A DNA stretch of 53,362 bases, taken from positions 1 to 53,362 of the IMG/VR virus record IMGVR_UViG_3300027749_000142. One strand, given 5' to 3'. The notes beneath the pieces were generated by a model. It did no database searches. It saw nothing but the letters and a program-made list of their open reading frames with translations, and was not told where the DNA came from. The translations under genes and the position numbers were made by a program. Source of the DNA: a virus. Numbering within the stretch: position 1 is the first letter of the stretch; each line of letters begins with the position of its first letter. Of the stretch, positions 1-53,362 are shown one piece after another.

Positions 1-2458
1 TAAATCCTGTTAAAGACATTACTTTATCGAGAGCATTATCAAGTGTACCTATTCTTGTTTTTAATCTATCATCGGAAGCACCAGCAGTAATGTTACCTGT
101 TGCAACAATTTCACCGTTTGTTCCTGTCGCAGCTGTACCAACACCTAATGAAGATACTTGACCTGGAGAATATGGTGAGAATCCTGTTCCTGTAGCTCCT
201 GTAGCTCCTGTAGGGCCATAAGGACCATATGGACCTGGAGGTCCCAATACTGATCCAGCAGCATAAGTTGTTGCAGAAGTTGCAATATATAAAGTACTGC
301 CACTAACGTATGCATTGGTAACACTAACGCCGGTAACTCCTGTGACTCCTGTGGTTCCTGTAGCTCCCGTGGCTCCTGTAGCTCCTGTAGCTCCTGTAGG
401 ACCAAGGATGCTTCCCGCCACAGCAACAACAACTGAATCGCTTCGTGTTAATTGTAGTTGTGTTCCAACAACAGCACCAGAAGTTACGTAAGGTCCTGTA
501 ACACCGGTAACCCCAGTAACTCCTGTGGCTCCCGTGACACCTGTTAAACCTGTGGGTCCTGTAGCGCCTTGTGGAATTGTGAAGTTAAATACAGCAGCAC
601 CAACTGTTCCAGTATTAGTTATTGCTGCTAAACTTCCTGCAGCACCAGTCGATACCGTTCCTAGTGAAACTGTGCCTGTTGCGCCAGTAACGCCAGTAGC
701 ACCTTTAACTGTTCCCGCATTAAAAGTGTAGGTGTTAGAGTATGTAACTTGTAAATCCGTACCAACAACTGTCGCAGCTGTTAAGAATAAACCAGTTGCA
801 CCGGTTGCACCAACTTGACCAGAAACAGTTACGGAATTTGCAACAGCAATAATTCTACCTTTAGAATCAACTGTAATGATAGGTACAGAAGAACTATTAC
901 CATATGTCTTTGCCGTCAAACCTACTTGGTCAGGAAGACCAATCGCAACAATACCTGTGTTTGCGTTTGCAGTTAAATCGCCAGTATTTGCGTAAACTTT
1001 TGTTCCTGGTGGAATCGAAACAGTAGTATTAGATACTGCTAGAACTCGACCAAACTTGTCAACAGTAATTGCAGGAATGTTTGATTCATCACCATATGTT
1101 TTTGATGTTACACCAGTTGTTTGTAATCCAAAATCAATTACATTTGTTGTATTGTTGGCCAAAATTGCAATACCATTTGCAATACTGGCAGTAAGGTTTA
1201 AACCACCATTGTAAGCATTTGCAGAAACCGTAATTGTGTTTGCAGTAATTGAACTATACGCATTTTTACTTAATACGAAACTTTGTAAATAAGTATTAGC
1301 AGCATTTGTATATGATTGTGAATAAACATTTGCCGAATATACAGCTGCCGATGTGGCCACGTTTGAAGTACTATTTAAATTGCTAGAATTATTTGAAAAT
1401 TCATCAGTATGAATTCTATAATAATTTCCATTAGTTACATCATTTAATTGCCACTGTAAAGCTGGTTCGTTCCAACTAATTGCTGCATTAGCATATGATC
1501 CACCACCACGATATACACTATAGTAAGATGTTATACCATTAATATTACCTTGATTTAATTGATACGTGTTTGATGAGTTGACTGTTGTACCGATTAGAAT
1601 GAAGTTCGAATTAACGGTTAAGTTGTTAACTGAAACACCATTGAAGAAAGCGTTTGCGCCAGAACCACCAAGTGTTGATCCAAGATTGATAACTGGCGTA
1701 TTGATGACCGTGTTTGCAGTAATTCTATCAGATATAACGTTACCACTCATCAAGTAGTTGTTAGCATACACAGTATTTGCATATGAGATTGTTGCAAAAC
1801 TTTTAGGTGCTGAGAGGAATGTATTAGATGATACAGAATCGGAAATTAACTGGTTCTGCAATGTTAAGTTTGTTCCATAACCACTTTGAGTATATGTGAA
1901 GTTATTGGAAATTATTGTTGCACCAGAAATGACTACAGTATTTGAAATTGTTGTGGCACCATTAACAGTTAGTGAACCAACAATTGTTGCAGTACCATTT
2001 GTTGAAAAGTTTCCATTAATTTTACCAGTTCCCGTAACAGTAAGATTACCACTAACTGTTTCATTTCCTGTCGTAATAATATTGCCGCCAACTGTGACAT
2101 TATTTGAAACTGCGAGGCCTGTACCAGAACCCAACGCAAGAATAGGACCACTGATGTTCGCTTGGCCTGATGCAACTAGACTGAGTGTGGTGTTCGTGAA
2201 ATAAACTTGACCATCGACACGGAGGTTGTTTTGGACATATGCGGATGAACCTAGACCAATGACTTGTAATTGTCCACCAAGAATGGCATTGTTGGCAACT
2301 TGTAAACCTAGAGAATTATCATTGAGAAATAATGTTCCGGTAGATTTTGTGTAGTTGTTTGCGGCCAACGAATTGTTTTCTTGCACCAAAGCATTCGTGG
2401 TAACCAACCAGTCGCCGAATGTATTTGCATATCCTAGAATAGAAACTGTATTTGCCAT
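1..2458 (-). CDS. Tail fibre with collagen-like repeats and S74 chaperone (3' end cut)
   Basis: Open from ATG at 2458 to the window edge, 819 codons visible, so the C-terminus is missing. The first ~600 residues are Asn/Thr/Gly/Val-rich, the low-complexity beta composition of fibre shafts. From about residue 630 to 770 there are collagen-like Gly-X-Thr runs (GATGATGATGATGTTG, GPPGPYGPYGPTGATG). Near residue 794 follows SDDRLKTRIGTLDNALDKV, the start of a peptidase S74 intramolecular chaperone domain. The Ser and the Lys five residues later match the Ser-Lys pair used for self-cleavage in this family. The likely role is a trimeric host-recognition fibre whose C-terminal chaperone folds the shaft and is then cut off. 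It is followed upstream by a small coiled-coil gene. Family assignment is firm; the receptor is unknown. Confidence 0.85.
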   Translation of the reverse strand, partial: MANTVSILGYANTFGDWLVTTNALVQENNSLAANNYTKSTGTLFLNDNSLGLQVANNAILGGQLQVIGLGSSAYVQNNLRVDGQVYFTNTTLSLVASGQANISGPILALGSGTGLAVSNNVTVGGNIITTGNETVSGNLTVTGTGKINGNFSTNGTATIVGSLTVNGATTISNTVVISGATIISNNFTYTQSGYGTNLTLQNQLISDSVSSNTFLSAPKSFATISYANTVYANNYLMSGNVISDRITANTVINTPVINLGSTLGGSGANAFFNGVSVNNLTVNSNFILIGTTVNSSNTYQLNQGNINGITSYYSVYRGGGSYANAAISWNEPALQWQLNDVTNGNYYRIHTDEFSNNSSNLNSTSNVATSAAVYSANVYSQSYTNAANTYLQSFVLSKNAYSSITANTITVSANAYNGGLNLTASIANGIAILANNTTNVIDFGLQTTGVTSKTYGDESNIPAITVDKFGRVLAVSNTTVSIPPGTKVYANTGDLTANANTGIVAIGLPDQVGLTAKTYGNSSSVPIITVDSKGRIIAVANSVTVSGQVGATGATGLFLTAATVVGTDLQVTYSNTYTFNAGTVKGATGVTGATGTVSLGTVSTGAAGSLAAITNTGTVGAAVFNFTIPQGATGPTGLTGVTGATGVTGVTGVTGPYVTSGAVVGTQLQLTRSDSVVVAVAGSILGPTGATGATGATGATGTTGVTGVTGVSVTNAYVSGSTLYIATSATTYAAGSVLGPPGPYGPYGPTGATGATGTGFSPYSPGQVSSLGVGTAATGTNGEIVATGNITAGASDDRLKTRIGTLDNALDKVMSLTGF

Positions 2459-2478
2459 TTATTTCGAACCTATTGAAC

Positions 2479-2700
2479 TTATAGTTTATTTAGAATAGTT
2501 GTCAGGAGCGTTTTGATATCAGAAACATCTTGCTCTAATTTTACAATCTTTGCATTATTCTGTTCAAGTTCTTGACTCATTTTTTGTTTTCGTTGGTGAT
2601 CTTTAAGACCACTAATATCCGTATTCAATATAGCTTTACTGTAACCATCCCGTTGCAGATGGGGATTATCAGTTACTTCATATTTTACATTATCGATCAT
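2479..2700 (-). CDS. Small coiled-coil protein after the DUF4815 fibre gene
   Basis: 73 residues. The second half (about residues 40-73, MSQELEQNNAKIVKLEQDV onward) is a clear heptad coiled coil. Its ATG overlaps the stop of the 2616-residue gene by four bases (ATGA), so it is probably translationally coupled to it. The position between two fibre genes suggests a small structural or fibre-assembly partner, but no catalytic motif is visible and I do not recognise a named family. Confidence 0.7.
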   Translation of the reverse strand: MIDNVKYEVTDNPHLQRDGYSKAILNTDISGLKDHQRKQKMSQELEQNNAKIVKLEQDVSDIKTLLTTILNKL

Positions 2701-5700
2701 GATATTGCAATAGCTCTAAATTTCTTAATTTGTGGAACAATTTCTGTTGCACCGGAATACATAACAACTTTGACAGCAAATGTTTGGAAAGAATTATGTA
2801 TAACGCCATTACTTGTGTAAGTAATATTATTTAAGAAATAATTTTGTTCAATAAAGTCTGTATAAGAAGATGAATTTTTTGTTACACTATCTATATTTGG
2901 AACTAGAATCCATGGTTTAGTAGTAAATGCACTTACATCATCAGCAGCTAATACTTTAACAAACACATCAAAAGAAGTTCCACTCTGCATATTTGCATCA
3001 AACGTAACTTTAACACCTTTGGCATCAAATCCAGAAGCAAGTGTTACTGATCTTGTTACATATTTAGCAGAAGCATTACCACCACTTGCAGTAGTTTCTG
3101 GTATTGTAACATCAACTCTATCATTGATAATGTTATTAATCATAATCATCGACATTCTATCTAGGTCAATAACAGGAGAAATGTTTTTATCAAGCGTTGC
3201 AAGTTTTGCTTTCACCAATGTGTCACCATAAGCTGTATTATTTCTATATGTCTTCAATATTGTATTCTTATTAGCTAATAATGGAGTATATAATGTATCA
3301 AATATACCATCATTTTGGTTCATCATACTATAATCAATAGATGTAGTATTATTAAAGTCCAACTCTTGTGAAATTAAATCTACAATTTCAAAATCAAATG
3401 CCTGTGCGGGAGCATCAGATTTAAATGTTGCTTCATAAGTTTTTGTTGTGTCAAATTGAGCATAATACAACTTGAACGATAAGTCTGAAGATTGGTCAGC
3501 AGTCCAAGTTGAACCATTTTGCGATATAAACAAACTACCAATATTTGGTTGTTCCGAGACTGTATTTGTTGAGCCAATTTGTTTCTGTCCCACAGTCGCA
3601 TAATATACTTTTGTTTTACTGCTATTTGAACCAACAACAATTGCATATTCGCCAGGTTGCAGATAGACAGGATCAGCAAATCTAAACAAAGTTTCAACAG
3701 ATGCATCGGTTGATGTGTTTATATCATAAGGATTTTTCCAAACAGTTGATGATGGAATAACTTTAGTGGAATTTGGATATCCATTAACTGTAGGTCTAAT
3801 CTGTGCAAACACAGGCAACTTATCATCAACACTTTCAAAATACAAACTAACACCAGTCAAGAAAACACCGTTAGGATAAATTCCTGCAGGAACAAAGAAT
3901 GTCTGTGCTAATGGATCAGTAGTACAGGCTATGAATGAGGTTCTACTACCAAATGGTTCTTTGTTTGCTTTTGCAGCTGCTTCAAAATCAGCTCGGATTT
4001 TCGCATCTGCTTGAAGTGCCGTTAGGCCATACTGTGTGCCACCCATAACAATACTTTCAGCAGCCAGAGCACCTCTACTAGTCCATATTGTTCCACCTGC
4101 GGCATCTTTAATAGTAGCTGCATACCAAGAGGGATTTATTCCCCAGGTAGTAGCTGCACCAGTTGTTCCTTGATTGTCAACCTTACACTTAATCTGGTGT
4201 GCGCCTGGAGCTAACCAGTTAACGGTAACATCTATGTATAATTTTCCATCATTATTATTTGGCCAAGCCGTTGTTTTCCAATGTTCAGAATTCTTATATT
4301 TTCCAATAGGTTCATTATCAATCCAAACTTCAACATCATCATCGGCACCAAATGATATTGTGTGATTATAACCAAAAGCTTGAGTTGTTGTAAAATTTCT
4401 ATAAATTGTAAATGTTTGGCCAGATTTTAGATTTGTGTTGTCTCCTTCAGCCACTGGATATACAGCATTTGCCGCAACAAACTCAACACCAGTATTATTA
4501 GTCAATCCCGTACCAGCACCAGTGATCGCATAAACAATTGGTGAGGTCTGCATGCCGCCCGCCTGTAACGCATAATATGCATTTAGCCAATAGATAAATC
4601 CTCCTAAGTCTGGATTTCTATTCAAGTTTGCTGGATTTCTATAATAAGAAAGTATAGTCGGCCCAGTAATTGCAATTGCCTCGGCTTTCCACGCTGCATT
4701 TAACCATATTTTACCGCCGCCGGCCGGAGTACGAGAATTTGGATCAGCAATTACTTGGTTGTAAGTTTGAGTAGTTATCAGATATGTGTATGCCTCAATG
4801 GCTTCTTTCATAGTCAAACTAGAATCAACAAAGTCACCAATTTTTGGTTTAGTAAGTAATACACCCGTAGCAACACTTACAGCACTAGCCGTACTTTGAA
4901 TTGTTGTTGTTTTATTTTGACTAATTGGAGCGTCTAGTTTTAATTCAACTGTTGCTGTTGACTTACTATAACCATTTAATGGATTAATATAAATTGCAAT
5001 CGTTGCTGGTGTAGTGTCCGAAACAGAAATTGTTCCTGTAATTATATCTAATCTAGGAATTGTTCTGTTTTCAGCTTTGCCATATTTTTCGTAATGCCAT
5101 TGACCAAATGCATCAATACCTTGTGTTGCAAATTTTCTAAAATCTGCATTAGCAAAATATGCAATTGCTTCTAACTCAACTGTTGCATAAATTTTGGTAT
5201 AACCACCACTAAAAGTATTTGATGCATAAGAATTTGTACCAGTTGCACCATCATTAAATAAAGATTTAATATCAGCATAAGAGTTGACATAAGCGGTGTA
5301 GTTAAAACCACCAGAAACGTTCAAAACAGTATTTGTAGATGATGTTGCACCTTTAGTTAACCACATACCATCAACATTTGAGATGGTGAATGGTACTATA
5401 ACAGAACCGCCAACATTTGTAGATGTAACGACATATGTGAGAGTCTCACTCATGTTTATACTAGTAGGTCCACTAACTGAATAAACTGCTGCCTTTGGAC
5501 CAGAATAGAAAGATGTTGTTGCTTGTCTATTATCATTAAAATAAAATGTCCAAATATAAGAACCAACTCTAGTTACTACATAATCTAAAGTTGTTGTTGT
5601 GCCAGGAGGACTTAATGGTAGAGTACCACTAGCAGGAATTCTTTCACCATAGTTACTTACAGCATAATAATTTCCATTATTAGGTCCATTAACAACATTA

Positions 5701-8700
5701 AATGTTATCTTATCATTTTGTATACAAGATGTTGATGTGCTTAAATTAACTCCACTAGAATTTTTAACGGAAAGTTCAATTGGTACTATAGGTGTTGCAT
5801 TAATTGTAAATCCTGCATAGACTTCTGGTAAAATGCTATTTAATTTTAATTTTACATTTTTAATATCATTAACTACAGATGCGGAAGTTAATAAAACAGA
5901 TGCGTTGCCGTTTGAATCTGTTGTAAATGATCCAGTTAAACTAGCACCAGCAATGTTTGCAGATTCAACACCGGTAATTGTATAAGGTACACTTACGCCG
6001 GCACCAACATTCACCGTTGACAATGTTACGTTAGCTGTTTTACCAATATTAAGTGCAGTTCCCAATGAAGGTTGAATTTGACTTGTGTTGGCGACCAACA
6101 TGTAAGATTTAATAGCAGAAATTGGAACATTTACCGATTTACTGGATGTGTTTCCTGTTCCCCATGTATATTGAATAGTAAATACATCAGAACCTTTCAT
6201 TGCATAGTTAGAATTAACTTGATACAATAATGTATTTGAACCAGATGGTGAATTTATTGTGAAAGCGCCACTTGTTTGATTACCTTTACTACTCACAACA
6301 GAATATTCATTTGTATTGGCTGTTGATGTGATTGCGTAATAAACAGTTTGATTACTTGGTATACTTGAAGCTGAGAATATAGACTGTATGGTATTGCCAG
6401 CAACAATAGAAGAATTTGCTGCAACACTAAATGTTGGAACAAATGCACTTTGAATTGCTACATTACATAACAATTGTTGTGGTCCTTTATATTGTGGATT
6501 TCCGGTATCTGTCGGAACATCAACTTCAAGAATGATGTATTTGTTTACATAACTACTGATTGCACCACTATTAATTGGTATACTTACAATGGCCTGATTT
6601 TTGGAGTTTGTACCAATTGTACGTATAATTGTATTTCCACGAACGAAACCATTTCCCAAATCAGTGTTAACAATTGAACCAGAAATGTTTGCATTGTATG
6701 TTTTTCCCGCAGGAGCATTTTGAACATTGAAGATGAAATTAATAACACCACCTTCTCTGATAGTTGTATAATCAGGAGTTAATGTATATGATGCATCTGG
6801 CAACGCTGCAGTAGTAATTGCTCCAACATTTTTTGTAGTAATTGATGAATTGTCTGTACCATTTAAGCTTAATCTGGTAATAATATCCTGGTTTGGCTTT
6901 GTAGAAACAATTAATGGACTTAATGTTTGTAGTAAACCTTGTGCATAGAAAGTGGTAGATGCATAAGATTTTCCAAGAGCAATACTAATAGGACTGTCAC
7001 ACAAAACAATATTGATATTTCCTGTTAAGAATTTGACATCGTTATCATTTGGAATACAAATTTTACCAGAAGCAGAACCGGAGGAATCAGTATAAACAGC
7101 CATATCATGAGGTGAAATTCCACTATTATTAATTAGTGAAGTGTAACCATCAGGAAGCAAATAACTTGTCATGTTTAAACCATTCATATACAAGTATAAA
7201 TTGGTTTTTGGTGACATACCATCTACATGAAAACTTATTTCTTTCTTTCTTGCATAAGGAATTACTGTTTGATTTACAGTTGCAGTAGAAGATGATGTAA
7301 CAACGCCTGGCGGAGAACTTAATATCTGTGAGTTTTGGGGCGTACCAACTTGACCAGAAACATTACGAACAGTATTTGTCCCTAAAACAGAATTGATTGT
7401 ATCTGTTGTTTGTTCACCGGACCATAGAGTCTGCCATGCATTCCATTGTGTTTCAACAGATGAGTAAGCAGAGTAGTTATCGTTTTCACCATTTGTGTTT
7501 ACGATAACAACCGGCGGAGTAATTATATCAAACCAAACGTCAGATTGTGGACTTAATTTTATTTCACCAACATAGGCCACAACGTCAAATGGATTTACTT
7601 TAATTGAATCTGATGCAATTGGCTGATTGCCTCCAGGCATTACTTCGGAAACATAAGGTACTGTTATAAGAGATGAAAATGCTGAATTACCAGAAATTAC
7701 TGTATTACTTGATTCTCTTGTATAATTTAACTTAACGTTCTCAGACAAATATAGCGGTCTTGCTAATTTGTTTGTGTAATCAATAGATGCACGATATTCA
7801 TTACTACCAACATCACCAACACCAGAACCAACGAAAGAATCGACAATAAAACCATTTTTAAATTGTGTATTGCCATTGTTGTCGGTAACAACTTGTGAGT
7901 TAACTTGAGTCTCTAAGAAATTTAATGAAGTATAATACTCCATATTTGTTAAACGTGTATCAAGATTGGAAATATCCTTCATAGTATAACGTTTGTGTGG
8001 TATAACTTGAAGACCAACATCAGTCTCACGATATGTGTATGGTGAAAAATCTAACACATATAGTGTAACAGCATCACTTTGATTTGCTGGAGGTTGTGGT
8101 TTAACATCAGGAATACCTTGAATGTCTTTAAACAAACCATCTCTGGTCAGTACAACCTTATCAATTCTTCCAAGGTAATATGTGATATCAGCAATAACGT
8201 TTTGAAAATTATTTGTTGTTGGAATCTGGTGTGATGCCAACGAATATGTTGTTGTATCATCAACCCTTCTTGGTCTAAAATCTATACAATCACTTAATGA
8301 CACAACTTTTCCTGTTACAAGTGATTTGTATGTTGGTATGATACCATAATCAATCGGATATGATTCTGGTGAGATGTAACCCAATCCAGAATGTGTGAAG
8401 TAACTATAAACCGGTAAAACTTTTATTGTACTCTGTGGTGCAGATTTTCTATTAATTGATGCATGGTCATAAATTGTATCTCTTTGGCCAGTATCCAATG
8501 AATATAATGTTACTTTATTGTCTAACGCAGTCCAATTACCTGTGGATGTACTTGGAGTATTATTTAAATTAATTCCTGAAATTGCAATGTATGCAATACC
8601 AGATACAGAAACAACATCACCACTATTATATGTTGTTGCACTACTCCAACTTCCCAAATATGAAGAAGTTAAAGGATATTCATATACACCGTCAATTTGA

Positions 8701-10547
8701 TACACATCAGACTTTAATAAACTATAAGTGTTTGTGTTTGAAATGCTTAATTCTGTCCCAACATATTTTAATACAGCAGTTTTTTGTTTATAAGAATCGT
8801 TTGTTGTATGAATACGTGCAATAATGTTTACGTTACGACCATTATAAATGTTAGAACCAAAATTAACTGTTGCTTGATATGCTGTAGGTAGAGTTACACT
8901 AGCATTATCCATTGGAATAAATGTTCCACTAGTTGTTTCTACCGCAATATAGTTATCAATAATATTTGGTCCTGAACCTGAACCAACAAACGCATCGGTA
9001 GATTTGCAAGAAATACTTACTGTATTACCAGAAATTGTTCCTGTAAAATTTTGATTGTAATAGTATTCAACATTACGTAAATTTTTCACATATGATCTTG
9101 GCAATGTGAACAACATTGAGTTGTAATCAGAAAGATATAATTGAGTACCTTTACCATCAACTTGAGCTGAACTATCAATCAAACATTTGAATGTTGGTGT
9201 TGAATAGTTGCCACCATTTGGTGCAGTCAATGATTTTACAGAAGAAAATTGACTAGAAGTTAGTGTGCTATTGTCTAGGTATAATGCATAAATTGCAGCT
9301 GCACCCACGCCACTTACATATTCAATACCTTTAATATATGTTGTACCAATTCTAGAAGAAGAACTTGTTGGTGTTGTGTTGTTATGTAATTCAACTAATG
9401 TGGATGTATTAATGTTTGGTAATCCACCAACAAGACTACTTACGAGTGTGTAATTTCCATAAGCAGAATTGATAATGTAAGAATTATCTGTGCCAGTTGT
9501 GCGTGATTTATCTACTGAAATCGTTGTTGTGGAAATTGTTTCAACTTCATACCCCTGGACAAATGCAGAACCAGGACTCACCTTCAACACTAATTTGTCC
9601 AAATCTTGTGGGTCATTAATAATGGTTGGAATAAAATTCTTAATGATGAAGTCGCCACTAGTGTCAAATGTTCTTTTAGCCATTGTATCCATGATGGCAG
9701 AATATATGGGTGTTCTTTGGTCAGTTAATAAATTGCCGTCTTTAATGGAAACCAATTGAATAAAGTTTGGATATGTGACCGCAGTATCTGTGTACGTCTG
9801 TGTCGTTAACTGTAAGTCAATCTTATAACGGTCCGCACCAGGAGCAAGATAGTTTGATGCACCAAGAGCTGGATCCAATAAGGATGAATCATCAGCATAA
9901 TCTGTTACTGATTCTACAATATTTAAACCAACAACACCCGAAGCTATTTTTGAATATTTACCAACAACAACAGATTGTTCCGCACAGTATAAGAACGTAC
10001 CATTACCAAAAAATACACCTTCGGAAATGTGAAAAATTAGAGATGAACCAGATGCTGATGTGGCCGCACTAGTAAAATAATTAACGCCAGTATTTGAATT
10101 TTTATTTAATGTCGCATAGAAATTTGTGTTATCAGAAAACGGAGTCTGGCTACCACTAACAATACTTACATGCAGCGTTGGCAAATCAGTTGCTGTTGCT
10201 GGCGTATATTTTTTAACGAGAGCAATTTTACCGGTTGAAGTTTCAACAATATATTGACCTTCAATTGTAGTATAATCTACATTAACAATCGTTGTTCCGT
10301 TATTATAACTTGGATTTACTTTTAAATAGAATACACTATCATCTAGTTGGTGTTGACCACCTTTGACTACTGAACCTTCAGCAAAAATATTTGATGCAAA
10401 ACTTCCAATTTGGTTACCCAAAATAGATTGCATCTGTGTGAGTTCTCTCGCTTGAACGGCTCTACCTGGTCTAAACAATACACGGTAAAACGCTTTTGCG
10501 GGATCAAAATCATCATAGTATGGGTCAACATTAAAATTCAGAGCCAT
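2697..10547 (-). CDS. Giant DUF4815-type fibre/baseplate protein
   Basis: 2616 residues with a good Shine-Dalgarno (AAAGGA) before ATG. The N-terminus (MALNFNVDPYYDDFDPAKAF, then FRPGRAVQARELTQMQSIL) and a C-terminal block from about residue 2200 (DPLAQTFFVPAGIYPNGVFL; later LQPGEYAIVVGSNSS) are both typical of DUF4815 proteins of T4-like marine phages. Between them sits a very long insertion. Residues ~1240-1750 are repeated Thr/Ser-rich Ig-like segments. Residues ~1750-2000 contain DUF4214-like pieces (YRNPANLNRNPDLGGFIYW). Residues ~2050-2150 are a PA14-like beta module with ADDDVEVWIDNEPIG. It lies between gp8 and the fibre genes, so it probably connects fibres to the baseplate rim and may bind cell-surface glycans. 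Exact function is inferred. Confidence 0.8.
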   Translation of the reverse strand: MALNFNVDPYYDDFDPAKAFYRVLFRPGRAVQARELTQMQSILGNQIGSFASNIFAEGSVVKGGQHQLDDSVFYLKVNPSYNNGTTIVNVDYTTIEGQYIVETSTGKIALVKKYTPATATDLPTLHVSIVSGSQTPFSDNTNFYATLNKNSNTGVNYFTSAATSASGSSLIFHISEGVFFGNGTFLYCAEQSVVVGKYSKIASGVVGLNIVESVTDYADDSSLLDPALGASNYLAPGADRYKIDLQLTTQTYTDTAVTYPNFIQLVSIKDGNLLTDQRTPIYSAIMDTMAKRTFDTSGDFIIKNFIPTIINDPQDLDKLVLKVSPGSAFVQGYEVETISTTTISVDKSRTTGTDNSYIINSAYGNYTLVSSLVGGLPNINTSTLVELHNNTTPTSSSSRIGTTYIKGIEYVSGVGAAAIYALYLDNSTLTSSQFSSVKSLTAPNGGNYSTPTFKCLIDSSAQVDGKGTQLYLSDYNSMLFTLPRSYVKNLRNVEYYYNQNFTGTISGNTVSISCKSTDAFVGSGSGPNIIDNYIAVETTSGTFIPMDNASVTLPTAYQATVNFGSNIYNGRNVNIIARIHTTNDSYKQKTAVLKYVGTELSISNTNTYSLLKSDVYQIDGVYEYPLTSSYLGSWSSATTYNSGDVVSVSGIAYIAISGINLNNTPSTSTGNWTALDNKVTLYSLDTGQRDTIYDHASINRKSAPQSTIKVLPVYSYFTHSGLGYISPESYPIDYGIIPTYKSLVTGKVVSLSDCIDFRPRRVDDTTTYSLASHQIPTTNNFQNVIADITYYLGRIDKVVLTRDGLFKDIQGIPDVKPQPPANQSDAVTLYVLDFSPYTYRETDVGLQVIPHKRYTMKDISNLDTRLTNMEYYTSLNFLETQVNSQVVTDNNGNTQFKNGFIVDSFVGSGVGDVGSNEYRASIDYTNKLARPLYLSENVKLNYTRESSNTVISGNSAFSSLITVPYVSEVMPGGNQPIASDSIKVNPFDVVAYVGEIKLSPQSDVWFDIITPPVVIVNTNGENDNYSAYSSVETQWNAWQTLWSGEQTTDTINSVLGTNTVRNVSGQVGTPQNSQILSSPPGVVTSSSTATVNQTVIPYARKKEISFHVDGMSPKTNLYLYMNGLNMTSYLLPDGYTSLINNSGISPHDMAVYTDSSGSASGKICIPNDNDVKFLTGNINIVLCDSPISIALGKSYASTTFYAQGLLQTLSPLIVSTKPNQDIITRLSLNGTDNSSITTKNVGAITTAALPDASYTLTPDYTTIREGGVINFIFNVQNAPAGKTYNANISGSIVNTDLGNGFVRGNTIIRTIGTNSKNQAIVSIPINSGAISSYVNKYIILEVDVPTDTGNPQYKGPQQLLCNVAIQSAFVPTFSVAANSSIVAGNTIQSIFSASSIPSNQTVYYAITSTANTNEYSVVSSKGNQTSGAFTINSPSGSNTLLYQVNSNYAMKGSDVFTIQYTWGTGNTSSKSVNVPISAIKSYMLVANTSQIQPSLGTALNIGKTANVTLSTVNVGAGVSVPYTITGVESANIAGASLTGSFTTDSNGNASVLLTSASVVNDIKNVKLKLNSILPEVYAGFTINATPIVPIELSVKNSSGVNLSTSTSCIQNDKITFNVVNGPNNGNYYAVSNYGERIPASGTLPLSPPGTTTTLDYVVTRVGSYIWTFYFNDNRQATTSFYSGPKAAVYSVSGPTSINMSETLTYVVTSTNVGGSVIVPFTISNVDGMWLTKGATSSTNTVLNVSGGFNYTAYVNSYADIKSLFNDGATGTNSYASNTFSGGYTKIYATVELEAIAYFANADFRKFATQGIDAFGQWHYEKYGKAENRTIPRLDIITGTISVSDTTPATIAIYINPLNGYSKSTATVELKLDAPISQNKTTTIQSTASAVSVATGVLLTKPKIGDFVDSSLTMKEAIEAYTYLITTQTYNQVIADPNSRTPAGGGKIWLNAAWKAEAIAITGPTILSYYRNPANLNRNPDLGGFIYWLNAYYALQAGGMQTSPIVYAITGAGTGLTNNTGVEFVAANAVYPVAEGDNTNLKSGQTFTIYRNFTTTQAFGYNHTISFGADDDVEVWIDNEPIGKYKNSEHWKTTAWPNNNDGKLYIDVTVNWLAPGAHQIKCKVDNQGTTGAATTWGINPSWYAATIKDAAGGTIWTSRGALAAESIVMGGTQYGLTALQADAKIRADFEAAAKANKEPFGSRTSFIACTTDPLAQTFFVPAGIYPNGVFLTGVSLYFESVDDKLPVFAQIRPTVNGYPNSTKVIPSSTVWKNPYDINTSTDASVETLFRFADPVYLQPGEYAIVVGSNSSKTKVYYATVGQKQIGSTNTVSEQPNIGSLFISQNGSTWTADQSSDLSFKLYYAQFDTTKTYEATFKSDAPAQAFDFEIVDLISQELDFNNTTSIDYSMMNQNDGIFDTLYTPLLANKNTILKTYRNNTAYGDTLVKAKLATLDKNISPVIDLDRMSMIMINNIINDRVDVTIPETTASGGNASAKYVTRSVTLASGFDAKGVKVTFDANMQSGTSFDVFVKVLAADDVSAFTTKPWILVPNIDSVTKNSSSYTDFIEQNYFLNNITYTSNGVIHNSFQTFAVKVVMYSGATEIVPQIKKFRAIAIS

Positions 10548-10556
10548 TTTTTTCCT

Positions 10557-11924
10557 TTAGTATCCCAATACAAACTTAAATTGTTCTATTCCATCAACAC
10601 TTCTTTGAATTCCACTTCTGTTCTCTATATATGAAACATATCCTGAAAACGGTACGGTATTTGGTTGATTATATAACAACAGTGTTCGAGCTGTTTTTGA
10701 ATCTGTTCCAAAAATTGGAGCATTCGTAACATTACTGCCTGATATATTTATAAGCTTAACCACGTTGGATGCTGGGTCAAAATCTAAAACTGTTGCAGTA
10801 AGTGTTGGATTTGTAATTTCACCTTGATATACAATTTCACCTAAATTAAACACACCAAATCCTGGTGCAACGTTTACGATTGTAGACAAGTCATAAATTG
10901 GATCAGAAGCTATACCTGTAGGATCATCCAAAGCAGAAGGATTCACCAACATTCCTAATTGGTGATATGTAATATCTGTTGGCACATAACCACCTTCGGA
11001 ACCATCAAACTCACAGGTGAGCATAACGTTTGTGCAACCCAACTCAGGCACAGGATCATAACCGTGGCCACCTGGAGGTGAAATTGGTGCGTTTGCAGCT
11101 GCACCAGAGCCTAGAGTTGAGTTAATTGCAATATTTGCAAATGTGTATCCTACACCTGGATTTGTAACTGCAATATCAGTAACTTGGCCACCAGAAACAA
11201 TTGCAGTTGCCGTTGCACCAACACCATCACCAGTTACAACTATAGAGATAGCTGCATTTGCGGGATCATATCCTGAACCAGGATTTGTTATATTAATAAC
11301 TTCAATGTCACCTGCGCCAACATTATTTGTTGCGAATGAAAAACTTGATGCACCCAAAGGAACAGGAAGCCAAGTTGTGTCTAAGAAATTGATTTTAGAA
11401 CCCGAGTCGATGGTATACATGAATTTCCATTTGTACAAATCGGCACCCTCATAGATTCCATTTGCACCATAAGTTCCAGGTTCAAAGTATGGTTCATATG
11501 TGGATAGTCCACCATTATTGTTCCACAAACATTTGAAAACTTGGTCATAACGATTCTTAACATAAAATGTTTTGATTAAGTTGTCGTTTGAATCTAATCC
11601 AAACATCTCAACATCGTCACGATAGTAATCATATACACGATTTGCATCCCAATCAACCCTACGGATCACTGGAGAGATATTGTTTGTGTTGATTTTTTTC
11701 ATAACAAACATGTTCTTAAAGATATTTTTAAGAGATTTTTGTGTCTGAGTTGGTACTGGTGGATTTTCATTGTTCAACCAAGGATCAACTTGAGCTAAGA
11801 AACAATAGATAGTTGCCAGAGGAACGTTACTTGGTGGAACAACAGCTACAGGTGAATAGTACGTCTGTAGAACCTGAGAGGTCTTTGTTCCGTTTGTGAG
11901 TAGATTAGGATATTGTTGTGCCAT
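10557..11924 (-). CDS. 8: Baseplate wedge protein gp8-like
   Basis: 455 residues. The N-terminal region (YFLAQVDPWLNNENPPVP-type segment, then VIRRVDWDANRVYDYYRDD and YVKNRYDQVFKCLWNNNGG) and the later YKWKFMYTIDSG follow the pattern of T4 gp8 in aquatic T4-like phages. gp8 is a dimeric wedge subunit that bridges gp10/gp7 with gp6 in the baseplate. It is longer than T4 gp8 (334 residues), with a Gly/Ala-rich beta insertion around residues 200-300. No strong Shine-Dalgarno is seen; the sequence GATAAATA lies just upstream of the start (see promoter notes). Confidence 0.75.
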   Translation of the reverse strand: MAQQYPNLLTNGTKTSQVLQTYYSPVAVVPPSNVPLATIYCFLAQVDPWLNNENPPVPTQTQKSLKNIFKNMFVMKKINTNNISPVIRRVDWDANRVYDYYRDDVEMFGLDSNDNLIKTFYVKNRYDQVFKCLWNNNGGLSTYEPYFEPGTYGANGIYEGADLYKWKFMYTIDSGSKINFLDTTWLPVPLGASSFSFATNNVGAGDIEVINITNPGSGYDPANAAISIVVTGDGVGATATAIVSGGQVTDIAVTNPGVGYTFANIAINSTLGSGAAANAPISPPGGHGYDPVPELGCTNVMLTCEFDGSEGGYVPTDITYHQLGMLVNPSALDDPTGIASDPIYDLSTIVNVAPGFGVFNLGEIVYQGEITNPTLTATVLDFDPASNVVKLINISGSNVTNAPIFGTDSKTARTLLLYNQPNTVPFSGYVSYIENRSGIQRSVDGIEQFKFVLGY

Positions 11925-11939
11925 AGTCTTTATTTATCG

Positions 11940-12428
11940 TTACTTTGTAATGGATACAAAGGTATTTGCAAGTGTTCCATCCATACTCCAGTATTTCACA
12001 AAGATGGTCGATACACCTGGAATAGAATACGTTGTTGCACCACCGGTGGAGTTGATAGCTGAAACTCCATGTGTGAATGTCTGAGCGGTATTAGCAGTAT
12101 TTGTGATCCATGCTTCAACAACTTTACCTGGTACAAAGTTAGATAATGTTGCAACTAAACCTGTTGCAGTTTGAGCACGAACAAGAGAATTGTTCGACAT
12201 ACTAATTGTGATTGCAGTCTGTGAACTCGGGAAAATGTTCGGTGTATAGATAATACCTTTTGTACTCAAATTCAATGCATTGTTTGCATAAAGTCCAGCC
12301 GCTAGCGTTGTTGCCGTAATTTTACCAGTAATTTCAGTCTGTGCATCAACAGCAACAAACACCGTGTTTGAGGTATTAGCATTTAGCTGAGTTATTAAAG
12401 GTAATTGCGTAATCTTAATCGTTGACAT
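11940..12428 (-). CDS. Short fibre-like virion protein
   Basis: 162 residues with a good Shine-Dalgarno (TGGAGT). The N-terminus MSTIKITQLPLITQLNANTS and VFVAVDAQTEITGKITATTL resemble the attachment part of phage fibre-like structural proteins. The rest is Thr/Ala/Ser-rich beta sequence ending in VKYWSMDGTLANTFVSITK. Its place between gp7-like and gp8-like genes supports a baseplate or fibre component. No named family is recognised with certainty. Confidence 0.65.
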   Translation of the reverse strand: MSTIKITQLPLITQLNANTSNTVFVAVDAQTEITGKITATTLAAGLYANNALNLSTKGIIYTPNIFPSSQTAITISMSNNSLVRAQTATGLVATLSNFVPGKVVEAWITNTANTAQTFTHGVSAINSTGGATTYSIPGVSTIFVKYWSMDGTLANTFVSITK

Positions 12429-12431
12429 TCT

Positions 12432-15341
12432 TTACTCCAGTATTAATATACTACCATTTTCTGTTATTATTGTTAAACCATCTTCTGTTATTAATTCAGG
12501 AACATATTCTAAACCAATTGGTCCAATAATTCTCACACTCTTGCCTGAGGATTGTATTGTTCTATTAACAGAAACAAAAGAGTTTGCAATATTGGATGTT
12601 ACGTTTGATGTTGTGTATAAAATTCCTGTTTGATAATTTACTGATGATACGGTAAATGTGTTAGTTGAAATTTTAATTGTATCACCAGCAAACACAATGT
12701 CTTTTAATGGATAGGCTGTGTTGCTATAAACACCATTGTTCATTACATTGTAAGAATTTGTAATTGCTCTGATATTTATTATGTTTGTGTTGGCATTTGC
12801 GGTGACATATGCAACATTTGAATATGTTAATATAACACTATCTTTAAGTGTAATCTTATTGTTTGCATAATCGACACCAACAACCTCAGACCTTACGTTT
12901 GGACCATTTGGTGTAGTCATTACAAAAACAGAGTTTGGTGTTCCTGGTACATCTGTGAAGATGAATGTTGCAATATTTGCACCAGCAGTGTTGGATAACT
13001 GCACTATATTGTTGGAACGATTTGTAAAGTTTGCAACAATTTTTGCTGATGATGTAATATCTCCAGTATAATTACGTAAGTTTGTTGATTTATACAAAGC
13101 ATTTACTGCAATTAATCCAATGTTTGTATTTGACCTTAGAGCATAACGACCTCTAAGTTTTGTTCCAGCAGGATGCAATAAGTTTAATACAACGTTTCTA
13201 TACTTTTCAATTTCTCTCTCAACTGTAATTTGATAAGTGAAGTCATTGTAAATATCACTTTCAAGTACATCAAACGAACTTGGTTGACCAGATGTGTCTA
13301 AGTATTGACCTTGACTGAATACCAATCCGTTTAAGAAAGATGCTTGTGCTAAAGCTGCACCATCACCATAGTTTTTAATACCAAATCCATTATATTCAGG
13401 ACTTCCAATATAATATCTGTTTGCATCAGCGGCTGTATTAGCCATTCTTAGATTGATATTTTTATTTGCAATAACCAATGGCAATCTTGAATTTGGTTGT
13501 GAGTTGTAATTGAAAACCCGAATGTTATACAATGAATTGAATGTGTTTATATCACCATTTAATAATCTAACCGAATCCACAAATCCGGAATATGATGTGG
13601 TCTTAGGAGAATTACCTTGATAGATAAAGTCGCCGGCTGAAGGCAACAAAAGAATGTCTGCATTTGACACTAAAATGTCCTGCACAGAAAGAGAAACATT
13701 TGGTGAAGAAACATAATCTTCACCATTATTAGTTAAGTTGATTGTTGTGACAGAACCAATCTTTTGTGTGGCCACAGAGAATGATGCACCAGCACCCAAG
13801 ATGCCCGGAACAAAAAGACTTGCGTTAGCAGCTTGTGTGTTACTAGAAACAACTGTTACTGTTGGTAAAAATTCATTGTTGTAACCCATGCCGCCCAATG
13901 GATAATTTTGTGGCCTTGCAGTATTACTTTGATAAACATAACGGACACCAGTAATCGAACCTGCTGAGTTTACTGTGATGTTTGCTTGAGCGCCATATCC
14001 ATTACCACCAGTAATTCTAATAACATCATTTGCACGATAGCCACGGCCAGCATTTGCAATTTGTATTGGTGCAAGAATACCTAGTTTATCCAAATAGGCA
14101 TCACCATTGATATCGGTCTTCTGAGTATTGTATGCAGTAACTTGTGGTAACGTTGAAATACCACCGCCGCCATTAATAACTGCAACAGAAGAAATGGGGA
14201 ATGTTGAAAACGAAATAAAGTTTAATGTATTACCAATTGATGTGTTTGCATTTGACCATGCGGAGTTTACAAAGTTGTAATTATTTGCATTGAGTACTAC
14301 AGCCAATTTGCCATAAATTGAATCTGTTGGAAACATAAACACATTAGCTTGTGTATTTACATTTGGGTCAACAGAATACACAATTGCATTTGCACCTGGA
14401 GCATTAGTAATTGTTAATTTTGTATTCGGATACAAAGAATAACCAAAACCACCTTTAATTGTATTGATACCTGTAATCGCACCAGACGTTACGGTACCGA
14501 TTTCAGCAGTAGCACCAATTGGTGTTTGAATATCAGGATTTAAACCACCATAAACAATTACGGGGTCACCAACTTGATATAATGTGCCTCGATTAAGTGG
14601 AACACCTTTATCATTAATTTTTAAGTTAATTTGACTAACTTGACCTACAACTTTACTTGTAAGAATTGTTCCATTAATTAAAATATTTTGATTATTATTA
14701 TCAACAATACGAATTGTTTCACCAGATTCGAACAGACGTTCGATGTTTGAAATAAAGACTTCAATTTTATTACCAACTAAAATTGCATTTTCAATTGTTG
14801 CAATAGACTTGGATGTTTCACCAAAAACTCTTAGGTTTTTAGTTTGTAAGAATCTTAAATCACTTGTTGCAAGTTTAAGACTCTTTGCAACATACCATGT
14901 GCCGGCTGATGCCCGTAGAATTGTATCACTTGTTTTGTAATATTCAAAATCAGAATTATATAAAACACGAAACAAAAATTGATAGGATGCTGGCGTGCCT
15001 TTTGATTGATAGAGCTGTTTTGCAAATTTAACAGCTTTTTGTTGATTGACTAATGATTCTTTTGGAAAATATGGTAAAAAATCATTTACATAGTAATCAA
15101 TGAACGCATCAATTGTTGTGTCAATATCCCTATACTGTAAAAGATTTGAAGAACCAAAATTAGCACCTTGACCGGTACTAACAGCTTCAGTAACTGCTGA
15201 ATTGGCGGTGTTGGCTAACTCAAGCCATTCATAGTAGGCCTGAAGAAATACCTGAAAATTACTATATTCGGGATTTTCTCTTACGAATTGAGGTAATTGA
15301 TACGGTACAAGTAATGATGTTTTTTGTGTATTTGGTATCAT
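12432..15341 (-). CDS. Large baseplate wedge protein, gp7-like
   Basis: 969 residues. The N-terminal ~150 residues (FVRENPEYSNFQVFLQAYYE; DIDTTIDAFIDYYVNDFLPY; LYQSKGTPASYQFLFRVLYN) are the conserved head of the large wedge/structural protein found next to gp6 and gp8 in T4-like phages of aquatic bacteria. The remainder is Asn/Thr/Val-rich beta sequence. T4 gp7 is 1032 residues and organises the wedge, so size and gene order fit. The start overlaps the gp6 stop by four bases (ATGA). The equivalence to gp7 rests on position, length and the N-terminal block rather than on a catalytic motif. Confidence 0.65.
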   Translation of the reverse strand: MIPNTQKTSLLVPYQLPQFVRENPEYSNFQVFLQAYYEWLELANTANSAVTEAVSTGQGANFGSSNLLQYRDIDTTIDAFIDYYVNDFLPYFPKESLVNQQKAVKFAKQLYQSKGTPASYQFLFRVLYNSDFEYYKTSDTILRASAGTWYVAKSLKLATSDLRFLQTKNLRVFGETSKSIATIENAILVGNKIEVFISNIERLFESGETIRIVDNNNQNILINGTILTSKVVGQVSQINLKINDKGVPLNRGTLYQVGDPVIVYGGLNPDIQTPIGATAEIGTVTSGAITGINTIKGGFGYSLYPNTKLTITNAPGANAIVYSVDPNVNTQANVFMFPTDSIYGKLAVVLNANNYNFVNSAWSNANTSIGNTLNFISFSTFPISSVAVINGGGGISTLPQVTAYNTQKTDINGDAYLDKLGILAPIQIANAGRGYRANDVIRITGGNGYGAQANITVNSAGSITGVRYVYQSNTARPQNYPLGGMGYNNEFLPTVTVVSSNTQAANASLFVPGILGAGASFSVATQKIGSVTTINLTNNGEDYVSSPNVSLSVQDILVSNADILLLPSAGDFIYQGNSPKTTSYSGFVDSVRLLNGDINTFNSLYNIRVFNYNSQPNSRLPLVIANKNINLRMANTAADANRYYIGSPEYNGFGIKNYGDGAALAQASFLNGLVFSQGQYLDTSGQPSSFDVLESDIYNDFTYQITVEREIEKYRNVVLNLLHPAGTKLRGRYALRSNTNIGLIAVNALYKSTNLRNYTGDITSSAKIVANFTNRSNNIVQLSNTAGANIATFIFTDVPGTPNSVFVMTTPNGPNVRSEVVGVDYANNKITLKDSVILTYSNVAYVTANANTNIINIRAITNSYNVMNNGVYSNTAYPLKDIVFAGDTIKISTNTFTVSSVNYQTGILYTTSNVTSNIANSFVSVNRTIQSSGKSVRIIGPIGLEYVPELITEDGLTIITENGSILILE

Positions 15342-17419
15342 TGCTGAACTGTAAGGTTGACGGTTATTGCACCTGGATCGTAAGGATCAATTGTTATCAC
15401 TCGGTTGTATGATGAGGAAATAATACTTGACTTTGGTGTTGCAGTTATAGTTAATTGCCCCAAAGGATTATCAATTTGAATTGGATTGAAATCGTTTAGT
15501 GTTATAAGACCATTTGTATAATCAACTGTTCCCAAATTAGGATTCAAAATAGTTTTTGCTTTATCTTGATTGAAATAATAACTTTGAAGTTTACCAATTG
15601 CACCAGACAAATTAACTGTTACAGCACCAAGTTTACCTGTTGTGTCGTTTGCGACAGGAGTAATTATTGCAACAGCAGAACTATAGTTTGTTCCTGGATT
15701 TAAAATATTGATTGCTGTAATCGAACCAACCGAATTAATAATTGCTTGTGCCGTTGCACCAATACCATCACCAACAATATTTATTAGTGGTGGATATTGA
15801 TAGCCAAAACCTGGATTGGATATTGTAATTGATTCCACACCAGCAACAATTGATGGCAATTCTTGTATATAAACTCCAGGAACAATTGTTGTTCCGGATA
15901 CCAAGTCAAAGAATTGCATACTAGGTGAACTAGTAATACCACTCAAGTATACACCTTTTTGCAATGGTGTGCCGCAATATAATTTATATGTCTGTGAATT
16001 ATTTAGAGTTGGTATAAACTTTTTCTGTATTGCAACATTCACCTCATTAGAAACGATAGATGGGTCTGAATTTTGGATGGTTACAATCAAATCAGCCAAA
16101 GAAAATATTGAATTGAATGTGTTTAATGTTTTAGTGGAAAATGATTGAATTGCTGTGGCAATTTTATCTTTAATCTGATTGAATGACAATGTTGTTTTCT
16201 TAGAATTTATTACAACATTTGCGGTAATCTTTAAGAATGTGTAATCTGGATCAACAATTGTTGGCGACACCGTTATCATTGATATTGGACGAATCAATTC
16301 TTTAACGATTCGACTTTTTTGTATATCAGTTAAAATTAATGAACCGGTCGGTTTCATTGATACAAATACTTGGCCATATACGGGCGGAATGTTTTCTTCA
16401 CCACCCCATACATTCACCGCATCAAATGAAAAACCTAGTTTGTTTTGTTGAATTGCAGTAATGTAATCTTCTGTTGTTACTGCCCGCCCTTGAGCTGCAT
16501 AAGATTTGGGTGCTTGGAATTTAATAGAATCTATGGTTTCTTTGCTACCGCCAGTAGTTGCTGAATTGATAGGATACACAACGTTGTTGGAATATCCATT
16601 AACAGAATTCATCAACACAAAACTATTAGCTCCAGCCCCAGCAACACCTTTTGTAACAATATATTGAATTACAACAACGTTTCCATTAAATAATTTTTTA
16701 CCTAGAATACCGTCACCAAAAGTAATTCGATATTTTTGATCTGTTCCTTCTTCTAAGAAGAAAACTTTTGATGCACCAGATAGTTCCAAATAATTTTTTG
16801 CTTCAGTAAAAACTTCTGAAGAGCTATTTGAACTGGATGTTCTAATAGTAACTTTAATTGTTGTTGTATCAATACCATCATCAGGTATTCTAATGACAAA
16901 ATTTGGATTTTCTACCGAATCTTGAACGGTATAGTTTACTGTGACTGGTGTTCCCTGTTTAAGATAAACATCCGAGAACATTGCAGTATTATTACTTACG
17001 GGAACGGTACGTGAATCTATTGTAACAAACCTATAATTGATACCATCAATCGCTTCAGATAAAAATGTTGTATATGCAGGTAAAGTTAATGCTGTATCTA
17101 CAACACCATTAATCTTTAAATTGATTTTTGCCGTAGCTGCAGTTTCAGATTTTGGTGTATAATTTAATAATTTTGCATGTGAAACAACAGAACCTCTTTG
17201 CACCGCAGAGTCCAAAAACATCTCATTTGCAACCATATTCAAGTAAAAAGCATTGTATTGTGTATTGTATGCAAGAACATCCAACAAAGTAGAAAGTGCG
17301 GCACCTTCATAGTTGTAATCTTTTAGTGTATCTTGAGACTTCAAAAAAGTCTTTAAATTATTTTTTATATTATTGAAATCCAAATCTGTAATTTGGATAT
17401 TTGAATTTAGGCCTGCCAT
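15338..17419 (-). CDS. 6: Baseplate wedge protein gp6 (baseplate J-like)
   Basis: 693 residues, close to T4 gp6 (660). The N-terminal block includes LKTFLKSQDTLKDYNYEGAA, LSTLLDVLAYNTQYNAFYLN and FLDSAVQRGSVVSHAKLLNY, the hallmark of gp6/baseplate-J proteins. Later ITFGDGILGKKLFNGNVV is another conserved strand pair. gp6 forms the continuous ring of the inner baseplate with gp25 and gp53. It is followed by the gp7-like gene (ATGA overlap) and preceded by gp25 with a one-base gap, as expected for one operon. Confidence 0.92.
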   Translation of the reverse strand: MAGLNSNIQITDLDFNNIKNNLKTFLKSQDTLKDYNYEGAALSTLLDVLAYNTQYNAFYLNMVANEMFLDSAVQRGSVVSHAKLLNYTPKSETAATAKINLKINGVVDTALTLPAYTTFLSEAIDGINYRFVTIDSRTVPVSNNTAMFSDVYLKQGTPVTVNYTVQDSVENPNFVIRIPDDGIDTTTIKVTIRTSSSNSSSEVFTEAKNYLELSGASKVFFLEEGTDQKYRITFGDGILGKKLFNGNVVVIQYIVTKGVAGAGANSFVLMNSVNGYSNNVVYPINSATTGGSKETIDSIKFQAPKSYAAQGRAVTTEDYITAIQQNKLGFSFDAVNVWGGEENIPPVYGQVFVSMKPTGSLILTDIQKSRIVKELIRPISMITVSPTIVDPDYTFLKITANVVINSKKTTLSFNQIKDKIATAIQSFSTKTLNTFNSIFSLADLIVTIQNSDPSIVSNEVNVAIQKKFIPTLNNSQTYKLYCGTPLQKGVYLSGITSSPSMQFFDLVSGTTIVPGVYIQELPSIVAGVESITISNPGFGYQYPPLINIVGDGIGATAQAIINSVGSITAINILNPGTNYSSAVAIITPVANDTTGKLGAVTVNLSGAIGKLQSYYFNQDKAKTILNPNLGTVDYTNGLITLNDFNPIQIDNPLGQLTITATPKSSIISSSYNRVITIDPYDPGAITVNLTVQQ

Positions 17420-17420
17420 G

Positions 17421-17816
17421 TTATCTGTTTCTCTCTAATATAAGGTTTACTGTTGTTGGAGTTGTTGCATTTTCAATATAAAATGATATAGAAACTTCAT
17501 ATGCATGGTCATCAGGCATTGCCTTAACAGAAACATAATTTAAATTAGCTCTTCTTTCAAAATTACCAATTACATTCTTAATTTCATTTTCAATACTAGA
17601 CGCAGTTAAAGGCGTTGAATTATCAAATAATAACATATCCAAATTCGAACCAATTGCTGGATTGAATAATTTCTCATAATGTTTTGTCAATAAGAGGTTT
17701 CGTATTGAACGAACTACCGCTTGAGAATCGTAACTAATGGCAATATCACCTATCACCGGTCTCTTGGTGAAGGTGAAATCTATGTCTGAGTATATTTTTT
17801 TAAGAGTATCTGCCAT
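17421..17816 (-). CDS. 25: Baseplate wedge protein gp25
   Basis: 131 residues, matching the 132 of T4 gp25. The sequence YSDIDFTFTKRPVIGDIAIS, then VRSIRNLLLTKHYEKLFNP and GSNLDMLLFDN, is the conserved gp25/GpW-lysozyme-like fold. gp25 is the core wedge protein that nucleates sheath assembly with gp6 and gp53. CATAAATA lies five bases upstream of the start; no clear Shine-Dalgarno is seen. Confidence 0.93.
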   Translation of the reverse strand: MADTLKKIYSDIDFTFTKRPVIGDIAISYDSQAVVRSIRNLLLTKHYEKLFNPAIGSNLDMLLFDNSTPLTASSIENEIKNVIGNFERRANLNYVSVKAMPDDHAYEVSISFYIENATTPTTVNLILERNR

Positions 17817-17823
17817 TTTCTAT

Positions 17824-18678
17824 TTATGAGTTTATTCTAGACTTTATCTTATCGGTACCTAACACTTCATTTAACAAATATTTTTCAGTCTCTCCGGAAC
17901 TGGAAAAACTTCTCATTTCATTAAATCTATTCACCATGCTCTTAACATTTGTGAAAAATGCAATATCATGTCCTTGTCTTTCAATCATAAATGCATTTAG
18001 TTCATTTAATTTTGATGTTATTCCTGTGATTGCGCCTGTTGGATCACTATTAGCTGCAATAATCGTATTCACCTTAGTCAATATTGAGGTAACATTACTT
18101 GCATAATCCTTAAATTGTGGTACAACCAGAAGGCTGGTCAATGAACCTAAAATTGGAGAGTTGTCCACAATACCATCAGTTTGATTTGTGATGTAGATGG
18201 CTTGTTTACCATAAGCCGTTAAGGTTTTATAGTAAGGATTGATGTGTGTATCTTCCTGACCTTCCATTGGAGTTACACCAGAAACTTTATCTGTGTGGAA
18301 AATCATATTATTTGCAGCAATTGTTATATTATTCGCTGCGGTTTTAATACCAATCAAGCTTGGTCCAAAATAAGACGGCGGCAATGGTTCTTCAGTCATA
18401 ACATTCGTACCGGCCGAGGTCATTGCAACACCAATTTTCTGAATAATTGTATTTGATGTTGATAAAATTGTATTAAGATATGCAACGACCGGATTTTGGT
18501 AATAACCACCAACATCATTATTTTTTAAGTCTGTTGCTTGCCACTCATTGATAATTTGAGGAAATTGTTGTAAATTTGCTTGTGTATTTGCAGAAAATTC
18601 TTGAACTGTTCCATTTGGATCATTAAAATTGAAACCTAATGTTGCGTATACGCCTGATGCATTATTAATTAAAGCCAT
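17824..18678 (-). CDS. Virion structural protein of unknown role
   Basis: 284 residues from ATG at 18678, chosen because a strong Shine-Dalgarno (GAGGAAAA) precedes it and the product then starts MALINNASGVYATLGF. A longer reading to 18753 would overlap the previous gene without an RBS. The C-terminal third is helical (SKLNELNAFMIERQGHDIAF; FNEMRSFSSSGETEKYLLNE). It sits between the spike needle gene and gp25, so it is probably a virion or baseplate-hub part. No family is recognised. Confidence 0.7.
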   Translation of the reverse strand: MALINNASGVYATLGFNFNDPNGTVQEFSANTQANLQQFPQIINEWQATDLKNNDVGGYYQNPVVAYLNTILSTSNTIIQKIGVAMTSAGTNVMTEEPLPPSYFGPSLIGIKTAANNITIAANNMIFHTDKVSGVTPMEGQEDTHINPYYKTLTAYGKQAIYITNQTDGIVDNSPILGSLTSLLVVPQFKDYASNVTSILTKVNTIIAANSDPTGAITGITSKLNELNAFMIERQGHDIAFFTNVKSMVNRFNEMRSFSSSGETEKYLLNEVLGTDKIKSRINS

Positions 18679-18688
18679 AATATTTTCC

Positions 18689-19615
18689 TCAAACCATTGG
18701 TAATAAAGTTGAACTAGTTGGAAAACCTTTATTTCCAATATGAGCGTGTGCATTAAAAATACCTGTGTTTACTTCATCTGTCATCCAAACTGCGTGCATA
18801 TAACTGGTGTCCACCATCACAGGAAAATTTCCTAGTGGTGAATTAACCGAAATTAATGCATTAACGGACATCACCGCATTAACAGACATCAATGTGCTAA
18901 TTGGTAACATTGCAAAAATGCTACCTATACAGGTGATTGATCCTGGTGTAGCTACAGGTGTTAGTGGTGTTGGAAAACCAAGACTCAGACCACCTAATGC
19001 GGAAGTGAATCCATAAGGTCCTGCGACAACTCCCATGCCTGCATTAACACGTGATTCAGCGGTAATCGTGTCACAAGAAATAGAACCACCAACATCTAGA
19101 TCCGCACCTACGTACACATTATCAGATGCATTAATTCTTACTGAACCACCAAAAGTTTCATTGGCTGAAATAATAACATCGTCATCACCATTAACCCATA
19201 TCTCACCACTAGCTCTAAGATTGTATTCACCTTTTACATAAAGATTATAATCACCAAGAACTTGATGGTTGAAATCACCAGTAACATCTAAGTTACAATC
19301 ACCTTTAACTGTAATATTGCAATGTCCGGTTACTTCAACGTTTTTGTTACCTGCAATAATTTCATAACCATTTCCTAGAATTTTAATGGTATTGTCACCC
19401 AGAGCATTAAACTCCATGAATGAACCAATTCTATGTTGCAAACGAATACGTTCAGCTCCAGGAGTGTCATCCATTTCAAATGAATGACCAGATTCAGTTT
19501 GTGTTACATGGTTATAAGGAAAAAGTGGTGGATTATCTACTGTTGGACCTTCAGGTTCTGTCCATAAACCAGGAGCTTCCGCTGGAGGTGAATTGATGTC
19601 GGATTCGTTTGCCAT
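18689..19615 (-). CDS. Central spike beta-helix protein (gp5 C-terminal/VgrG-like)
   Basis: 308 residues. After a short leader comes ESGHSFEMDDTPGAERIRLQ, the linker found in gp5/VgrG spikes. A run of short strands follows (NVEVTGHCNITVKGDCNLDV; TGDFNHQVLGDYNLYVKGEY), the triple-stranded beta-helix needle. The OB-fold part of the spike is encoded separately at 20751-21083, so the spike is split. No lysozyme domain is present, unlike T4 gp5. Its likely role is to puncture the outer membrane at the tip of the tail tube. Confidence 0.8.
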   Translation of the reverse strand: MANESDINSPPAEAPGLWTEPEGPTVDNPPLFPYNHVTQTESGHSFEMDDTPGAERIRLQHRIGSFMEFNALGDNTIKILGNGYEIIAGNKNVEVTGHCNITVKGDCNLDVTGDFNHQVLGDYNLYVKGEYNLRASGEIWVNGDDDVIISANETFGGSVRINASDNVYVGADLDVGGSISCDTITAESRVNAGMGVVAGPYGFTSALGGLSLGFPTPLTPVATPGSITCIGSIFAMLPISTLMSVNAVMSVNALISVNSPLGNFPVMVDTSYMHAVWMTDEVNTGIFNAHAHIGNKGFPTSSTLLPMV

Positions 19616-19617
19616 TT

Positions 19618-20535
19618 TTATACCATTGATCTGTTAGCGGATGAGGAAATCGAAGCCATTGATGTTGATGTTGAAACTGTATTTGCTATATTGGCGGTTG
19701 TAGGCATCGAACTTGCAATTGATTTAATCGTCACTGATGCAGTATTTGCGGTATCAGCAGTAACTGATTGAGTCAATGTGCTTTGTGATGTTGTTAAAGA
19801 TGCTGCGCCAGACACTGAACTTGCAGATTTATTTAACTTGGTGCTTGTAAGAGCTCCTAACGATTGTATTTCTGCAACTGTCTTACCGGCTAAGGCAACT
19901 GTTGTTGTTATTGTTTTAATAATTTCTTTACCATCATTCATAATCTCTTTTATGTCTTTTCCAATTCCACTATCGGGACCATCACTTTCAAACAAAGTGT
20001 CAATAAAAACTTTTCCAATTGCAGAAATAAGAGCAGTTAAACATTCACGTAAATATTTTAGAAAACGTGCGGGTAAACCAAGAATCCAAGCAATAACCGC
20101 TTTAATATAACCAATAAATTTAATAACTTTAATTAAAAATTTTGCAATTGGTTTAATATAGGTATTAACATAGTATTTAATTTCTTGTACGATTGCTTTA
20201 ACTTTATTGATAATTGTGGAAATAACTCCTGATGGATCACCAAGTCCTAAAAACCTTTTAATTGCACGAACAGCTTCTCTAACTGCTGTCAACATTGCTT
20301 TAATATATTTTTTAAGTCCAATTCTTCTTGAAAGATTGATACCAAAATCACAATGATGAGCAAGTCTATTACTCATTTTGTCAATAGTTGTATCTTTCAT
20401 CACACCTCTGGCTGCACGTGGTGTAGTAGGAGTTCCTTTTATGCGAGAATCACCTTTTTCCTTTGGTTTAGGTGAGTTAGATTCTTTACCATCAGCTGCC
20501 GCTGGAGCTAACTCTGGATATGGTTCATCGTTCAT
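19618..20535 (-). CDS. Spike-region protein with long amphipathic helices
   Basis: 305 residues. After a charged, Pro/Lys-rich N-terminus (NSPKPKEKGDSRIKG) comes AHHCDFGINLSRRIG and a long amphipathic/hydrophobic helical section (about residues 95-190, including KPIAKFLIKVIKFIGYIKAV and AWILGLPARFLKYLRECLTA). A Ser/Thr/Ala-rich tail ends in SSSANRSMV. It lies between the OB-fold and needle genes, so it probably belongs to the hub or spike complex and may interact with membrane during penetration (inference). ATGA overlap with the gene before it. Confidence 0.65.
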   Translation of the reverse strand: MNDEPYPELAPAAADGKESNSPKPKEKGDSRIKGTPTTPRAARGVMKDTTIDKMSNRLAHHCDFGINLSRRIGLKKYIKAMLTAVREAVRAIKRFLGLGDPSGVISTIINKVKAIVQEIKYYVNTYIKPIAKFLIKVIKFIGYIKAVIAWILGLPARFLKYLRECLTALISAIGKVFIDTLFESDGPDSGIGKDIKEIMNDGKEIIKTITTTVALAGKTVAEIQSLGALTSTKLNKSASSVSGAASLTTSQSTLTQSVTADTANTASVTIKSIASSMPTTANIANTVSTSTSMASISSSANRSMV

Positions 20536-20750
20536 TTTATTCCTGATGCATTGAGGTTTAAATTTATAATGTCACGATAGTGTGAAGCACATTCTTCATG
20601 TTGTTCGTCAACACAAATTTCATCATGGCAATGAAATTGTTTCATTCTTTCATCATATTCTTCTTGTGTTATTAATTCCGCCTGTAGATGTGCGTTCATT
20701 ACTTCAATTTCGTGTGCCATTAAATGCAATTTATATAATTCGTGACTCAT
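20532..20750 (-). CDS. Small acidic helical protein in the spike cluster
   Basis: 72 residues with a perfect Shine-Dalgarno (GGAGGC). Mostly helical and rich in His, Cys and Glu (KQFHCHDEICVDEQHEECAS), a pattern that could bind metal. Four-base overlap with the next gene. I do not recognise a family; the setting suggests a baseplate-hub accessory or assembly factor. Confidence 0.65.
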   Translation of the reverse strand: MSHELYKLHLMAHEIEVMNAHLQAELITQEEYDERMKQFHCHDEICVDEQHEECASHYRDIINLNLNASGIK

Positions 20751-21083
20751 TTAAGCCTCCTCTAACTCAGAATTATCTGTATCTGCCGGATCATTTTGTA
20801 ATCCAGGTAAAACGCCCATCATCACCGGTGATTGTCCAGATAAACCATCAGTAAAAAATCCAACGACCCAATCACCAATTCTTGGTGGTGAAAATGTATT
20901 TGAATTATTTATGGGTAACAGTGGAATAGCCCACGGTAAATCTTCTGTTGGCAATAGTTCTATATTATCAGTATGCCATCCAAAGATTCTACATTGACAA
21001 CGACCAAGACCCATCGTATCTATTCTATTTTCTACAATACCCATCCACCAAATAAAACCATCTTTACCTAAAAAGTTTTCCAT
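20751..21083 (-). CDS. Spike OB-fold protein (gp5 N-terminal domain-like)
   Basis: 110 residues from ATG at 21083. A GTG nine bases further upstream is less likely because it abuts the AGAGGT ribosome-binding site, whereas the ATG is ~10 bases from it and forms a TAATG junction with the gp27 stop. GFIWWMGIVENRIDTMGLGR, CQCRIFGWHTDN and LPTEDLPWAIPLLPI are the classic OB-fold of gp5/VgrG that plugs the gp27 ring. It lacks the lysozyme and needle parts, which are coded elsewhere (26676 and 18689). Confidence 0.85.
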   Translation of the reverse strand: MENFLGKDGFIWWMGIVENRIDTMGLGRCQCRIFGWHTDNIELLPTEDLPWAIPLLPINNSNTFSPPRIGDWVVGFFTDGLSGQSPVMMGVLPGLQNDPADTDNSELEEA

Positions 21084-22477
21084 TATATCCACACCTCTTT
21101 CATTCCATCTACCAATTTTTGCAAATTGGAATCATTATTATTATCAACATATGTTGCACTTTCTGTTCCACTATCTTTTGCTAATTCCAATATAGTTTGA
21201 TATGTACTAATTGATGGTTGAATAATATGTCTTGCAGCTGTAACCAAATACTTACCCGAATAATTAATATCTAATTCGCCATTGTTTTGTATGGACGGAA
21301 GAGATATCTCCACAACTTGGCCAACCATAAGACCAGGAAAACCAGGTACAACAATTTTTATGGTTGTTAACATAGATAATGCAATTTGTGCTGTTCTGTT
21401 TGGAATAAAGGTTTCAACATAAATGTCTTTAGTATCGGAATTCGTATCCGAAAGATATTCATTTTTTTCTTGGTTCGAATTTCCTGTGGCCAACTTCAAT
21501 GAACCATCATAACCAGTATATAATTCTTTACCAAATCTATTTTTTAAATTGTTTATTATTGAATTACCATTTAGAGAAGTTGTATCCGTATCAGCATTAT
21601 ACTTATTATAATTAAAAGTAGTTTGTGTTTTCTTTCTTTGTATTGGGTCTAGGGATATCAATTTATTGGCAAACGCACCAGAATTAATTCCTTGTAATAC
21701 ATCATAAGCTTTTGGAAATTCAAAAGATATAATAACTTTCATCTTTTCTTCTAATGGTTGTTCTACATCATTTAGATTTTTTCGTTCATATTTAAAATCT
21801 CTATAGGTTGTGTCTTTAAACATAGACTGTAAAGACCTAAAATTATATCCATTTTTTGTTTCAAAGAACAACATGTCAGCACCTATACCTTCGGCCGGTC
21901 TTGCATAATTAGATAACCAACTTATTGCTTCAAATGGTTTCAATCTAGGTACAACAAAATCATATGTCCCAATTGTGTCTTCTATTGTGGAAATTCTTTC
22001 TGTTGGTATTTCTAATTGTTCCGTCAAAATATCATATATGATATCATTTACTTGATATCCCATATAAGATTTACTAATTTTTGTTTGTTCTGAGAGCGTC
22101 AATTCATCCGAACAAAAATATAATGTATAATACTCTGACATAAAGTTGCCAGAATTATTTCGGTCTGCTAATTTGTAAACTTTGTATGTTTTTTCGTGTT
22201 TGTCTGGATCATCAGCAGATTTCCCATAAACAATTCGTATGTACTCATTACCAGCTAACTTAAATGCTTCTATTAAACCAAGAGCATCTTCAACTTTTAC
22301 ATAACCAGACACAGAAAAACTAAAAATATCTTCATTTATCGATAATTCACGTAATATTTTACGCAAATCAATACTTTCACCATTTGTCGCAAAAAGTCTA
22401 ATTTCCTCTAAGTGATAATTTTCAGAGTAATATACACCTTTCGAATCTTCTACTGTATCAAAATTTACTGTGGCCAT
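21083..22477 (-). CDS. 27: Baseplate hub protein gp27-like
   Basis: 464 residues (T4 gp27 has 391). The N-terminus (DLRKILRELSINEDIFSFSV; SGYVKVEDALGLIEAFKLAG) and the middle (PRLKPFEAISWLSNYARP; GADMLFFETKNGYNFRSLQS) follow the gp27 hub family, which forms the trimeric ring joining spike and tail tube. The C-terminal part (VPGFPGLMVGQVVEISLPS; GKYLVTAARHIIQPS) is also typical. It directly precedes the OB-fold gene, mirroring the physical gp27-gp5 contact. Confidence 0.88.
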   Translation of the reverse strand: MATVNFDTVEDSKGVYYSENYHLEEIRLFATNGESIDLRKILRELSINEDIFSFSVSGYVKVEDALGLIEAFKLAGNEYIRIVYGKSADDPDKHEKTYKVYKLADRNNSGNFMSEYYTLYFCSDELTLSEQTKISKSYMGYQVNDIIYDILTEQLEIPTERISTIEDTIGTYDFVVPRLKPFEAISWLSNYARPAEGIGADMLFFETKNGYNFRSLQSMFKDTTYRDFKYERKNLNDVEQPLEEKMKVIISFEFPKAYDVLQGINSGAFANKLISLDPIQRKKTQTTFNYNKYNADTDTTSLNGNSIINNLKNRFGKELYTGYDGSLKLATGNSNQEKNEYLSDTNSDTKDIYVETFIPNRTAQIALSMLTTIKIVVPGFPGLMVGQVVEISLPSIQNNGELDINYSGKYLVTAARHIIQPSISTYQTILELAKDSGTESATYVDNNNDSNLQKLVDGMKEVWI

Positions 22478-22480
22478 TTT

Positions 22481-23077
22481 TTATTGTTTAAATAATTTAG
22501 TAATTTCAATTTCAATTTGCGACACATAACCAGCGTTTATAAGATTAATATTGCGTTTGGCTTCATTTTTTTCATTTTCCATTGTGTATATATTAACTAA
22601 TCGGACCTTTTCTGAAATAACACAATCAATAGTACTTGTTTGATATGATTTGGTTACTGGTGCAAAATTGTCATATTCATTTTCACTAATTGAAACGGTG
22701 TCAACCGTATTAGTATTTGTAAATTTGTCAGTAGTTGTAATTATTTTTTCATAATGATCCACCGTAGCAAAAATGTCAATATTTGGATATTTTTTGGCCA
22801 AATAATCAGACATTACACTCTGAGACAATGGCCAGTCCCATTGTGGATTAATGATTTTATTTGCAAATAATACCAACCAATAACGATATACATCACCATA
22901 ATATTTGTGAGCTATAATTTCTGGAGTATCACCTTCTTGTATGTCATAATTATAAAATACCATTGGGTTTGAAAATAAACCAGGAATAATACTAGACCTA
23001 GCTAATAAATTTGTCCTTATGGTTGAATTACCATTTTCGGTTACAATTATTTTTGGTAGTGCATTAAAATATTTCAT
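22481..23077 (-). CDS. 53: Baseplate wedge protein gp53
   Basis: 198 residues, near T4 gp53 (196). MKYFNALPKIIV at the start and YDIQEGDTPEIIAHKYYGDV, followed by YRYWLVLFANKIINPQWDWP, give the gp53 signature with its LysM-like motif. gp53 joins gp6 and gp25 in the inner wedge. Three bases separate it from the gp27-like gene. Confidence 0.92.
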   Translation of the reverse strand: MKYFNALPKIIVTENGNSTIRTNLLARSSIIPGLFSNPMVFYNYDIQEGDTPEIIAHKYYGDVYRYWLVLFANKIINPQWDWPLSQSVMSDYLAKKYPNIDIFATVDHYEKIITTTDKFTNTNTVDTVSISENEYDNFAPVTKSYQTSTIDCVISEKVRLVNIYTMENEKNEAKRNINLINAGYVSQIEIEITKLFKQ

Positions 23078-23079
23078 CT

Positions 23080-24054
23080 TTAATATCCGTTTTCAACACC
23101 AGTTTGACCATCCCTATCAATAAGTGACAATTCTTTAAAATCTACTTTCATTTTAATATTTACAGGTGAACCATCTTGGTGTGTTGACCATCCATTTGGT
23201 GCATAATCAATCTCAACATTTGTTACCACAGAATCTGCAACTTTATTAACATACGTATTTCTTCCGTCTAAGAATCTAAAGTCGATTTGGAAAATTGATG
23301 GCGGAGTAAAAGCCATGCCATAAGATCCTTCCATAGTTCTTGGACGTGAATACATTTTGAAAGCTTTAATGATATTTTTGACAGATGTTGTTTCTTTTTT
23401 TGATTTTGGCATAAAAATAAATTCAAAAGAAAATGTTCTTAGGGGTATGCCATCAAATATTACTTGTTGGTTTGGATTGATTGCTATTCCTTGTGATTTT
23501 AAAAATAATTTACTTACATCATTAGAAGCTATACCAGAAAGTGTTTTTCCAACACCACCGCCAATGATGCCTGGCAATTTTGATAAAGCATTACCTTCGG
23601 CCAAAGGATTAAGAATTATTTCACCATAACTGGCTTGATAATCAAATTGAACCGAATCGGGAATATATAATGATATCTCTGCAAATTCTTGAACTAATCT
23701 AGGATTCAGAGAGGATACATTGATATTTTTGCCATAAGATTGTACTGTACCTAAAAAACCACTTGGTGCAATAGCAGGAGTAGATTCGGTTGCAGCGACT
23801 CCAATATTTCCGAATTTACCGGCATTCAAATCAGAGAAGCTCCAACTACTGTCTGTGGCCAATTCAAAAGGCACTATATCATAAATTCTAAAGGTAATAT
23901 AATGAGCTCTTGTACCACTACCCAAGTCATCGGGATATCTCAGCACATCCAAACCAAAAGGATCACCAAAAAGCGCACCCAAAGGACCTCCGGCCTTAGA
24001 CATGCCGGGAATATGCACGCCGAAGATTGAAGTTGGAAATGAAATGACAGCCAT
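23080..24054 (-). CDS. 48: Baseplate tail-tube cap protein gp48-like
   Basis: 324 residues (T4 gp48 has 364, gp54 320). The block FDGIPLRTFSFEFIFMPKSK, followed by IIKAFKMYSRPRTMEGSYG and PSIFQIDFRFLDGR, is typical of the gp48/gp54 family that caps the hub and starts the tail tube. The N-terminal half carries a Gly/Ala-rich loop. It is the first gene of the leftward structural run and has a full-consensus late promoter (TATAAATA, 24090-24083) about 30 bases upstream, with an AGAGAG ribosome-binding site. Whether it is gp48 or gp54 is not certain. Confidence 0.8.
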   Translation of the reverse strand: MAVISFPTSIFGVHIPGMSKAGGPLGALFGDPFGLDVLRYPDDLGSGTRAHYITFRIYDIVPFELATDSSWSFSDLNAGKFGNIGVAATESTPAIAPSGFLGTVQSYGKNINVSSLNPRLVQEFAEISLYIPDSVQFDYQASYGEIILNPLAEGNALSKLPGIIGGGVGKTLSGIASNDVSKLFLKSQGIAINPNQQVIFDGIPLRTFSFEFIFMPKSKKETTSVKNIIKAFKMYSRPRTMEGSYGMAFTPPSIFQIDFRFLDGRNTYVNKVADSVVTNVEIDYAPNGWSTHQDGSPVNIKMKVDFKELSLIDRDGQTGVENGY

Positions 24055-24082
24055 CGTTATCTCTCTTTTAAATGAATATACA

Positions 24083-24090
24083 TATTTATA
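24083..24090 (-). promoter_or_regulatory. T4-type late promoter for the leftward tail operon
   Basis: TATAAATA read on the minus strand, exact match to the T4 late -10 element, 29 bases from the gp48-like start codon. gp33, the late co-activator, is encoded at 33074, which supports use of this element. It overlaps the start of the rightward gp4 gene, so the two operons diverge from here. Confidence 0.7.
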
Positions 24091-24524
24091 TGGCTTATTC
24101 AGGATATTTTAGACCAAAGCACCCGCAAAAGTATGTGGGTGACTATAAAAACATTGTTTATCGTTCGTCATGGGAGTGCCGAGTGATGGATTGGCTTGAC
24201 CGCAATCAAGATATCATCAGTTGGGCTTCAGAAGAACTTATAATACCTTATATATCGCCGGTTGATAACCGCCAACACAGATATTTTCCAGATTTTCTTG
24301 TAAAAATGAAAACGAGAGAAGGTAAAACTAAAACTGTACTGATTGAGGTCAAACCTAAGTATCAAACACAACCACCAATTCAAAAGAAACGCATAACAAA
24401 ACAATACATTAATGAAGTTACAACATGGGGTGTAAATCAATCCAAATGGAAAGCGGCCAACGAATATTGTCTTGACAGGGGTTGGGAGTTTTTAATTATA
24501 ACCGAAGACCATCTTGGTCTCTAA
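24090..24524 (+). CDS. 4: Head completion nuclease-like protein gp4
   Basis: 144 residues from ATG at 24090 (MAYSGYFRPKHPQKYVGD), chosen because conserved family members begin MAYSG. An in-frame ATG at 24072 adds only six unconserved residues. The order SSWECRVMDWLD, YFPDFLVKM and VLIEVKPKYQT gives the E...D...ExK pattern of a TnsA/restriction-like nuclease fold seen in T4 gp4. In T4 the protein acts at head-neck completion, perhaps on DNA ends. It starts the rightward cluster. Confidence 0.88.
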   Translation: MAYSGYFRPKHPQKYVGDYKNIVYRSSWECRVMDWLDRNQDIISWASEELIIPYISPVDNRQHRYFPDFLVKMKTREGKTKTVLIEVKPKYQTQPPIQKKRITKQYINEVTTWGVNQSKWKAANEYCLDRGWEFLIITEDHLGL

Positions 24525-24536
24525 CATAAATACACG

Positions 24537-25133
24537 ATGGCATCTAAATTAACACAACTCGCTGAAGAAAAGACCGCTGCAGAACTTCAAAGTATGTCCC
24601 GTGAGGCATACAAATGGTTGCTGCGTAAAGTCGCATTTATTAGAAATCCAAGGTCTATACCACCCACAATTAAAAGGGAACAAGACCGATATACAAATAG
24701 ACCACTATTGGGCAAGATGTATTTTTTCTATTATGATCCAAAAACAAAAACTGAACTACCATACTATGATACTTTCCCGTTGGTATTAGTATTGGACAAA
24801 TATGCTGATGGTTTCTTAGGGTTGAATTTGCATTACTTGCCACTTAAATACCGAGTAATATTCCTAGACAAATTGATGCAATATGCACGATATGATGATG
24901 ATGATGAGGTCAAGAAGATTAAGATAACCTATGACATCCTGGACTCAGCCAGAAGGCTTCGAGAGTTTAGACCTTGTCTGAAACGTTATCTATATTCACA
25001 CGTTAAGTCTAGGATATTAACCGTGCAACCGGCAGAAATAGACGTTGCGGTATTTTTACCAATTCAAAGATTCGTAAAAGAAAAGGCACAGACAGTTTGG
25101 AAAGAATCTGTGCAACAAATAAGGAATAGTTAA
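24537..25133 (+). CDS. Conserved T4-like phage protein, unknown role
   Basis: 198 residues. The central motif GKMYFFYYDPKTKTELPYYD, followed by FPLVLVLDKYADGFLGLNLH, is one I associate with a conserved protein of T4-like phages of aquatic bacteria, next to gp4 and tube genes. The C-terminal half is basic (LKRYLYSHVKSRIL). I cannot tie it safely to a T4 gene. A virion or DNA-binding role is plausible from its neighbours. Confidence 0.75.
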   Translation: MASKLTQLAEEKTAAELQSMSREAYKWLLRKVAFIRNPRSIPPTIKREQDRYTNRPLLGKMYFFYYDPKTKTELPYYDTFPLVLVLDKYADGFLGLNLHYLPLKYRVIFLDKLMQYARYDDDDEVKKIKITYDILDSARRLREFRPCLKRYLYSHVKSRILTVQPAEIDVAVFLPIQRFVKEKAQTVWKESVQQIRNS

Positions 25134-25135
25134 AA

Positions 25136-25729
25136 ATGGCAGGTAATGTTAACGATTTTAAGGCAAGTTTTGCTAAGGACCTGGCAAAGTCGAATAAATT
25201 TGATGTGGTTATACCAGTACCATTATCACTCATATTTTGGGTTAACAAGGCTAAAACTCTCACTATGAGATGTGAAGAAGCACATTTACCAGGAAGAACA
25301 CTTGCAACAATGGACCTTAAAATTGGATCTAGTCCGGTTGAAAAATATCCATATGCAACAACATATAACGATATCGATCTAACATTTATGTTGGATGACA
25401 CAATGGATCACAAAGTATTTTTTGATTCATGGATGAACTACATCAGTCCGGTATATACTTGGAATCTTCGTTACAAAGACGATTACACAACAACAATCAC
25501 CATTAACCAATATGATTCATTGAATAAAAAAAGTTATTCTATTGATTTGTATGAAGCGTATCCAATATCAATAAATCAATTGGATTTATCATGGGGGGGT
25601 GAAGGTTATCATAAATTGAATGTAACTTTTGCATACACATCTTGGTATAATAACTCAATACAGAATATTGGAAATGATTTACTTGACCTTGGTGCTGCAG
25701 CATTCGCAGATTTCCTTAATGATGATTGA
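25136..25729 (+). CDS. Tail-tube-fold protein (gp54/gp19-like)
   Basis: 197 residues with an AAGGA site upstream. SNKFDVVIPVPLSLIFWV, MRCEEAHLPGRTLATMDLKI and DIDLTFMLDDTMDHKVFFD follow the tail-tube/initiator fold shared by gp19, gp48 and gp54. NLRYKDDYTTTITINQYD and the final LNVTFAYTSWYN are the usual late strands. With the gp48-like cap encoded just across the divergent promoter, a tube-initiator (gp54) role is the best guess; a second tube protein is the alternative. Confidence 0.7.
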   Translation: MAGNVNDFKASFAKDLAKSNKFDVVIPVPLSLIFWVNKAKTLTMRCEEAHLPGRTLATMDLKIGSSPVEKYPYATTYNDIDLTFMLDDTMDHKVFFDSWMNYISPVYTWNLRYKDDYTTTITINQYDSLNKKSYSIDLYEAYPISINQLDLSWGGEGYHKLNVTFAYTSWYNNSIQNIGNDLLDLGAAAFADFLNDD

Positions 25730-25738
25730 TGTAAAATT

Positions 25739-25746
25739 AATAAATA
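25739..25746 (+). promoter_or_regulatory. Probable late promoter for gp26 operon
   Basis: AATAAATA, one mismatch from TATAAATA and a match to the relaxed NATAAATA form of marine T4-like phages. It lies 24 bases before the gp26 start codon in the only real gap of the rightward cluster. Confidence 0.5.
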
Positions 25747-25770
25747 GTTTTTTTTGAAAGTGAGAATAAA

Positions 25771-26490
25771 ATGTTACCAAAACTTGACGTACCAACCTAT
25801 GAACTAGACTTGCCGTTATCAAAGAAGAAGATTAAGTATAGACCTTTTTTAGTAAAGGAACAGAAAAATCTTCTAATGGCTATGGAATCAAAAGATTCTA
25901 ATGATATTCATAATGCCATCAAAGATGTACTTTCAAACTGTACAATCACAGATGGAATCAATTTTGATAAATTACCAATTATTGATGTTGAATATTATTT
26001 CATCAATTTAAGAGCAAAATCTGTGGGTGAGGTTATTGAAACAAAGTATCGATGTAATAACCAAGTGAATGATAAAACTTGTGGTGGTACAATGGAATCA
26101 GAAATTAATTTGCTTGACATTAAACCGGAAGGCAAAGAAGTTAATCCAGAAATTGCGTTGGATAATAAAATCACAGTTAAGTTTAAGTATCCAGAATTTG
26201 GAATTGTTAAAGATTCTTTGAGTTATGAATCTGAAACTGAAGTAACGTTTAACTTAGTTGCGAGTAGTATTGAATACATTTATGATGGTGACCAGTTCTT
26301 TTATGCACACGAATCAACACAAGAAGAATTGGTTGAATTTGTCGAATCTATGAATCAATCTCAATTTGAAAAAGTTGAAGAGTTCTTCTCCAGTATGCCT
26401 AAAATGAAGAAGACACTTGAGATTACTTGTGGTAAATGTGGATATGAACATAAACTTGAAATGGAAGGGCTCGAAAGTTTTTTCGGCTAA
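25771..26490 (+). CDS. 26: Baseplate hub assembly protein gp26-like
   Basis: 239 residues. The N-terminus (LPLSKKKIKYRPFLVKEQKN, LLMAMESKDSNDIHNAIKDV) is the conserved start of gp26-type hub assembly proteins in T4-like phages. Two cysteine pairs (CNNQVNDKTC and CGKC) could make a zinc-binding site. The last codons run over T TTT TTC just before the stop, and a second domain lies in the -1 frame (see 26484). This layout matches the gpG/gpGT tail-assembly chaperones of other long-tailed phages, which sit before the tape-measure gene as here. Confidence 0.8.
   Translation: MLPKLDVPTYELDLPLSKKKIKYRPFLVKEQKNLLMAMESKDSNDIHNAIKDVLSNCTITDGINFDKLPIIDVEYYFINLRAKSVGEVIETKYRCNNQVNDKTCGGTMESEINLLDIKPEGKEVNPEIALDNKITVKFKYPEFGIVKDSLSYESETEVTFNLVASSIEYIYDGDQFFYAHESTQEELVEFVESMNQSQFEKVEEFFSSMPKMKKTLEITCGKCGYEHKLEMEGLESFFG
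26478..26484 (+). other. Probable -1 ribosomal frameshift site (TTTTTTC)
   Basis: The heptamer is in register as T TTT TTC with the gp26 frame (X XXY YYZ), six bases before codons GGC TAA. Slipping back one base continues CGG CTA ACC in an open frame to 26675, giving a 301-residue fusion. No stop occurs between slip site and the end of that frame. Confidence 0.65.
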
Positions 26491-26675
26491 CCTTTTGTCA
26501 TGAAAACCTGAAGAATTATTATCGGACAAACTTTGCAATGATGCAACACCACAAATACAGTTTGACCGAGCTTGAATCCATGTTACCTTGGGAACGTGAT
26601 ATTTACGTTACTATGCTGATACAATATATCGAAGATGAAAACCAAAAGATAAAAGAACGGCAAAAAAGAGGGTAA
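26484..26675 (+). CDS. gp51-like chaperone domain reached by -1 frameshift
   Basis: 63 codons in the -1 frame relative to gp26. Visible product: NLKNYYRTNFAMMQHHKYSL then TELESMLPWERDIYVTMLIQ and a charged helical tail. The S-x-x-E-x-x-x-L-P-W-E-R pattern looks like the second domain of phage tail-assembly chaperones. An internal ATG at 26538 exists but has no Shine-Dalgarno. The frame is already open before the gp26 stop, so translation as a gp26 fusion is more likely. The stop TAA is directly followed by the ATG of the next gene. Confidence 0.7.
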   Translation, partial: RLTFCHENLKNYYRTNFAMMQHHKYSLTELESMLPWERDIYVTMLIQYIEDENQKIKERQKRG

Positions 26676-28961
26676 ATGGAACCAAAGAGTGAATCACTTG
26701 CTGATAAGACTTTAGAAGAGAAAGCACCAAAGAAACCAGAACCAAAACTGGTAGCTGCGGCTTTGCTCGGAAAAATATTCACGTTGATGAAGAAAAAGCG
26801 TGAACTAGAATTAAAAAATCGTGAACTGGATCAAGTTCAACAATCTCAAACTGAGATAAAAGAACTTGAGATGAAGAAAAAAATCATAGAGGCTGTAAAA
26901 GAACCTAAAGATGAAGGTCCTAAAGACAAAAGTCCTAAAAGTATAGTTAAAAAACCAAAAAACCAAAAACAAACAAAAAAGGTAAAAAGTAAAAAAAGAT
27001 TTGGTTATCCTGATGGCTTAGCTGGATTTTTAACCGATGCTACACTTATTGGCGCTTTAATTTTTAAACACAATAAAGATGCAGAAAAAATAGAAAAAGA
27101 AATTGCAGATGTGCTTCAAAATGATGCATTAGAAAAACTATTATCTAATGAACCAGAACCGGCTCCTGATGCGCCAGCACCAAATCCTTCAACTGTCGAG
27201 AAACCAACAGCAGAGTTGCCAGTAACACCACCAGATGCATCTAAAGATGAAGCTGAAGCTAAGAAAGTTGCTGCTGAAGCCGAAGCTGCCAAAGTTGCTG
27301 CTGAAAAGAAAGCTGATGAAGTTAAAAAAGCTAAAGAAGAAGCTGAAGTTAAGAGAGTTAAAGAAGAGAAAGAAACGGCTGCTAGAGAAAAAGAAGAAAC
27401 TGAAAAAAGAAAAAAAGCAGAAGAAGAAAAAAAGAATGCTGCTGCCAAACAAATTGAAGCTGAACAAAAAGAAAAACAAGCCAAAGCCGATGAAGAACAA
27501 AATCAAAGAGAATCGGATATATTAAAAAGAAAAGCAGAACGAACAAAAAACGAACAAGATAAAAAAGCAGCGGAGGAAGCAGAAGAAAAAGCTCGTGTTG
27601 CGAAAGAAAAATCTCGCCTTGCTCAGGAAGAAACTGAAAAAGCCCGTAGAGAAAAAGAAGAAGTAAGGTTAAAAGAAGAATCTAGGTTAAAAGCTGCGGC
27701 TGACGCCGAAAATAAACGTAAAGAGCAAAAAGCTGCTGATGATAAGAAAGCTGCTGATAAAGCGGCAGCTGATAAGAAAGCTGTTGATGATAAAGCGGCA
27801 GCTGATAAGAAAGCTGTTGATGATAAAGCGGCAGCTGATAAGAAAGCTGTTGATGATAAAGCGGCAGCTGATAAGAAAGCTGTTGATGATAAAGCAGCCG
27901 CTGACAAAGCTGCGGCGGACAAACGTAAACCAACACCACAACCACCAGTTCCACCTGTTGTACAACCTACACCTACTTCACCCACCGTAACACCTTCAAA
28001 ACCATCAGTCAATCCTAATGCTGGTGAACTCGGCAATCGAGATAAGGTACAAAATCCTTCAGCCACAGTAATAATTCCTAAAGGATCAAAAAAGTATGGT
28101 TATTTGGATGAAAAACAAACATATTCGGCCATATCTAAACACGAAGGTGGGTATGAGGCTGTTTATGGTGACCGCACAGTAAAAGGTGTCAAAGTAAATA
28201 AAAATGGAACTGTAGAAGCATGGTCAAAAGCAAATCTCGGGAAAGAAAAAAAATTAACAGAATTAACATTTTCTGAGTTATTAGATTTTCAGAAATCCAG
28301 GCCGGCTGGCCAGGCCGCAGTAGGTAAAATACAGTTCATACCATCTACACTTTTTGGTAAGGAACTTGATGGTGGTAAAGGAACTATATTTGGTTTGTCA
28401 GGTCTGAAAATGACAGATAAATTTTCGGAAGATAATCAAGAAATTTTAATATCAACATTGAGTAAGATTGATGACAATGTACTTAAAAAAGGCCTTAACG
28501 GACAAGATATTACTCCTGGTATGAAACTTGCGGCCAATTTTATTGGTCCACAAGGTTTACTTTGGGTCATGGAAGATTCAAAAAAAGATCCAACATTATC
28601 TGTTGCTGACATTATTAAAAACCATCGTGGTATAGACATTACTAAAGGTATGACAATCAATCAAGAATTGGCTGTACCTGGCAGTGGTGCAACTTTTTTA
28701 GCTCAAAAAGAAAAGTTTGTGCTTGATTTTGCTATTAAAGAAAAATATGTAAATTTAACACCAGCAGAACAATTGAAATTATTCCCTTCAGGTACAAGAA
28801 TTGATACTTTATCAACAAATAATGCAGCTGCCAAAGCTGATTCAAAAGCTGCAACTTCATCTGCATCAACTACTGTTATAATACAAAATCAATCCAATAC
28901 TAGACCTGCGGCCGCACCAGCACCAAAAGTGGATGATAGACCAGCACATTTAAGAAAGTAA
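26676..28961 (+). CDS. Coiled-coil tail protein with C-terminal lysozyme-like domain
   Basis: 761 residues, RBS GAGGG five bases before ATG. An N-terminal Lys/Glu-rich helix (residues 30-75) is followed by a short hydrophobic patch (LAGFLTDATLIGALIF, ~115-130), then a very long Ala/Lys/Glu coiled coil (~190-410) with perfect tandem repeats, and a Pro-rich linker (~415-445). A globular domain (~470-700) follows, starting YSAISKHEGGYEAVYG; E490 is in the position of a lysozyme/transglycosylase Glu. Further on AAVGKIQFIPSTLFG resembles the GRYQFIPSTL loop of such enzymes. Its place after the assembly chaperone suggests a tail-lumen protein carrying the peptidoglycan-cutting activity absent from the spike. 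Enzyme class is inferred. Confidence 0.7.
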   Translation: MEPKSESLADKTLEEKAPKKPEPKLVAAALLGKIFTLMKKKRELELKNRELDQVQQSQTEIKELEMKKKIIEAVKEPKDEGPKDKSPKSIVKKPKNQKQTKKVKSKKRFGYPDGLAGFLTDATLIGALIFKHNKDAEKIEKEIADVLQNDALEKLLSNEPEPAPDAPAPNPSTVEKPTAELPVTPPDASKDEAEAKKVAAEAEAAKVAAEKKADEVKKAKEEAEVKRVKEEKETAAREKEETEKRKKAEEEKKNAAAKQIEAEQKEKQAKADEEQNQRESDILKRKAERTKNEQDKKAAEEAEEKARVAKEKSRLAQEETEKARREKEEVRLKEESRLKAAADAENKRKEQKAADDKKAADKAAADKKAVDDKAAADKKAVDDKAAADKKAVDDKAAADKKAVDDKAAADKAAADKRKPTPQPPVPPVVQPTPTSPTVTPSKPSVNPNAGELGNRDKVQNPSATVIIPKGSKKYGYLDEKQTYSAISKHEGGYEAVYGDRTVKGVKVNKNGTVEAWSKANLGKEKKLTELTFSELLDFQKSRPAGQAAVGKIQFIPSTLFGKELDGGKGTIFGLSGLKMTDKFSEDNQEILISTLSKIDDNVLKKGLNGQDITPGMKLAANFIGPQGLLWVMEDSKKDPTLSVADIIKNHRGIDITKGMTINQELAVPGSGATFLAQKEKFVLDFAIKEKYVNLTPAEQLKLFPSGTRIDTLSTNNAAAKADSKAATSSASTTVIIQNQSNTRPAAAPAPKVDDRPAHLRK
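27762..27893 (+). repeat. Four perfect 33-bp tandem repeats in the coiled coil
   Basis: Units start at 27762, 27795, 27828 and 27861 and encode AAADKKAVDDK. They are identical at the DNA level, which points to recent slippage or selection for length change. Degenerate copies lie on both sides (from about 27730 and after 27893). Confidence 0.9.
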
Positions 28962-28970
28962 AGAAATAAA

Positions 28971-30965
28971 ATGGCCGAAGAAAAAAAAGAAAAAAAGATT
29001 GCTGCGTTGTTAAGGGGGTCCAATACAGAAGAACAAACAGCAATACAGGTTGTACCTGAGAACAATCTTTCTTCTAATAAAATTACTGGAAGTAAATCTG
29101 AAATTGGCACAGAAGAACTTGTCACTAGAATTTCTGACGTAGAAGCACTCATTCCAAAAATTGATATTAAAATTGGTAAAGTAAGTAAAAAAGTTGACAA
29201 TCTAAAAAGTTTAACAAATAAAAAGTTTGAACGAATCACCAAAAAAATCACCGAAGAGATTGATATTATTGCTGAAGGTCTCGATGATAATAATAAAAAA
29301 GTAACAAAATTATCTACACTAATTGAAAAACAAAAAAAAGAAAGTGAAAAAGATTCCAAGAATGCTGAAAAAGGCGATAATAAAATAATTACAATTCTAA
29401 CAAACATGTTAGACTTTATGAAATTGACTTTTGAAGAAGACAAATTAACAAGAGAACAACAAAATAATTTTAGTGAAGAACATAATTTAGAAAAAGAACG
29501 TAGAGACAAAGAACTTTTGGAAGCATTAAAAGGAATAAATGGGCCTACGGCTGAAAAGATTGTTGAAGATGATGATAAAGGTGGTTTTTTTGAAAAAATA
29601 TTGGGTGCCATGGCATCTATTTTAGGTCCACTAAAAACTTTTATGAATGTTTTAGGAAAATTATTTTCCACATTAAGCAAGTTTGTTACTTCCTTTGCAA
29701 GATTTATAGTTAGTGCCGGCAAAATATTATTTTCTGCTGCTAGATTGCTGTTTAGTCCTTTGGGTCTTGGTTTGTTAATCGCTGCAGCTGCTGGTTATTC
29801 TTTATACAAATTTTATGAATGGATTCAAAAGAATGACCAATCCAAATTGAGTCCATCAGAAGCTGCAGCTGCATTATCAGATGAACGAGAGGTTATAGCT
29901 CAAGCAAAACTCAAATTCAGAAAAGATGAGGTTACTAAAGATGAAATTGAACAAACACGCAAAGCGTTAACTGAGAATGTAACGGGTGGTAGAAAAAGAG
30001 CTGAAGAAATTAAAGCAATGCCTGAAGGTCCAGAAAAAGAAAAGGCATTGCAATCAATTGGTGGTGCCAGAAAACTAGAAGAAATTTTAGCAGATAAAAC
30101 TGAATATAAAGTACCCACTGGAAATGAAGTTGAAGCTTTACCTGATAGAGCTATACCAAGGCCAGATCCAAAAAAAGGAAATCCTGGTGCAACAATGTCT
30201 TGGGATAGACAGTGGAAAGGTATATTAGATCCAGTTACAGGACTTCAACTTTCTGTAACTAACAATAAAATTGCCGATAGGATGGATGCTGAAGCCAGCG
30301 CAAATCGTACTGGTGTTCCGCAAAATGTTATAGCTGCTGATAGGATGGATGCTGAAGCTAACAACATGCCGAATCCTATTGCTCAAAAAATTGCTGATAG
30401 GATGGATGCTGAAGCCAACTCAGAATCTATGCGGGCCATTGGAAAGGCAGCTACTCCAACCTCAAAGTTTGCTATAACTCCTGAAGAAGCACGTATCGCT
30501 TTGACAGGTTCTGACCGAGATATCGAACAACTTGGAGGCAGAGTCTACTTACAACGGATAGCTAACTCCACATCACCATCAACTCAATCTACGCCGGCGC
30601 CAGTACCAGCAACACCTTCTACATCAAGTTCAACTGAAGAAGGTATGAGTAATTATAAGGGTAGAAGCTCAACATCAGAAGTTACACCGGTTGTGCCAAC
30701 GCCAAAGCAAGTTCCTGAACCAGTATCTTCTGCAACTCCTATGCCAATGACACAAAATTTAGGATCAAAAGTTGCTGACATGTCGAATGATAATGCTTTA
30801 ACCAAGTCGGCTATGGAAATCAATGTAACTCCAAACAATTCAGTTAATAATGTTGTGGCTACAAACAAAAGTAATGTTCCACAAGCAGGTAATAAAATTC
30901 CTTCTGTTAGAAATCAAGAAGAAACATACCAGCGAATGATATTGGATAGTACCAGAATGGTATAA
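28971..30965 (+). CDS. Tape-measure-like tail protein
   Basis: 664 residues. Charged coiled coils fill residues ~50-190 (ISDVEALIPKIDIKIGKVSK; LTNKKFERITKKITEEID). A hydrophobic membrane-active-looking region follows at ~205-290 (FVTSFARFIVSAGKILFSAA; PLGLGLLIAAAAGYSLYKFY). The second half is Pro/Ala/Ser-rich with three ADRMDAEA repeats and ends ETYQRMILDSTRMV. This layout, and being last in the chaperone-led cluster, fits a tape-measure/gp29-type protein. A second inner-tail protein alongside the 761-residue one is the alternative. A bidirectional terminator follows. Confidence 0.6.
   Translation: MAEEKKEKKIAALLRGSNTEEQTAIQVVPENNLSSNKITGSKSEIGTEELVTRISDVEALIPKIDIKIGKVSKKVDNLKSLTNKKFERITKKITEEIDIIAEGLDDNNKKVTKLSTLIEKQKKESEKDSKNAEKGDNKIITILTNMLDFMKLTFEEDKLTREQQNNFSEEHNLEKERRDKELLEALKGINGPTAEKIVEDDDKGGFFEKILGAMASILGPLKTFMNVLGKLFSTLSKFVTSFARFIVSAGKILFSAARLLFSPLGLGLLIAAAAGYSLYKFYEWIQKNDQSKLSPSEAAAALSDEREVIAQAKLKFRKDEVTKDEIEQTRKALTENVTGGRKRAEEIKAMPEGPEKEKALQSIGGARKLEEILADKTEYKVPTGNEVEALPDRAIPRPDPKKGNPGATMSWDRQWKGILDPVTGLQLSVTNNKIADRMDAEASANRTGVPQNVIAADRMDAEANNMPNPIAQKIADRMDAEANSESMRAIGKAATPTSKFAITPEEARIALTGSDRDIEQLGGRVYLQRIANSTSPSTQSTPAPVPATPSTSSSTEEGMSNYKGRSSTSEVTPVVPTPKQVPEPVSSATPMPMTQNLGSKVADMSNDNALTKSAMEINVTPNNSVNNVVATNKSNVPQAGNKIPSVRNQEETYQRMILDSTRMV
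30273..30416 (+). repeat. Three dispersed ADRMDAEA repeats
   Basis: Near-identical 24-base units at 30273, 30336 and 30393, each coding ADRMDAEA, separated by 39 and 33 bases of unlike sequence. They fall in the linker-like second half of the tape-measure-like protein. Confidence 0.85.
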
Positions 30966-30970
30966 CAAAA

Positions 30971-30991
30971 AACCCCGCACAAGGCGGGGTT
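30971..30991. terminator. Bidirectional intrinsic terminator
   Basis: Stem AACCCCGC / GCGGGGTT with loop ACAAG. It is followed on the plus strand by CTTATTTT and flanked on the other side by AAAAAA, giving a T-run for the minus strand. It separates the convergent tape-measure-like and gp32 genes. Confidence 0.9.
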
Positions 30992-31016
30992 CTTATTTTG
31001 TAGGAAGAATCGATTA

Positions 31017-31904
31017 TTATTCTTCAGCTAACTTACTGAAGTAAGCCATATCATCGTCATCACCAACTAGTTCTGGTTCTTTAGTTGCAAACTTAGCAGG
31101 ATTGGCACGAGCCTCTGCTTTAATAGTTTCAACTGTAGTCTTAGGTGCAATTACTTCACCGTTTAAACCAAGAACCTTTTCAAGACGATTCTTCAAGTCA
31201 TCATATGTTTTGAATTCTTTATCAGTCACCAAAGTTTTTAGTGTATGTTCAGACTTCCAAATTGTTTCGAGTTCTTCATCATTGGTAGACAATGGCGCAG
31301 CTGACTCAAATTCAGACTTGTCATAGTTCTGATAACCTTCAACTTTACGAATCTTAATTTTAAAGTTAGCACCTTTCCACATATCAAATGGATTGATTGC
31401 TGTTTCATCTTCAAACTGAGGATTCATCGCTTCAGTAATCTTATCGAAAATCTTGGCACCAAACTTGAATAGTTTGACTTTGCCTTCATTTTCAGGATTC
31501 TTAGGGTCTGAAACAATATACACGTTAGTGATATAATTCAGTTTACGTTTTTGTTTACTAACGATATCACGATTAGCTTTAACACCAGAATTCCACAAAA
31601 CAGAATTGTGTTCACAGACAGGACATTGTTGGTTTTTAGTAGTCAAGCAGTTATCGATTAACCAACCACCAGGACCTTGGAATCCATGAGAGAAGATTTT
31701 AACCCATGGCAAAGATTCATCACCATCACCTTCAGATGCAGGAAGAAAACGGACAGTGGCCATGCCATTGCCTGCTTTATCCACAGATGGTTTCCAGAAT
31801 AGGTCTTTGTTTTCATCACCAGACGTTGCATTGAGAGATTCAATAGCCTTAGTGAGTTTGTCGAGATTGCCAGATTGGCGTTTGAGATTAGCAAATGAGC
31901 TCAT
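31017..31904 (-). CDS. 32: Single-stranded DNA-binding protein gp32
   Basis: 295 residues (T4 gp32 has 301). The zinc site is visible as H73, C86, C94 and C97 (HGFQGPGGWLIDNC, then CPVC). The N-terminus has the basic MSSFANLKRQSGNLDKL arm used for cooperative binding, and the C-terminus is acidic (ELVGDDDDMAYFSKLAEE), the tail that contacts replication partners. gp32 coats ssDNA at replication forks and in recombination. It has its own promoter and a leader with repeats, in keeping with autogenous control in T4. Shine-Dalgarno AAGGA. Confidence 0.96.
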   Translation of the reverse strand: MSSFANLKRQSGNLDKLTKAIESLNATSGDENKDLFWKPSVDKAGNGMATVRFLPASEGDGDESLPWVKIFSHGFQGPGGWLIDNCLTTKNQQCPVCEHNSVLWNSGVKANRDIVSKQKRKLNYITNVYIVSDPKNPENEGKVKLFKFGAKIFDKITEAMNPQFEDETAINPFDMWKGANFKIKIRKVEGYQNYDKSEFESAAPLSTNDEELETIWKSEHTLKTLVTDKEFKTYDDLKNRLEKVLGLNGEVIAPKTTVETIKAEARANPAKFATKEPELVGDDDDMAYFSKLAEE

Positions 31905-31920
31905 TTTGTTTTCCTTATAA

Positions 31921-31944
31921 ACGGAGTATTAAATATTACGGAGT
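31921..31944 (-). promoter_or_regulatory. Repeated leader motif before gp32
   Basis: On the minus strand ACTCCGT occurs twice, 17 bases apart, in the AT-rich leader between promoter and gp32 RBS. In T4 the gp32 leader is the autoregulatory operator. That these repeats serve the same purpose is inference. Confidence 0.35.
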
Positions 31945-31971
31945 GTAAACGGTTTGTTTCACATGATGCAT

Positions 31972-32000
31972 AGTATATCATATATTTAGGCGCTTGTCAA
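31972..32000 (-). promoter_or_regulatory. sigma70-type promoter for gp32
   Basis: TTGACA (32000-31995), 17-base spacer, TATACT (31977-31972) on the minus strand. Predicted start near 31965 gives a ~60-base leader before gp32. The -35 box overlaps the end of the HAD gene. Confidence 0.8.
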
Positions 32001-32488
32001 ACGTATAATTTCAAGATTGCCAGAGTGGTTACCCAATCTTTGTGATATATGGCATGTCCACCAGCTCCTATAAATTGTTTGACGTTTATTTCAGTATCGT
32101 CAATCAATAAAGTATCTGGTCGAGCATACTCTTTTTTGTGCCGTTTTCCAGGCACAAGAATTGGTTTGAAGGTAATATTATGTTTCTTCAACCAATTAAT
32201 TTTTTGTTCTTGCACATCTTCATGTACCTCAGGTCTTGCCGTTGAGGAAAGAATTTCAGTTGGAATATGAATTTTGTTTAGATAATCTAATCCAACTTGT
32301 GCATCATCCATAAGTGGAAGTTTTTCGAAGCCTTTGTTATCAATCATTTGACGGAAATAAGGTTCAAACTTTTTTTCTTTTTCGGCTTGGCGTGGATGAA
32401 TTCCGTGCTGCCTAATGTATTCACGATTAAAGTCAGCAATGACACCATCCATGTCTAGATAGATTTTGGTGATTTTATAAAACGGCAT
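31997..32488 (-). CDS. HAD-family 5'-nucleotidase-like phosphatase
   Basis: 163 residues. YLDMDGVIADFN carries the HAD nucleophile and acid/base (D12, D14). LSSTARPE fits motif II with a Ser, and LLIDDTEINVKQF is motif IV. The short size and DMDGV form fit the 5'(3')-deoxyribonucleotidase branch, so nucleotide metabolism is likely. It overlaps gp59 by 14 bases and lies between gp59 and gp32. Confidence 0.8.
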   Translation of the reverse strand: MPFYKITKIYLDMDGVIADFNREYIRQHGIHPRQAEKEKKFEPYFRQMIDNKGFEKLPLMDDAQVGLDYLNKIHIPTEILSSTARPEVHEDVQEQKINWLKKHNITFKPILVPGKRHKKEYARPDTLLIDDTEINVKQFIGAGGHAIYHKDWVTTLAILKLYV

Positions 32489-33077
32489 AATCTTTAATTT
32501 TCTCTTGCAATATATTCTTCATTTTGTTCTTGTCGTAAAACAAAAACGGTTTGTATTTTTCACATTTATTTTTCAATTCAGGCCAAACAATATCATCAAT
32601 AATCTTTTTCTCCCACATGGGAAAGAAGTTTAGTAAATCATTCAAAATAACCAGAGTTTCAATCGCAACTTTACCATGCATTGTTTCTACCAATAACTTT
32701 GGATAGTTGCCTGATTCCACTTTGAAGATATTATTGTGGTTATCCAATACATGTATTATATCAGATTCAAACTGATATGTCAAGCTCTGGATTCTTTTTT
32801 GCCACTTTTTATAGTTTTCTTCATTGTCAGGTCCTGTTATATCACCAACCCAATTAACGTCTTGGACTATGAAGTTGGAGATATAATAGTTCCTGAGTTC
32901 ATCCAACGAGTATTTCCTAGACAAACGATAGAACGTAAACTTATCCTTTCTTATTGAAAAGGATTGTTTAGAAACATTCGTTTTACCATTGTACTTTACA
33001 TAGTCATAAGAACCTGTGAAGTGTAACTTGAGAGCATGAAACATGGCAAACGCTGCGAAGCCAGTATTCTCACTCAT
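32475..33077 (-). CDS. 59: Helicase loader gp59
   Basis: 200 residues (T4 gp59 has 217). GSYDYVKYNGKTNVSKQSFS, KDKFTFYRLSRKYSLDELRN and YYISNFIVQDVNWVGDITG align well with the remembered T4 gp59 sequence (GKYDVIKYN...RRDKYFFQKLSEKY...ISNLV...WIGDI). gp59 loads the replicative helicase on gp32-coated forks. Order gp33-gp59-gp32 is as in T4. ATGA overlap with gp33. Confidence 0.88.
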   Translation of the reverse strand: MSENTGFAAFAMFHALKLHFTGSYDYVKYNGKTNVSKQSFSIRKDKFTFYRLSRKYSLDELRNYYISNFIVQDVNWVGDITGPDNEENYKKWQKRIQSLTYQFESDIIHVLDNHNNIFKVESGNYPKLLVETMHGKVAIETLVILNDLLNFFPMWEKKIIDDIVWPELKNKCEKYKPFLFYDKNKMKNILQEKIKDYAVL

Positions 33078-33295
33078 AACGGTAGTTTAGATGTTTTCCT
33101 TAGCATGTTAGCATCTTGCGCTTCTTCTCTAATACGACCTTTTAATGCGGCTGATATTAGAGAAGAAGCAACTTCAATTTCCAAGCCAGTTGTTTTACAA
33201 TGTTCTAGGATGGCATCCATATGTGTACACCGCAAACGAATGGCCAAGTCTCTAATCATTAGACTGAATTCAGATATTTCATTTTTAGTTGGCAT
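33074..33295 (-). CDS. 33: Late transcription co-activator gp33
   Basis: 73 residues. EFSLMIRDLAIRLRCTHMDA, ILEHCKTTGLEIEVASSLIS, AALKGRIREEAQDANML is the pattern of short gp33 proteins in T4-like phages of aquatic bacteria. It bridges host RNA polymerase, the late sigma factor gp55 and the sliding clamp. Small size and location beside gp59 agree. Its presence predicts TATAAATA-type late promoters. Confidence 0.85.
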   Translation of the reverse strand: MPTKNEISEFSLMIRDLAIRLRCTHMDAILEHCKTTGLEIEVASSLISAALKGRIREEAQDANMLRKTSKLPL

Positions 33296-33321
33296 AGTAG
33301 TTTAAGTATTCAAAGATATAC

Positions 33322-33350
33322 ATTATAAGGTATCACAAGTCAAATGTCAA
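33322..33350 (-). promoter_or_regulatory. Consensus sigma70 promoter for gp33-gp59-HAD
   Basis: TTGACA (33350-33345), 17-base spacer, TATAAT (33327-33322) on the minus strand: both boxes perfect. It lies directly upstream of gp33. Confidence 0.88.
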
Positions 33351-33353
33351 CAA

Positions 33354-33887
33354 CTATATTGATTTGTACCGATAAAAGATGTGATTACCAATCTTAGAGA
33401 CAACTGGTAGATTCCAACCCGGATTTACATAGTCGGCATGATAGAACATAGCTTTCTTTAAGTAAAGCAATTCATGTGCTATAGGTTCTGTTAAAGCTTT
33501 TCTTGCAACAATAAGAGATTCTTCCCATGAATACTTGTTCTTGGCAGAAAGGTTTTCTTTCATGCAAGTCCAAGAAAATTGGCAAGTTACTTTGCCATTG
33601 ATATTGTCTCTTTGGTGTACTACATTGCAGATTGAGGATGAATATCTGCCAGAATTAGCACGATTCAATGTTACTTGTGCTACTGCTAGTTTACCCTCGA
33701 ATGATTCTGTTGCAGCTTCATAGTATATGTTCTCTGCAAGACAGTTCATTTCTTTTTTGAATTCCATTCCAACTATATGCTTTGTTGATGGACTGGTGGC
33801 CAATGATTGTTGAAAAGTTGCTGTGAATGTACATAAACTTATTGTGATTAATGAAATAAAAAGGAATTTCTTTTTACTTAACTTCAT
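33354..33887 (-). CDS. SleB/CwlJ-type cell-wall hydrolase, exported
   Basis: 177 residues with an N-terminal signal or signal-anchor (KKFLFISLITISLCTFTATF). CLAENIYYEAATESFEGKLA, VAQVTLNRANSGRYSSSICN, VTCQFSWTC and AMFYHADYVNPGW are the conserved blocks of the SleB-like family; E57 in YYEA is the likely catalytic Glu. Acting in the periplasm on peptidoglycan, it is the best endolysin candidate in the window; no holin is identified next to it. Strong Shine-Dalgarno (AAGGAG). Confidence 0.88.
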   Translation of the reverse strand: MKLSKKKFLFISLITISLCTFTATFQQSLATSPSTKHIVGMEFKKEMNCLAENIYYEAATESFEGKLAVAQVTLNRANSGRYSSSICNVVHQRDNINGKVTCQFSWTCMKENLSAKNKYSWEESLIVARKALTEPIAHELLYLKKAMFYHADYVNPGWNLPVVSKIGNHIFYRYKSI

Positions 33888-33910
33888 CGGTTCTCCTTGT
33901 GTGTGTTTAA

Positions 33911-33926
33911 CAGGCCCGAAGGCCTG
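33911..33926 (-). terminator. TTCG-loop hairpin after the 93-residue gene
   Basis: Minus-strand RNA CAGGCC-TTCG-GGCCTG, a very stable tetraloop hairpin 7 bases past the stop of 33934-34215. The downstream T-run is weak (TTAAAC), so it may be a partial terminator or an mRNA stabiliser. Confidence 0.6.
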
Positions 33927-33933
33927 CTCCCAA

Positions 33934-34215
33934 TCAAGAGTTCTTTTTAGTAAGAACTTTTACAGCTGGTGCTGCATCAGGAAGATTAGACACGAAACCA
34001 TTTAAGGTTGAAGCCTTAATGATAATGTCTGATTCCAATGGGATTGAAGGTAAGGCGGGATGTTCAGGTGGTGTTTCACCTTTAGCCTTGGCGGTTTCTA
34101 CTACGACATGCCAATTGGATTGGATCCTATTAGATTGTGCGTGATAGTCATCGAATAACATGTCTCTTGCCATTTTTAAAAGCTCGAGACGGATTTCAAA
34201 TGGTGTCATACTCAT
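33934..34215 (-). CDS. Conserved small phage protein
   Basis: 93 residues, Shine-Dalgarno AAGGAG six bases before ATG. MTPFEIRLELLKMARDMLFD and YHAQSNRIQSNWHVVVETAK are helical and recur in my memory of T4-like aquatic phages, always unassigned. The C-terminal half (DIIIKASTLNGFVSN) resembles a short beta-hairpin plus basic tail. Function unknown. Confidence 0.75.
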   Translation of the reverse strand: MSMTPFEIRLELLKMARDMLFDDYHAQSNRIQSNWHVVVETAKAKGETPPEHPALPSIPLESDIIIKASTLNGFVSNLPDAAPAVKVLTKKNS

Positions 34216-34241
34216 ATTTACTCCTTGTGTTGTAGTGTGTG

Positions 34242-34271
34242 TTATACTGACTTTTATGTTTGTCAGTATAA
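34242..34271 (-). other. 10-bp perfect stem-loop in the leader of the 93-residue gene
   Basis: TTATACTGAC / GTCAGTATAA with a 10-base loop. It sits between the conserved-loop hairpin at 34279 and the start at 34215, with no T-run on the minus strand. It may protect the message or separate two transcripts. Confidence 0.55.
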
Positions 34272-34278
34272 TTATTTA

Positions 34279-34311
34279 GGCAGTTTAATTCCGTTACGAG
34301 GATAAACTACC
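34279..34311 (-). ncRNA. Conserved-loop hairpin, copy 1
   Basis: Minus-strand stem GGTAGTTTA / TAAACTGCC (9 bp, one G-U pair) closing the 15-nt loop TCCTCGTAACGGAAT. The plus-strand version would carry a C-A mismatch, so the minus-strand RNA is the folded form. The loop is 14/15 identical to that at 34533-34547 while the stem differs. It follows the 55-residue gene. Confidence 0.65.
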
Positions 34312-34329
34312 AAAAACCATAATCGATTT

Positions 34330-34497
34330 TCAACTCGATTTTTTGGCTGCTTTCTTAGCTTCTGCTTTCTTAGCTACAGGCTTAGCACTTTCTTTCTTAA
34401 CTGTTGCTGCTGGTGCAGCCGGTTTTGCTGGTGCTGAAGATTGTGCGAAAGAAACAGTTGCGAATGCTAACATTACTAGTGCGATAATTGATTTCAT
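34330..34497 (-). CDS. 55-residue exported Ala/Lys/Pro-rich peptide
   Basis: Short gene with an excellent Shine-Dalgarno (AAAGGA, six bases before ATG). MKSIIALVMLAFATVSFA is a clear signal peptide with cleavage before QSSAPAK. The mature ~37 residues are only Ala, Lys, Pro, Ser, Val, Thr and Glu (PAAPAATVKKESAKP, KKAEAKKAAKKSS), a strongly basic, disordered, histone-tail-like peptide. It sits between two hairpins with the same loop and just downstream of the tmRNA. Export to the periplasm is likely; its role (membrane, wall or nucleic-acid binding) is unknown. Confidence 0.75.
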   Translation of the reverse strand: MKSIIALVMLAFATVSFAQSSAPAKPAAPAATVKKESAKPVAKKAEAKKAAKKSS

Positions 34498-34524
34498 ATT
34501 GATTCCTTTAAAAAATTTAAAACT

Positions 34525-34555
34525 GATAGGTTATTCTGTTACGAGGAAACCTATC
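34525..34555 (-). ncRNA. Conserved-loop hairpin, copy 2, at the 3' end of the tmRNA coding piece
   Basis: Minus-strand perfect 8-bp stem GATAGGTT / AACCTATC with loop TCCTCGTAACAGAAT. It is followed by AGTTTTAAATTTTTT, so it may define the 3' end of the tmRNA piece as a terminator or processing site. It also lies in front of the 55-residue gene. Confidence 0.65.
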
Positions 34556-34572
34556 GAAACCCTAGTCAGCGT

Positions 34573-34605
34573 TTAGGCTGCCAATGCGAACTGTGAGTCG
34601 TTTGC
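34573..34605 (-). other. tmRNA tag reading frame (ANDSQFALAA-stop)
   Basis: Resume codon GCA then AAC GAC TCA CAG TTC GCA TTG GCA GCC TAA. ANDSQFALAA ends in the LAA signal recognised by ClpXP-type proteases and has the length of the E. coli tag ANDENYALAA. The upstream AGTAAAC fits the resume-site context. Confidence 0.92.
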
Positions 34606-34752
34606 GTTTACTTTATTTTCTTCTTTTTACATCGTTGCTGATGTGCTGTCCACTCTGTTACTCTTTGCCCTGTCGAAACTAGTCTCCCCCATCAAAAACA
34701 GTCTTGTATATGAATGCACTATGGACTTATAACATCTGACCCAAACTGCTTA

Positions 34753-34829
34753 TGGTGGAGGAGGGGGGATTCGCACCCCCGTCCAGAACACTTTTCTCTT
34801 TGCTTCATACAGCAATATCACTTAATCAT
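34753..34829 (-). ncRNA. ssrA: tmRNA acceptor (tRNA-like) piece of a permuted ssrA
   Basis: The 3' end is GGACGGGGGTGCGAATC then CCCCCCTCCTCCACCA: a 5-bp G/C T-arm with a 7-base loop (TGCGAAT), a seven-base acceptor strand, discriminator A and encoded CCA. There is no room or sequence for a normal tRNA 5' half in front; the matching 5' acceptor strand starts 62 bases downstream at 34690. The 5' end is set at the predicted transcription start; processing may shorten it. Confidence 0.85.
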
Positions 34830-34835
34830 GTGAGT

Positions 34836-34864
34836 ATTATACATCAGTCAAAGACTAATGGCAA
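34836..34864 (-). promoter_or_regulatory. sigma70-type promoter of the tmRNA
   Basis: TTGCCA (34864-34859), 17-base spacer, TATAAT (34841-34836) on the minus strand, between the nuclease stop and the acceptor piece. Predicted start ~34829. The -35 box is the TTGCCA variant seen at three other promoters here. Confidence 0.82.
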
Positions 34865-34871
34865 GAAATAT

Positions 34872-35690
34872 TTAGTCTGCCGATGCATTACTACCACATT
34901 TGCCACGTTTTGCATTGGTCAAAGCACCAAAGTCTACTGCCCATTCTTTTCCTGGTTGTAGTTCAACTGCGCCTTGTGGGAAACCAAATGTAACACCAGC
35001 TTGTTGTTGTATTTGTGGAATAGGAATACGAAACTTAGTTAAATCGTTACCTAGATTAGGATAAGGTGCAACATGAGGAAAACCCCAACCAGCAACTTCA
35101 TTCGTTTGATTATTAATTACAATTTTATAAAAACCATGTGGTACAACTACACCATTACCAATACGTTTATCAGTTGCATTGTAAATGCCTCCAACATAAA
35201 TCGTATACGATTGGTTTCTTTGAACGGACCATCCTCTTACAGAGGTCTCTAACAGTTTCCATATGCCACGGTTCAAAGATCCAGCTTGAGGTGACATATT
35301 TGTCATCAAAAAAGATTCGTATTCTACTTGTGGATCCCATGAAAGGTCACCATCAGGACTCATGTGTCCTTTGTCGTAACCAGTACCAGCATAATCTTCA
35401 GGTTTGGCACCATTCGGTACAGATTGGTCAGCAGCAAATGCATTAGTACGTGCAACACAACCTAATGCATTTTGTGGCATCAATTCATATGTTACATACT
35501 TTGGTAGTTTAGCTGCAGCATCATATCCCACCAAATAGGCCTGACGGCAAATTGGTGTTATGCCTGCTGTTTGTGGAAAACCATAAGGTGCGTGTACCTT
35601 ACAAGTTTGTGGATCTTGTGGTGTTCTTTGTGTCCATGCAAATGTTGGTAATGTGCAAATCATGCACAAAGCAATTAATAACTTTTTCAT
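34872..35690 (-). CDS. Exported DNA/RNA non-specific endonuclease (NUC1 type)
   Basis: 272 residues from ATG at 35690; a TTG nine bases upstream is rejected because the ATG forms an ATGA overlap with the previous gene. MKKLLIALCMICTLPTFAW is a signal peptide. GYDKGHMSPDGD holds the DxGH catalytic His (H109). TNMSPQAGSLNRGIWKLLE has the metal-binding Asn (N140) of the betabetaalpha-metal nuclease family. Cysteines suit a disulphide in the periplasm. It could degrade nucleic acid in the periplasm, for nucleotide salvage or against incoming DNA; both are inference. Confidence 0.9.
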   Translation of the reverse strand: MKKLLIALCMICTLPTFAWTQRTPQDPQTCKVHAPYGFPQTAGITPICRQAYLVGYDAAAKLPKYVTYELMPQNALGCVARTNAFAADQSVPNGAKPEDYAGTGYDKGHMSPDGDLSWDPQVEYESFLMTNMSPQAGSLNRGIWKLLETSVRGWSVQRNQSYTIYVGGIYNATDKRIGNGVVVPHGFYKIVINNQTNEVAGWGFPHVAPYPNLGNDLTKFRIPIPQIQQQAGVTFGFPQGAVELQPGKEWAVDFGALTNAKRGKCGSNASAD

Positions 35691-35989
35691 TGTGTACAAG
35701 TCCTTGTTCTTGTTATTGTGCCATCAGAATTTTGTACCTCTGTCCATGGGCTACAATATTGTTGATTCTGTTGTTGCACAATAACTGGTTGCTGTTGTAC
35801 AACTACAGGCGGTTGTTGTTTTGCAATTTCATAACCAATCACACCACCAATAACTGTTGGTGCAACCCAAATCCAAGGACTTGGACCACCTCTATGTTGC
35901 CAGTATCCGTGATGATAATGTTGTGCCAATGCAGGCACTGGCATACATGATGTTAAAGTAATGCATAATGTTAATAGAAAGTTTTTCAT
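35687..35989 (-). CDS. Small exported His/Gln-rich protein
   Basis: 100 residues. The signal sequence MKNFLLTLCITLTSCMPVPA ends near ALAQ; the Cys could alternatively be a weak lipobox. HYHHGYWQHRGG is His-rich and could bind metal. A Gly/Val stretch (APTVIGGVIGYEIA) is followed by Gln-rich QQPPVVVQQQPVIVQQQ. The C-terminus CSPWTEVQNSDGTITRTRTC has two Cys. It looks like bacterial periplasmic proteins and may be host-derived. Coupled by overlap to the nuclease gene. Confidence 0.7.
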   Translation of the reverse strand: MKNFLLTLCITLTSCMPVPALAQHYHHGYWQHRGGPSPWIWVAPTVIGGVIGYEIAKQQPPVVVQQQPVIVQQQNQQYCSPWTEVQNSDGTITRTRTCTQ

Positions 35990-36639
35990 TTCTTATCCTT
36001 ATAGTACTGAATTGCTTTAACAAGTCCATCGATGTGGTCTTCTGTTTTTTGAATGAACAATAATGGTTTGCTGTTTTCTACAGCCATAACAATAACTAAT
36101 TGGTTGATTGGTGTACCAACCAATTCTTCATACATCAAAGCATAAGCGGCAGTTTGCCAGAAATAGTCTTCAATATCTTTGATTGATTTAACTTTCTTAG
36201 AAGTCTTAAAATCAATAACAGATAATGTACCAGCAAACTCAGCAATACAGTCTACACGACCAGCAAGACCAAGTTTCGTAGACCACAAGGCCTGCTCTTG
36301 GTAATGAATGTTGTCGATTTGGTCTAGTAATGGTTTAATGTCATTGAACATCTCTTTTGCATCAGGCATAATGTCACCAAGAGAATCGTTATTCAAATAA
36401 CGTTCACACAATGTATGTACATTTGTTCCTCTTGATGTGGCCTTCTTAGAGATTGCGTTTGCAACTTCATCACCCACACGTTTACGCCATGCCATGATGG
36501 CGTCCTTTTTCATGGCACCTAGTACTGTAGTGACAGAAGGTAAATTCGTTCCATCCGGTAGAGTGTAGTATCTCTTACCATCTGATAACGTTTGTGATTT
36601 TAAATCATCAATATTTTTTGGTGGGCAATAATTAAACAT
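35986..36639 (-). CDS. PD-(D/E)XK exonuclease, RecB/Cas4-like
   Basis: 217 residues. The nuclease core is GLAGRVDCIAEF (D130) and LSVIDFKTSKK (D143, K145), with E115 in YQEQALWS and H75 in GTNVHTLCE, followed by DYFWQTAAYALMYEE, which is the QxxxY-like helix. This is the single-domain nuclease common in T4-like aquatic phages, probably in DNA repair or recombination. It is cytoplasmic, with no signal peptide. ATGA overlap with the next gene. Confidence 0.85.
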   Translation of the reverse strand: MFNYCPPKNIDDLKSQTLSDGKRYYTLPDGTNLPSVTTVLGAMKKDAIMAWRKRVGDEVANAISKKATSRGTNVHTLCERYLNNDSLGDIMPDAKEMFNDIKPLLDQIDNIHYQEQALWSTKLGLAGRVDCIAEFAGTLSVIDFKTSKKVKSIKDIEDYFWQTAAYALMYEELVGTPINQLVIVMAVENSKPLLFIQKTEDHIDGLVKAIQYYKDKK

Positions 36640-36656
36640 TACGAAATCATTTTCTC

Positions 36657-37091
36657 TTATACTTTAAAATCTGGTTCTGTTGGCCAAATTACAGAATATG
36701 GGAAACCAACTTGTTGTGGCACATCAAGCAATTTCTGACGATATTCTTGTAGATAAGATTGTTGTTCCGGTGTTAACAAAGACCAACGGACTTGATTTAC
36801 TGAATCAACATACTTAAAAAGTAATGCATTACGGTTATTTCTAACACTCACTTCTTCTAATTGTGTGGGTGTTGGATTTCTATCTACTGGTGTAGGTTTA
36901 CCCATACCAGTTCCAGGCATTAATTCAAACCCTTTGTTCTGTTTATCTAAGTAATCTTTCCATTCTTCATATGTTATTTCAGTACAATCAACTGGTTTAT
37001 TATCACCATGAATTTCTTTTACAAAAAAACCACGAGCTGAATTTGACCAATAGAATGTATAATTTCTAGAGGGATCGTTTATATCTTCCAT
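36657..37091 (-). CDS. Tail-fibre assembly chaperone-like protein
   Basis: 144 residues, Shine-Dalgarno AAGGAAAA. FYWSNSARGFFVKEIHGDNK and CTEITYEEWKDYL match the N-terminal repeat of tail-fibre assembly proteins. The C-terminus YLQEYRQKLLDVPQQVGFPY then IWPTEP is the usual closing block of the phage tail assembly chaperone family. It heads a set of three fibre-tip-like genes, so it probably folds them. Confidence 0.78.
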   Translation of the reverse strand: MEDINDPSRNYTFYWSNSARGFFVKEIHGDNKPVDCTEITYEEWKDYLDKQNKGFELMPGTGMGKPTPVDRNPTPTQLEEVSVRNNRNALLFKYVDSVNQVRWSLLTPEQQSYLQEYRQKLLDVPQQVGFPYSVIWPTEPDFKV

Positions 37092-37110
37092 TTTTTTCCT
37101 TAATTAACAA

Positions 37111-37545
37111 TTAATAACCAACAGCAAGCCAATTTGCTCCATAACTACCACCAATGGCACCCACAGTTTGATTGCCATATATATAACCACTTTGTAAATA
37201 AAAATAACCACTAGCAAAATCAGTTACTGCATGTATTGTAGCTTCATTTGTTGCCCATCCAGATGCGTTTCCTTCATTAACACAAACAGCTAAACAAGCA
37301 TTTGGAAAAGAAGTTGGAAAATATACTGTAGTTCCATAACGAACGCCACTACCTGTAGTAAGATGTCCAGCCTGAACTATTAGACCTCCAGTTACACCTC
37401 CAGGCATTACAATATAACTAGATGAAGCATTTTTGTATGAAACAGGTCCTTTGGTTTCATAACCACCACCATAATAGTATGAATTAAATTGATAATTAAC
37501 ATCTGTTAATGATCCAACAGCTGAAGGTCCTATTGTGAATCCCAT
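37111..37545 (-). CDS. Tail-fibre tip protein, paralogue 1
   Basis: 144 residues, Shine-Dalgarno AAAGGA/AAGGA. Gly/Ser/Tyr-rich beta protein. GTTVYFPTSFPNACLAVCVN, then a strand block and a terminal GANWLAVGY, follow the pattern of gp53-like tail-fibre C-terminal domains (V-x-F-P-x-x-F ... W-x-A-x-G). It lacks any shaft, so it probably attaches to a fibre or baseplate as an exchangeable receptor-binding tip. Confidence 0.7.
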   Translation of the reverse strand: MGFTIGPSAVGSLTDVNYQFNSYYYGGGYETKGPVSYKNASSSYIVMPGGVTGGLIVQAGHLTTGSGVRYGTTVYFPTSFPNACLAVCVNEGNASGWATNEATIHAVTDFASGYFYLQSGYIYGNQTVGAIGGSYGANWLAVGY

Positions 37546-37554
37546 TTTTTTCCT

Positions 37555-38013
37555 TTACATTCCTTGAGCAATCCAAGATACTTTTAAACCACTTACACCA
37601 AAAGTAATAACTTGTTCTGGGTGTACAATTACTCCAACTTTCAAAGTAAATCCAGATGTGGTAATATCACTAACACCACAAACTACAGGTGTAGGGTTTA
37701 TTGCACCATAACCACTATTCCAATTAGCAGATTGATTATCAAGATGTGTGACTATTACTTGGCACCCATAAGTAAAACTAGTACCAAAAGCTACGTAAAC
37801 TGAACCTGAAGCACCCCCAGATGTTGCAACTCCGGCCATAGCTTTACCGGGAGTAAATGCAGAACCAAGTGGATAATCTATACCAAATGCATTTGTAAAT
37901 AGATATTTAACCCCAGTACGACTAACTAATCCATTATAAAGGTAAATTAAAGGATACGGCTGAGTAAATGCATAATTCGTTTTTATTCCTGTATCCGTGA
38001 TTGTCCAAGACAT
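37555..38013 (-). CDS. Tail-fibre tip protein, paralogue 2
   Basis: 152 residues, Shine-Dalgarno AAAGGGA. GSVYVAFGTSFTYGCQVIVT and TSGFTLKVGVIVHPEQ lead to the terminal LKVSWIAQGM, the same closing motif as its neighbours. The N-terminus MSWTITDTGIKTNYAFTQPY differs, so the copies share only the tip fold. Probable receptor-binding module. Confidence 0.68.
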   Translation of the reverse strand: MSWTITDTGIKTNYAFTQPYPLIYLYNGLVSRTGVKYLFTNAFGIDYPLGSAFTPGKAMAGVATSGGASGSVYVAFGTSFTYGCQVIVTHLDNQSANWNSGYGAINPTPVVCGVSDITTSGFTLKVGVIVHPEQVITFGVSGLKVSWIAQGM

Positions 38014-38036
38014 TTGATTTCCCTTTTATTATTTTT

Positions 38037-38423
38037 TTAACTTGTATAGCCAAAAGCTATCCAGTTACAAGTTATGCCAGAAGCCGGTGATACAACATCA
38101 TGACCATTAGTGTTATATCCCCTAATATAAAATCCACTACCACTTAAATTATAGAAACCATAACCAGTAACATTGGTATACCCCCAACCACCAGCGCCAG
38201 GTTCACAACCTACAACACTCACAAGAGTTGAAACAGAATAAGGTAAAGAGACATAAGTATTTCCATTAATACTAGTGCTGCCGCCAAACCATACTAATCC
38301 GTGCCAAAACCTAGTCCACGAAGAACCAGAACCACCGCAATCTCCATAAAAATAATTGTTGTCCGGCATTTGTATTTTGTTTTCTCGCCAGTCACTAGCG
38401 TCTGCAAATAATTTTATGGTCAT
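38037..38423 (-). CDS. Tail-fibre tip protein, paralogue 3
   Basis: 128 residues. YVSLPYSVSTLVSVVGCEPG, NLSGSGFYIRGYNTNG and terminal GITCNWIAFGYTS show the same tip fold. The N-terminus carries aromatic, Gly-rich WTRFWHGLVWFGGSTSING. No good Shine-Dalgarno is seen. First gene of the cassette in the direction of transcription. Confidence 0.66.
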   Translation of the reverse strand: MTIKLFADASDWRENKIQMPDNNYFYGDCGGSGSSWTRFWHGLVWFGGSTSINGNTYVSLPYSVSTLVSVVGCEPGAGGWGYTNVTGYGFYNLSGSGFYIRGYNTNGHDVVSPASGITCNWIAFGYTS

Positions 38424-38455
38424 TTTATTTTTATTTTCGTTAAATCTATATTTAG

Positions 38456-39220
38456 TTAGAATCCCAACTGGTCACAAGCGACAATCCATGATTTTACCAA
38501 ACTAGAACGTACAATATCATCAGGTGTAAATTGAATCTCACTAAACTCACTCATATGTCTTGCAACATCCAGAAACTGGCTTAAACCTGATACATCATTG
38601 CGACTCTTAATCAAATCATTCTGTTTCAAATCACCAATAAAGATAATCTTGGAACGGTGGCCAACACGGGAGATAACTGAATGTAGTTCATGGAATGTCA
38701 TTGACTGACATTCATCAACAATAATGATAGAGTTATCAATAGAAATACCACGAATGGCTGTTGTACTGATAAATCTGGCATGATTCTGTTCTTTTAATCT
38801 TTCCCATGCATCTTTACGACCAAAAAGTGTCTCACAAATTTCTTTGTATGGCACTTCATAAATTTCCATCTTTTCATCTAACGTACCAGGAACAAATCCT
38901 TGGTCACGTACTTGAACCGCAGAACGTACAACTACCACATGTTCAAACGGATTACATTTGTCTAATACTTCCTCAATGGCACGATACAAAGCTAAGAATG
39001 TTTTACCGACACCAGGAGAACCCAACAACCCTACAAAATAGTCACCACGTTTATATGCTTCAAAGAACTTCTGTTGATTTTCTGTTAAAGCTTCGAAAGT
39101 TTTTAAATGGTCTAATTTTATTCTTAGTGCATTAGAAACTGGTTGGTGTTTATGTACTGTCTCATCATTATCTAAAGATTCATCACGTTTCTGCGCTGCG
39201 GTTTTTGATTTGGTCGCCAT
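38456..39220 (-). CDS. phoH: PhoH-like ATPase
   Basis: 254 residues with AGGAAGG ribosome-binding site. Walker A GSPGVGKT (67-74), VVVRSAVQVRDQGFVPGTLD, Walker B IIIVDECQSM and the sensor IIFIGDLKQND are all as in PhoH proteins widespread in phages of aquatic bacteria. PhoH proteins are ATPases linked to RNA metabolism and often to phosphate stress; the role in phages is not settled. Confidence 0.95.
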   Translation of the reverse strand: MATKSKTAAQKRDESLDNDETVHKHQPVSNALRIKLDHLKTFEALTENQQKFFEAYKRGDYFVGLLGSPGVGKTFLALYRAIEEVLDKCNPFEHVVVVRSAVQVRDQGFVPGTLDEKMEIYEVPYKEICETLFGRKDAWERLKEQNHARFISTTAIRGISIDNSIIIVDECQSMTFHELHSVISRVGHRSKIIFIGDLKQNDLIKSRNDVSGLSQFLDVARHMSEFSEIQFTPDDIVRSSLVKSWIVACDQLGF

Positions 39221-39300
39221 TGAAACCTTCCTGTTAATTGTTTTACATGCTTTTTTTGGGGAAGTTTTTTGATTGAACAGATGGATCCTTTCTTACTTTG

Positions 39301-39582
39301 TTACCACTCTCTGGCCATTTTTGTTTTATGTCCAGCTTTTAGAGTATTTTGAGGCACTTGTTCTTTAATACGATTGATAACATATTTCTCAAACGTAGAG
39401 TCGGCCTTACCTGTTCCCGGAACACTTAGTCGTGAACCATCAGACATTACGGGGAGATTAGCTGCAGAATGATACTGCTGTAGATGTGGATTAGTTTCTT
39501 TGAACTCATCTAAAACCGTATGTGACATACGGTGTTCTTCTATTTCGTTTGTATTTTTGTTAAAAAAATCATATGAAGGCAT
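39301..39582 (-). CDS. Conserved small phage protein (MPxYDF type)
   Basis: 93 residues. MPSYDFFNKNTNEIEEHRMS and LDEFKETNPHLQQYHSA resemble a small protein, starting MPTYxFxN, of T4-like aquatic phages. The C-terminus is basic (INRIKEQVPQN; KAGHKTKMAREW). No Cys, so it is not a zinc ribbon of the FmdB kind despite the similar start. Function unknown. The 80 bases after its stop (39221-39300) hold no gene and no clear signal. Confidence 0.72.
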   Translation of the reverse strand: MPSYDFFNKNTNEIEEHRMSHTVLDEFKETNPHLQQYHSAANLPVMSDGSRLSVPGTGKADSTFEKYVINRIKEQVPQNTLKAGHKTKMAREW

Positions 39583-40190
39583 TAATATTCCAGTCCCATT
39601 TCTTGTGATACTCTGGCCATTTCATTCAAGGCCATTTCAGACAACCACTTAGGTTGCTCTCTACTATTTATCTTACCTTTCCATGACCACAGATGTTTTT
39701 TATTGTGGTAATAGTAGTTGTGATATGATTGTAGAGAAGAACCTTTTACTTTAACTTCATCGGGCATTGCTGGTGTTGGTTCAGTAAATACACCAATTGG
39801 TATATTTTTAGGTAAACAACTTTTCAACACACTCAGCAAAAGTGAAGCTTCGACCTTGTGTATTTTACCATAACGATAGGTATATTCTCTGCACAATTCA
39901 TGTAACAAATTAGTCAACCAAACATAATTTGCATCAGATTGTCTCACCCAAATAGTTGATGGGTGATTGATATGAGTGGCAGAATAAAGAATGTTTTCAC
40001 GTTTATCATTGAGAGTATACGTTATTCGTTTTCTGCCAGATGGCGATTTACCTTCAGTAACAGTACCATCAAGAAAACGGTGAGTAGTAGATAAAAGTTG
40101 AGCGTACTCAAGGATCATCTTAATACAATGTTTATCATTGTGCATTTCAGCACAAACAGAGGGATTACGGTCAAGGTAAAATATGTTCAT
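39582..40190 (-). CDS. Conserved phage protein (MNIFYLDRNP type), unknown function
   Basis: 202 residues. NIFYLDRNPSVCAEMHNDKH, CIKMILEYAQLLSTTHRFLD and HPSTIWVRQSDANYVWLTNL form a recognisable family present in many phages, helical with conserved His/Lys (DKHCIK). It is sometimes linked in annotation to base-excision enzymes, but I cannot see catalytic residues that prove it. TAATG junction with the next gene. Confidence 0.75.
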   Translation of the reverse strand: MNIFYLDRNPSVCAEMHNDKHCIKMILEYAQLLSTTHRFLDGTVTEGKSPSGRKRITYTLNDKRENILYSATHINHPSTIWVRQSDANYVWLTNLLHELCREYTYRYGKIHKVEASLLLSVLKSCLPKNIPIGVFTEPTPAMPDEVKVKGSSLQSYHNYYYHNKKHLWSWKGKINSREQPKWLSEMALNEMARVSQEMGLEY

Positions 40191-40471
40191 AACATTCTAA
40201 TTAATCCGATTGTGTCGATTGTCGTAAGCAAGATGTAATTAGCAAGCATACCAAAGGAACGCCTACTATAAGCACACCAAGCGTAAATAGCACAACCTGC
40301 AATCCAAACGGGGTACATGTAGAGAAGGGGAGGATTAGGCACGGTGACGGCCATAGTGATAGAACAACCAATAGATATAGCCCAAGCAAAGACCTCAAGA
40401 CAAAAACGAAATTTATTGCTCTTGAAGTCATCTTTTATCCAACCAAAGGTTGATACCAGAATATCATTCAT
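40187..40471 (-). CDS. Small three-helix membrane protein
   Basis: 94 residues. Hydrophobic spans at about 25-44 (CLEVFAWAISIGCSITMAVT), 48-66 (PLLYMYPVWIAGCAIYAWCA) and 74-92 (MLANYILLTTIDTIGLIRM). A homologous small membrane protein is common in T4-like aquatic phages. Inner-membrane location; role unknown. Overlaps both neighbours by 1-4 bases. Confidence 0.78.
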   Translation of the reverse strand: MNDILVSTFGWIKDDFKSNKFRFCLEVFAWAISIGCSITMAVTVPNPPLLYMYPVWIAGCAIYAWCAYSRRSFGMLANYILLTTIDTIGLIRML

Positions 40472-40764
40472 TACAATTTAGGAATTACAAATTCTTCTTT
40501 TGCTGGATTTTTTGCTGCTGCTTCTTTAAGCAGTTTAGTTTTTTTACTAATATCTTCTGGTGTAACCATAGTCATTACCAATTGTTGAAACAATGGATAT
40601 GAATCTTTAACTTTCATAGTGCGAACACCACCAACAGATGCACCATCATTAAAGAAAATTGCACAGCCGCCGGCGGCAATTGGTGCAATTTCAACAACAT
40701 GTTCTAGGTTGATGATAACTTTACAATTTTTTTCGAGTGAATCGACTTCAACAAACAAACTCAT
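40471..40764 (-). CDS. Small conserved protein, beta-rich
   Basis: 97 residues, strong Shine-Dalgarno (AAGGAG). VIINLEHVVEIAPIAAGGCA and IFFNDGASVGGVRTMKVKDS look like a small beta barrel similar to the transcription-factor-like FlbD/LytTR folds (weak). The C-terminal half is charged helix. Function unknown. Confidence 0.7.
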   Translation of the reverse strand: MSLFVEVDSLEKNCKVIINLEHVVEIAPIAAGGCAIFFNDGASVGGVRTMKVKDSYPLFQQLVMTMVTPEDISKKTKLLKEAAAKNPAKEEFVIPKL

Positions 40765-40765
40765 T

Positions 40766-40906
40766 TCATTCTCCTTTAGGTTCTTTAAATTTGGTTAACT
40801 TAGCTTGGATTTCTGATAATTGAGCATCAATCAACATTCTTTTCCAATAATTACGTTCTTGCGGGTCAATGAATGTAGCCAATACACGCTTATTGGCTTT
40901 TGTCAT
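40766..40906 (-). CDS. 46-residue helical protein
   Basis: MTKANKRVLATFIDPQERNY followed by WKRMLIDAQLSEIQAKLTKF. It is a short amphipathic helix protein, basic at the start. It fits exactly between its neighbours: 20 bases after the membrane-protein stop, and its TGA is one base from the next start codon region. Codon use is like that of the genes around it. Function unknown. Confidence 0.65.
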   Translation of the reverse strand: MTKANKRVLATFIDPQERNYWKRMLIDAQLSEIQAKLTKFKEPKGE

Positions 40907-40926
40907 TTTAAAATTTTTATCAGGTT

Positions 40927-41199
40927 TCACTTTTTAATATCCTTATCACAGTCTTCTACACGAATTAAATACACAGTACCATTTGAATATGGTTGCACAA
41001 AGAAACACTCACCTTTAACTGACCATGTCAAATGGTTTTGAATTGAACCTTTAATCTCTTTAACTTCAGGTGGTTTCTTAACTACATCAACGAGATTGAA
41101 AATAACAAAACCCATGGCAGAAAAAACCAAAACAATTAGAATTCTAATTGCAATTTCAGTTGAATTAACTTTAAACCAATCTTTAAATGAATATAACAT
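40927..41199 (-). CDS. Small membrane protein with periplasmic tail
   Basis: 90 residues, one membrane span at about 17-39 (IAIRILIVLVFSAMGFVIFN). A ~50-residue soluble domain with two Cys follows (KGECFFVQPYSNGTVYLIRV, EDCDKD), which could form a disulphide outside the cytoplasm. Unknown role. Confidence 0.7.
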   Translation of the reverse strand: MLYSFKDWFKVNSTEIAIRILIVLVFSAMGFVIFNLVDVVKKPPEVKEIKGSIQNHLTWSVKGECFFVQPYSNGTVYLIRVEDCDKDIKK

Positions 41200-41208
41200 A
41201 ATAACCTT

Positions 41209-41358
41209 TCACCAATGACGTATCACGCCGGCAATAATAAAACAGTTTGTGATAACATATGATAACACAACCACGAATCTAATGCAAGCAATTTTATCTG
41301 CTTCAGCGTCATTAGTACCACTTTTCTCACCAAGAGCCTTGGCAATTATCCGCCACAT
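41209..41358 (-). CDS. 49-residue single-span membrane protein
   Basis: MWRIIAKALGEKSGTNDAEA then a span CIRFVVVLSYVITNCFIIAG and terminal VIRHW. A near-identical layout occurs in small proteins of T4-like cyanophages. ATG overlaps the previous stop by one base (TAATG). Function unknown. Confidence 0.75.
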   Translation of the reverse strand: MWRIIAKALGEKSGTNDAEADKIACIRFVVVLSYVITNCFIIAGVIRHW

Positions 41359-41858
41359 TACACAAAACCTTCCTCGGTTTGAGGTGCTGATTGTGGTTCT
41401 GCATCCGAGTGCTTGTACTCATAGATAGGTTTATCTGGAGGATCGTATGGGAAAGTCACAGGCACACGGGAATCTCTACTGGTGTAATAAGACTTGAACG
41501 GATTACCTTCTTCATCTTTATACCATTCCCAAAAGACCTTACCATCAATATTATAAGCTTCACCGTCTTTACTATCTTTAAACACCGTTGATAACCTTTT
41601 GTTTTGATAGTTTGGTGGTACACCATAATCATGTTCAACCCATTCATCGTCTTCACCTGTAAGAGGTGTTAGTGGTTTAAATGTTAACAGTTTAGTTAAG
41701 ATACCAATAGCATATGGTGCTGAAAAACCTGAATGTCCTTCGTCAGCAAATACTTTAATCATATGCAAGATATGTTTACGCATCATAGCATTATATTCAT
41801 CCGCATCAGTTAAACCAATACGGTTCAATTCATCTTCAGCATGTGAGAGCAATGTCAT
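41358..41858 (-). CDS. Conserved phage protein, unknown
   Basis: 166 residues. An N-terminal helical part (SHAEDELNRIGLTDADEYNA; HILHMIKVFADEGHSGFSA) is followed by a region with many aromatic residues (FWEWYKDEEGNPFKSYYTSR). HSGFSAPYAIGILTKLLTFK, GEDDEWVE and a middle with D/E/Y residues recall a widespread phage family. No function known. Coupled to the next gene by ATGA. Confidence 0.72.
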   Translation of the reverse strand: MTLLSHAEDELNRIGLTDADEYNAMMRKHILHMIKVFADEGHSGFSAPYAIGILTKLLTFKPLTPLTGEDDEWVEHDYGVPPNYQNKRLSTVFKDSKDGEAYNIDGKVFWEWYKDEEGNPFKSYYTSRDSRVPVTFPYDPPDKPIYEYKHSDAEPQSAPQTEEGFV

Positions 41859-41995
41859 TCTTTAACCTTTTTATCATATAAGAATAGTTTCACATAATAT
41901 TGAAACTCATTTGGACAATGGTCGGGGTTTGGTAACTTATGACCATACATCTCGACCATCTCATCATACAGTTTCAAAACTTCTTCGTCAGTCAT
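41855..41995 (-). CDS. 46-residue conserved phage protein
   Basis: MTDEEVLKLYDEMVEMYGHK, LPNPDHCPNEFQYYVKLFLY. A small helical protein of a type known from T4-like cyanophages. It starts one base after the stop of the 223-residue gene and overlaps the 166-residue gene by four bases, so its place in the operon is unambiguous. Function unknown. Confidence 0.75.
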   Translation of the reverse strand: MTDEEVLKLYDEMVEMYGHKLPNPDHCPNEFQYYVKLFLYDKKVKE

Positions 41996-42667
41996 TTAAT
42001 CCCAAAGCGCCTGATAGTATTTACCAAACAAACGGAATCCGTTCTTGATTCTGTCTTCAACAATCTTCATGCCATCATAATCAGCTTTGTATGTATGGTC
42101 TTCATTCTCAATCATTGAGTACATAGTTGCTTTGCCATTTTCATCCCATGCACAGGCTTTTGTACCAGTACTCCAATGGCCTGAACGATATGCTTCTTGC
42201 CATTTATCATCGAGGTGATGTTCGAAAGCAAAAATCATTTCAGCCATTACCCAATCCCAACGTTTGAAATGATTTGCATCAACATCATATTCGTTTTCTT
42301 TTGGTGGTGCAAAAGTAGACTTCAATTCTTCTGGTACATCTTCATCATCAACAAGTGGTGCACCATGTTTTTTCTCTTGTAATTGTTTTAACATAGGCAA
42401 AGCAATCAGACCAAGAGTATGATCCATAGACCATGTATCCCAACGGTCAATCTTTACATAGTCAATCTTTGGATGAATTATATCCAAAACCTTGGCCATG
42501 AATTTACAAATGGGGTCTAAACGATTGATCCATTTATCGTAAGGTGCATTTGGTTTGTCTTCGTGATTATAAAACACATCATTGTCTTTTTCCCAAAAGC
42601 AAACAAACTCTAGGATATGATATGGCGAAAGCCAGTGATGGCGGTAATTGTTGACGTATACTTTCAT
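41996..42667 (-). CDS. Conserved phage protein with His/Asp/Trp-rich core
   Basis: 223 residues. WLSPYHILEFVCFW, DKWINRLDPICKFMAKVLD, VKIDRWDTWSMDHTLGLIAL and VMAEMIFAFEHHLDDKWQEA recur in a family of T4-like phages without known function. Conserved His, Asp and Glu suggest a metal site. ATGA overlap with the epimerase gene. Confidence 0.72.
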   Translation of the reverse strand: MKVYVNNYRHHWLSPYHILEFVCFWEKDNDVFYNHEDKPNAPYDKWINRLDPICKFMAKVLDIIHPKIDYVKIDRWDTWSMDHTLGLIALPMLKQLQEKKHGAPLVDDEDVPEELKSTFAPPKENEYDVDANHFKRWDWVMAEMIFAFEHHLDDKWQEAYRSGHWSTGTKACAWDENGKATMYSMIENEDHTYKADYDGMKIVEDRIKNGFRLFGKYYQALWD

Positions 42668-43524
42668 GTTGCTCTCAATAATTCTTCATTTGTGTAAAGG
42701 TGTATCATGTACTTAGACGGGTTGTCCAGTACAGAAGATTGTAAATCACCAGGTCTCCTTGGCAAGACATTTACTTTAAAATCACAATTGTTTACCTTTT
42801 TATATGTGTCTACCATTTGTTTAACAGTCATACCAACACCATGTCCTAGATTTTGTAGGTTCATGGCAGGAGTTTCAATCGCTTGCCAAATTGCATGGCA
42901 AATTTCATTCACGTGTACGTAATCTCTTACAGGAGAACCATCACGTGTTTCATAGTCATCACCATACAAATTGAATTCGCCTGTTTCTTGTGCCTTCATA
43001 AGGTTGTAAAACAAACCATCTACATTAGTAGGAGGAATCCCGTCAGACCCAATAACATTATAAAATCTGAAGATAGTAAAGTCACACTGATGCTTCGCAC
43101 AGAGTTCTTTTACGATATCTTCACCACATCGCTTTGAAAGAGCATATGGACTGACGGGATATTCTGCTGCACCGGTAGATGCAAAAATAAAATTATCGCT
43201 GGCAAAATCTTCTATTACGTTGATTGTGCCTTCAATATTGGTTTTGTAATAGGTTGTTGGCTTGGCCACGGATTCATTAACCCGTACCAAAGCAGCAAGA
43301 TGAATGACACAATCAAACTTGACAGGCCAATGTGCAACGTCCAGTATATAATGCTCAAATATATTCCTAATGTCATGATTAACATAGTGACCATAATTAA
43401 GATCACAAAACACAGGATTTCCTTTAGCCAAATCGAAGCCATAGATTTCATATTCATTCTTCAATAACTTACAGAGGTGTTGACCAATATATCCATTACA
43501 CCCTGTTATCAGTATCTTCTTCAT
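42664..43524 (-). CDS. NAD-dependent sugar-nucleotide epimerase/dehydratase
   Basis: 286 residues from ATG at 43524 (MKKILITGCNGYIGQHL); a TTG four codons upstream has no advantage. The Rossmann motif is GCNGYIG, CVIHLAALVRV follows, FASTGAAEYP supplies the Ser/Thr, and Y127/K131 (YALSKRCGED) are the SDR pair. VRDYVHVNEICHAIWQAIE and LPRRPGDLQSSVLDNPSKYM are typical of the UDP-glucose 4-epimerase-like branch. It may alter surface polysaccharide or supply sugars for DNA or virion glycosylation (inference). Other glycan genes are absent in the window. Confidence 0.88.
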   Translation of the reverse strand: MKKILITGCNGYIGQHLCKLLKNEYEIYGFDLAKGNPVFCDLNYGHYVNHDIRNIFEHYILDVAHWPVKFDCVIHLAALVRVNESVAKPTTYYKTNIEGTINVIEDFASDNFIFASTGAAEYPVSPYALSKRCGEDIVKELCAKHQCDFTIFRFYNVIGSDGIPPTNVDGLFYNLMKAQETGEFNLYGDDYETRDGSPVRDYVHVNEICHAIWQAIETPAMNLQNLGHGVGMTVKQMVDTYKKVNNCDFKVNVLPRRPGDLQSSVLDNPSKYMIHLYTNEELLRAT

Positions 43525-43852
43525 CTTTGTAATCAATTTTATTGATGTATGATAGTTTCTTTTCTTCTGACCATGAACTCATAAAGTGATTGTCTTTTTC
43601 AAACAACTCTAAATATTCTTTCTTTGATAACTCACGAATAGAAGAAATGTTTTCAGCAATATGTTCTTGTGAAAATTCACAAAATTTATCATTGCCAATT
43701 TCACATGTGTGTTCATCAGCAGCATGACTTTCTTCTTTTGCTTCGATTACGTAACGCATACGAAACATAGAGATTGCTTCAACCAAATATAATTTCTTTT
43801 CCATATTTTTCTCCAGACTTTCAATAGTACGTTGTACATCAGAATCACGCAT
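43496..43852 (-). CDS. Acidic helical phage protein
   Basis: 118 residues, Shine-Dalgarno GGAG. KKLYLVEAISMFRMRYVIEA then HTCEIGNDKFCEFSQEHIAE, with two Cys and acidic helices. The fold MxYVIEAxxxxHAxD recalls small phage proteins with a ferredoxin-like strand-helix start. Overlaps the epimerase start by 29 bases. Unknown function. Confidence 0.68.
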   Translation of the reverse strand: MRDSDVQRTIESLEKNMEKKLYLVEAISMFRMRYVIEAKEESHAADEHTCEIGNDKFCEFSQEHIAENISSIRELSKKEYLELFEKDNHFMSSWSEEKKLSYINKIDYKDEEDTDNRV

Positions 43853-44484
43853 TATTTATTCTCCAACTGCTTAACAAAATCCAATAATAATTTATGGTGT
43901 TTACCACCATGCCAATGTGGTTTCATCCACGAATACATATCATACCAAAATTTCTCACTCTCAGGATGGCAACCAATCAATCCTATATTGTCTTTGATAA
44001 CTGCCATTGCATCACCATTCGGGTATGTTGATATTATATCACAATCACCAGTGATAGCGCAACCATCATAGAAAAACATTTTTTCTTTGTTGTTTTTCCA
44101 CAACACATCCATAGCCTTTGGGTGTGGCCGTCTGGTATCTGTATTGGGCCTAGTAATATATTGTGTTATATCTAAATCACTAAAATTGAAATAGTGTTTA
44201 CCTGCCCAATATGCACCCATACAAATACCAAGATACTTGCCACCATTACTTACAAAATCTTTTACTCTTTGTTTATCGTATATGAAAAGATTTTCAAAAG
44301 TTGATGCATCACCAATGCCACCAGGAATGGCAACAATATCAACATCATTAAAGAAACCATCTTCCATCCCATTCTTACTAAAAATTTTAAAACTATATTC
44401 AGAACCAAGTGACTGCATTATACCATTGCAACTCTGAACTGAACATTTTGGATCAGCAACAAAGAGAGCGATTGTAGATTTCAT
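43852..44484 (-). CDS. Class I glutamine amidotransferase-like protein (BPL_N type)
   Basis: 210 residues. VAIPGGIGDASTFENL gives the oxyanion loop. KYLGICMGAYWAG holds the nucleophile elbow with C88, and IGLIGCHPESEKFWYDMYSW supplies the His and Glu. The layout fits the DJ-1/GATase-like BPL_N group. No synthetase domain is fused; a partner is not evident. Could release ammonia or act as a hydrolase/protease; unknown in phages. Confidence 0.78.
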   Translation of the reverse strand: MKSTIALFVADPKCSVQSCNGIMQSLGSEYSFKIFSKNGMEDGFFNDVDIVAIPGGIGDASTFENLFIYDKQRVKDFVSNGGKYLGICMGAYWAGKHYFNFSDLDITQYITRPNTDTRRPHPKAMDVLWKNNKEKMFFYDGCAITGDCDIISTYPNGDAMAVIKDNIGLIGCHPESEKFWYDMYSWMKPHWHGGKHHKLLLDFVKQLENK

Positions 44485-44485
44485 A

Positions 44486-44728
44486 TTATTTGGTTCGATT
44501 TCGCAATTTCATTCCAACCCAAGTACCACAAAAAGCACCAAGACATGCAGGAATTAATAACATATGATTGCTTGTATAATTTACAACGGCTATGGCTGCA
44601 ATAAAAAACACAACCACAGACCATCCACTAGCCTTTAGTGTTTCATTGTTATTAATTGATTTTAAATAAAATGTATAAAATACATCTGTAAAAAATAATG
44701 CAAAAAAAGTTATAGCAATATCAATCAT
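44486..44728 (-). CDS. Small membrane protein
   Basis: 80 residues with three likely spans (DIAITFFALFFTDVFYTFYL; GWSVVVFFIAAIAVVNYT; LLIPACLGAFCGTWVGMKL) and a basic C-terminus. Inner membrane; resembles short DUF-type membrane proteins. It starts one base after the metallophosphoesterase stop. Confidence 0.75.
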   Translation of the reverse strand: MIDIAITFFALFFTDVFYTFYLKSINNNETLKASGWSVVVFFIAAIAVVNYTSNHMLLIPACLGAFCGTWVGMKLRNRTK

Positions 44729-45574
44729 TTAAACTTCTACGTATTGCAATTTAAAATCATCTGCTTGACCTTCGTAGTTAATATATCCACGTGGGTTACA
44801 AACAATACGAGTAGAACCAATCATATAATCAAAGTTGTGGTGAGTATGTCCATGTGTCCACACTTTGATTTGTGGTCGGTCTAGGATAAACTCAGACAAA
44901 TCGGAACTGTATGCACCGTTCACCATCACATCATTTTCATATTGTGGTTTTGTAGACAACTTGCTTGGTGCATGATGACCAACAACCACAATCTTTTCAT
45001 TAGGCAATCCAGAACAAACTTCATCAATCAATTTCAGCATTGCTTTATGTTCAATCACAGATTTTTCTGGAGAAAATTTAGCAGGTCGAGTCTTGAAAAT
45101 TGGTTTATCTTCATCATCAAAAGATTTATAATTCACAACTTCACTAGAATCTTCAATGATACGATAGTCATTCATATAGCTCTTAATGCCATACAAGGTG
45201 TTAGGGTCTTCTTTGTTCATATCAGTCCAAAGAGTACCTGCAATAAAGGTCACATCACCAAATGTAACGAATTCTTTTTCCATTACGTGGATGTTAGTCA
45301 AATCAGCCAATGCAACTTTCAATTGGTCGTAAGACTTAGAAAAGTCACCATGATAGTGCTCATGGTTACCCATAATGTAAATCACATTCTTAAACTCAGC
45401 AGACACCTGTTCAAAAAATGTCATCCAGTTTTCACTACGGGTAGATTCTTTAAGGGCCAAATCTTTGGCAACACAAATATCACCAGACAATACCAACAAA
45501 TCGGCATTTTCTGTATTCTTCAACTCTAGACGACCAAATTCTAGGTGTAGGTCGGAGCAAACAGCAAACTTCAT
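44729..45574 (-). CDS. Calcineurin-like metallophosphoesterase
   Basis: 281 residues. The metal motifs are complete: CSDLHLEF (D8, H10), VLSGDICVA, MGNHEHYHG, VVVGHHAPSK and THGHTHHNFD. The family cleaves phosphate esters, including cyclic nucleotides and RNA or dinucleotide ends. Substrate here unknown; it could cooperate with the RNA ligase or dismantle host signalling nucleotides (inference). Confidence 0.92.
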   Translation of the reverse strand: MKFAVCSDLHLEFGRLELKNTENADLLVLSGDICVAKDLALKESTRSENWMTFFEQVSAEFKNVIYIMGNHEHYHGDFSKSYDQLKVALADLTNIHVMEKEFVTFGDVTFIAGTLWTDMNKEDPNTLYGIKSYMNDYRIIEDSSEVVNYKSFDDEDKPIFKTRPAKFSPEKSVIEHKAMLKLIDEVCSGLPNEKIVVVGHHAPSKLSTKPQYENDVMVNGAYSSDLSEFILDRPQIKVWTHGHTHHNFDYMIGSTRIVCNPRGYINYEGQADDFKLQYVEV

Positions 45575-45575
45575 T

Positions 45576-45755
45576 TTAAGCCTCTTTAATTTTCATTCGT
45601 TGACTAAAGGTCATCATCCATTCCTTTACGATATCACGTGATTCGTATCGGTCTAATCCAAATTCTGTACGCACATAATTTGGACTCTCAAACATATTAC
45701 AAATACCAGACTCTCTCAGATTATCTAGGTACTCAAAAATTTCATCTTTATTCAT
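45576..45755 (-). CDS. 59-residue helical protein
   Basis: MNKDEIFEYLDNLRESGICN, MFESPNYVRTEFGLDRYESR, DIVKEWMMTFSQRMK. ATGA overlap with the next gene upstream and a one-base gap to the metallophosphoesterase start mark it as a true gene. The arrangement helix-loop-helix with FGLDRYESRDIVKEWM resembles small phage proteins of unknown function. Confidence 0.75.
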   Translation of the reverse strand: MNKDEIFEYLDNLRESGICNMFESPNYVRTEFGLDRYESRDIVKEWMMTFSQRMKIKEA

Positions 45756-46111
45756 TCTGATTCTGGTTTGTTATTGAGTAATTTTTCAATTGCGGATTCT
45801 TGTAGGCCTTCACTGACAACCTTTAGGTTTTCTTCCCATAAGAGTTCACATATTTTTTTATTGTTTGTGAGTGAATGACATTCTTTCATATATTGTTTTT
45901 TTCCTAAAAATTCTGATGTATCATTGTTCGATATAGATACAGTGCCGTGAGTAAATACGACAAAACAAAAGCAAGCCACCGCCCCGGCAATTAGATATTG
46001 CCAATAGGCAACAAGAATTGTACCAACAATAAGCACCGCAACAACCAAAAGAATAATGTGTTCTAGGGTTGATTGCGATACATTGAGGTATGCTAACATT
46101 TGTTCGTACAT
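45752..46111 (-). CDS. Membrane protein with soluble C-terminal helix
   Basis: 119 residues, two spans at about 18-58 (IILLVVAVLIVGTILVAYWQ; YLIAGAVACFCFVVFTHGTV). A ~60-residue helical domain with two Cys follows (KECHSLTNNKKICELLWEEN). Unknown role; the neighbouring lipoprotein gene suggests a cell-envelope pair. Confidence 0.72.
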   Translation of the reverse strand: MYEQMLAYLNVSQSTLEHIILLVVAVLIVGTILVAYWQYLIAGAVACFCFVVFTHGTVSISNNDTSEFLGKKQYMKECHSLTNNKKICELLWEENLKVVSEGLQESAIEKLLNNKPESE

Positions 46112-46116
46112 ATTAA

Positions 46117-46437
46117 TTACGGTCTTTTAGGATTACAATGAACATTCACAGCAGTTAACACACGACCAAACTCGGTACGTTGTGTAACATATTCAACAAA
46201 AGGTCTCATGCCGACAGTGTAACATTGCTCAGAGGCAGAAATTACTTCTGTTCTAGTTAATGCACGTGCTTCGAATTCAGGAATCTGTCCATAACCTTTT
46301 GTTATTTCATTTTGAACAGGGTCTTTAATTGGTGACGATTTACTATCAACATCCCGAACAGGCGCATAACCCATACGAGGTGTTGATGAGCATGCTGCCA
46401 CTACCAATACGATTGGTACTAACAATAGTGCTTTCAT
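46117..46437 (-). CDS. Lipoprotein
   Basis: 106 residues. MKALLLVPIVLVVAACSSTP has a clear lipobox (VVAAC), so the mature protein is lipid-anchored at C16. The rest (GYGQIPEFEARALTRTEVIS, ASEQCYTVGMRPFVEYVTQR) has a conserved-looking small domain with two Cys. Phage lipoproteins may act in lysis (spanin) or superinfection exclusion; no spanin-like pair is evident. Confidence 0.8.
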   Translation of the reverse strand: MKALLLVPIVLVVAACSSTPRMGYAPVRDVDSKSSPIKDPVQNEITKGYGQIPEFEARALTRTEVISASEQCYTVGMRPFVEYVTQRTEFGRVLTAVNVHCNPKRP

Positions 46438-46440
46438 TTT

Positions 46441-46716
46441 TTACCAGTCTCTTTCAGATACTTCAAATGTTGTATCAATCGAACCATCAGGATTATGTGT
46501 GATTGTGGCACCAACTTCAATGTCTTCATCACCAAAAGAATGGTTACCAAATTCTTCTTCTAATGCAACATTCAAAGTGTATGCAGCATTTTTAAACAAG
46601 TCACCATCACTATCAAGCCGGCAACGTGATACCAATGCATTGACCAAAATCATTTCTTCTTGAGTAAGAAGCAAACGATACATTTTAACACTATTTTTAT
46701 ATTTCAATTTTTTCAT
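46441..46716 (-). CDS. Small conserved protein, unknown
   Basis: 91 residues. MYRLLLTQEEMILVNALVSR is a short strand-helix unit, followed by an acidic half (EFGNHSFGDEDIEVGATITH; DGSIDTTFEVSERDW). No family recognised. It lies between lipoprotein and MGLDMY genes with 1-3 base gaps. Confidence 0.68.
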   Translation of the reverse strand: MKKLKYKNSVKMYRLLLTQEEMILVNALVSRCRLDSDGDLFKNAAYTLNVALEEEFGNHSFGDEDIEVGATITHNPDGSIDTTFEVSERDW

Positions 46717-46717
46717 A

Positions 46718-47095
46718 TTACCACCATGAATTATAATAAACCGTTTTACCCTCTTTCAAGGATATACGGCACTTTTGTATAAACATCAAATCTTCTTTCA
46801 AAGATTCAAGGTCGGGAGGGTTATCACCAAAGAAAAACCCTTGCGTTTGCGGAAGACTTTCATTTAGCAAATCATTTTGCAATTGATCCAAATCTTCCAC
46901 GGTAAGTTGAACAGGTACACAATTGAAACTCTCTTTTGTACCGCCTTTAGCACGATACAATTGTTCCATCCAACCATGAAGGTCGTGGTGTTTGCGCCAG
47001 TACTGCAATTCTTCATTTTCAGAATCTTGTGCAATTGTAAACTGGTCAATAGATTTTTCTTTTGACACAGCGAAAGCATACATATCGAGACCCAT
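46718..47095 (-). CDS. Conserved phage protein (MGLDMY type)
   Basis: 125 residues. MGLDMYAFAVSKEKS, LQYWRKHHDLHGWMEQLYRA, KESFNCVPVQLTVEDLDQLQ and TQGFFFGDNPP form a well-known family in phages and some bacteria. It is sometimes annotated as phosphoglycerate kinase-like in databases without support. Function unknown; the conserved YWRKHxxLHGWM stretch is the best mark. Confidence 0.82.
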   Translation of the reverse strand: MGLDMYAFAVSKEKSIDQFTIAQDSENEELQYWRKHHDLHGWMEQLYRAKGGTKESFNCVPVQLTVEDLDQLQNDLLNESLPQTQGFFFGDNPPDLESLKEDLMFIQKCRISLKEGKTVYYNSWW

Positions 47096-47098
47096 TTT

Positions 47099-47467
47099 TT
47101 AACCTTTTAATTTAGCAGCAACTAATTCTTTTTCAACCGACTCTGTAAAAGAGTTATCGGATTTTTGTACTTCAATTCCACTTGGTGATGGCGTCTTGGC
47201 TTTACCAATGTATCGACCTTCAGCATTGAACTCGGTGAAGTTAAGCAACTGATAACCAGTCACAGCACGGCCAGTTTTGTGAACTCGCACAATGCCGCCA
47301 TCTTTACGAATATTGTAAATGTTGGTGGACAATCGATATAGAACCGATTCTTGGTCCGTGTCTTTAAACACATCACGGATTTCTGTGGGTGACACCGGTT
47401 TGCCAGATAGCAAAACAACGGTGATTTTTTCGTGGCGATTTGGTTTGCCTTTGCGAACTGTATTCAT
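47099..47467 (-). CDS. Possible winged-helix DNA-binding protein
   Basis: 122 residues, Shine-Dalgarno AAAGGA. HEKITVVLLSGKPVSPTEIR, DVF, then VLYRLSTNIYNIRKDGGIVR, VHKTGRAVTGYQLLN fits a helix-turn-helix followed by a beta wing. A role in transcription control is plausible because it has its own promoter. The C-terminal 40 residues are charged and probably disordered. Family name not known to me. Confidence 0.65.
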   Translation of the reverse strand: MNTVRKGKPNRHEKITVVLLSGKPVSPTEIRDVFKDTDQESVLYRLSTNIYNIRKDGGIVRVHKTGRAVTGYQLLNFTEFNAEGRYIGKAKTPSPSGIEVQKSDNSFTESVEKELVAAKLKG

Positions 47468-47498
47468 AATATATTTCCTTTTCGATTCAATTTATACA

Positions 47499-47527
47499 AT
47501 TATAACGGATAACGGACTGGTTGGCAA
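47499..47527 (-). promoter_or_regulatory. sigma70-type promoter (TTGCCA class) for the 47467 operon
   Basis: TTGCCA (47527-47522), 17 bases, TATAAT (47504-47499) on the minus strand, 32 bases before the ATG at 47467. Confidence 0.82.
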
Positions 47528-47533
47528 GCATTA

Positions 47534-48676
47534 TCATGCTGACTGTTGTTCCGTTGCAACAACTTCCGGTGCTGCTGTGTTGGCAGGACTTTCAACCGAA
47601 CTATCAACTTTAGAATAGAGGTCTAGGAATGCCATCTTAGTGTCCTCATCAAAACGATTCACACATAGGCGAATTGCTTTCATGCGGTCATTGTAGATAT
47701 CATATGCCTTGGCAATGTGAACCAAACGGCGAGTGGAGATAATCTCATCGATACCACCATTATTATACGTTTGGCGAACCACATCAGCCCATGTACACAA
47801 ATAGTCTACAAACTTTTCATCCTTAATAAGAGGTGTAAGAATTTTCTTCTCAGTCTTCATGTCGGGATATTCCTGTTCTACCGTAATTGGAAATCTTTCC
47901 AAGAAAGCATCATCAAGAATTTGGGAGAGATAACGGCCTTCATCTGAACCTTTACCTTTTGTATTGGCAGTAGCAATTACATTAAAACCATTGGCGGGAT
48001 AAATCACTTCGCCTGTCTTCTTATTGTAATATGGTTTACCTTCTAAAATGCCTTGTAAACACATTAACTTATTGGATCCACGGTCAACTTCATCTATCAA
48101 ACAAATTGCACCTTTCTTCATTGCTTGAATAACAGGACCATCTTTGTATGCCGTATTGCCATTAATCAACTGATAACCACCAAGCAAATCGGTTTCATCA
48201 GTTTCAATAGAGATATTAATACGAATACATTCACGATTCAATACGGCACATACTTGCTCGACCATGAGAGTCTTGCCGTTGCCAGATAAACCAGTAATAA
48301 AGATAGGATAGAACATCCTAGATTTTACAATACCTGTTAGGTCTTTAAAGAAACCAAAAGGCACATAATCGGGATATTTTGCAGGGATTGCTGCATCAGA
48401 TTCATCGACCAATTTAGGTTGGCGTAGAGATACGACTTGGCCATAATCAACAAGTTCAGGAGTTTTTTCATTTGTAGTTTGTTTCACAGGAATTCCAGAG
48501 AATGGTACACGATATTGACCACGGTCAGCACGAAAATCAGACTTGGTAACCAACCAATAAGGATAGGGTACGCCAGATTCTGATACCACACGATTGATAT
48601 CTTCACGACTTACAATAGCTTCCGAACCAAATTTGGATTCACAAGCAGTAACGAAAGCTAAAGCATTCTTATTCAT
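47534..48676 (-). CDS. cobS: CobS-like AAA+ ATPase (MoxR group)
   Basis: 380 residues, RBS AAAGG. Walker A GLSGNGKT (129-136), Walker B AICLIDEVDRG, sensor NVIATANTKGKG and an arginine-finger-like DDAFLERFPITVEQ are all visible. The same protein is called CobS in cyanophages by similarity to the cobaltochelatase ATPase subunit, but no CobT partner lies in the window, so a metal-chelatase role is unproven. The N-terminal 100 residues may be a substrate-binding region. Own promoter. Confidence 0.85.
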   Translation of the reverse strand: MNKNALAFVTACESKFGSEAIVSREDINRVVSESGVPYPYWLVTKSDFRADRGQYRVPFSGIPVKQTTNEKTPELVDYGQVVSLRQPKLVDESDAAIPAKYPDYVPFGFFKDLTGIVKSRMFYPIFITGLSGNGKTLMVEQVCAVLNRECIRINISIETDETDLLGGYQLINGNTAYKDGPVIQAMKKGAICLIDEVDRGSNKLMCLQGILEGKPYYNKKTGEVIYPANGFNVIATANTKGKGSDEGRYLSQILDDAFLERFPITVEQEYPDMKTEKKILTPLIKDEKFVDYLCTWADVVRQTYNNGGIDEIISTRRLVHIAKAYDIYNDRMKAIRLCVNRFDEDTKMAFLDLYSKVDSSVESPANTAAPEVVATEQQSA

Positions 48677-48718
48677 TTAAAACCTTTCATAATATAAATT
48701 CAAACGGCTACATACCGT

Positions 48719-48747
48719 ATTATACAGACTTGCCGTTTCAATGGCAA
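48719..48747 (-). promoter_or_regulatory. sigma70-type promoter (TTGCCA class) for the CobS-like gene
   Basis: TTGCCA (48747-48742), 17 bases, TATAAT (48724-48719) on the minus strand, with predicted start ~48712 and a leader of ~36 bases. Confidence 0.82.
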
Positions 48748-48755
48748 GCCGTATA

Positions 48756-49604
48756 TCAACCGCAAATGGTATACTCAGCCAAGTTAGCCCAATTCTTACC
48801 AGCACTCTTACGAATCTTGGTAACTTGAATAAGAGTCCGTAAGGACATTTCTTTGACTGAATCTTTAAGGTGGTCAATCAAATCCATAGCATCTTGTTTG
48901 TGCTTCTTATCAAATTCTGGCATAAACTCACCGGAATCTAACAGGAAACGCATACGTTCAACCTTTTGCTCTGTAGACATTGACAAGTCAACTGCCATAG
49001 AACGGGAAATAATTGCTTGGTCTAAAGTGGCAGAAGACAAATTAGAGATAAAAACCACACGACCTTTAAACTCAAAGGATTGTGGCAAGTCTTCATCTTT
49101 AAGGTCAGCACGCCATGAAATGATACGGCGAGAGTAGGAATCCAACGCACCTTTTAACAGGTTGAGGGAGACTGGATCACGCAACACCGAATCACAATCA
49201 TCAAATACCACAACTGAAGAACGGTTTTCATACAATGTACGGTACAATCCTTTTGGTGTAGAATAACCCTTGATAACAAGGTAAGAATTAGCCGGCATTT
49301 TCTCACCAACGGAGAATTCTTCGAGCAATGATACATCACGGAGACCAGCATCATTCAAGGCCTTGGTGATGGTAAAGGACTTACCAAGACCACCAGGACC
49401 AGTCACCACAACGGATGCTTGTTCGCCTTTGCACAACATATTAACCATGTCGGTAACGAATCCAAAGCGCTCATTGATAGTAAAACGGGATTCTACTACT
49501 GGCATTGGCACTTTGGCCGATGCAATAGGAGTGATTCCTAGGTTGTGCATAGCAATGCGCTTGGCGGTCATACGAACACCGGTTTTTGGTACACCACGTG
49601 GCAT
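48756..49604 (-). CDS. P-loop/AAA ATPase, second of a pair
   Basis: 282 residues, RBS AAAGGA. A basic N-terminus (MPRGVPKTGVRMTAKR) leads to Walker A GPGGLGKS (69-76), Walker B SVVVFDDCDSVL, sensor-like VVFISNLSSATLDQAIISRS and a C-terminal helical lid. Recurring in T4-like aquatic phages as an unnamed ATPase. It sits upstream of the CobS-like gene, each with the same promoter type, so they may form a joint machine (inference). Confidence 0.82.
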   Translation of the reverse strand: MPRGVPKTGVRMTAKRIAMHNLGITPIASAKVPMPVVESRFTINERFGFVTDMVNMLCKGEQASVVVTGPGGLGKSFTITKALNDAGLRDVSLLEEFSVGEKMPANSYLVIKGYSTPKGLYRTLYENRSSVVVFDDCDSVLRDPVSLNLLKGALDSYSRRIISWRADLKDEDLPQSFEFKGRVVFISNLSSATLDQAIISRSMAVDLSMSTEQKVERMRFLLDSGEFMPEFDKKHKQDAMDLIDHLKDSVKEMSLRTLIQVTKIRKSAGKNWANLAEYTICG

Positions 49605-49635
49605 AAAAAGTCCTTTTCTTGATTCAATATAGAGT

Positions 49636-49663
49636 ATTATACAGGAACCTTACCACTTGGCAA
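49636..49663 (-). promoter_or_regulatory. sigma70-type promoter (TTGCCA class) for the 49604 gene
   Basis: TTGCCA (49663-49658), 16 bases, TATAAT (49641-49636) on the minus strand, ~32 bases before the start codon. Confidence 0.78.
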
Positions 49664-49674
49664 GCATACTGTAT

Positions 49675-49701
49675 AATACTCCACTTTTTTGGTGGAGTAT
49701 T
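49675..49701 (-). terminator. 10-bp hairpin between two operons
   Basis: AATACTCCAC / GTGGAGTATT with loop CAAAAAA on the minus strand (loop ttttttg on plus), eight bases past the stop of the 71-residue gene and just before the next promoter. There is no T-run after the stem, so it is a weak terminator or an mRNA 3' stabiliser. Confidence 0.55.
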
Positions 49702-49709
49702 GTGTTGTA

Positions 49710-49925
49710 TTAATCCAACAGTACCATGTATTCCTGCGGGAAGAATTTACGGAACCAGTCTAGACCTTTGCGAACGGTTTTATAATCTCCAGCCATCTCC
49801 GCACCACGTATGGAATCGTATACAGCGACCGCTTCAGGTACCAACATAACGCCTTCACCAGAAAATGGGTTCTTAATAAGGACAGGTTCTGAGTCCAAAA
49901 TCATACAATCAAAAGGTAATTTCAT
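49710..49925 (-). CDS. Small conserved phage protein
   Basis: 71 residues. MKLPFDCMILDSEPVLIKNP, then EAVAVYDSIRGAEMAGDYKT, VRKGLDWFRKFFPQEYMVLL. A helical C-terminal half with the motif GLDWFRKxFPxEYMxLLD, present in many T4-like phages. Unknown function. ATGA overlap with the gene before it; last gene before the hairpin. Confidence 0.75.
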   Translation of the reverse strand: MKLPFDCMILDSEPVLIKNPFSGEGVMLVPEAVAVYDSIRGAEMAGDYKTVRKGLDWFRKFFPQEYMVLLD

Positions 49926-50116
49926 TTTAAATTCTCCAAAATTTCACGAGCCATATCAGTATCATCACATTTATCAAACATAGCAGCCACAATCATATCA
50001 CGAACTACAGCAACTTCGGGGTCTTTGCAAAACATCTTGGCTTGTTCTGGTGTACAAGACCATAACAAATCCGCAATTTTAACTTGTCTCTTACTGAAGC
50101 CTTCAATACGAATCAT
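49922..50116 (-). CDS. Small helical protein
   Basis: 64 residues from ATG at 50116 (MIRIEGFSKRQVKIADLLWS). This start gives a 14-base overlap with the preceding gene and a sensible product. A longer reading to 50230 would lie mostly over that gene. CTPEQAKMFCKDPEVAVVRD and a C-terminal helix suggest a small binding protein. Unknown. Confidence 0.7.
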   Translation of the reverse strand: MIRIEGFSKRQVKIADLLWSCTPEQAKMFCKDPEVAVVRDMIVAAMFDKCDDTDMAREILENLK

Positions 50117-50342
50117 CGAATCCGCCAAAATCACCATAATCTTCATTGGTGCCAAAACCGGCGGATGCCAATGCTTCAGCATCCGATTCATGGTCAAAAC
50201 CAGAATCATCAAAGAATAACTTTTCTTCAATATCTAATACAACTTTAATTGGAATGCCAAATGAATTGGCAACTTCTTCTGGCGTATGACCATCAATCAA
50301 CATTTGTTCAATATCTACTGACATTTCTTTTACTTTACCCAT
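50103..50342 (-). CDS. Small acidic protein with HTH-like part
   Basis: 79 residues from ATG at 50342, set by the Shine-Dalgarno GGAGGAA five bases ahead. MSVDIEQMLIDGHTPEEVAN, SFGIPIKVVLDIEEKLF looks like a helix-turn-helix of the sigma/terminase-small type. The tail is very acidic and Gly-rich (ASAGFGTNEDYGDFGGFDDS). Function unknown. Confidence 0.7.
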   Translation of the reverse strand: MGKVKEMSVDIEQMLIDGHTPEEVANSFGIPIKVVLDIEEKLFFDDSGFDHESDAEALASAGFGTNEDYGDFGGFDDSY

Positions 50343-50343
50343 G

Positions 50344-50502
50344 TTATTCCTCCAAAGAATCAAGTGCTTCACATATGCAGCTATCAGCCACACTCATAAG
50401 GGATTCTAAACTAATATCACCCTCTTGGCAAGCATCATGGTACACATCCGACAATAACTTCTGCGCCTGTTGTAATTTTGCAACAATTTCTTGGTCACTC
50501 AT
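50344..50502 (-). CDS. 52-residue acidic helical protein
   Basis: MSDQEIVAKLQQAQKLLSDV, YHDACQEGDISLESLMSVAD, SCICEALDSLEE. It overlaps the RNA-ligase stop by four bases (ATGA), and its own end carries the Shine-Dalgarno of the next gene. Two helices, three Cys. Unknown role. A TTGCCA-N17-TAGAAT sequence inside it (50431-50403) is a weak candidate promoter for the downstream genes. Confidence 0.72.
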   Translation of the reverse strand: MSDQEIVAKLQQAQKLLSDVYHDACQEGDISLESLMSVADSCICEALDSLEE

Positions 50503-51524
50503 GAATTTTCTCCTAATAGATATTTGTTTGAAATAACCTTGAAGGTCATTCCACCATTGATTTCCTTGAATACAATGCCTTCACGTTCAGGTCCTGTAAT
50601 ATCTCCCATCACAGATTTTGCTTCCGCAAAACTCAACAACCCCTCAATGCCACCAGCACCAGCCAATTCATAGTCCTCAACCATAACAGGAACGTGAAGT
50701 AAACCCATCATTTTAATCAAGGTCTGACGTTTATTTGGTGTCACATAAAACCCACCAGAAATATTGTATACATCAAACACACGGAACTCAGGCTTTGACA
50801 GCTTGTAGATATTACCCTGGATACCAGGACCAATCAATTCACCTTGAATAGCAAAATCAGTACCAACAACTGTCCGCATTTTTTCTTCAATACCATCACG
50901 GCGAGCAACTTGCCAGAACGTATTTTCTACAGTTTCTTTCAGGTCAAGATTACGTGAGCATACACCAAACTCTCCATCAAGTAAATAACAAGTCATTGAA
51001 CTGCCTTCTAGCTTTTCAGTAACTTCAAACTTCATACCCGCTTCACTAGCAGAAATTACCTCTTGTACAAGGTTCTGCACCCGTTCTTGATCGGTCTTTG
51101 GAATCAATGAAGGTAAGTTACCTTTCGCCATGCCAGCCAATTGGGCGTTCATTGGACGTTCCCATTTGATAACACCTAGATATTCCGACACATCGGCACC
51201 TTCACCAAATGAATGTGTTTCTGGAATCACTTGGTCTAGATTCAACAACAGACCTTGAGACAATTGACCACGTAGCTTTACAGTACGCAAGCGTTCACCT
51301 TTGATGCCTTCAAATTCCCTAGGTTCTTTGCCTTTGCTTAAAAATGGTGCTAACTTAGTAGGAATCCATGAGTCAATTTCGCAATAGACTGCACGATCAC
51401 CAACGTTGAATTCACCTTTTTTAACAACAACTTTCCATCCGCCAATCGTGGCACATTCAATTGCATCTGCACCATTGATAGGATCAATTGCATCAATTTT
51501 ACGAATAACAGCCATTTTACGCAT
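50499..51524 (-). CDS. RNA ligase, Rnl5 (DraRnl-like) family
   Basis: 341 residues. The N-terminal ~110 residues form an OB-like domain (KVVVKKGEFNVGDRAVYCEI). The ligase core begins at KFEVTEKLEGSSMTC, with K171 as the adenylated lysine (KxxG). Motif IIIa-like FRVFDVYNISGG, motif IV REGIVFKEI and motif V FKVISNKYLL follow. N-terminal OB plus C-terminal catalytic core is the Rnl5 layout of the Deinococcus enzyme, known to seal 3'-OH/5'-P nicks in RNA. Likely cytoplasmic RNA repair. Confidence 0.88.
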   Translation of the reverse strand: MRKMAVIRKIDAIDPINGADAIECATIGGWKVVVKKGEFNVGDRAVYCEIDSWIPTKLAPFLSKGKEPREFEGIKGERLRTVKLRGQLSQGLLLNLDQVIPETHSFGEGADVSEYLGVIKWERPMNAQLAGMAKGNLPSLIPKTDQERVQNLVQEVISASEAGMKFEVTEKLEGSSMTCYLLDGEFGVCSRNLDLKETVENTFWQVARRDGIEEKMRTVVGTDFAIQGELIGPGIQGNIYKLSKPEFRVFDVYNISGGFYVTPNKRQTLIKMMGLLHVPVMVEDYELAGAGGIEGLLSFAEAKSVMGDITGPEREGIVFKEINGGMTFKVISNKYLLGENS

Positions 51525-51541
51525 TTTATATTTCCAAAAAT

Positions 51542-51862
51542 TTATTTGTTGTGTTTATTAGTCCATTCTACACCACGTAGAAAAGCTTCACGTTCTAATC
51601 GGTTGTAATGTGTCTTTGCAACGGTGTTTTCATAGATATCAAATTTCTTTGCATCACGCTTACGGGTTGAAACTGCGCCATGTGACCGTGGGCCACGAAA
51701 CATCACATAATACTTGGTGAAGTCAATTTGTTGTTTCAACAATTCATAGAATTCGAATGGTACTGCTTTGTAAACAGAACTATAACCACCTGGAGATTTG
51801 AAAGTCTTCAAAGTCTCTTGCATCTTAATATCTTTTGCTTTGTAATAATCAACTCTCATCAT
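51542..51862 (-). CDS. Conserved basic phage protein
   Basis: 106 residues. FYELLKQQIDFTKYYVMFRG, PRSHGAVSTRKRDAKKFDIY and HYNRLEREAFLRGVEWTNKH give a compact basic protein, perhaps nucleic-acid binding. No family recognised. It overlaps the next gene by 14 bases. Confidence 0.68.
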   Translation of the reverse strand: MMRVDYYKAKDIKMQETLKTFKSPGGYSSVYKAVPFEFYELLKQQIDFTKYYVMFRGPRSHGAVSTRKRDAKKFDIYENTVAKTHYNRLEREAFLRGVEWTNKHNK

Positions 51863-52025
51863 CTATCTCCGAATAATCCATATCTCTATAAACACCAACA
51901 ATACGTTCTGTTGGAACATATCGTTTCACCGTTTCTACAAGGTCTTGCAGGTCTTCAGCACCAAACAAACGCTTGTCACCATTTTCAAACAAAACCAAAT
52001 AGATATTGTATGTAATGTCACTCAT
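51849..52025 (-). CDS. 58-residue protein
   Basis: Starts at ATG 52025 (MSDITYNIYLVLFENGDKRL) with GGAG seven bases ahead; a TTG two codons upstream is not needed. YLVLFENGDKRLFGAEDLQD LVETV reads as a strand-turn-strand-helix unit. TAATG junction with the gene before it. Unknown function. Confidence 0.7.
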   Translation of the reverse strand: MSDITYNIYLVLFENGDKRLFGAEDLQDLVETVKRYVPTERIVGVYRDMDYSEIDDES

Positions 52026-52198
52026 TACCAACTCCTAACATTAAGTACTTCAATTTCAACAAATTCATCCTCAATATCATCTGGTATTTGCTTTTCGATG
52101 GTATTGGCAAAAGACACAGCGGCATCATTATTATCAAATGCCTTCAAATTGACCCAACCATTCTCAGGTCCAAAACTCTTAACGATATAAACTTCCAT
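52025..52198 (-). CDS. 57-residue protein
   Basis: MEVYIVKSFGPENGWVNLKA, FDNNDAAVSFANTIEKQIPD, DIEDEFVEIEVLNVRSW. Reads as a ferredoxin-like strand-helix-strand, with both ends fused by one-base overlaps to its neighbours (TAATG each side). This type of small acidic protein occurs in T4-like phages. Unknown function. Confidence 0.72.
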   Translation of the reverse strand: MEVYIVKSFGPENGWVNLKAFDNNDAAVSFANTIEKQIPDDIEDEFVEIEVLNVRSW

Positions 52199-52587
52199 TA
52201 TGCGTAACTTTCTTCGTAATTATCACCAGTATCGATTTCAATGAAACCGATTTTAATCAAGCCATCATCGCCTGAGGTTACAAAATCTTCCTCAAACTCA
52301 ATGAAATTGCCGCCATTTACATAATTGTTTGGTTCACCAAGGTCAATATCTTTAGCTAGAATACAACCAATAGAACCGGCATCCACACCATATTCGTTAC
52401 CTGTTTGGTCAAAGTATACACCATCACCAAACTTGGTTGAATGTAAAGCAAAGCGCCGACCATCTTTTAGTGTAAACTCACCATTGAGCATGGTTCTGCC
52501 TTTGATAGTCAATTCGCAAACCTCATCCCATTCATTATGCAACACATAGCAGAGGTCGCCAACATAATACAAACCAGATTTAAACAT
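52198..52587 (-). CDS. Conserved phage protein (YVGDLCYVL type)
   Basis: 129 residues from ATG at 52587, preferred to GTG one codon earlier because of spacing to GGAG. SGLYYVGDLCYVLHNEWDEV, CELTIKGRTMLNGEFTLKDG, FALHSTKFGDGVYFDQTGNE and YGVDAGSIGCILAKDI are conserved in a family common in phages and plasmids. Beta-rich; unknown function. Confidence 0.8.
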   Translation of the reverse strand: MFKSGLYYVGDLCYVLHNEWDEVCELTIKGRTMLNGEFTLKDGRRFALHSTKFGDGVYFDQTGNEYGVDAGSIGCILAKDIDLGEPNNYVNGGNFIEFEEDFVTSGDDGLIKIGFIEIDTGDNYEESYA

Positions 52588-52721
52588 CACAATTCTCCAT
52601 TTCTTTTCATGTATTCAAAAGCTTCTCTAGCTTCTGAATTAAATTCATAACAACCAACAGTTTCTTCGCTAAGCAAATTCATAATGTAATAGCGGTCATT
52701 AAGATAAACAATGCGCCACAT
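52587..52721 (-). CDS. 44-residue protein
   Basis: MWRIVYLNDRYYIMNLLSEE, TVGCYEFNSEAREAFEYMKR, NGEL. The stop overlaps the next ATG (TGATG) and its start overlaps the previous stop (TAATG), so it is part of the coupled run. Strand-strand-helix; unknown. Confidence 0.72.
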   Translation of the reverse strand: MWRIVYLNDRYYIMNLLSEETVGCYEFNSEAREAFEYMKRNGEL

Positions 52722-53362
52722 TATGCAGCCACCATCATAACTGTTGGATACTTTACAAAGCCTGTAGTATCTTTTTTGGCTTTACCTTTGGCATACAAAC
52801 CAACGATAACACCTTTTGGATCAAGAAAGCGTAAATCACTTTCATCACCATTAAACACAGGACGGCCGAGATAGGTTTCTGGCATCGGCAGGGTTTTCTT
52901 GATACCGAATACAGTAGCAATATTGTAACCTTGCTCGATAGCACGGATTACATCCTCATAATTACCATCTTTATCGGAGAAGGTAAGAGAATAATTGGCA
53001 ATACCTTTTATCTTACGACCAAGAATGGCGGTGTAATCATAGAATTGGATATCAGGGAAGCATTCGAACACGTTTTGGCCTGGAATCATGTCATACTTTT
53101 CCCATGCCAAGTCGGATGTGCCGTTCAGGCGGAATACAGGAATCAAACCAACTTTGGCCGCCTGCTTGATACCTAATTCGATATCTTTCTTTAATGCAAG
53201 CATAAAGTCTTGGCGCTGTTCAAAGAACATTTTGGTTTTGCGAATACGTGCTTGCTGAATGACATTGGTGAATTCACCACGTTTGAACATACCGCCACGA
53301 CCAGCAAGGTTGAGACAAGCGATTTTGCAACCGATGGTCGCTTTGGCGCATACATTGTAACC
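52721..53362 (-). CDS. GP88-like Cys-rich protein (5' end outside window)
   Basis: The frame is open to the window edge, 213 codons visible. An internal ATG at 53290 is not the start, because the part before it is conserved-looking: GYNVCAKATIGCKIACLNLA then GRGGMFKRGEFTNVIQQARI. Three Cys in C-x7-C-x3-C spacing suggest an iron-sulphur or zinc site. RLNGTSDLAWEKYD is the other hallmark of the gene-product-88 family of phages. A radical-SAM-like role has some appeal but is not shown. Last gene of the leftward run in view. Confidence 0.78.
   Translation of the reverse strand, partial: GYNVCAKATIGCKIACLNLAGRGGMFKRGEFTNVIQQARIRKTKMFFEQRQDFMLALKKDIELGIKQAAKVGLIPVFRLNGTSDLAWEKYDMIPGQNVFECFPDIQFYDYTAILGRKIKGIANYSLTFSDKDGNYEDVIRAIEQGYNIATVFGIKKTLPMPETYLGRPVFNGDESDLRFLDPKGVIVGLYAKGKAKKDTTGFVKYPTVMMVAA

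Follow-up and report, generated by a model that had tools for sequence, protein, structure and literature searches.

A probable two-piece tmRNA gene in a conserved slot of T4-like phages, with a coupled 18-55 elbow

Does a T4-like phage encode a working two-piece tmRNA, and to which lineage of such genes does it belong? The question is raised by a viral record of IMG/VR (IMGVR_UViG_3300027749_000142), analyzed over its whole length of 53,362 nucleotides and hereafter called the window. On its minus strand, at 34814-34573 (matched extent), lies a circularly permuted two-piece tmRNA gene. It matches the Rfam models RF04321 (123 bits, cut-off 47, E 1.3e-23, model positions 1-213 of 213) and RF01850, beta_tmRNA (107.5 bits, cut-off 84, E 7.8e-32, full model, best of its clan), and ARAGORN calls it a permuted tmRNA with the tag ANDSQFALAA-stop. 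The first-pass annotation of this DNA had named a search with the permuted Rfam models as the check on such a gene; hits above cut-off, not an empty search, were the outcome. Its placement of the gene in a phage of the T4 kind also stands: the RNA is permuted and two-piece by anatomy, gp33, gp59, gp32, baseplate and tail genes are neighbors, and further contigs have this slot too.

The T4-like genes of the window comprise gp32, gp33, gp59, a baseplate wedge and a tail tube cap (phrog_224, 254, 269, 219, and 230). Against annotated phage proteins, gp32 and gp59 are less than 60% identical throughout, with top values of 54% and about 41%, both to cyanophages (best 40 of 2417 and best 60 of 2182 records). 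ARAGORN found no tRNA gene in the window, and no riboswitch was found there at Rfam cut-offs. The locus is laid out as follows:

35986..36639, minus strand: PD-(D/E)XK exonuclease (exo), upstream conserved border of the slot (phrog_298, E 1.2e-71; PF12705)
34872..35699, minus strand: DNA/RNA non-specific endonuclease, upstream neighbor and variable passenger of the slot (PF01223, E 2e-39)
34836..34864, minus strand: sigma-70-like promoter-like site TTGCCA-17-TATAAT (11 of 12 matches; same site in the relative L205)
34753..34814, minus strand: acceptor piece, with helix-2 strand, T-arm and acceptor 3' strand (the RF04321 match begins at 34814)
34780-34764, minus strand: T-arm GGGGG-UGCGAAU-CCCCC, loop UGCGAAU, G55 at 34774
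34763-34757, minus strand: acceptor 3' strand CUCCUCC, followed by discriminator A at 34756
34755-34753, minus strand: encoded CCA, end of the acceptor piece
34691..34752, minus strand: intervening spacer of 62 nt, whose ends can pair; presumed removed in processing
34516..34690, minus strand: coding piece, with acceptor 5' strand, D-loop, tag frame and 3' hairpin (putative 3' end)
34690-34684, minus strand: acceptor 5' strand GGGGGAG, start of the coding piece
34680, minus strand: A18, within the coding-piece D-loop UAGUUUCGAC
34573..34605, minus strand: tag reading frame ANDSQFALAA-stop (ARAGORN)
34525..34555, minus strand: 3' hairpin GATAGGTT...AACCTATC, then AGTTTTAAATTTTTT, at the coding-piece end
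31017..33887, minus strand: downstream conserved block
33354-33887, minus strand: cell-wall hydrolase (lysis gene)
33074-33295, minus strand: gp33-like late coactivator
32475-33077, minus strand: gp59 helicase loader
31997-32488, minus strand: NT5C-like nucleotidase
31017-31904, minus strand: gp32

The anatomy is that of a complete gene. The order that had been read by eye from the letters (promoter, acceptor piece, 62-base spacer, coding piece) is present in full from 34864 to 34573, and the predicted pairing of GGGGGAG with CTCCTCC holds at all seven positions, giving a 7-bp acceptor stem in which the single G-U is the third pair, G3-U70. It is chiefly by this pair that alanyl-tRNA synthetase (AlaRS) recognizes its substrates. 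The tag frame, also claimed earlier, was recovered by ARAGORN at 34605-34573 with its stop and a hydrophobic end, FALAA, of the common type. The spacer ends form 9 bp (AAGCAGUUU/AGACUGUUU), two of these G-U, and from anatomy alone the RNA is presumably split into two mature pieces. The 3' hairpin is possibly a terminator too; it was not among the sites listed in a terminator scan of the window. The minimum-energy folding of the RNA is not unusual (z -1.05). A promoter scan with a limit of 9/12 found one site against 1.4 expected in shuffles, so that the promoter match is not significant taken alone.

On sequence grounds, namely the RNA anatomy, a conserved slot, conserved pairs, the coupling of positions 18 and 55 and the lack of SmpB in the phage records searched, we put the probability that this is a working, phage-encoded two-piece tmRNA at roughly 0.85. 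For transcription, processing, charging, use of host SmpB and benefit to the phage, we infer the following scheme. Host RNA polymerase would make one precursor from the sigma-70-like promoter, and the paired spacer ends would prolong the acceptor stem into a single long hairpin. Host tRNA-processing enzymes would cut ahead of GGGGGAG and behind CCA, leaving two RNAs joined through the acceptor stem and helix 2. The host AlaRS would charge the product via G3-U70, and host SmpB and EF-Tu would deliver it to ribosomes stalled on broken mRNA, where ANDSQFALAA would be appended and the tagged protein degraded. Ribosomes and amino acids may in this way be recycled while mRNA is cut during infection.

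Conservation among relatives points to function. Rules for reading both pieces could be applied to 163 of 185 ARAGORN hits (a tally in which the window and one cellular gene each appear twice), and G3-U70 is found in 163/163. Because a gene passed the parser only with six or more of the seven acceptor pairs (G-U accepted), acceptor pairing in this set is partly built in; this does not apply to the G-U at pair 3. Over 124 viral loci, both bases of the acceptor pairs 4-69, 5-68 and 6-67 are variable, with a single mismatch, at 6-67. CCA is encoded in 124 of 129 parsed viral loci, a count that the parser slightly favors, and some of the 22 unparsed hits, read by eye, lack it. Of the 92 distinct viral spacers no shorter than 52 nt, 83 can pair their first 26 nt with their last 26 over 8 bp or more; the mean helix is 10.4 bp, compared with 6.1 after shuffling. 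A sigma-70-like promoter matching at 10 or more of 12 positions precedes 24 of 95 distinct viral genes, which leaves a universal sigma-70 promoter of these tmRNAs unsupported. SmpB (PF01668) was not found in eight phage records of 16-164 kb, with 10 of 14 control genomes positive; IMG/VR contigs are possibly fragments, so a phage SmpB gene could sit outside the searched sequence. This result implies that the RNA most likely uses host SmpB, AlaRS and proteases to rescue ribosomes.

Tag ends are less uniform. ALAA closes the tag in 76 of 99 distinct viral genes, while others end in RLAA (11), LMAA (4), RQVA (1), RLVA (1), or ALVA (1). Unusual ends of this sort (RQVA, RLAA, RLVA) occur in L225, L226, L253, L256, and L270, and proteases may read them differently. 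In the phage contig L205 (6124-6596), whose gp59 is 99% identical to that of the window, the tag is ANDSRFLMAA instead of ANDSQFALAA. The L205 tmRNA differs from that of the window in the 3' half of the tag, the spacer and the acceptor stem, which suggests recombination within the tmRNA gene.

Such tags lend some weight to an alternative role, interference with the host, in which the phage RNA would compete with host tmRNA for SmpB, AlaRS or ribosomes, or a changed tag would spare or redirect proteins; the odd ends in relatives and the altered tag of L205 both fit it. The window gene, however, has a complete tag frame, the common FALAA end, an encoded CCA and G3-U70, and nothing here marks it as a blocker. 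We regard host interference as improbable for this gene and favor a working rescue RNA.

The genomic setting argues in the same direction. We surveyed 76 IMG/VR loci that encode gp59 relatives, mapping the window proteins and ARAGORN hits onto each. The recurring order, with variations, is exo - (nuclease or other) - tmRNA - p93 - cell-wall hydrolase - gp33 - gp59 - (NT5C) - gp32. A tmRNA occupies the slot in 41 of the 42 loci that have both exo and gp59, many of the loci counted being near-copies; a permuted tmRNA is called by ARAGORN in 39 and by Rfam in two more (L249, L251), and L248 is the sole locus without one by either method. When loci were collected by the D-loop pattern alone, gp33 or gp59 lay within 5 kb downstream on the same strand in 46 of at least 90 permuted tmRNA loci, and 33 of the 49 with at least 3.5 kb of downstream sequence have gp33 or gp59 there (among the matches listed). 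In cyanophages S-SCSM1 and DSL-LC02, exo adjoins gp33, with no tmRNA by ARAGORN.

The endonuclease that adjoins the tmRNA upstream does not share this constancy. From 320 relatives, 80 (77-85% identical) were kept; 72 of these have no other slot gene of the window in the fetched stretch and six have one weak match, which weakens the case for the enzyme as a functional partner of the tmRNA. Only L202 and L204 among the 80 have slot genes and the tmRNA, and L205 and L213, from the gp59 set, likewise carry the enzyme. It looks like a mobile passenger.

A second line of evidence comes from the tRNA-like domain, at its elbow. The pairs formed there in tRNA are G18-U55 and G19-C56, according to the available text of a review (PMC7912444). 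For each two-piece gene, we read base 18, the base ahead of the conserved G in the D-loop, and base 55 in the T-loop. A18-G55 occurs in 72 of the 163 rule-parsed tmRNAs (47 viral, 25 cellular) and G18-U55 in 91 (82 viral, 9 cellular), with no mixed combination among the 163. Nineteen of the 22 unparsed hits agree with the coupling when read by eye, as do L249 and L251; L082, L103 and L115 were left out. The D-loop of L002 has one extra base, after UGG, and two cellular genes with alpha-kind tags (L292, L297) combine an irregular UUC-type T-arm with G18.

The coupling was also tested by scanning for two T-arm patterns blind to the D-loop, with at least four T-stem pairs demanded for UGC loops. 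The 118 UGC loops among the matches listed comprise 82 with A18, 11 ambiguous, four with several candidates (A18 among them in each case), and 21 for which no coding piece was found. The 11 had been rule-read as G18 and are not counted, since UAGG is followed by one extra base before UCGA and the register is ambiguous. Among the 119 UUC loops, again among the matches listed, 60 have G18 (35 permuted, 25 one-piece) and none A18 alone; two have several candidates, and for 57 no coding piece was found. In one of the two, L579, the candidates include both G18 and A18. All 12 cellular UGC loops have A18, two more matches having been dropped for a poor T-stem. A 'GG' label at L631, a row of the wider tmRNA tree described below, proved to be a parse error on a very short spacer. 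As read in these genes, the 18-55 coupling is without clear exception.

The pair also toggles. Mapped onto a tree built from 62 gp59 proteins, the elbow type requires nine changes, at least seven of them forced by well-supported branches. L212 and L226 (A18-G55) have genes closely similar to those of L215 and L216 (G18-U55), and the gp59 proteins of L212 and L215 are nearly identical, so the elbow pair most simply changed in place, although a small recombination may account for it instead. A18 with the loop UGCRANU is not confined to phages, as we had considered: among 398 genomes from the phylum to which a Methylobacterium belongs, 12 have UGCGAUU T-arms, each combined with A18. Other G55 loops accompany A18 in 25 of 34 parsed cellular genes, and GGCRGUA is the alpha-type cellular loop in 24 of the 25 parsed A18 genes. 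A scan of genome contigs with GACTAGTTTCGACAGGG gave four matches, one of which holds an ARAGORN tmRNA, a one-piece A18/G55 gene in an Omnitrophota MAG. That gene (L280, 7043-7438) has a predicted 26-aa tag, and the coupling holds there too. The literature searched, with most subscription papers outside it, yielded no paper on 18-55 coupling in tmRNA. The available text of PMC1168896 reports a G at the U342 position in Caulobacter tmRNA and two Gs in a mitochondrial tmRNA, and that text says nothing of a D-loop partner. The coupled changes amount to naturally occurring compensatory pairs at the elbow, a contact of the tRNA-like domain that is regarded as highly conserved in tRNA.

These observations bear on whether the gene could be a captured host ssrA fragment or a decaying relic without function. 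Host ssrA genes are prophage integration sites, and fragments of them occur in prophage genomes (PMC9004378, available text). The window match, however, is full length, the slot is fixed in 41 of 42 loci, G3-U70 is kept in every parsed gene, and elbow changes are coupled, with a double change between the closely similar L212/L226 and L215/L216. A relic would not be expected to keep such features, and we consider this explanation, already largely refuted, to be highly improbable. A misassembly joining a piece of bacterial chromosome to phage DNA, conceivable for a metagenomic contig given that cellular beta-type tmRNAs exist, is refuted by the recurrence of the slot, with the same neighborhood in contigs L205, L206 and L050, and stands against an identity of at most 57% to nine cellular beta tmRNAs (258 columns) versus 82% to the L205 phage gene; its probability is negligible.

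The lineage of the gene is mixed. Alpha and beta types are assigned here by model and tree, not by species name. The body resembles that of the two-piece ssrA genes described by RF01850, from an order that we take to be Burkholderiales; the elbow differs, being A18-G55 in place of G18-U55, and instead agrees with the consensus of alphaproteobacterial two-piece ssrA (RF01849). All readable cellular beta-type genes have G18-U55 (L636 was left out, and the L631 parse is an artifact). Those above the RF01850 cut-off score 157.5-331 bits, with one at 104 (L324), against 107.5 for the window, whose identity to alpha-type bodies is at most 51%. On sequence criteria, the gene thus joins a body of beta type to an elbow that elsewhere is found chiefly in cellular alpha-type genes.

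The trees do not support descent of the elbow from an alpha-type gene. After the elbow columns had been taken out, 64 slot tmRNAs were compared with nine cellular beta-type and 36 cellular alpha-type genes, and 62 of the 64, including that of the window, join the beta-type group (97/97, from a bootstrap that was not settled). The mixed signature is most simply a repeated double change rather than alpha-type descent. Pelagibacter phage Mosig and L276 fall on the alpha side of the tmRNA tree, on long branches. In a wider tree (elbow unmasked, made without ten long-branch rows and without half the alpha rows, 12 of 18 new cellular loci added), 17 cellular beta-type rows, one of them the misparsed L631, lie inside the phage diversity (forks 95/95 and 99/93). 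Four beta-type rows of another family sit beside alpha-type genes, a placement that is unstable, as two of the four fall on the phage side in the smaller, elbow-masked tree. The permuted form appears patchy within families, exceeding the RF01850 cut-off in 4/41, 15/41, and 5/40 genomes, and one-piece tmRNAs occur at 19 loci of the wider order.

These patterns raise the question of the direction in which two-piece tmRNA genes have moved between phages and bacteria. T4-like phages may be an old reservoir of two-piece tmRNA, from which at least the main group of cellular beta-type ssrA derives; since cells were sparsely sampled and between 5 and 30 candidates were scored in each genome, we raise this only as a possibility, and a doubtful one. 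The phage side of this picture is an RNA gene of near-constant presence that switches its tertiary elbow pair between G18-U55 and A18-G55.

Phage two-piece tmRNAs are already known, and the suggestion in the first-pass annotation that one in a T4-like phage may be undescribed does not hold. According to the available text of PMC9004378, Buchholz et al. (2022) reported a two-piece ssrA in the Methylophilales phage Melnitz, called T4-like, and, having screened 18,146 phage genomes, counted 53 two-piece tmRNA structures, 50 of them from phages of marine or aquatic samples; some phages of the present group may be among the 53. They proposed that phage tmRNA aids the hijacked machinery or selectively degrades host proteins. 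PMC11915505, in its available part, describes the RF04321 model and catalogs 79 unique bacteriophage tmRNAs. Melnitz resembles the window in being a T4-like myophage whose permuted tmRNA immediately precedes the gene for the late-transcription coactivator; by its published description, its ssrA groups with Alphaproteobacteria and has a glutamine riboswitch in the 3' domain, whereas the window gene scores best as beta type.

Two further phages are comparable: Pelagibacter phage Mosig (MT647606), with an annotated SsrA, and HTVC008M (KC465899), with a tmRNA missing from its annotation. Both genes are permuted, lie between a nuclease/exonuclease gene and gp33, and have A18-G55 (Mosig by rule, HTVC008M by eye). 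Unlike the window gene, they match best as alpha_tmRNA (67.6 and 83.8 bits, respectively), and their tags are GEDNFALAA and ANFNEYALAA versus ANDSQFALAA.

The first-pass annotation mentions neither the constancy of the slot nor the mixed signature of lineage nor the coupling of positions 18 and 55. In the literature searched, the near-constant slot in a T4-like group and the coupled, toggling elbow pair are without a match. A ribosome-rescue RNA appears here as a near-constant gene of a T4-like phage group, not an odd passenger, in a late-transcription and replication slot held in common with marine relatives, and this makes its role in infection testable across many phages.

Permuted tmRNAs also occur in other surroundings. 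Alcaligenes phage QDWS595, Xanthomonas phage Rb1 and Caulobacter phage CcrRogue have unannotated ones (RF04321, 88-111 bits) in neighborhoods that differ from the exo-gp33-gp59 slot. These loci (L002, L003 and L004) are missing from the published genome annotations, and Rb1 stands out among them; the host group of this phage has a one-piece tmRNA. Within the window, a 55-aa, Ala/Lys-rich, secreted-looking protein (34330-34497) begins just past the tmRNA hairpin; its start is the same in L205, and other sequences occupy this place in L213, L232 and L235 (by eye). The window also encodes an RNA ligase (50499-51524; PF09414, phrog_968).
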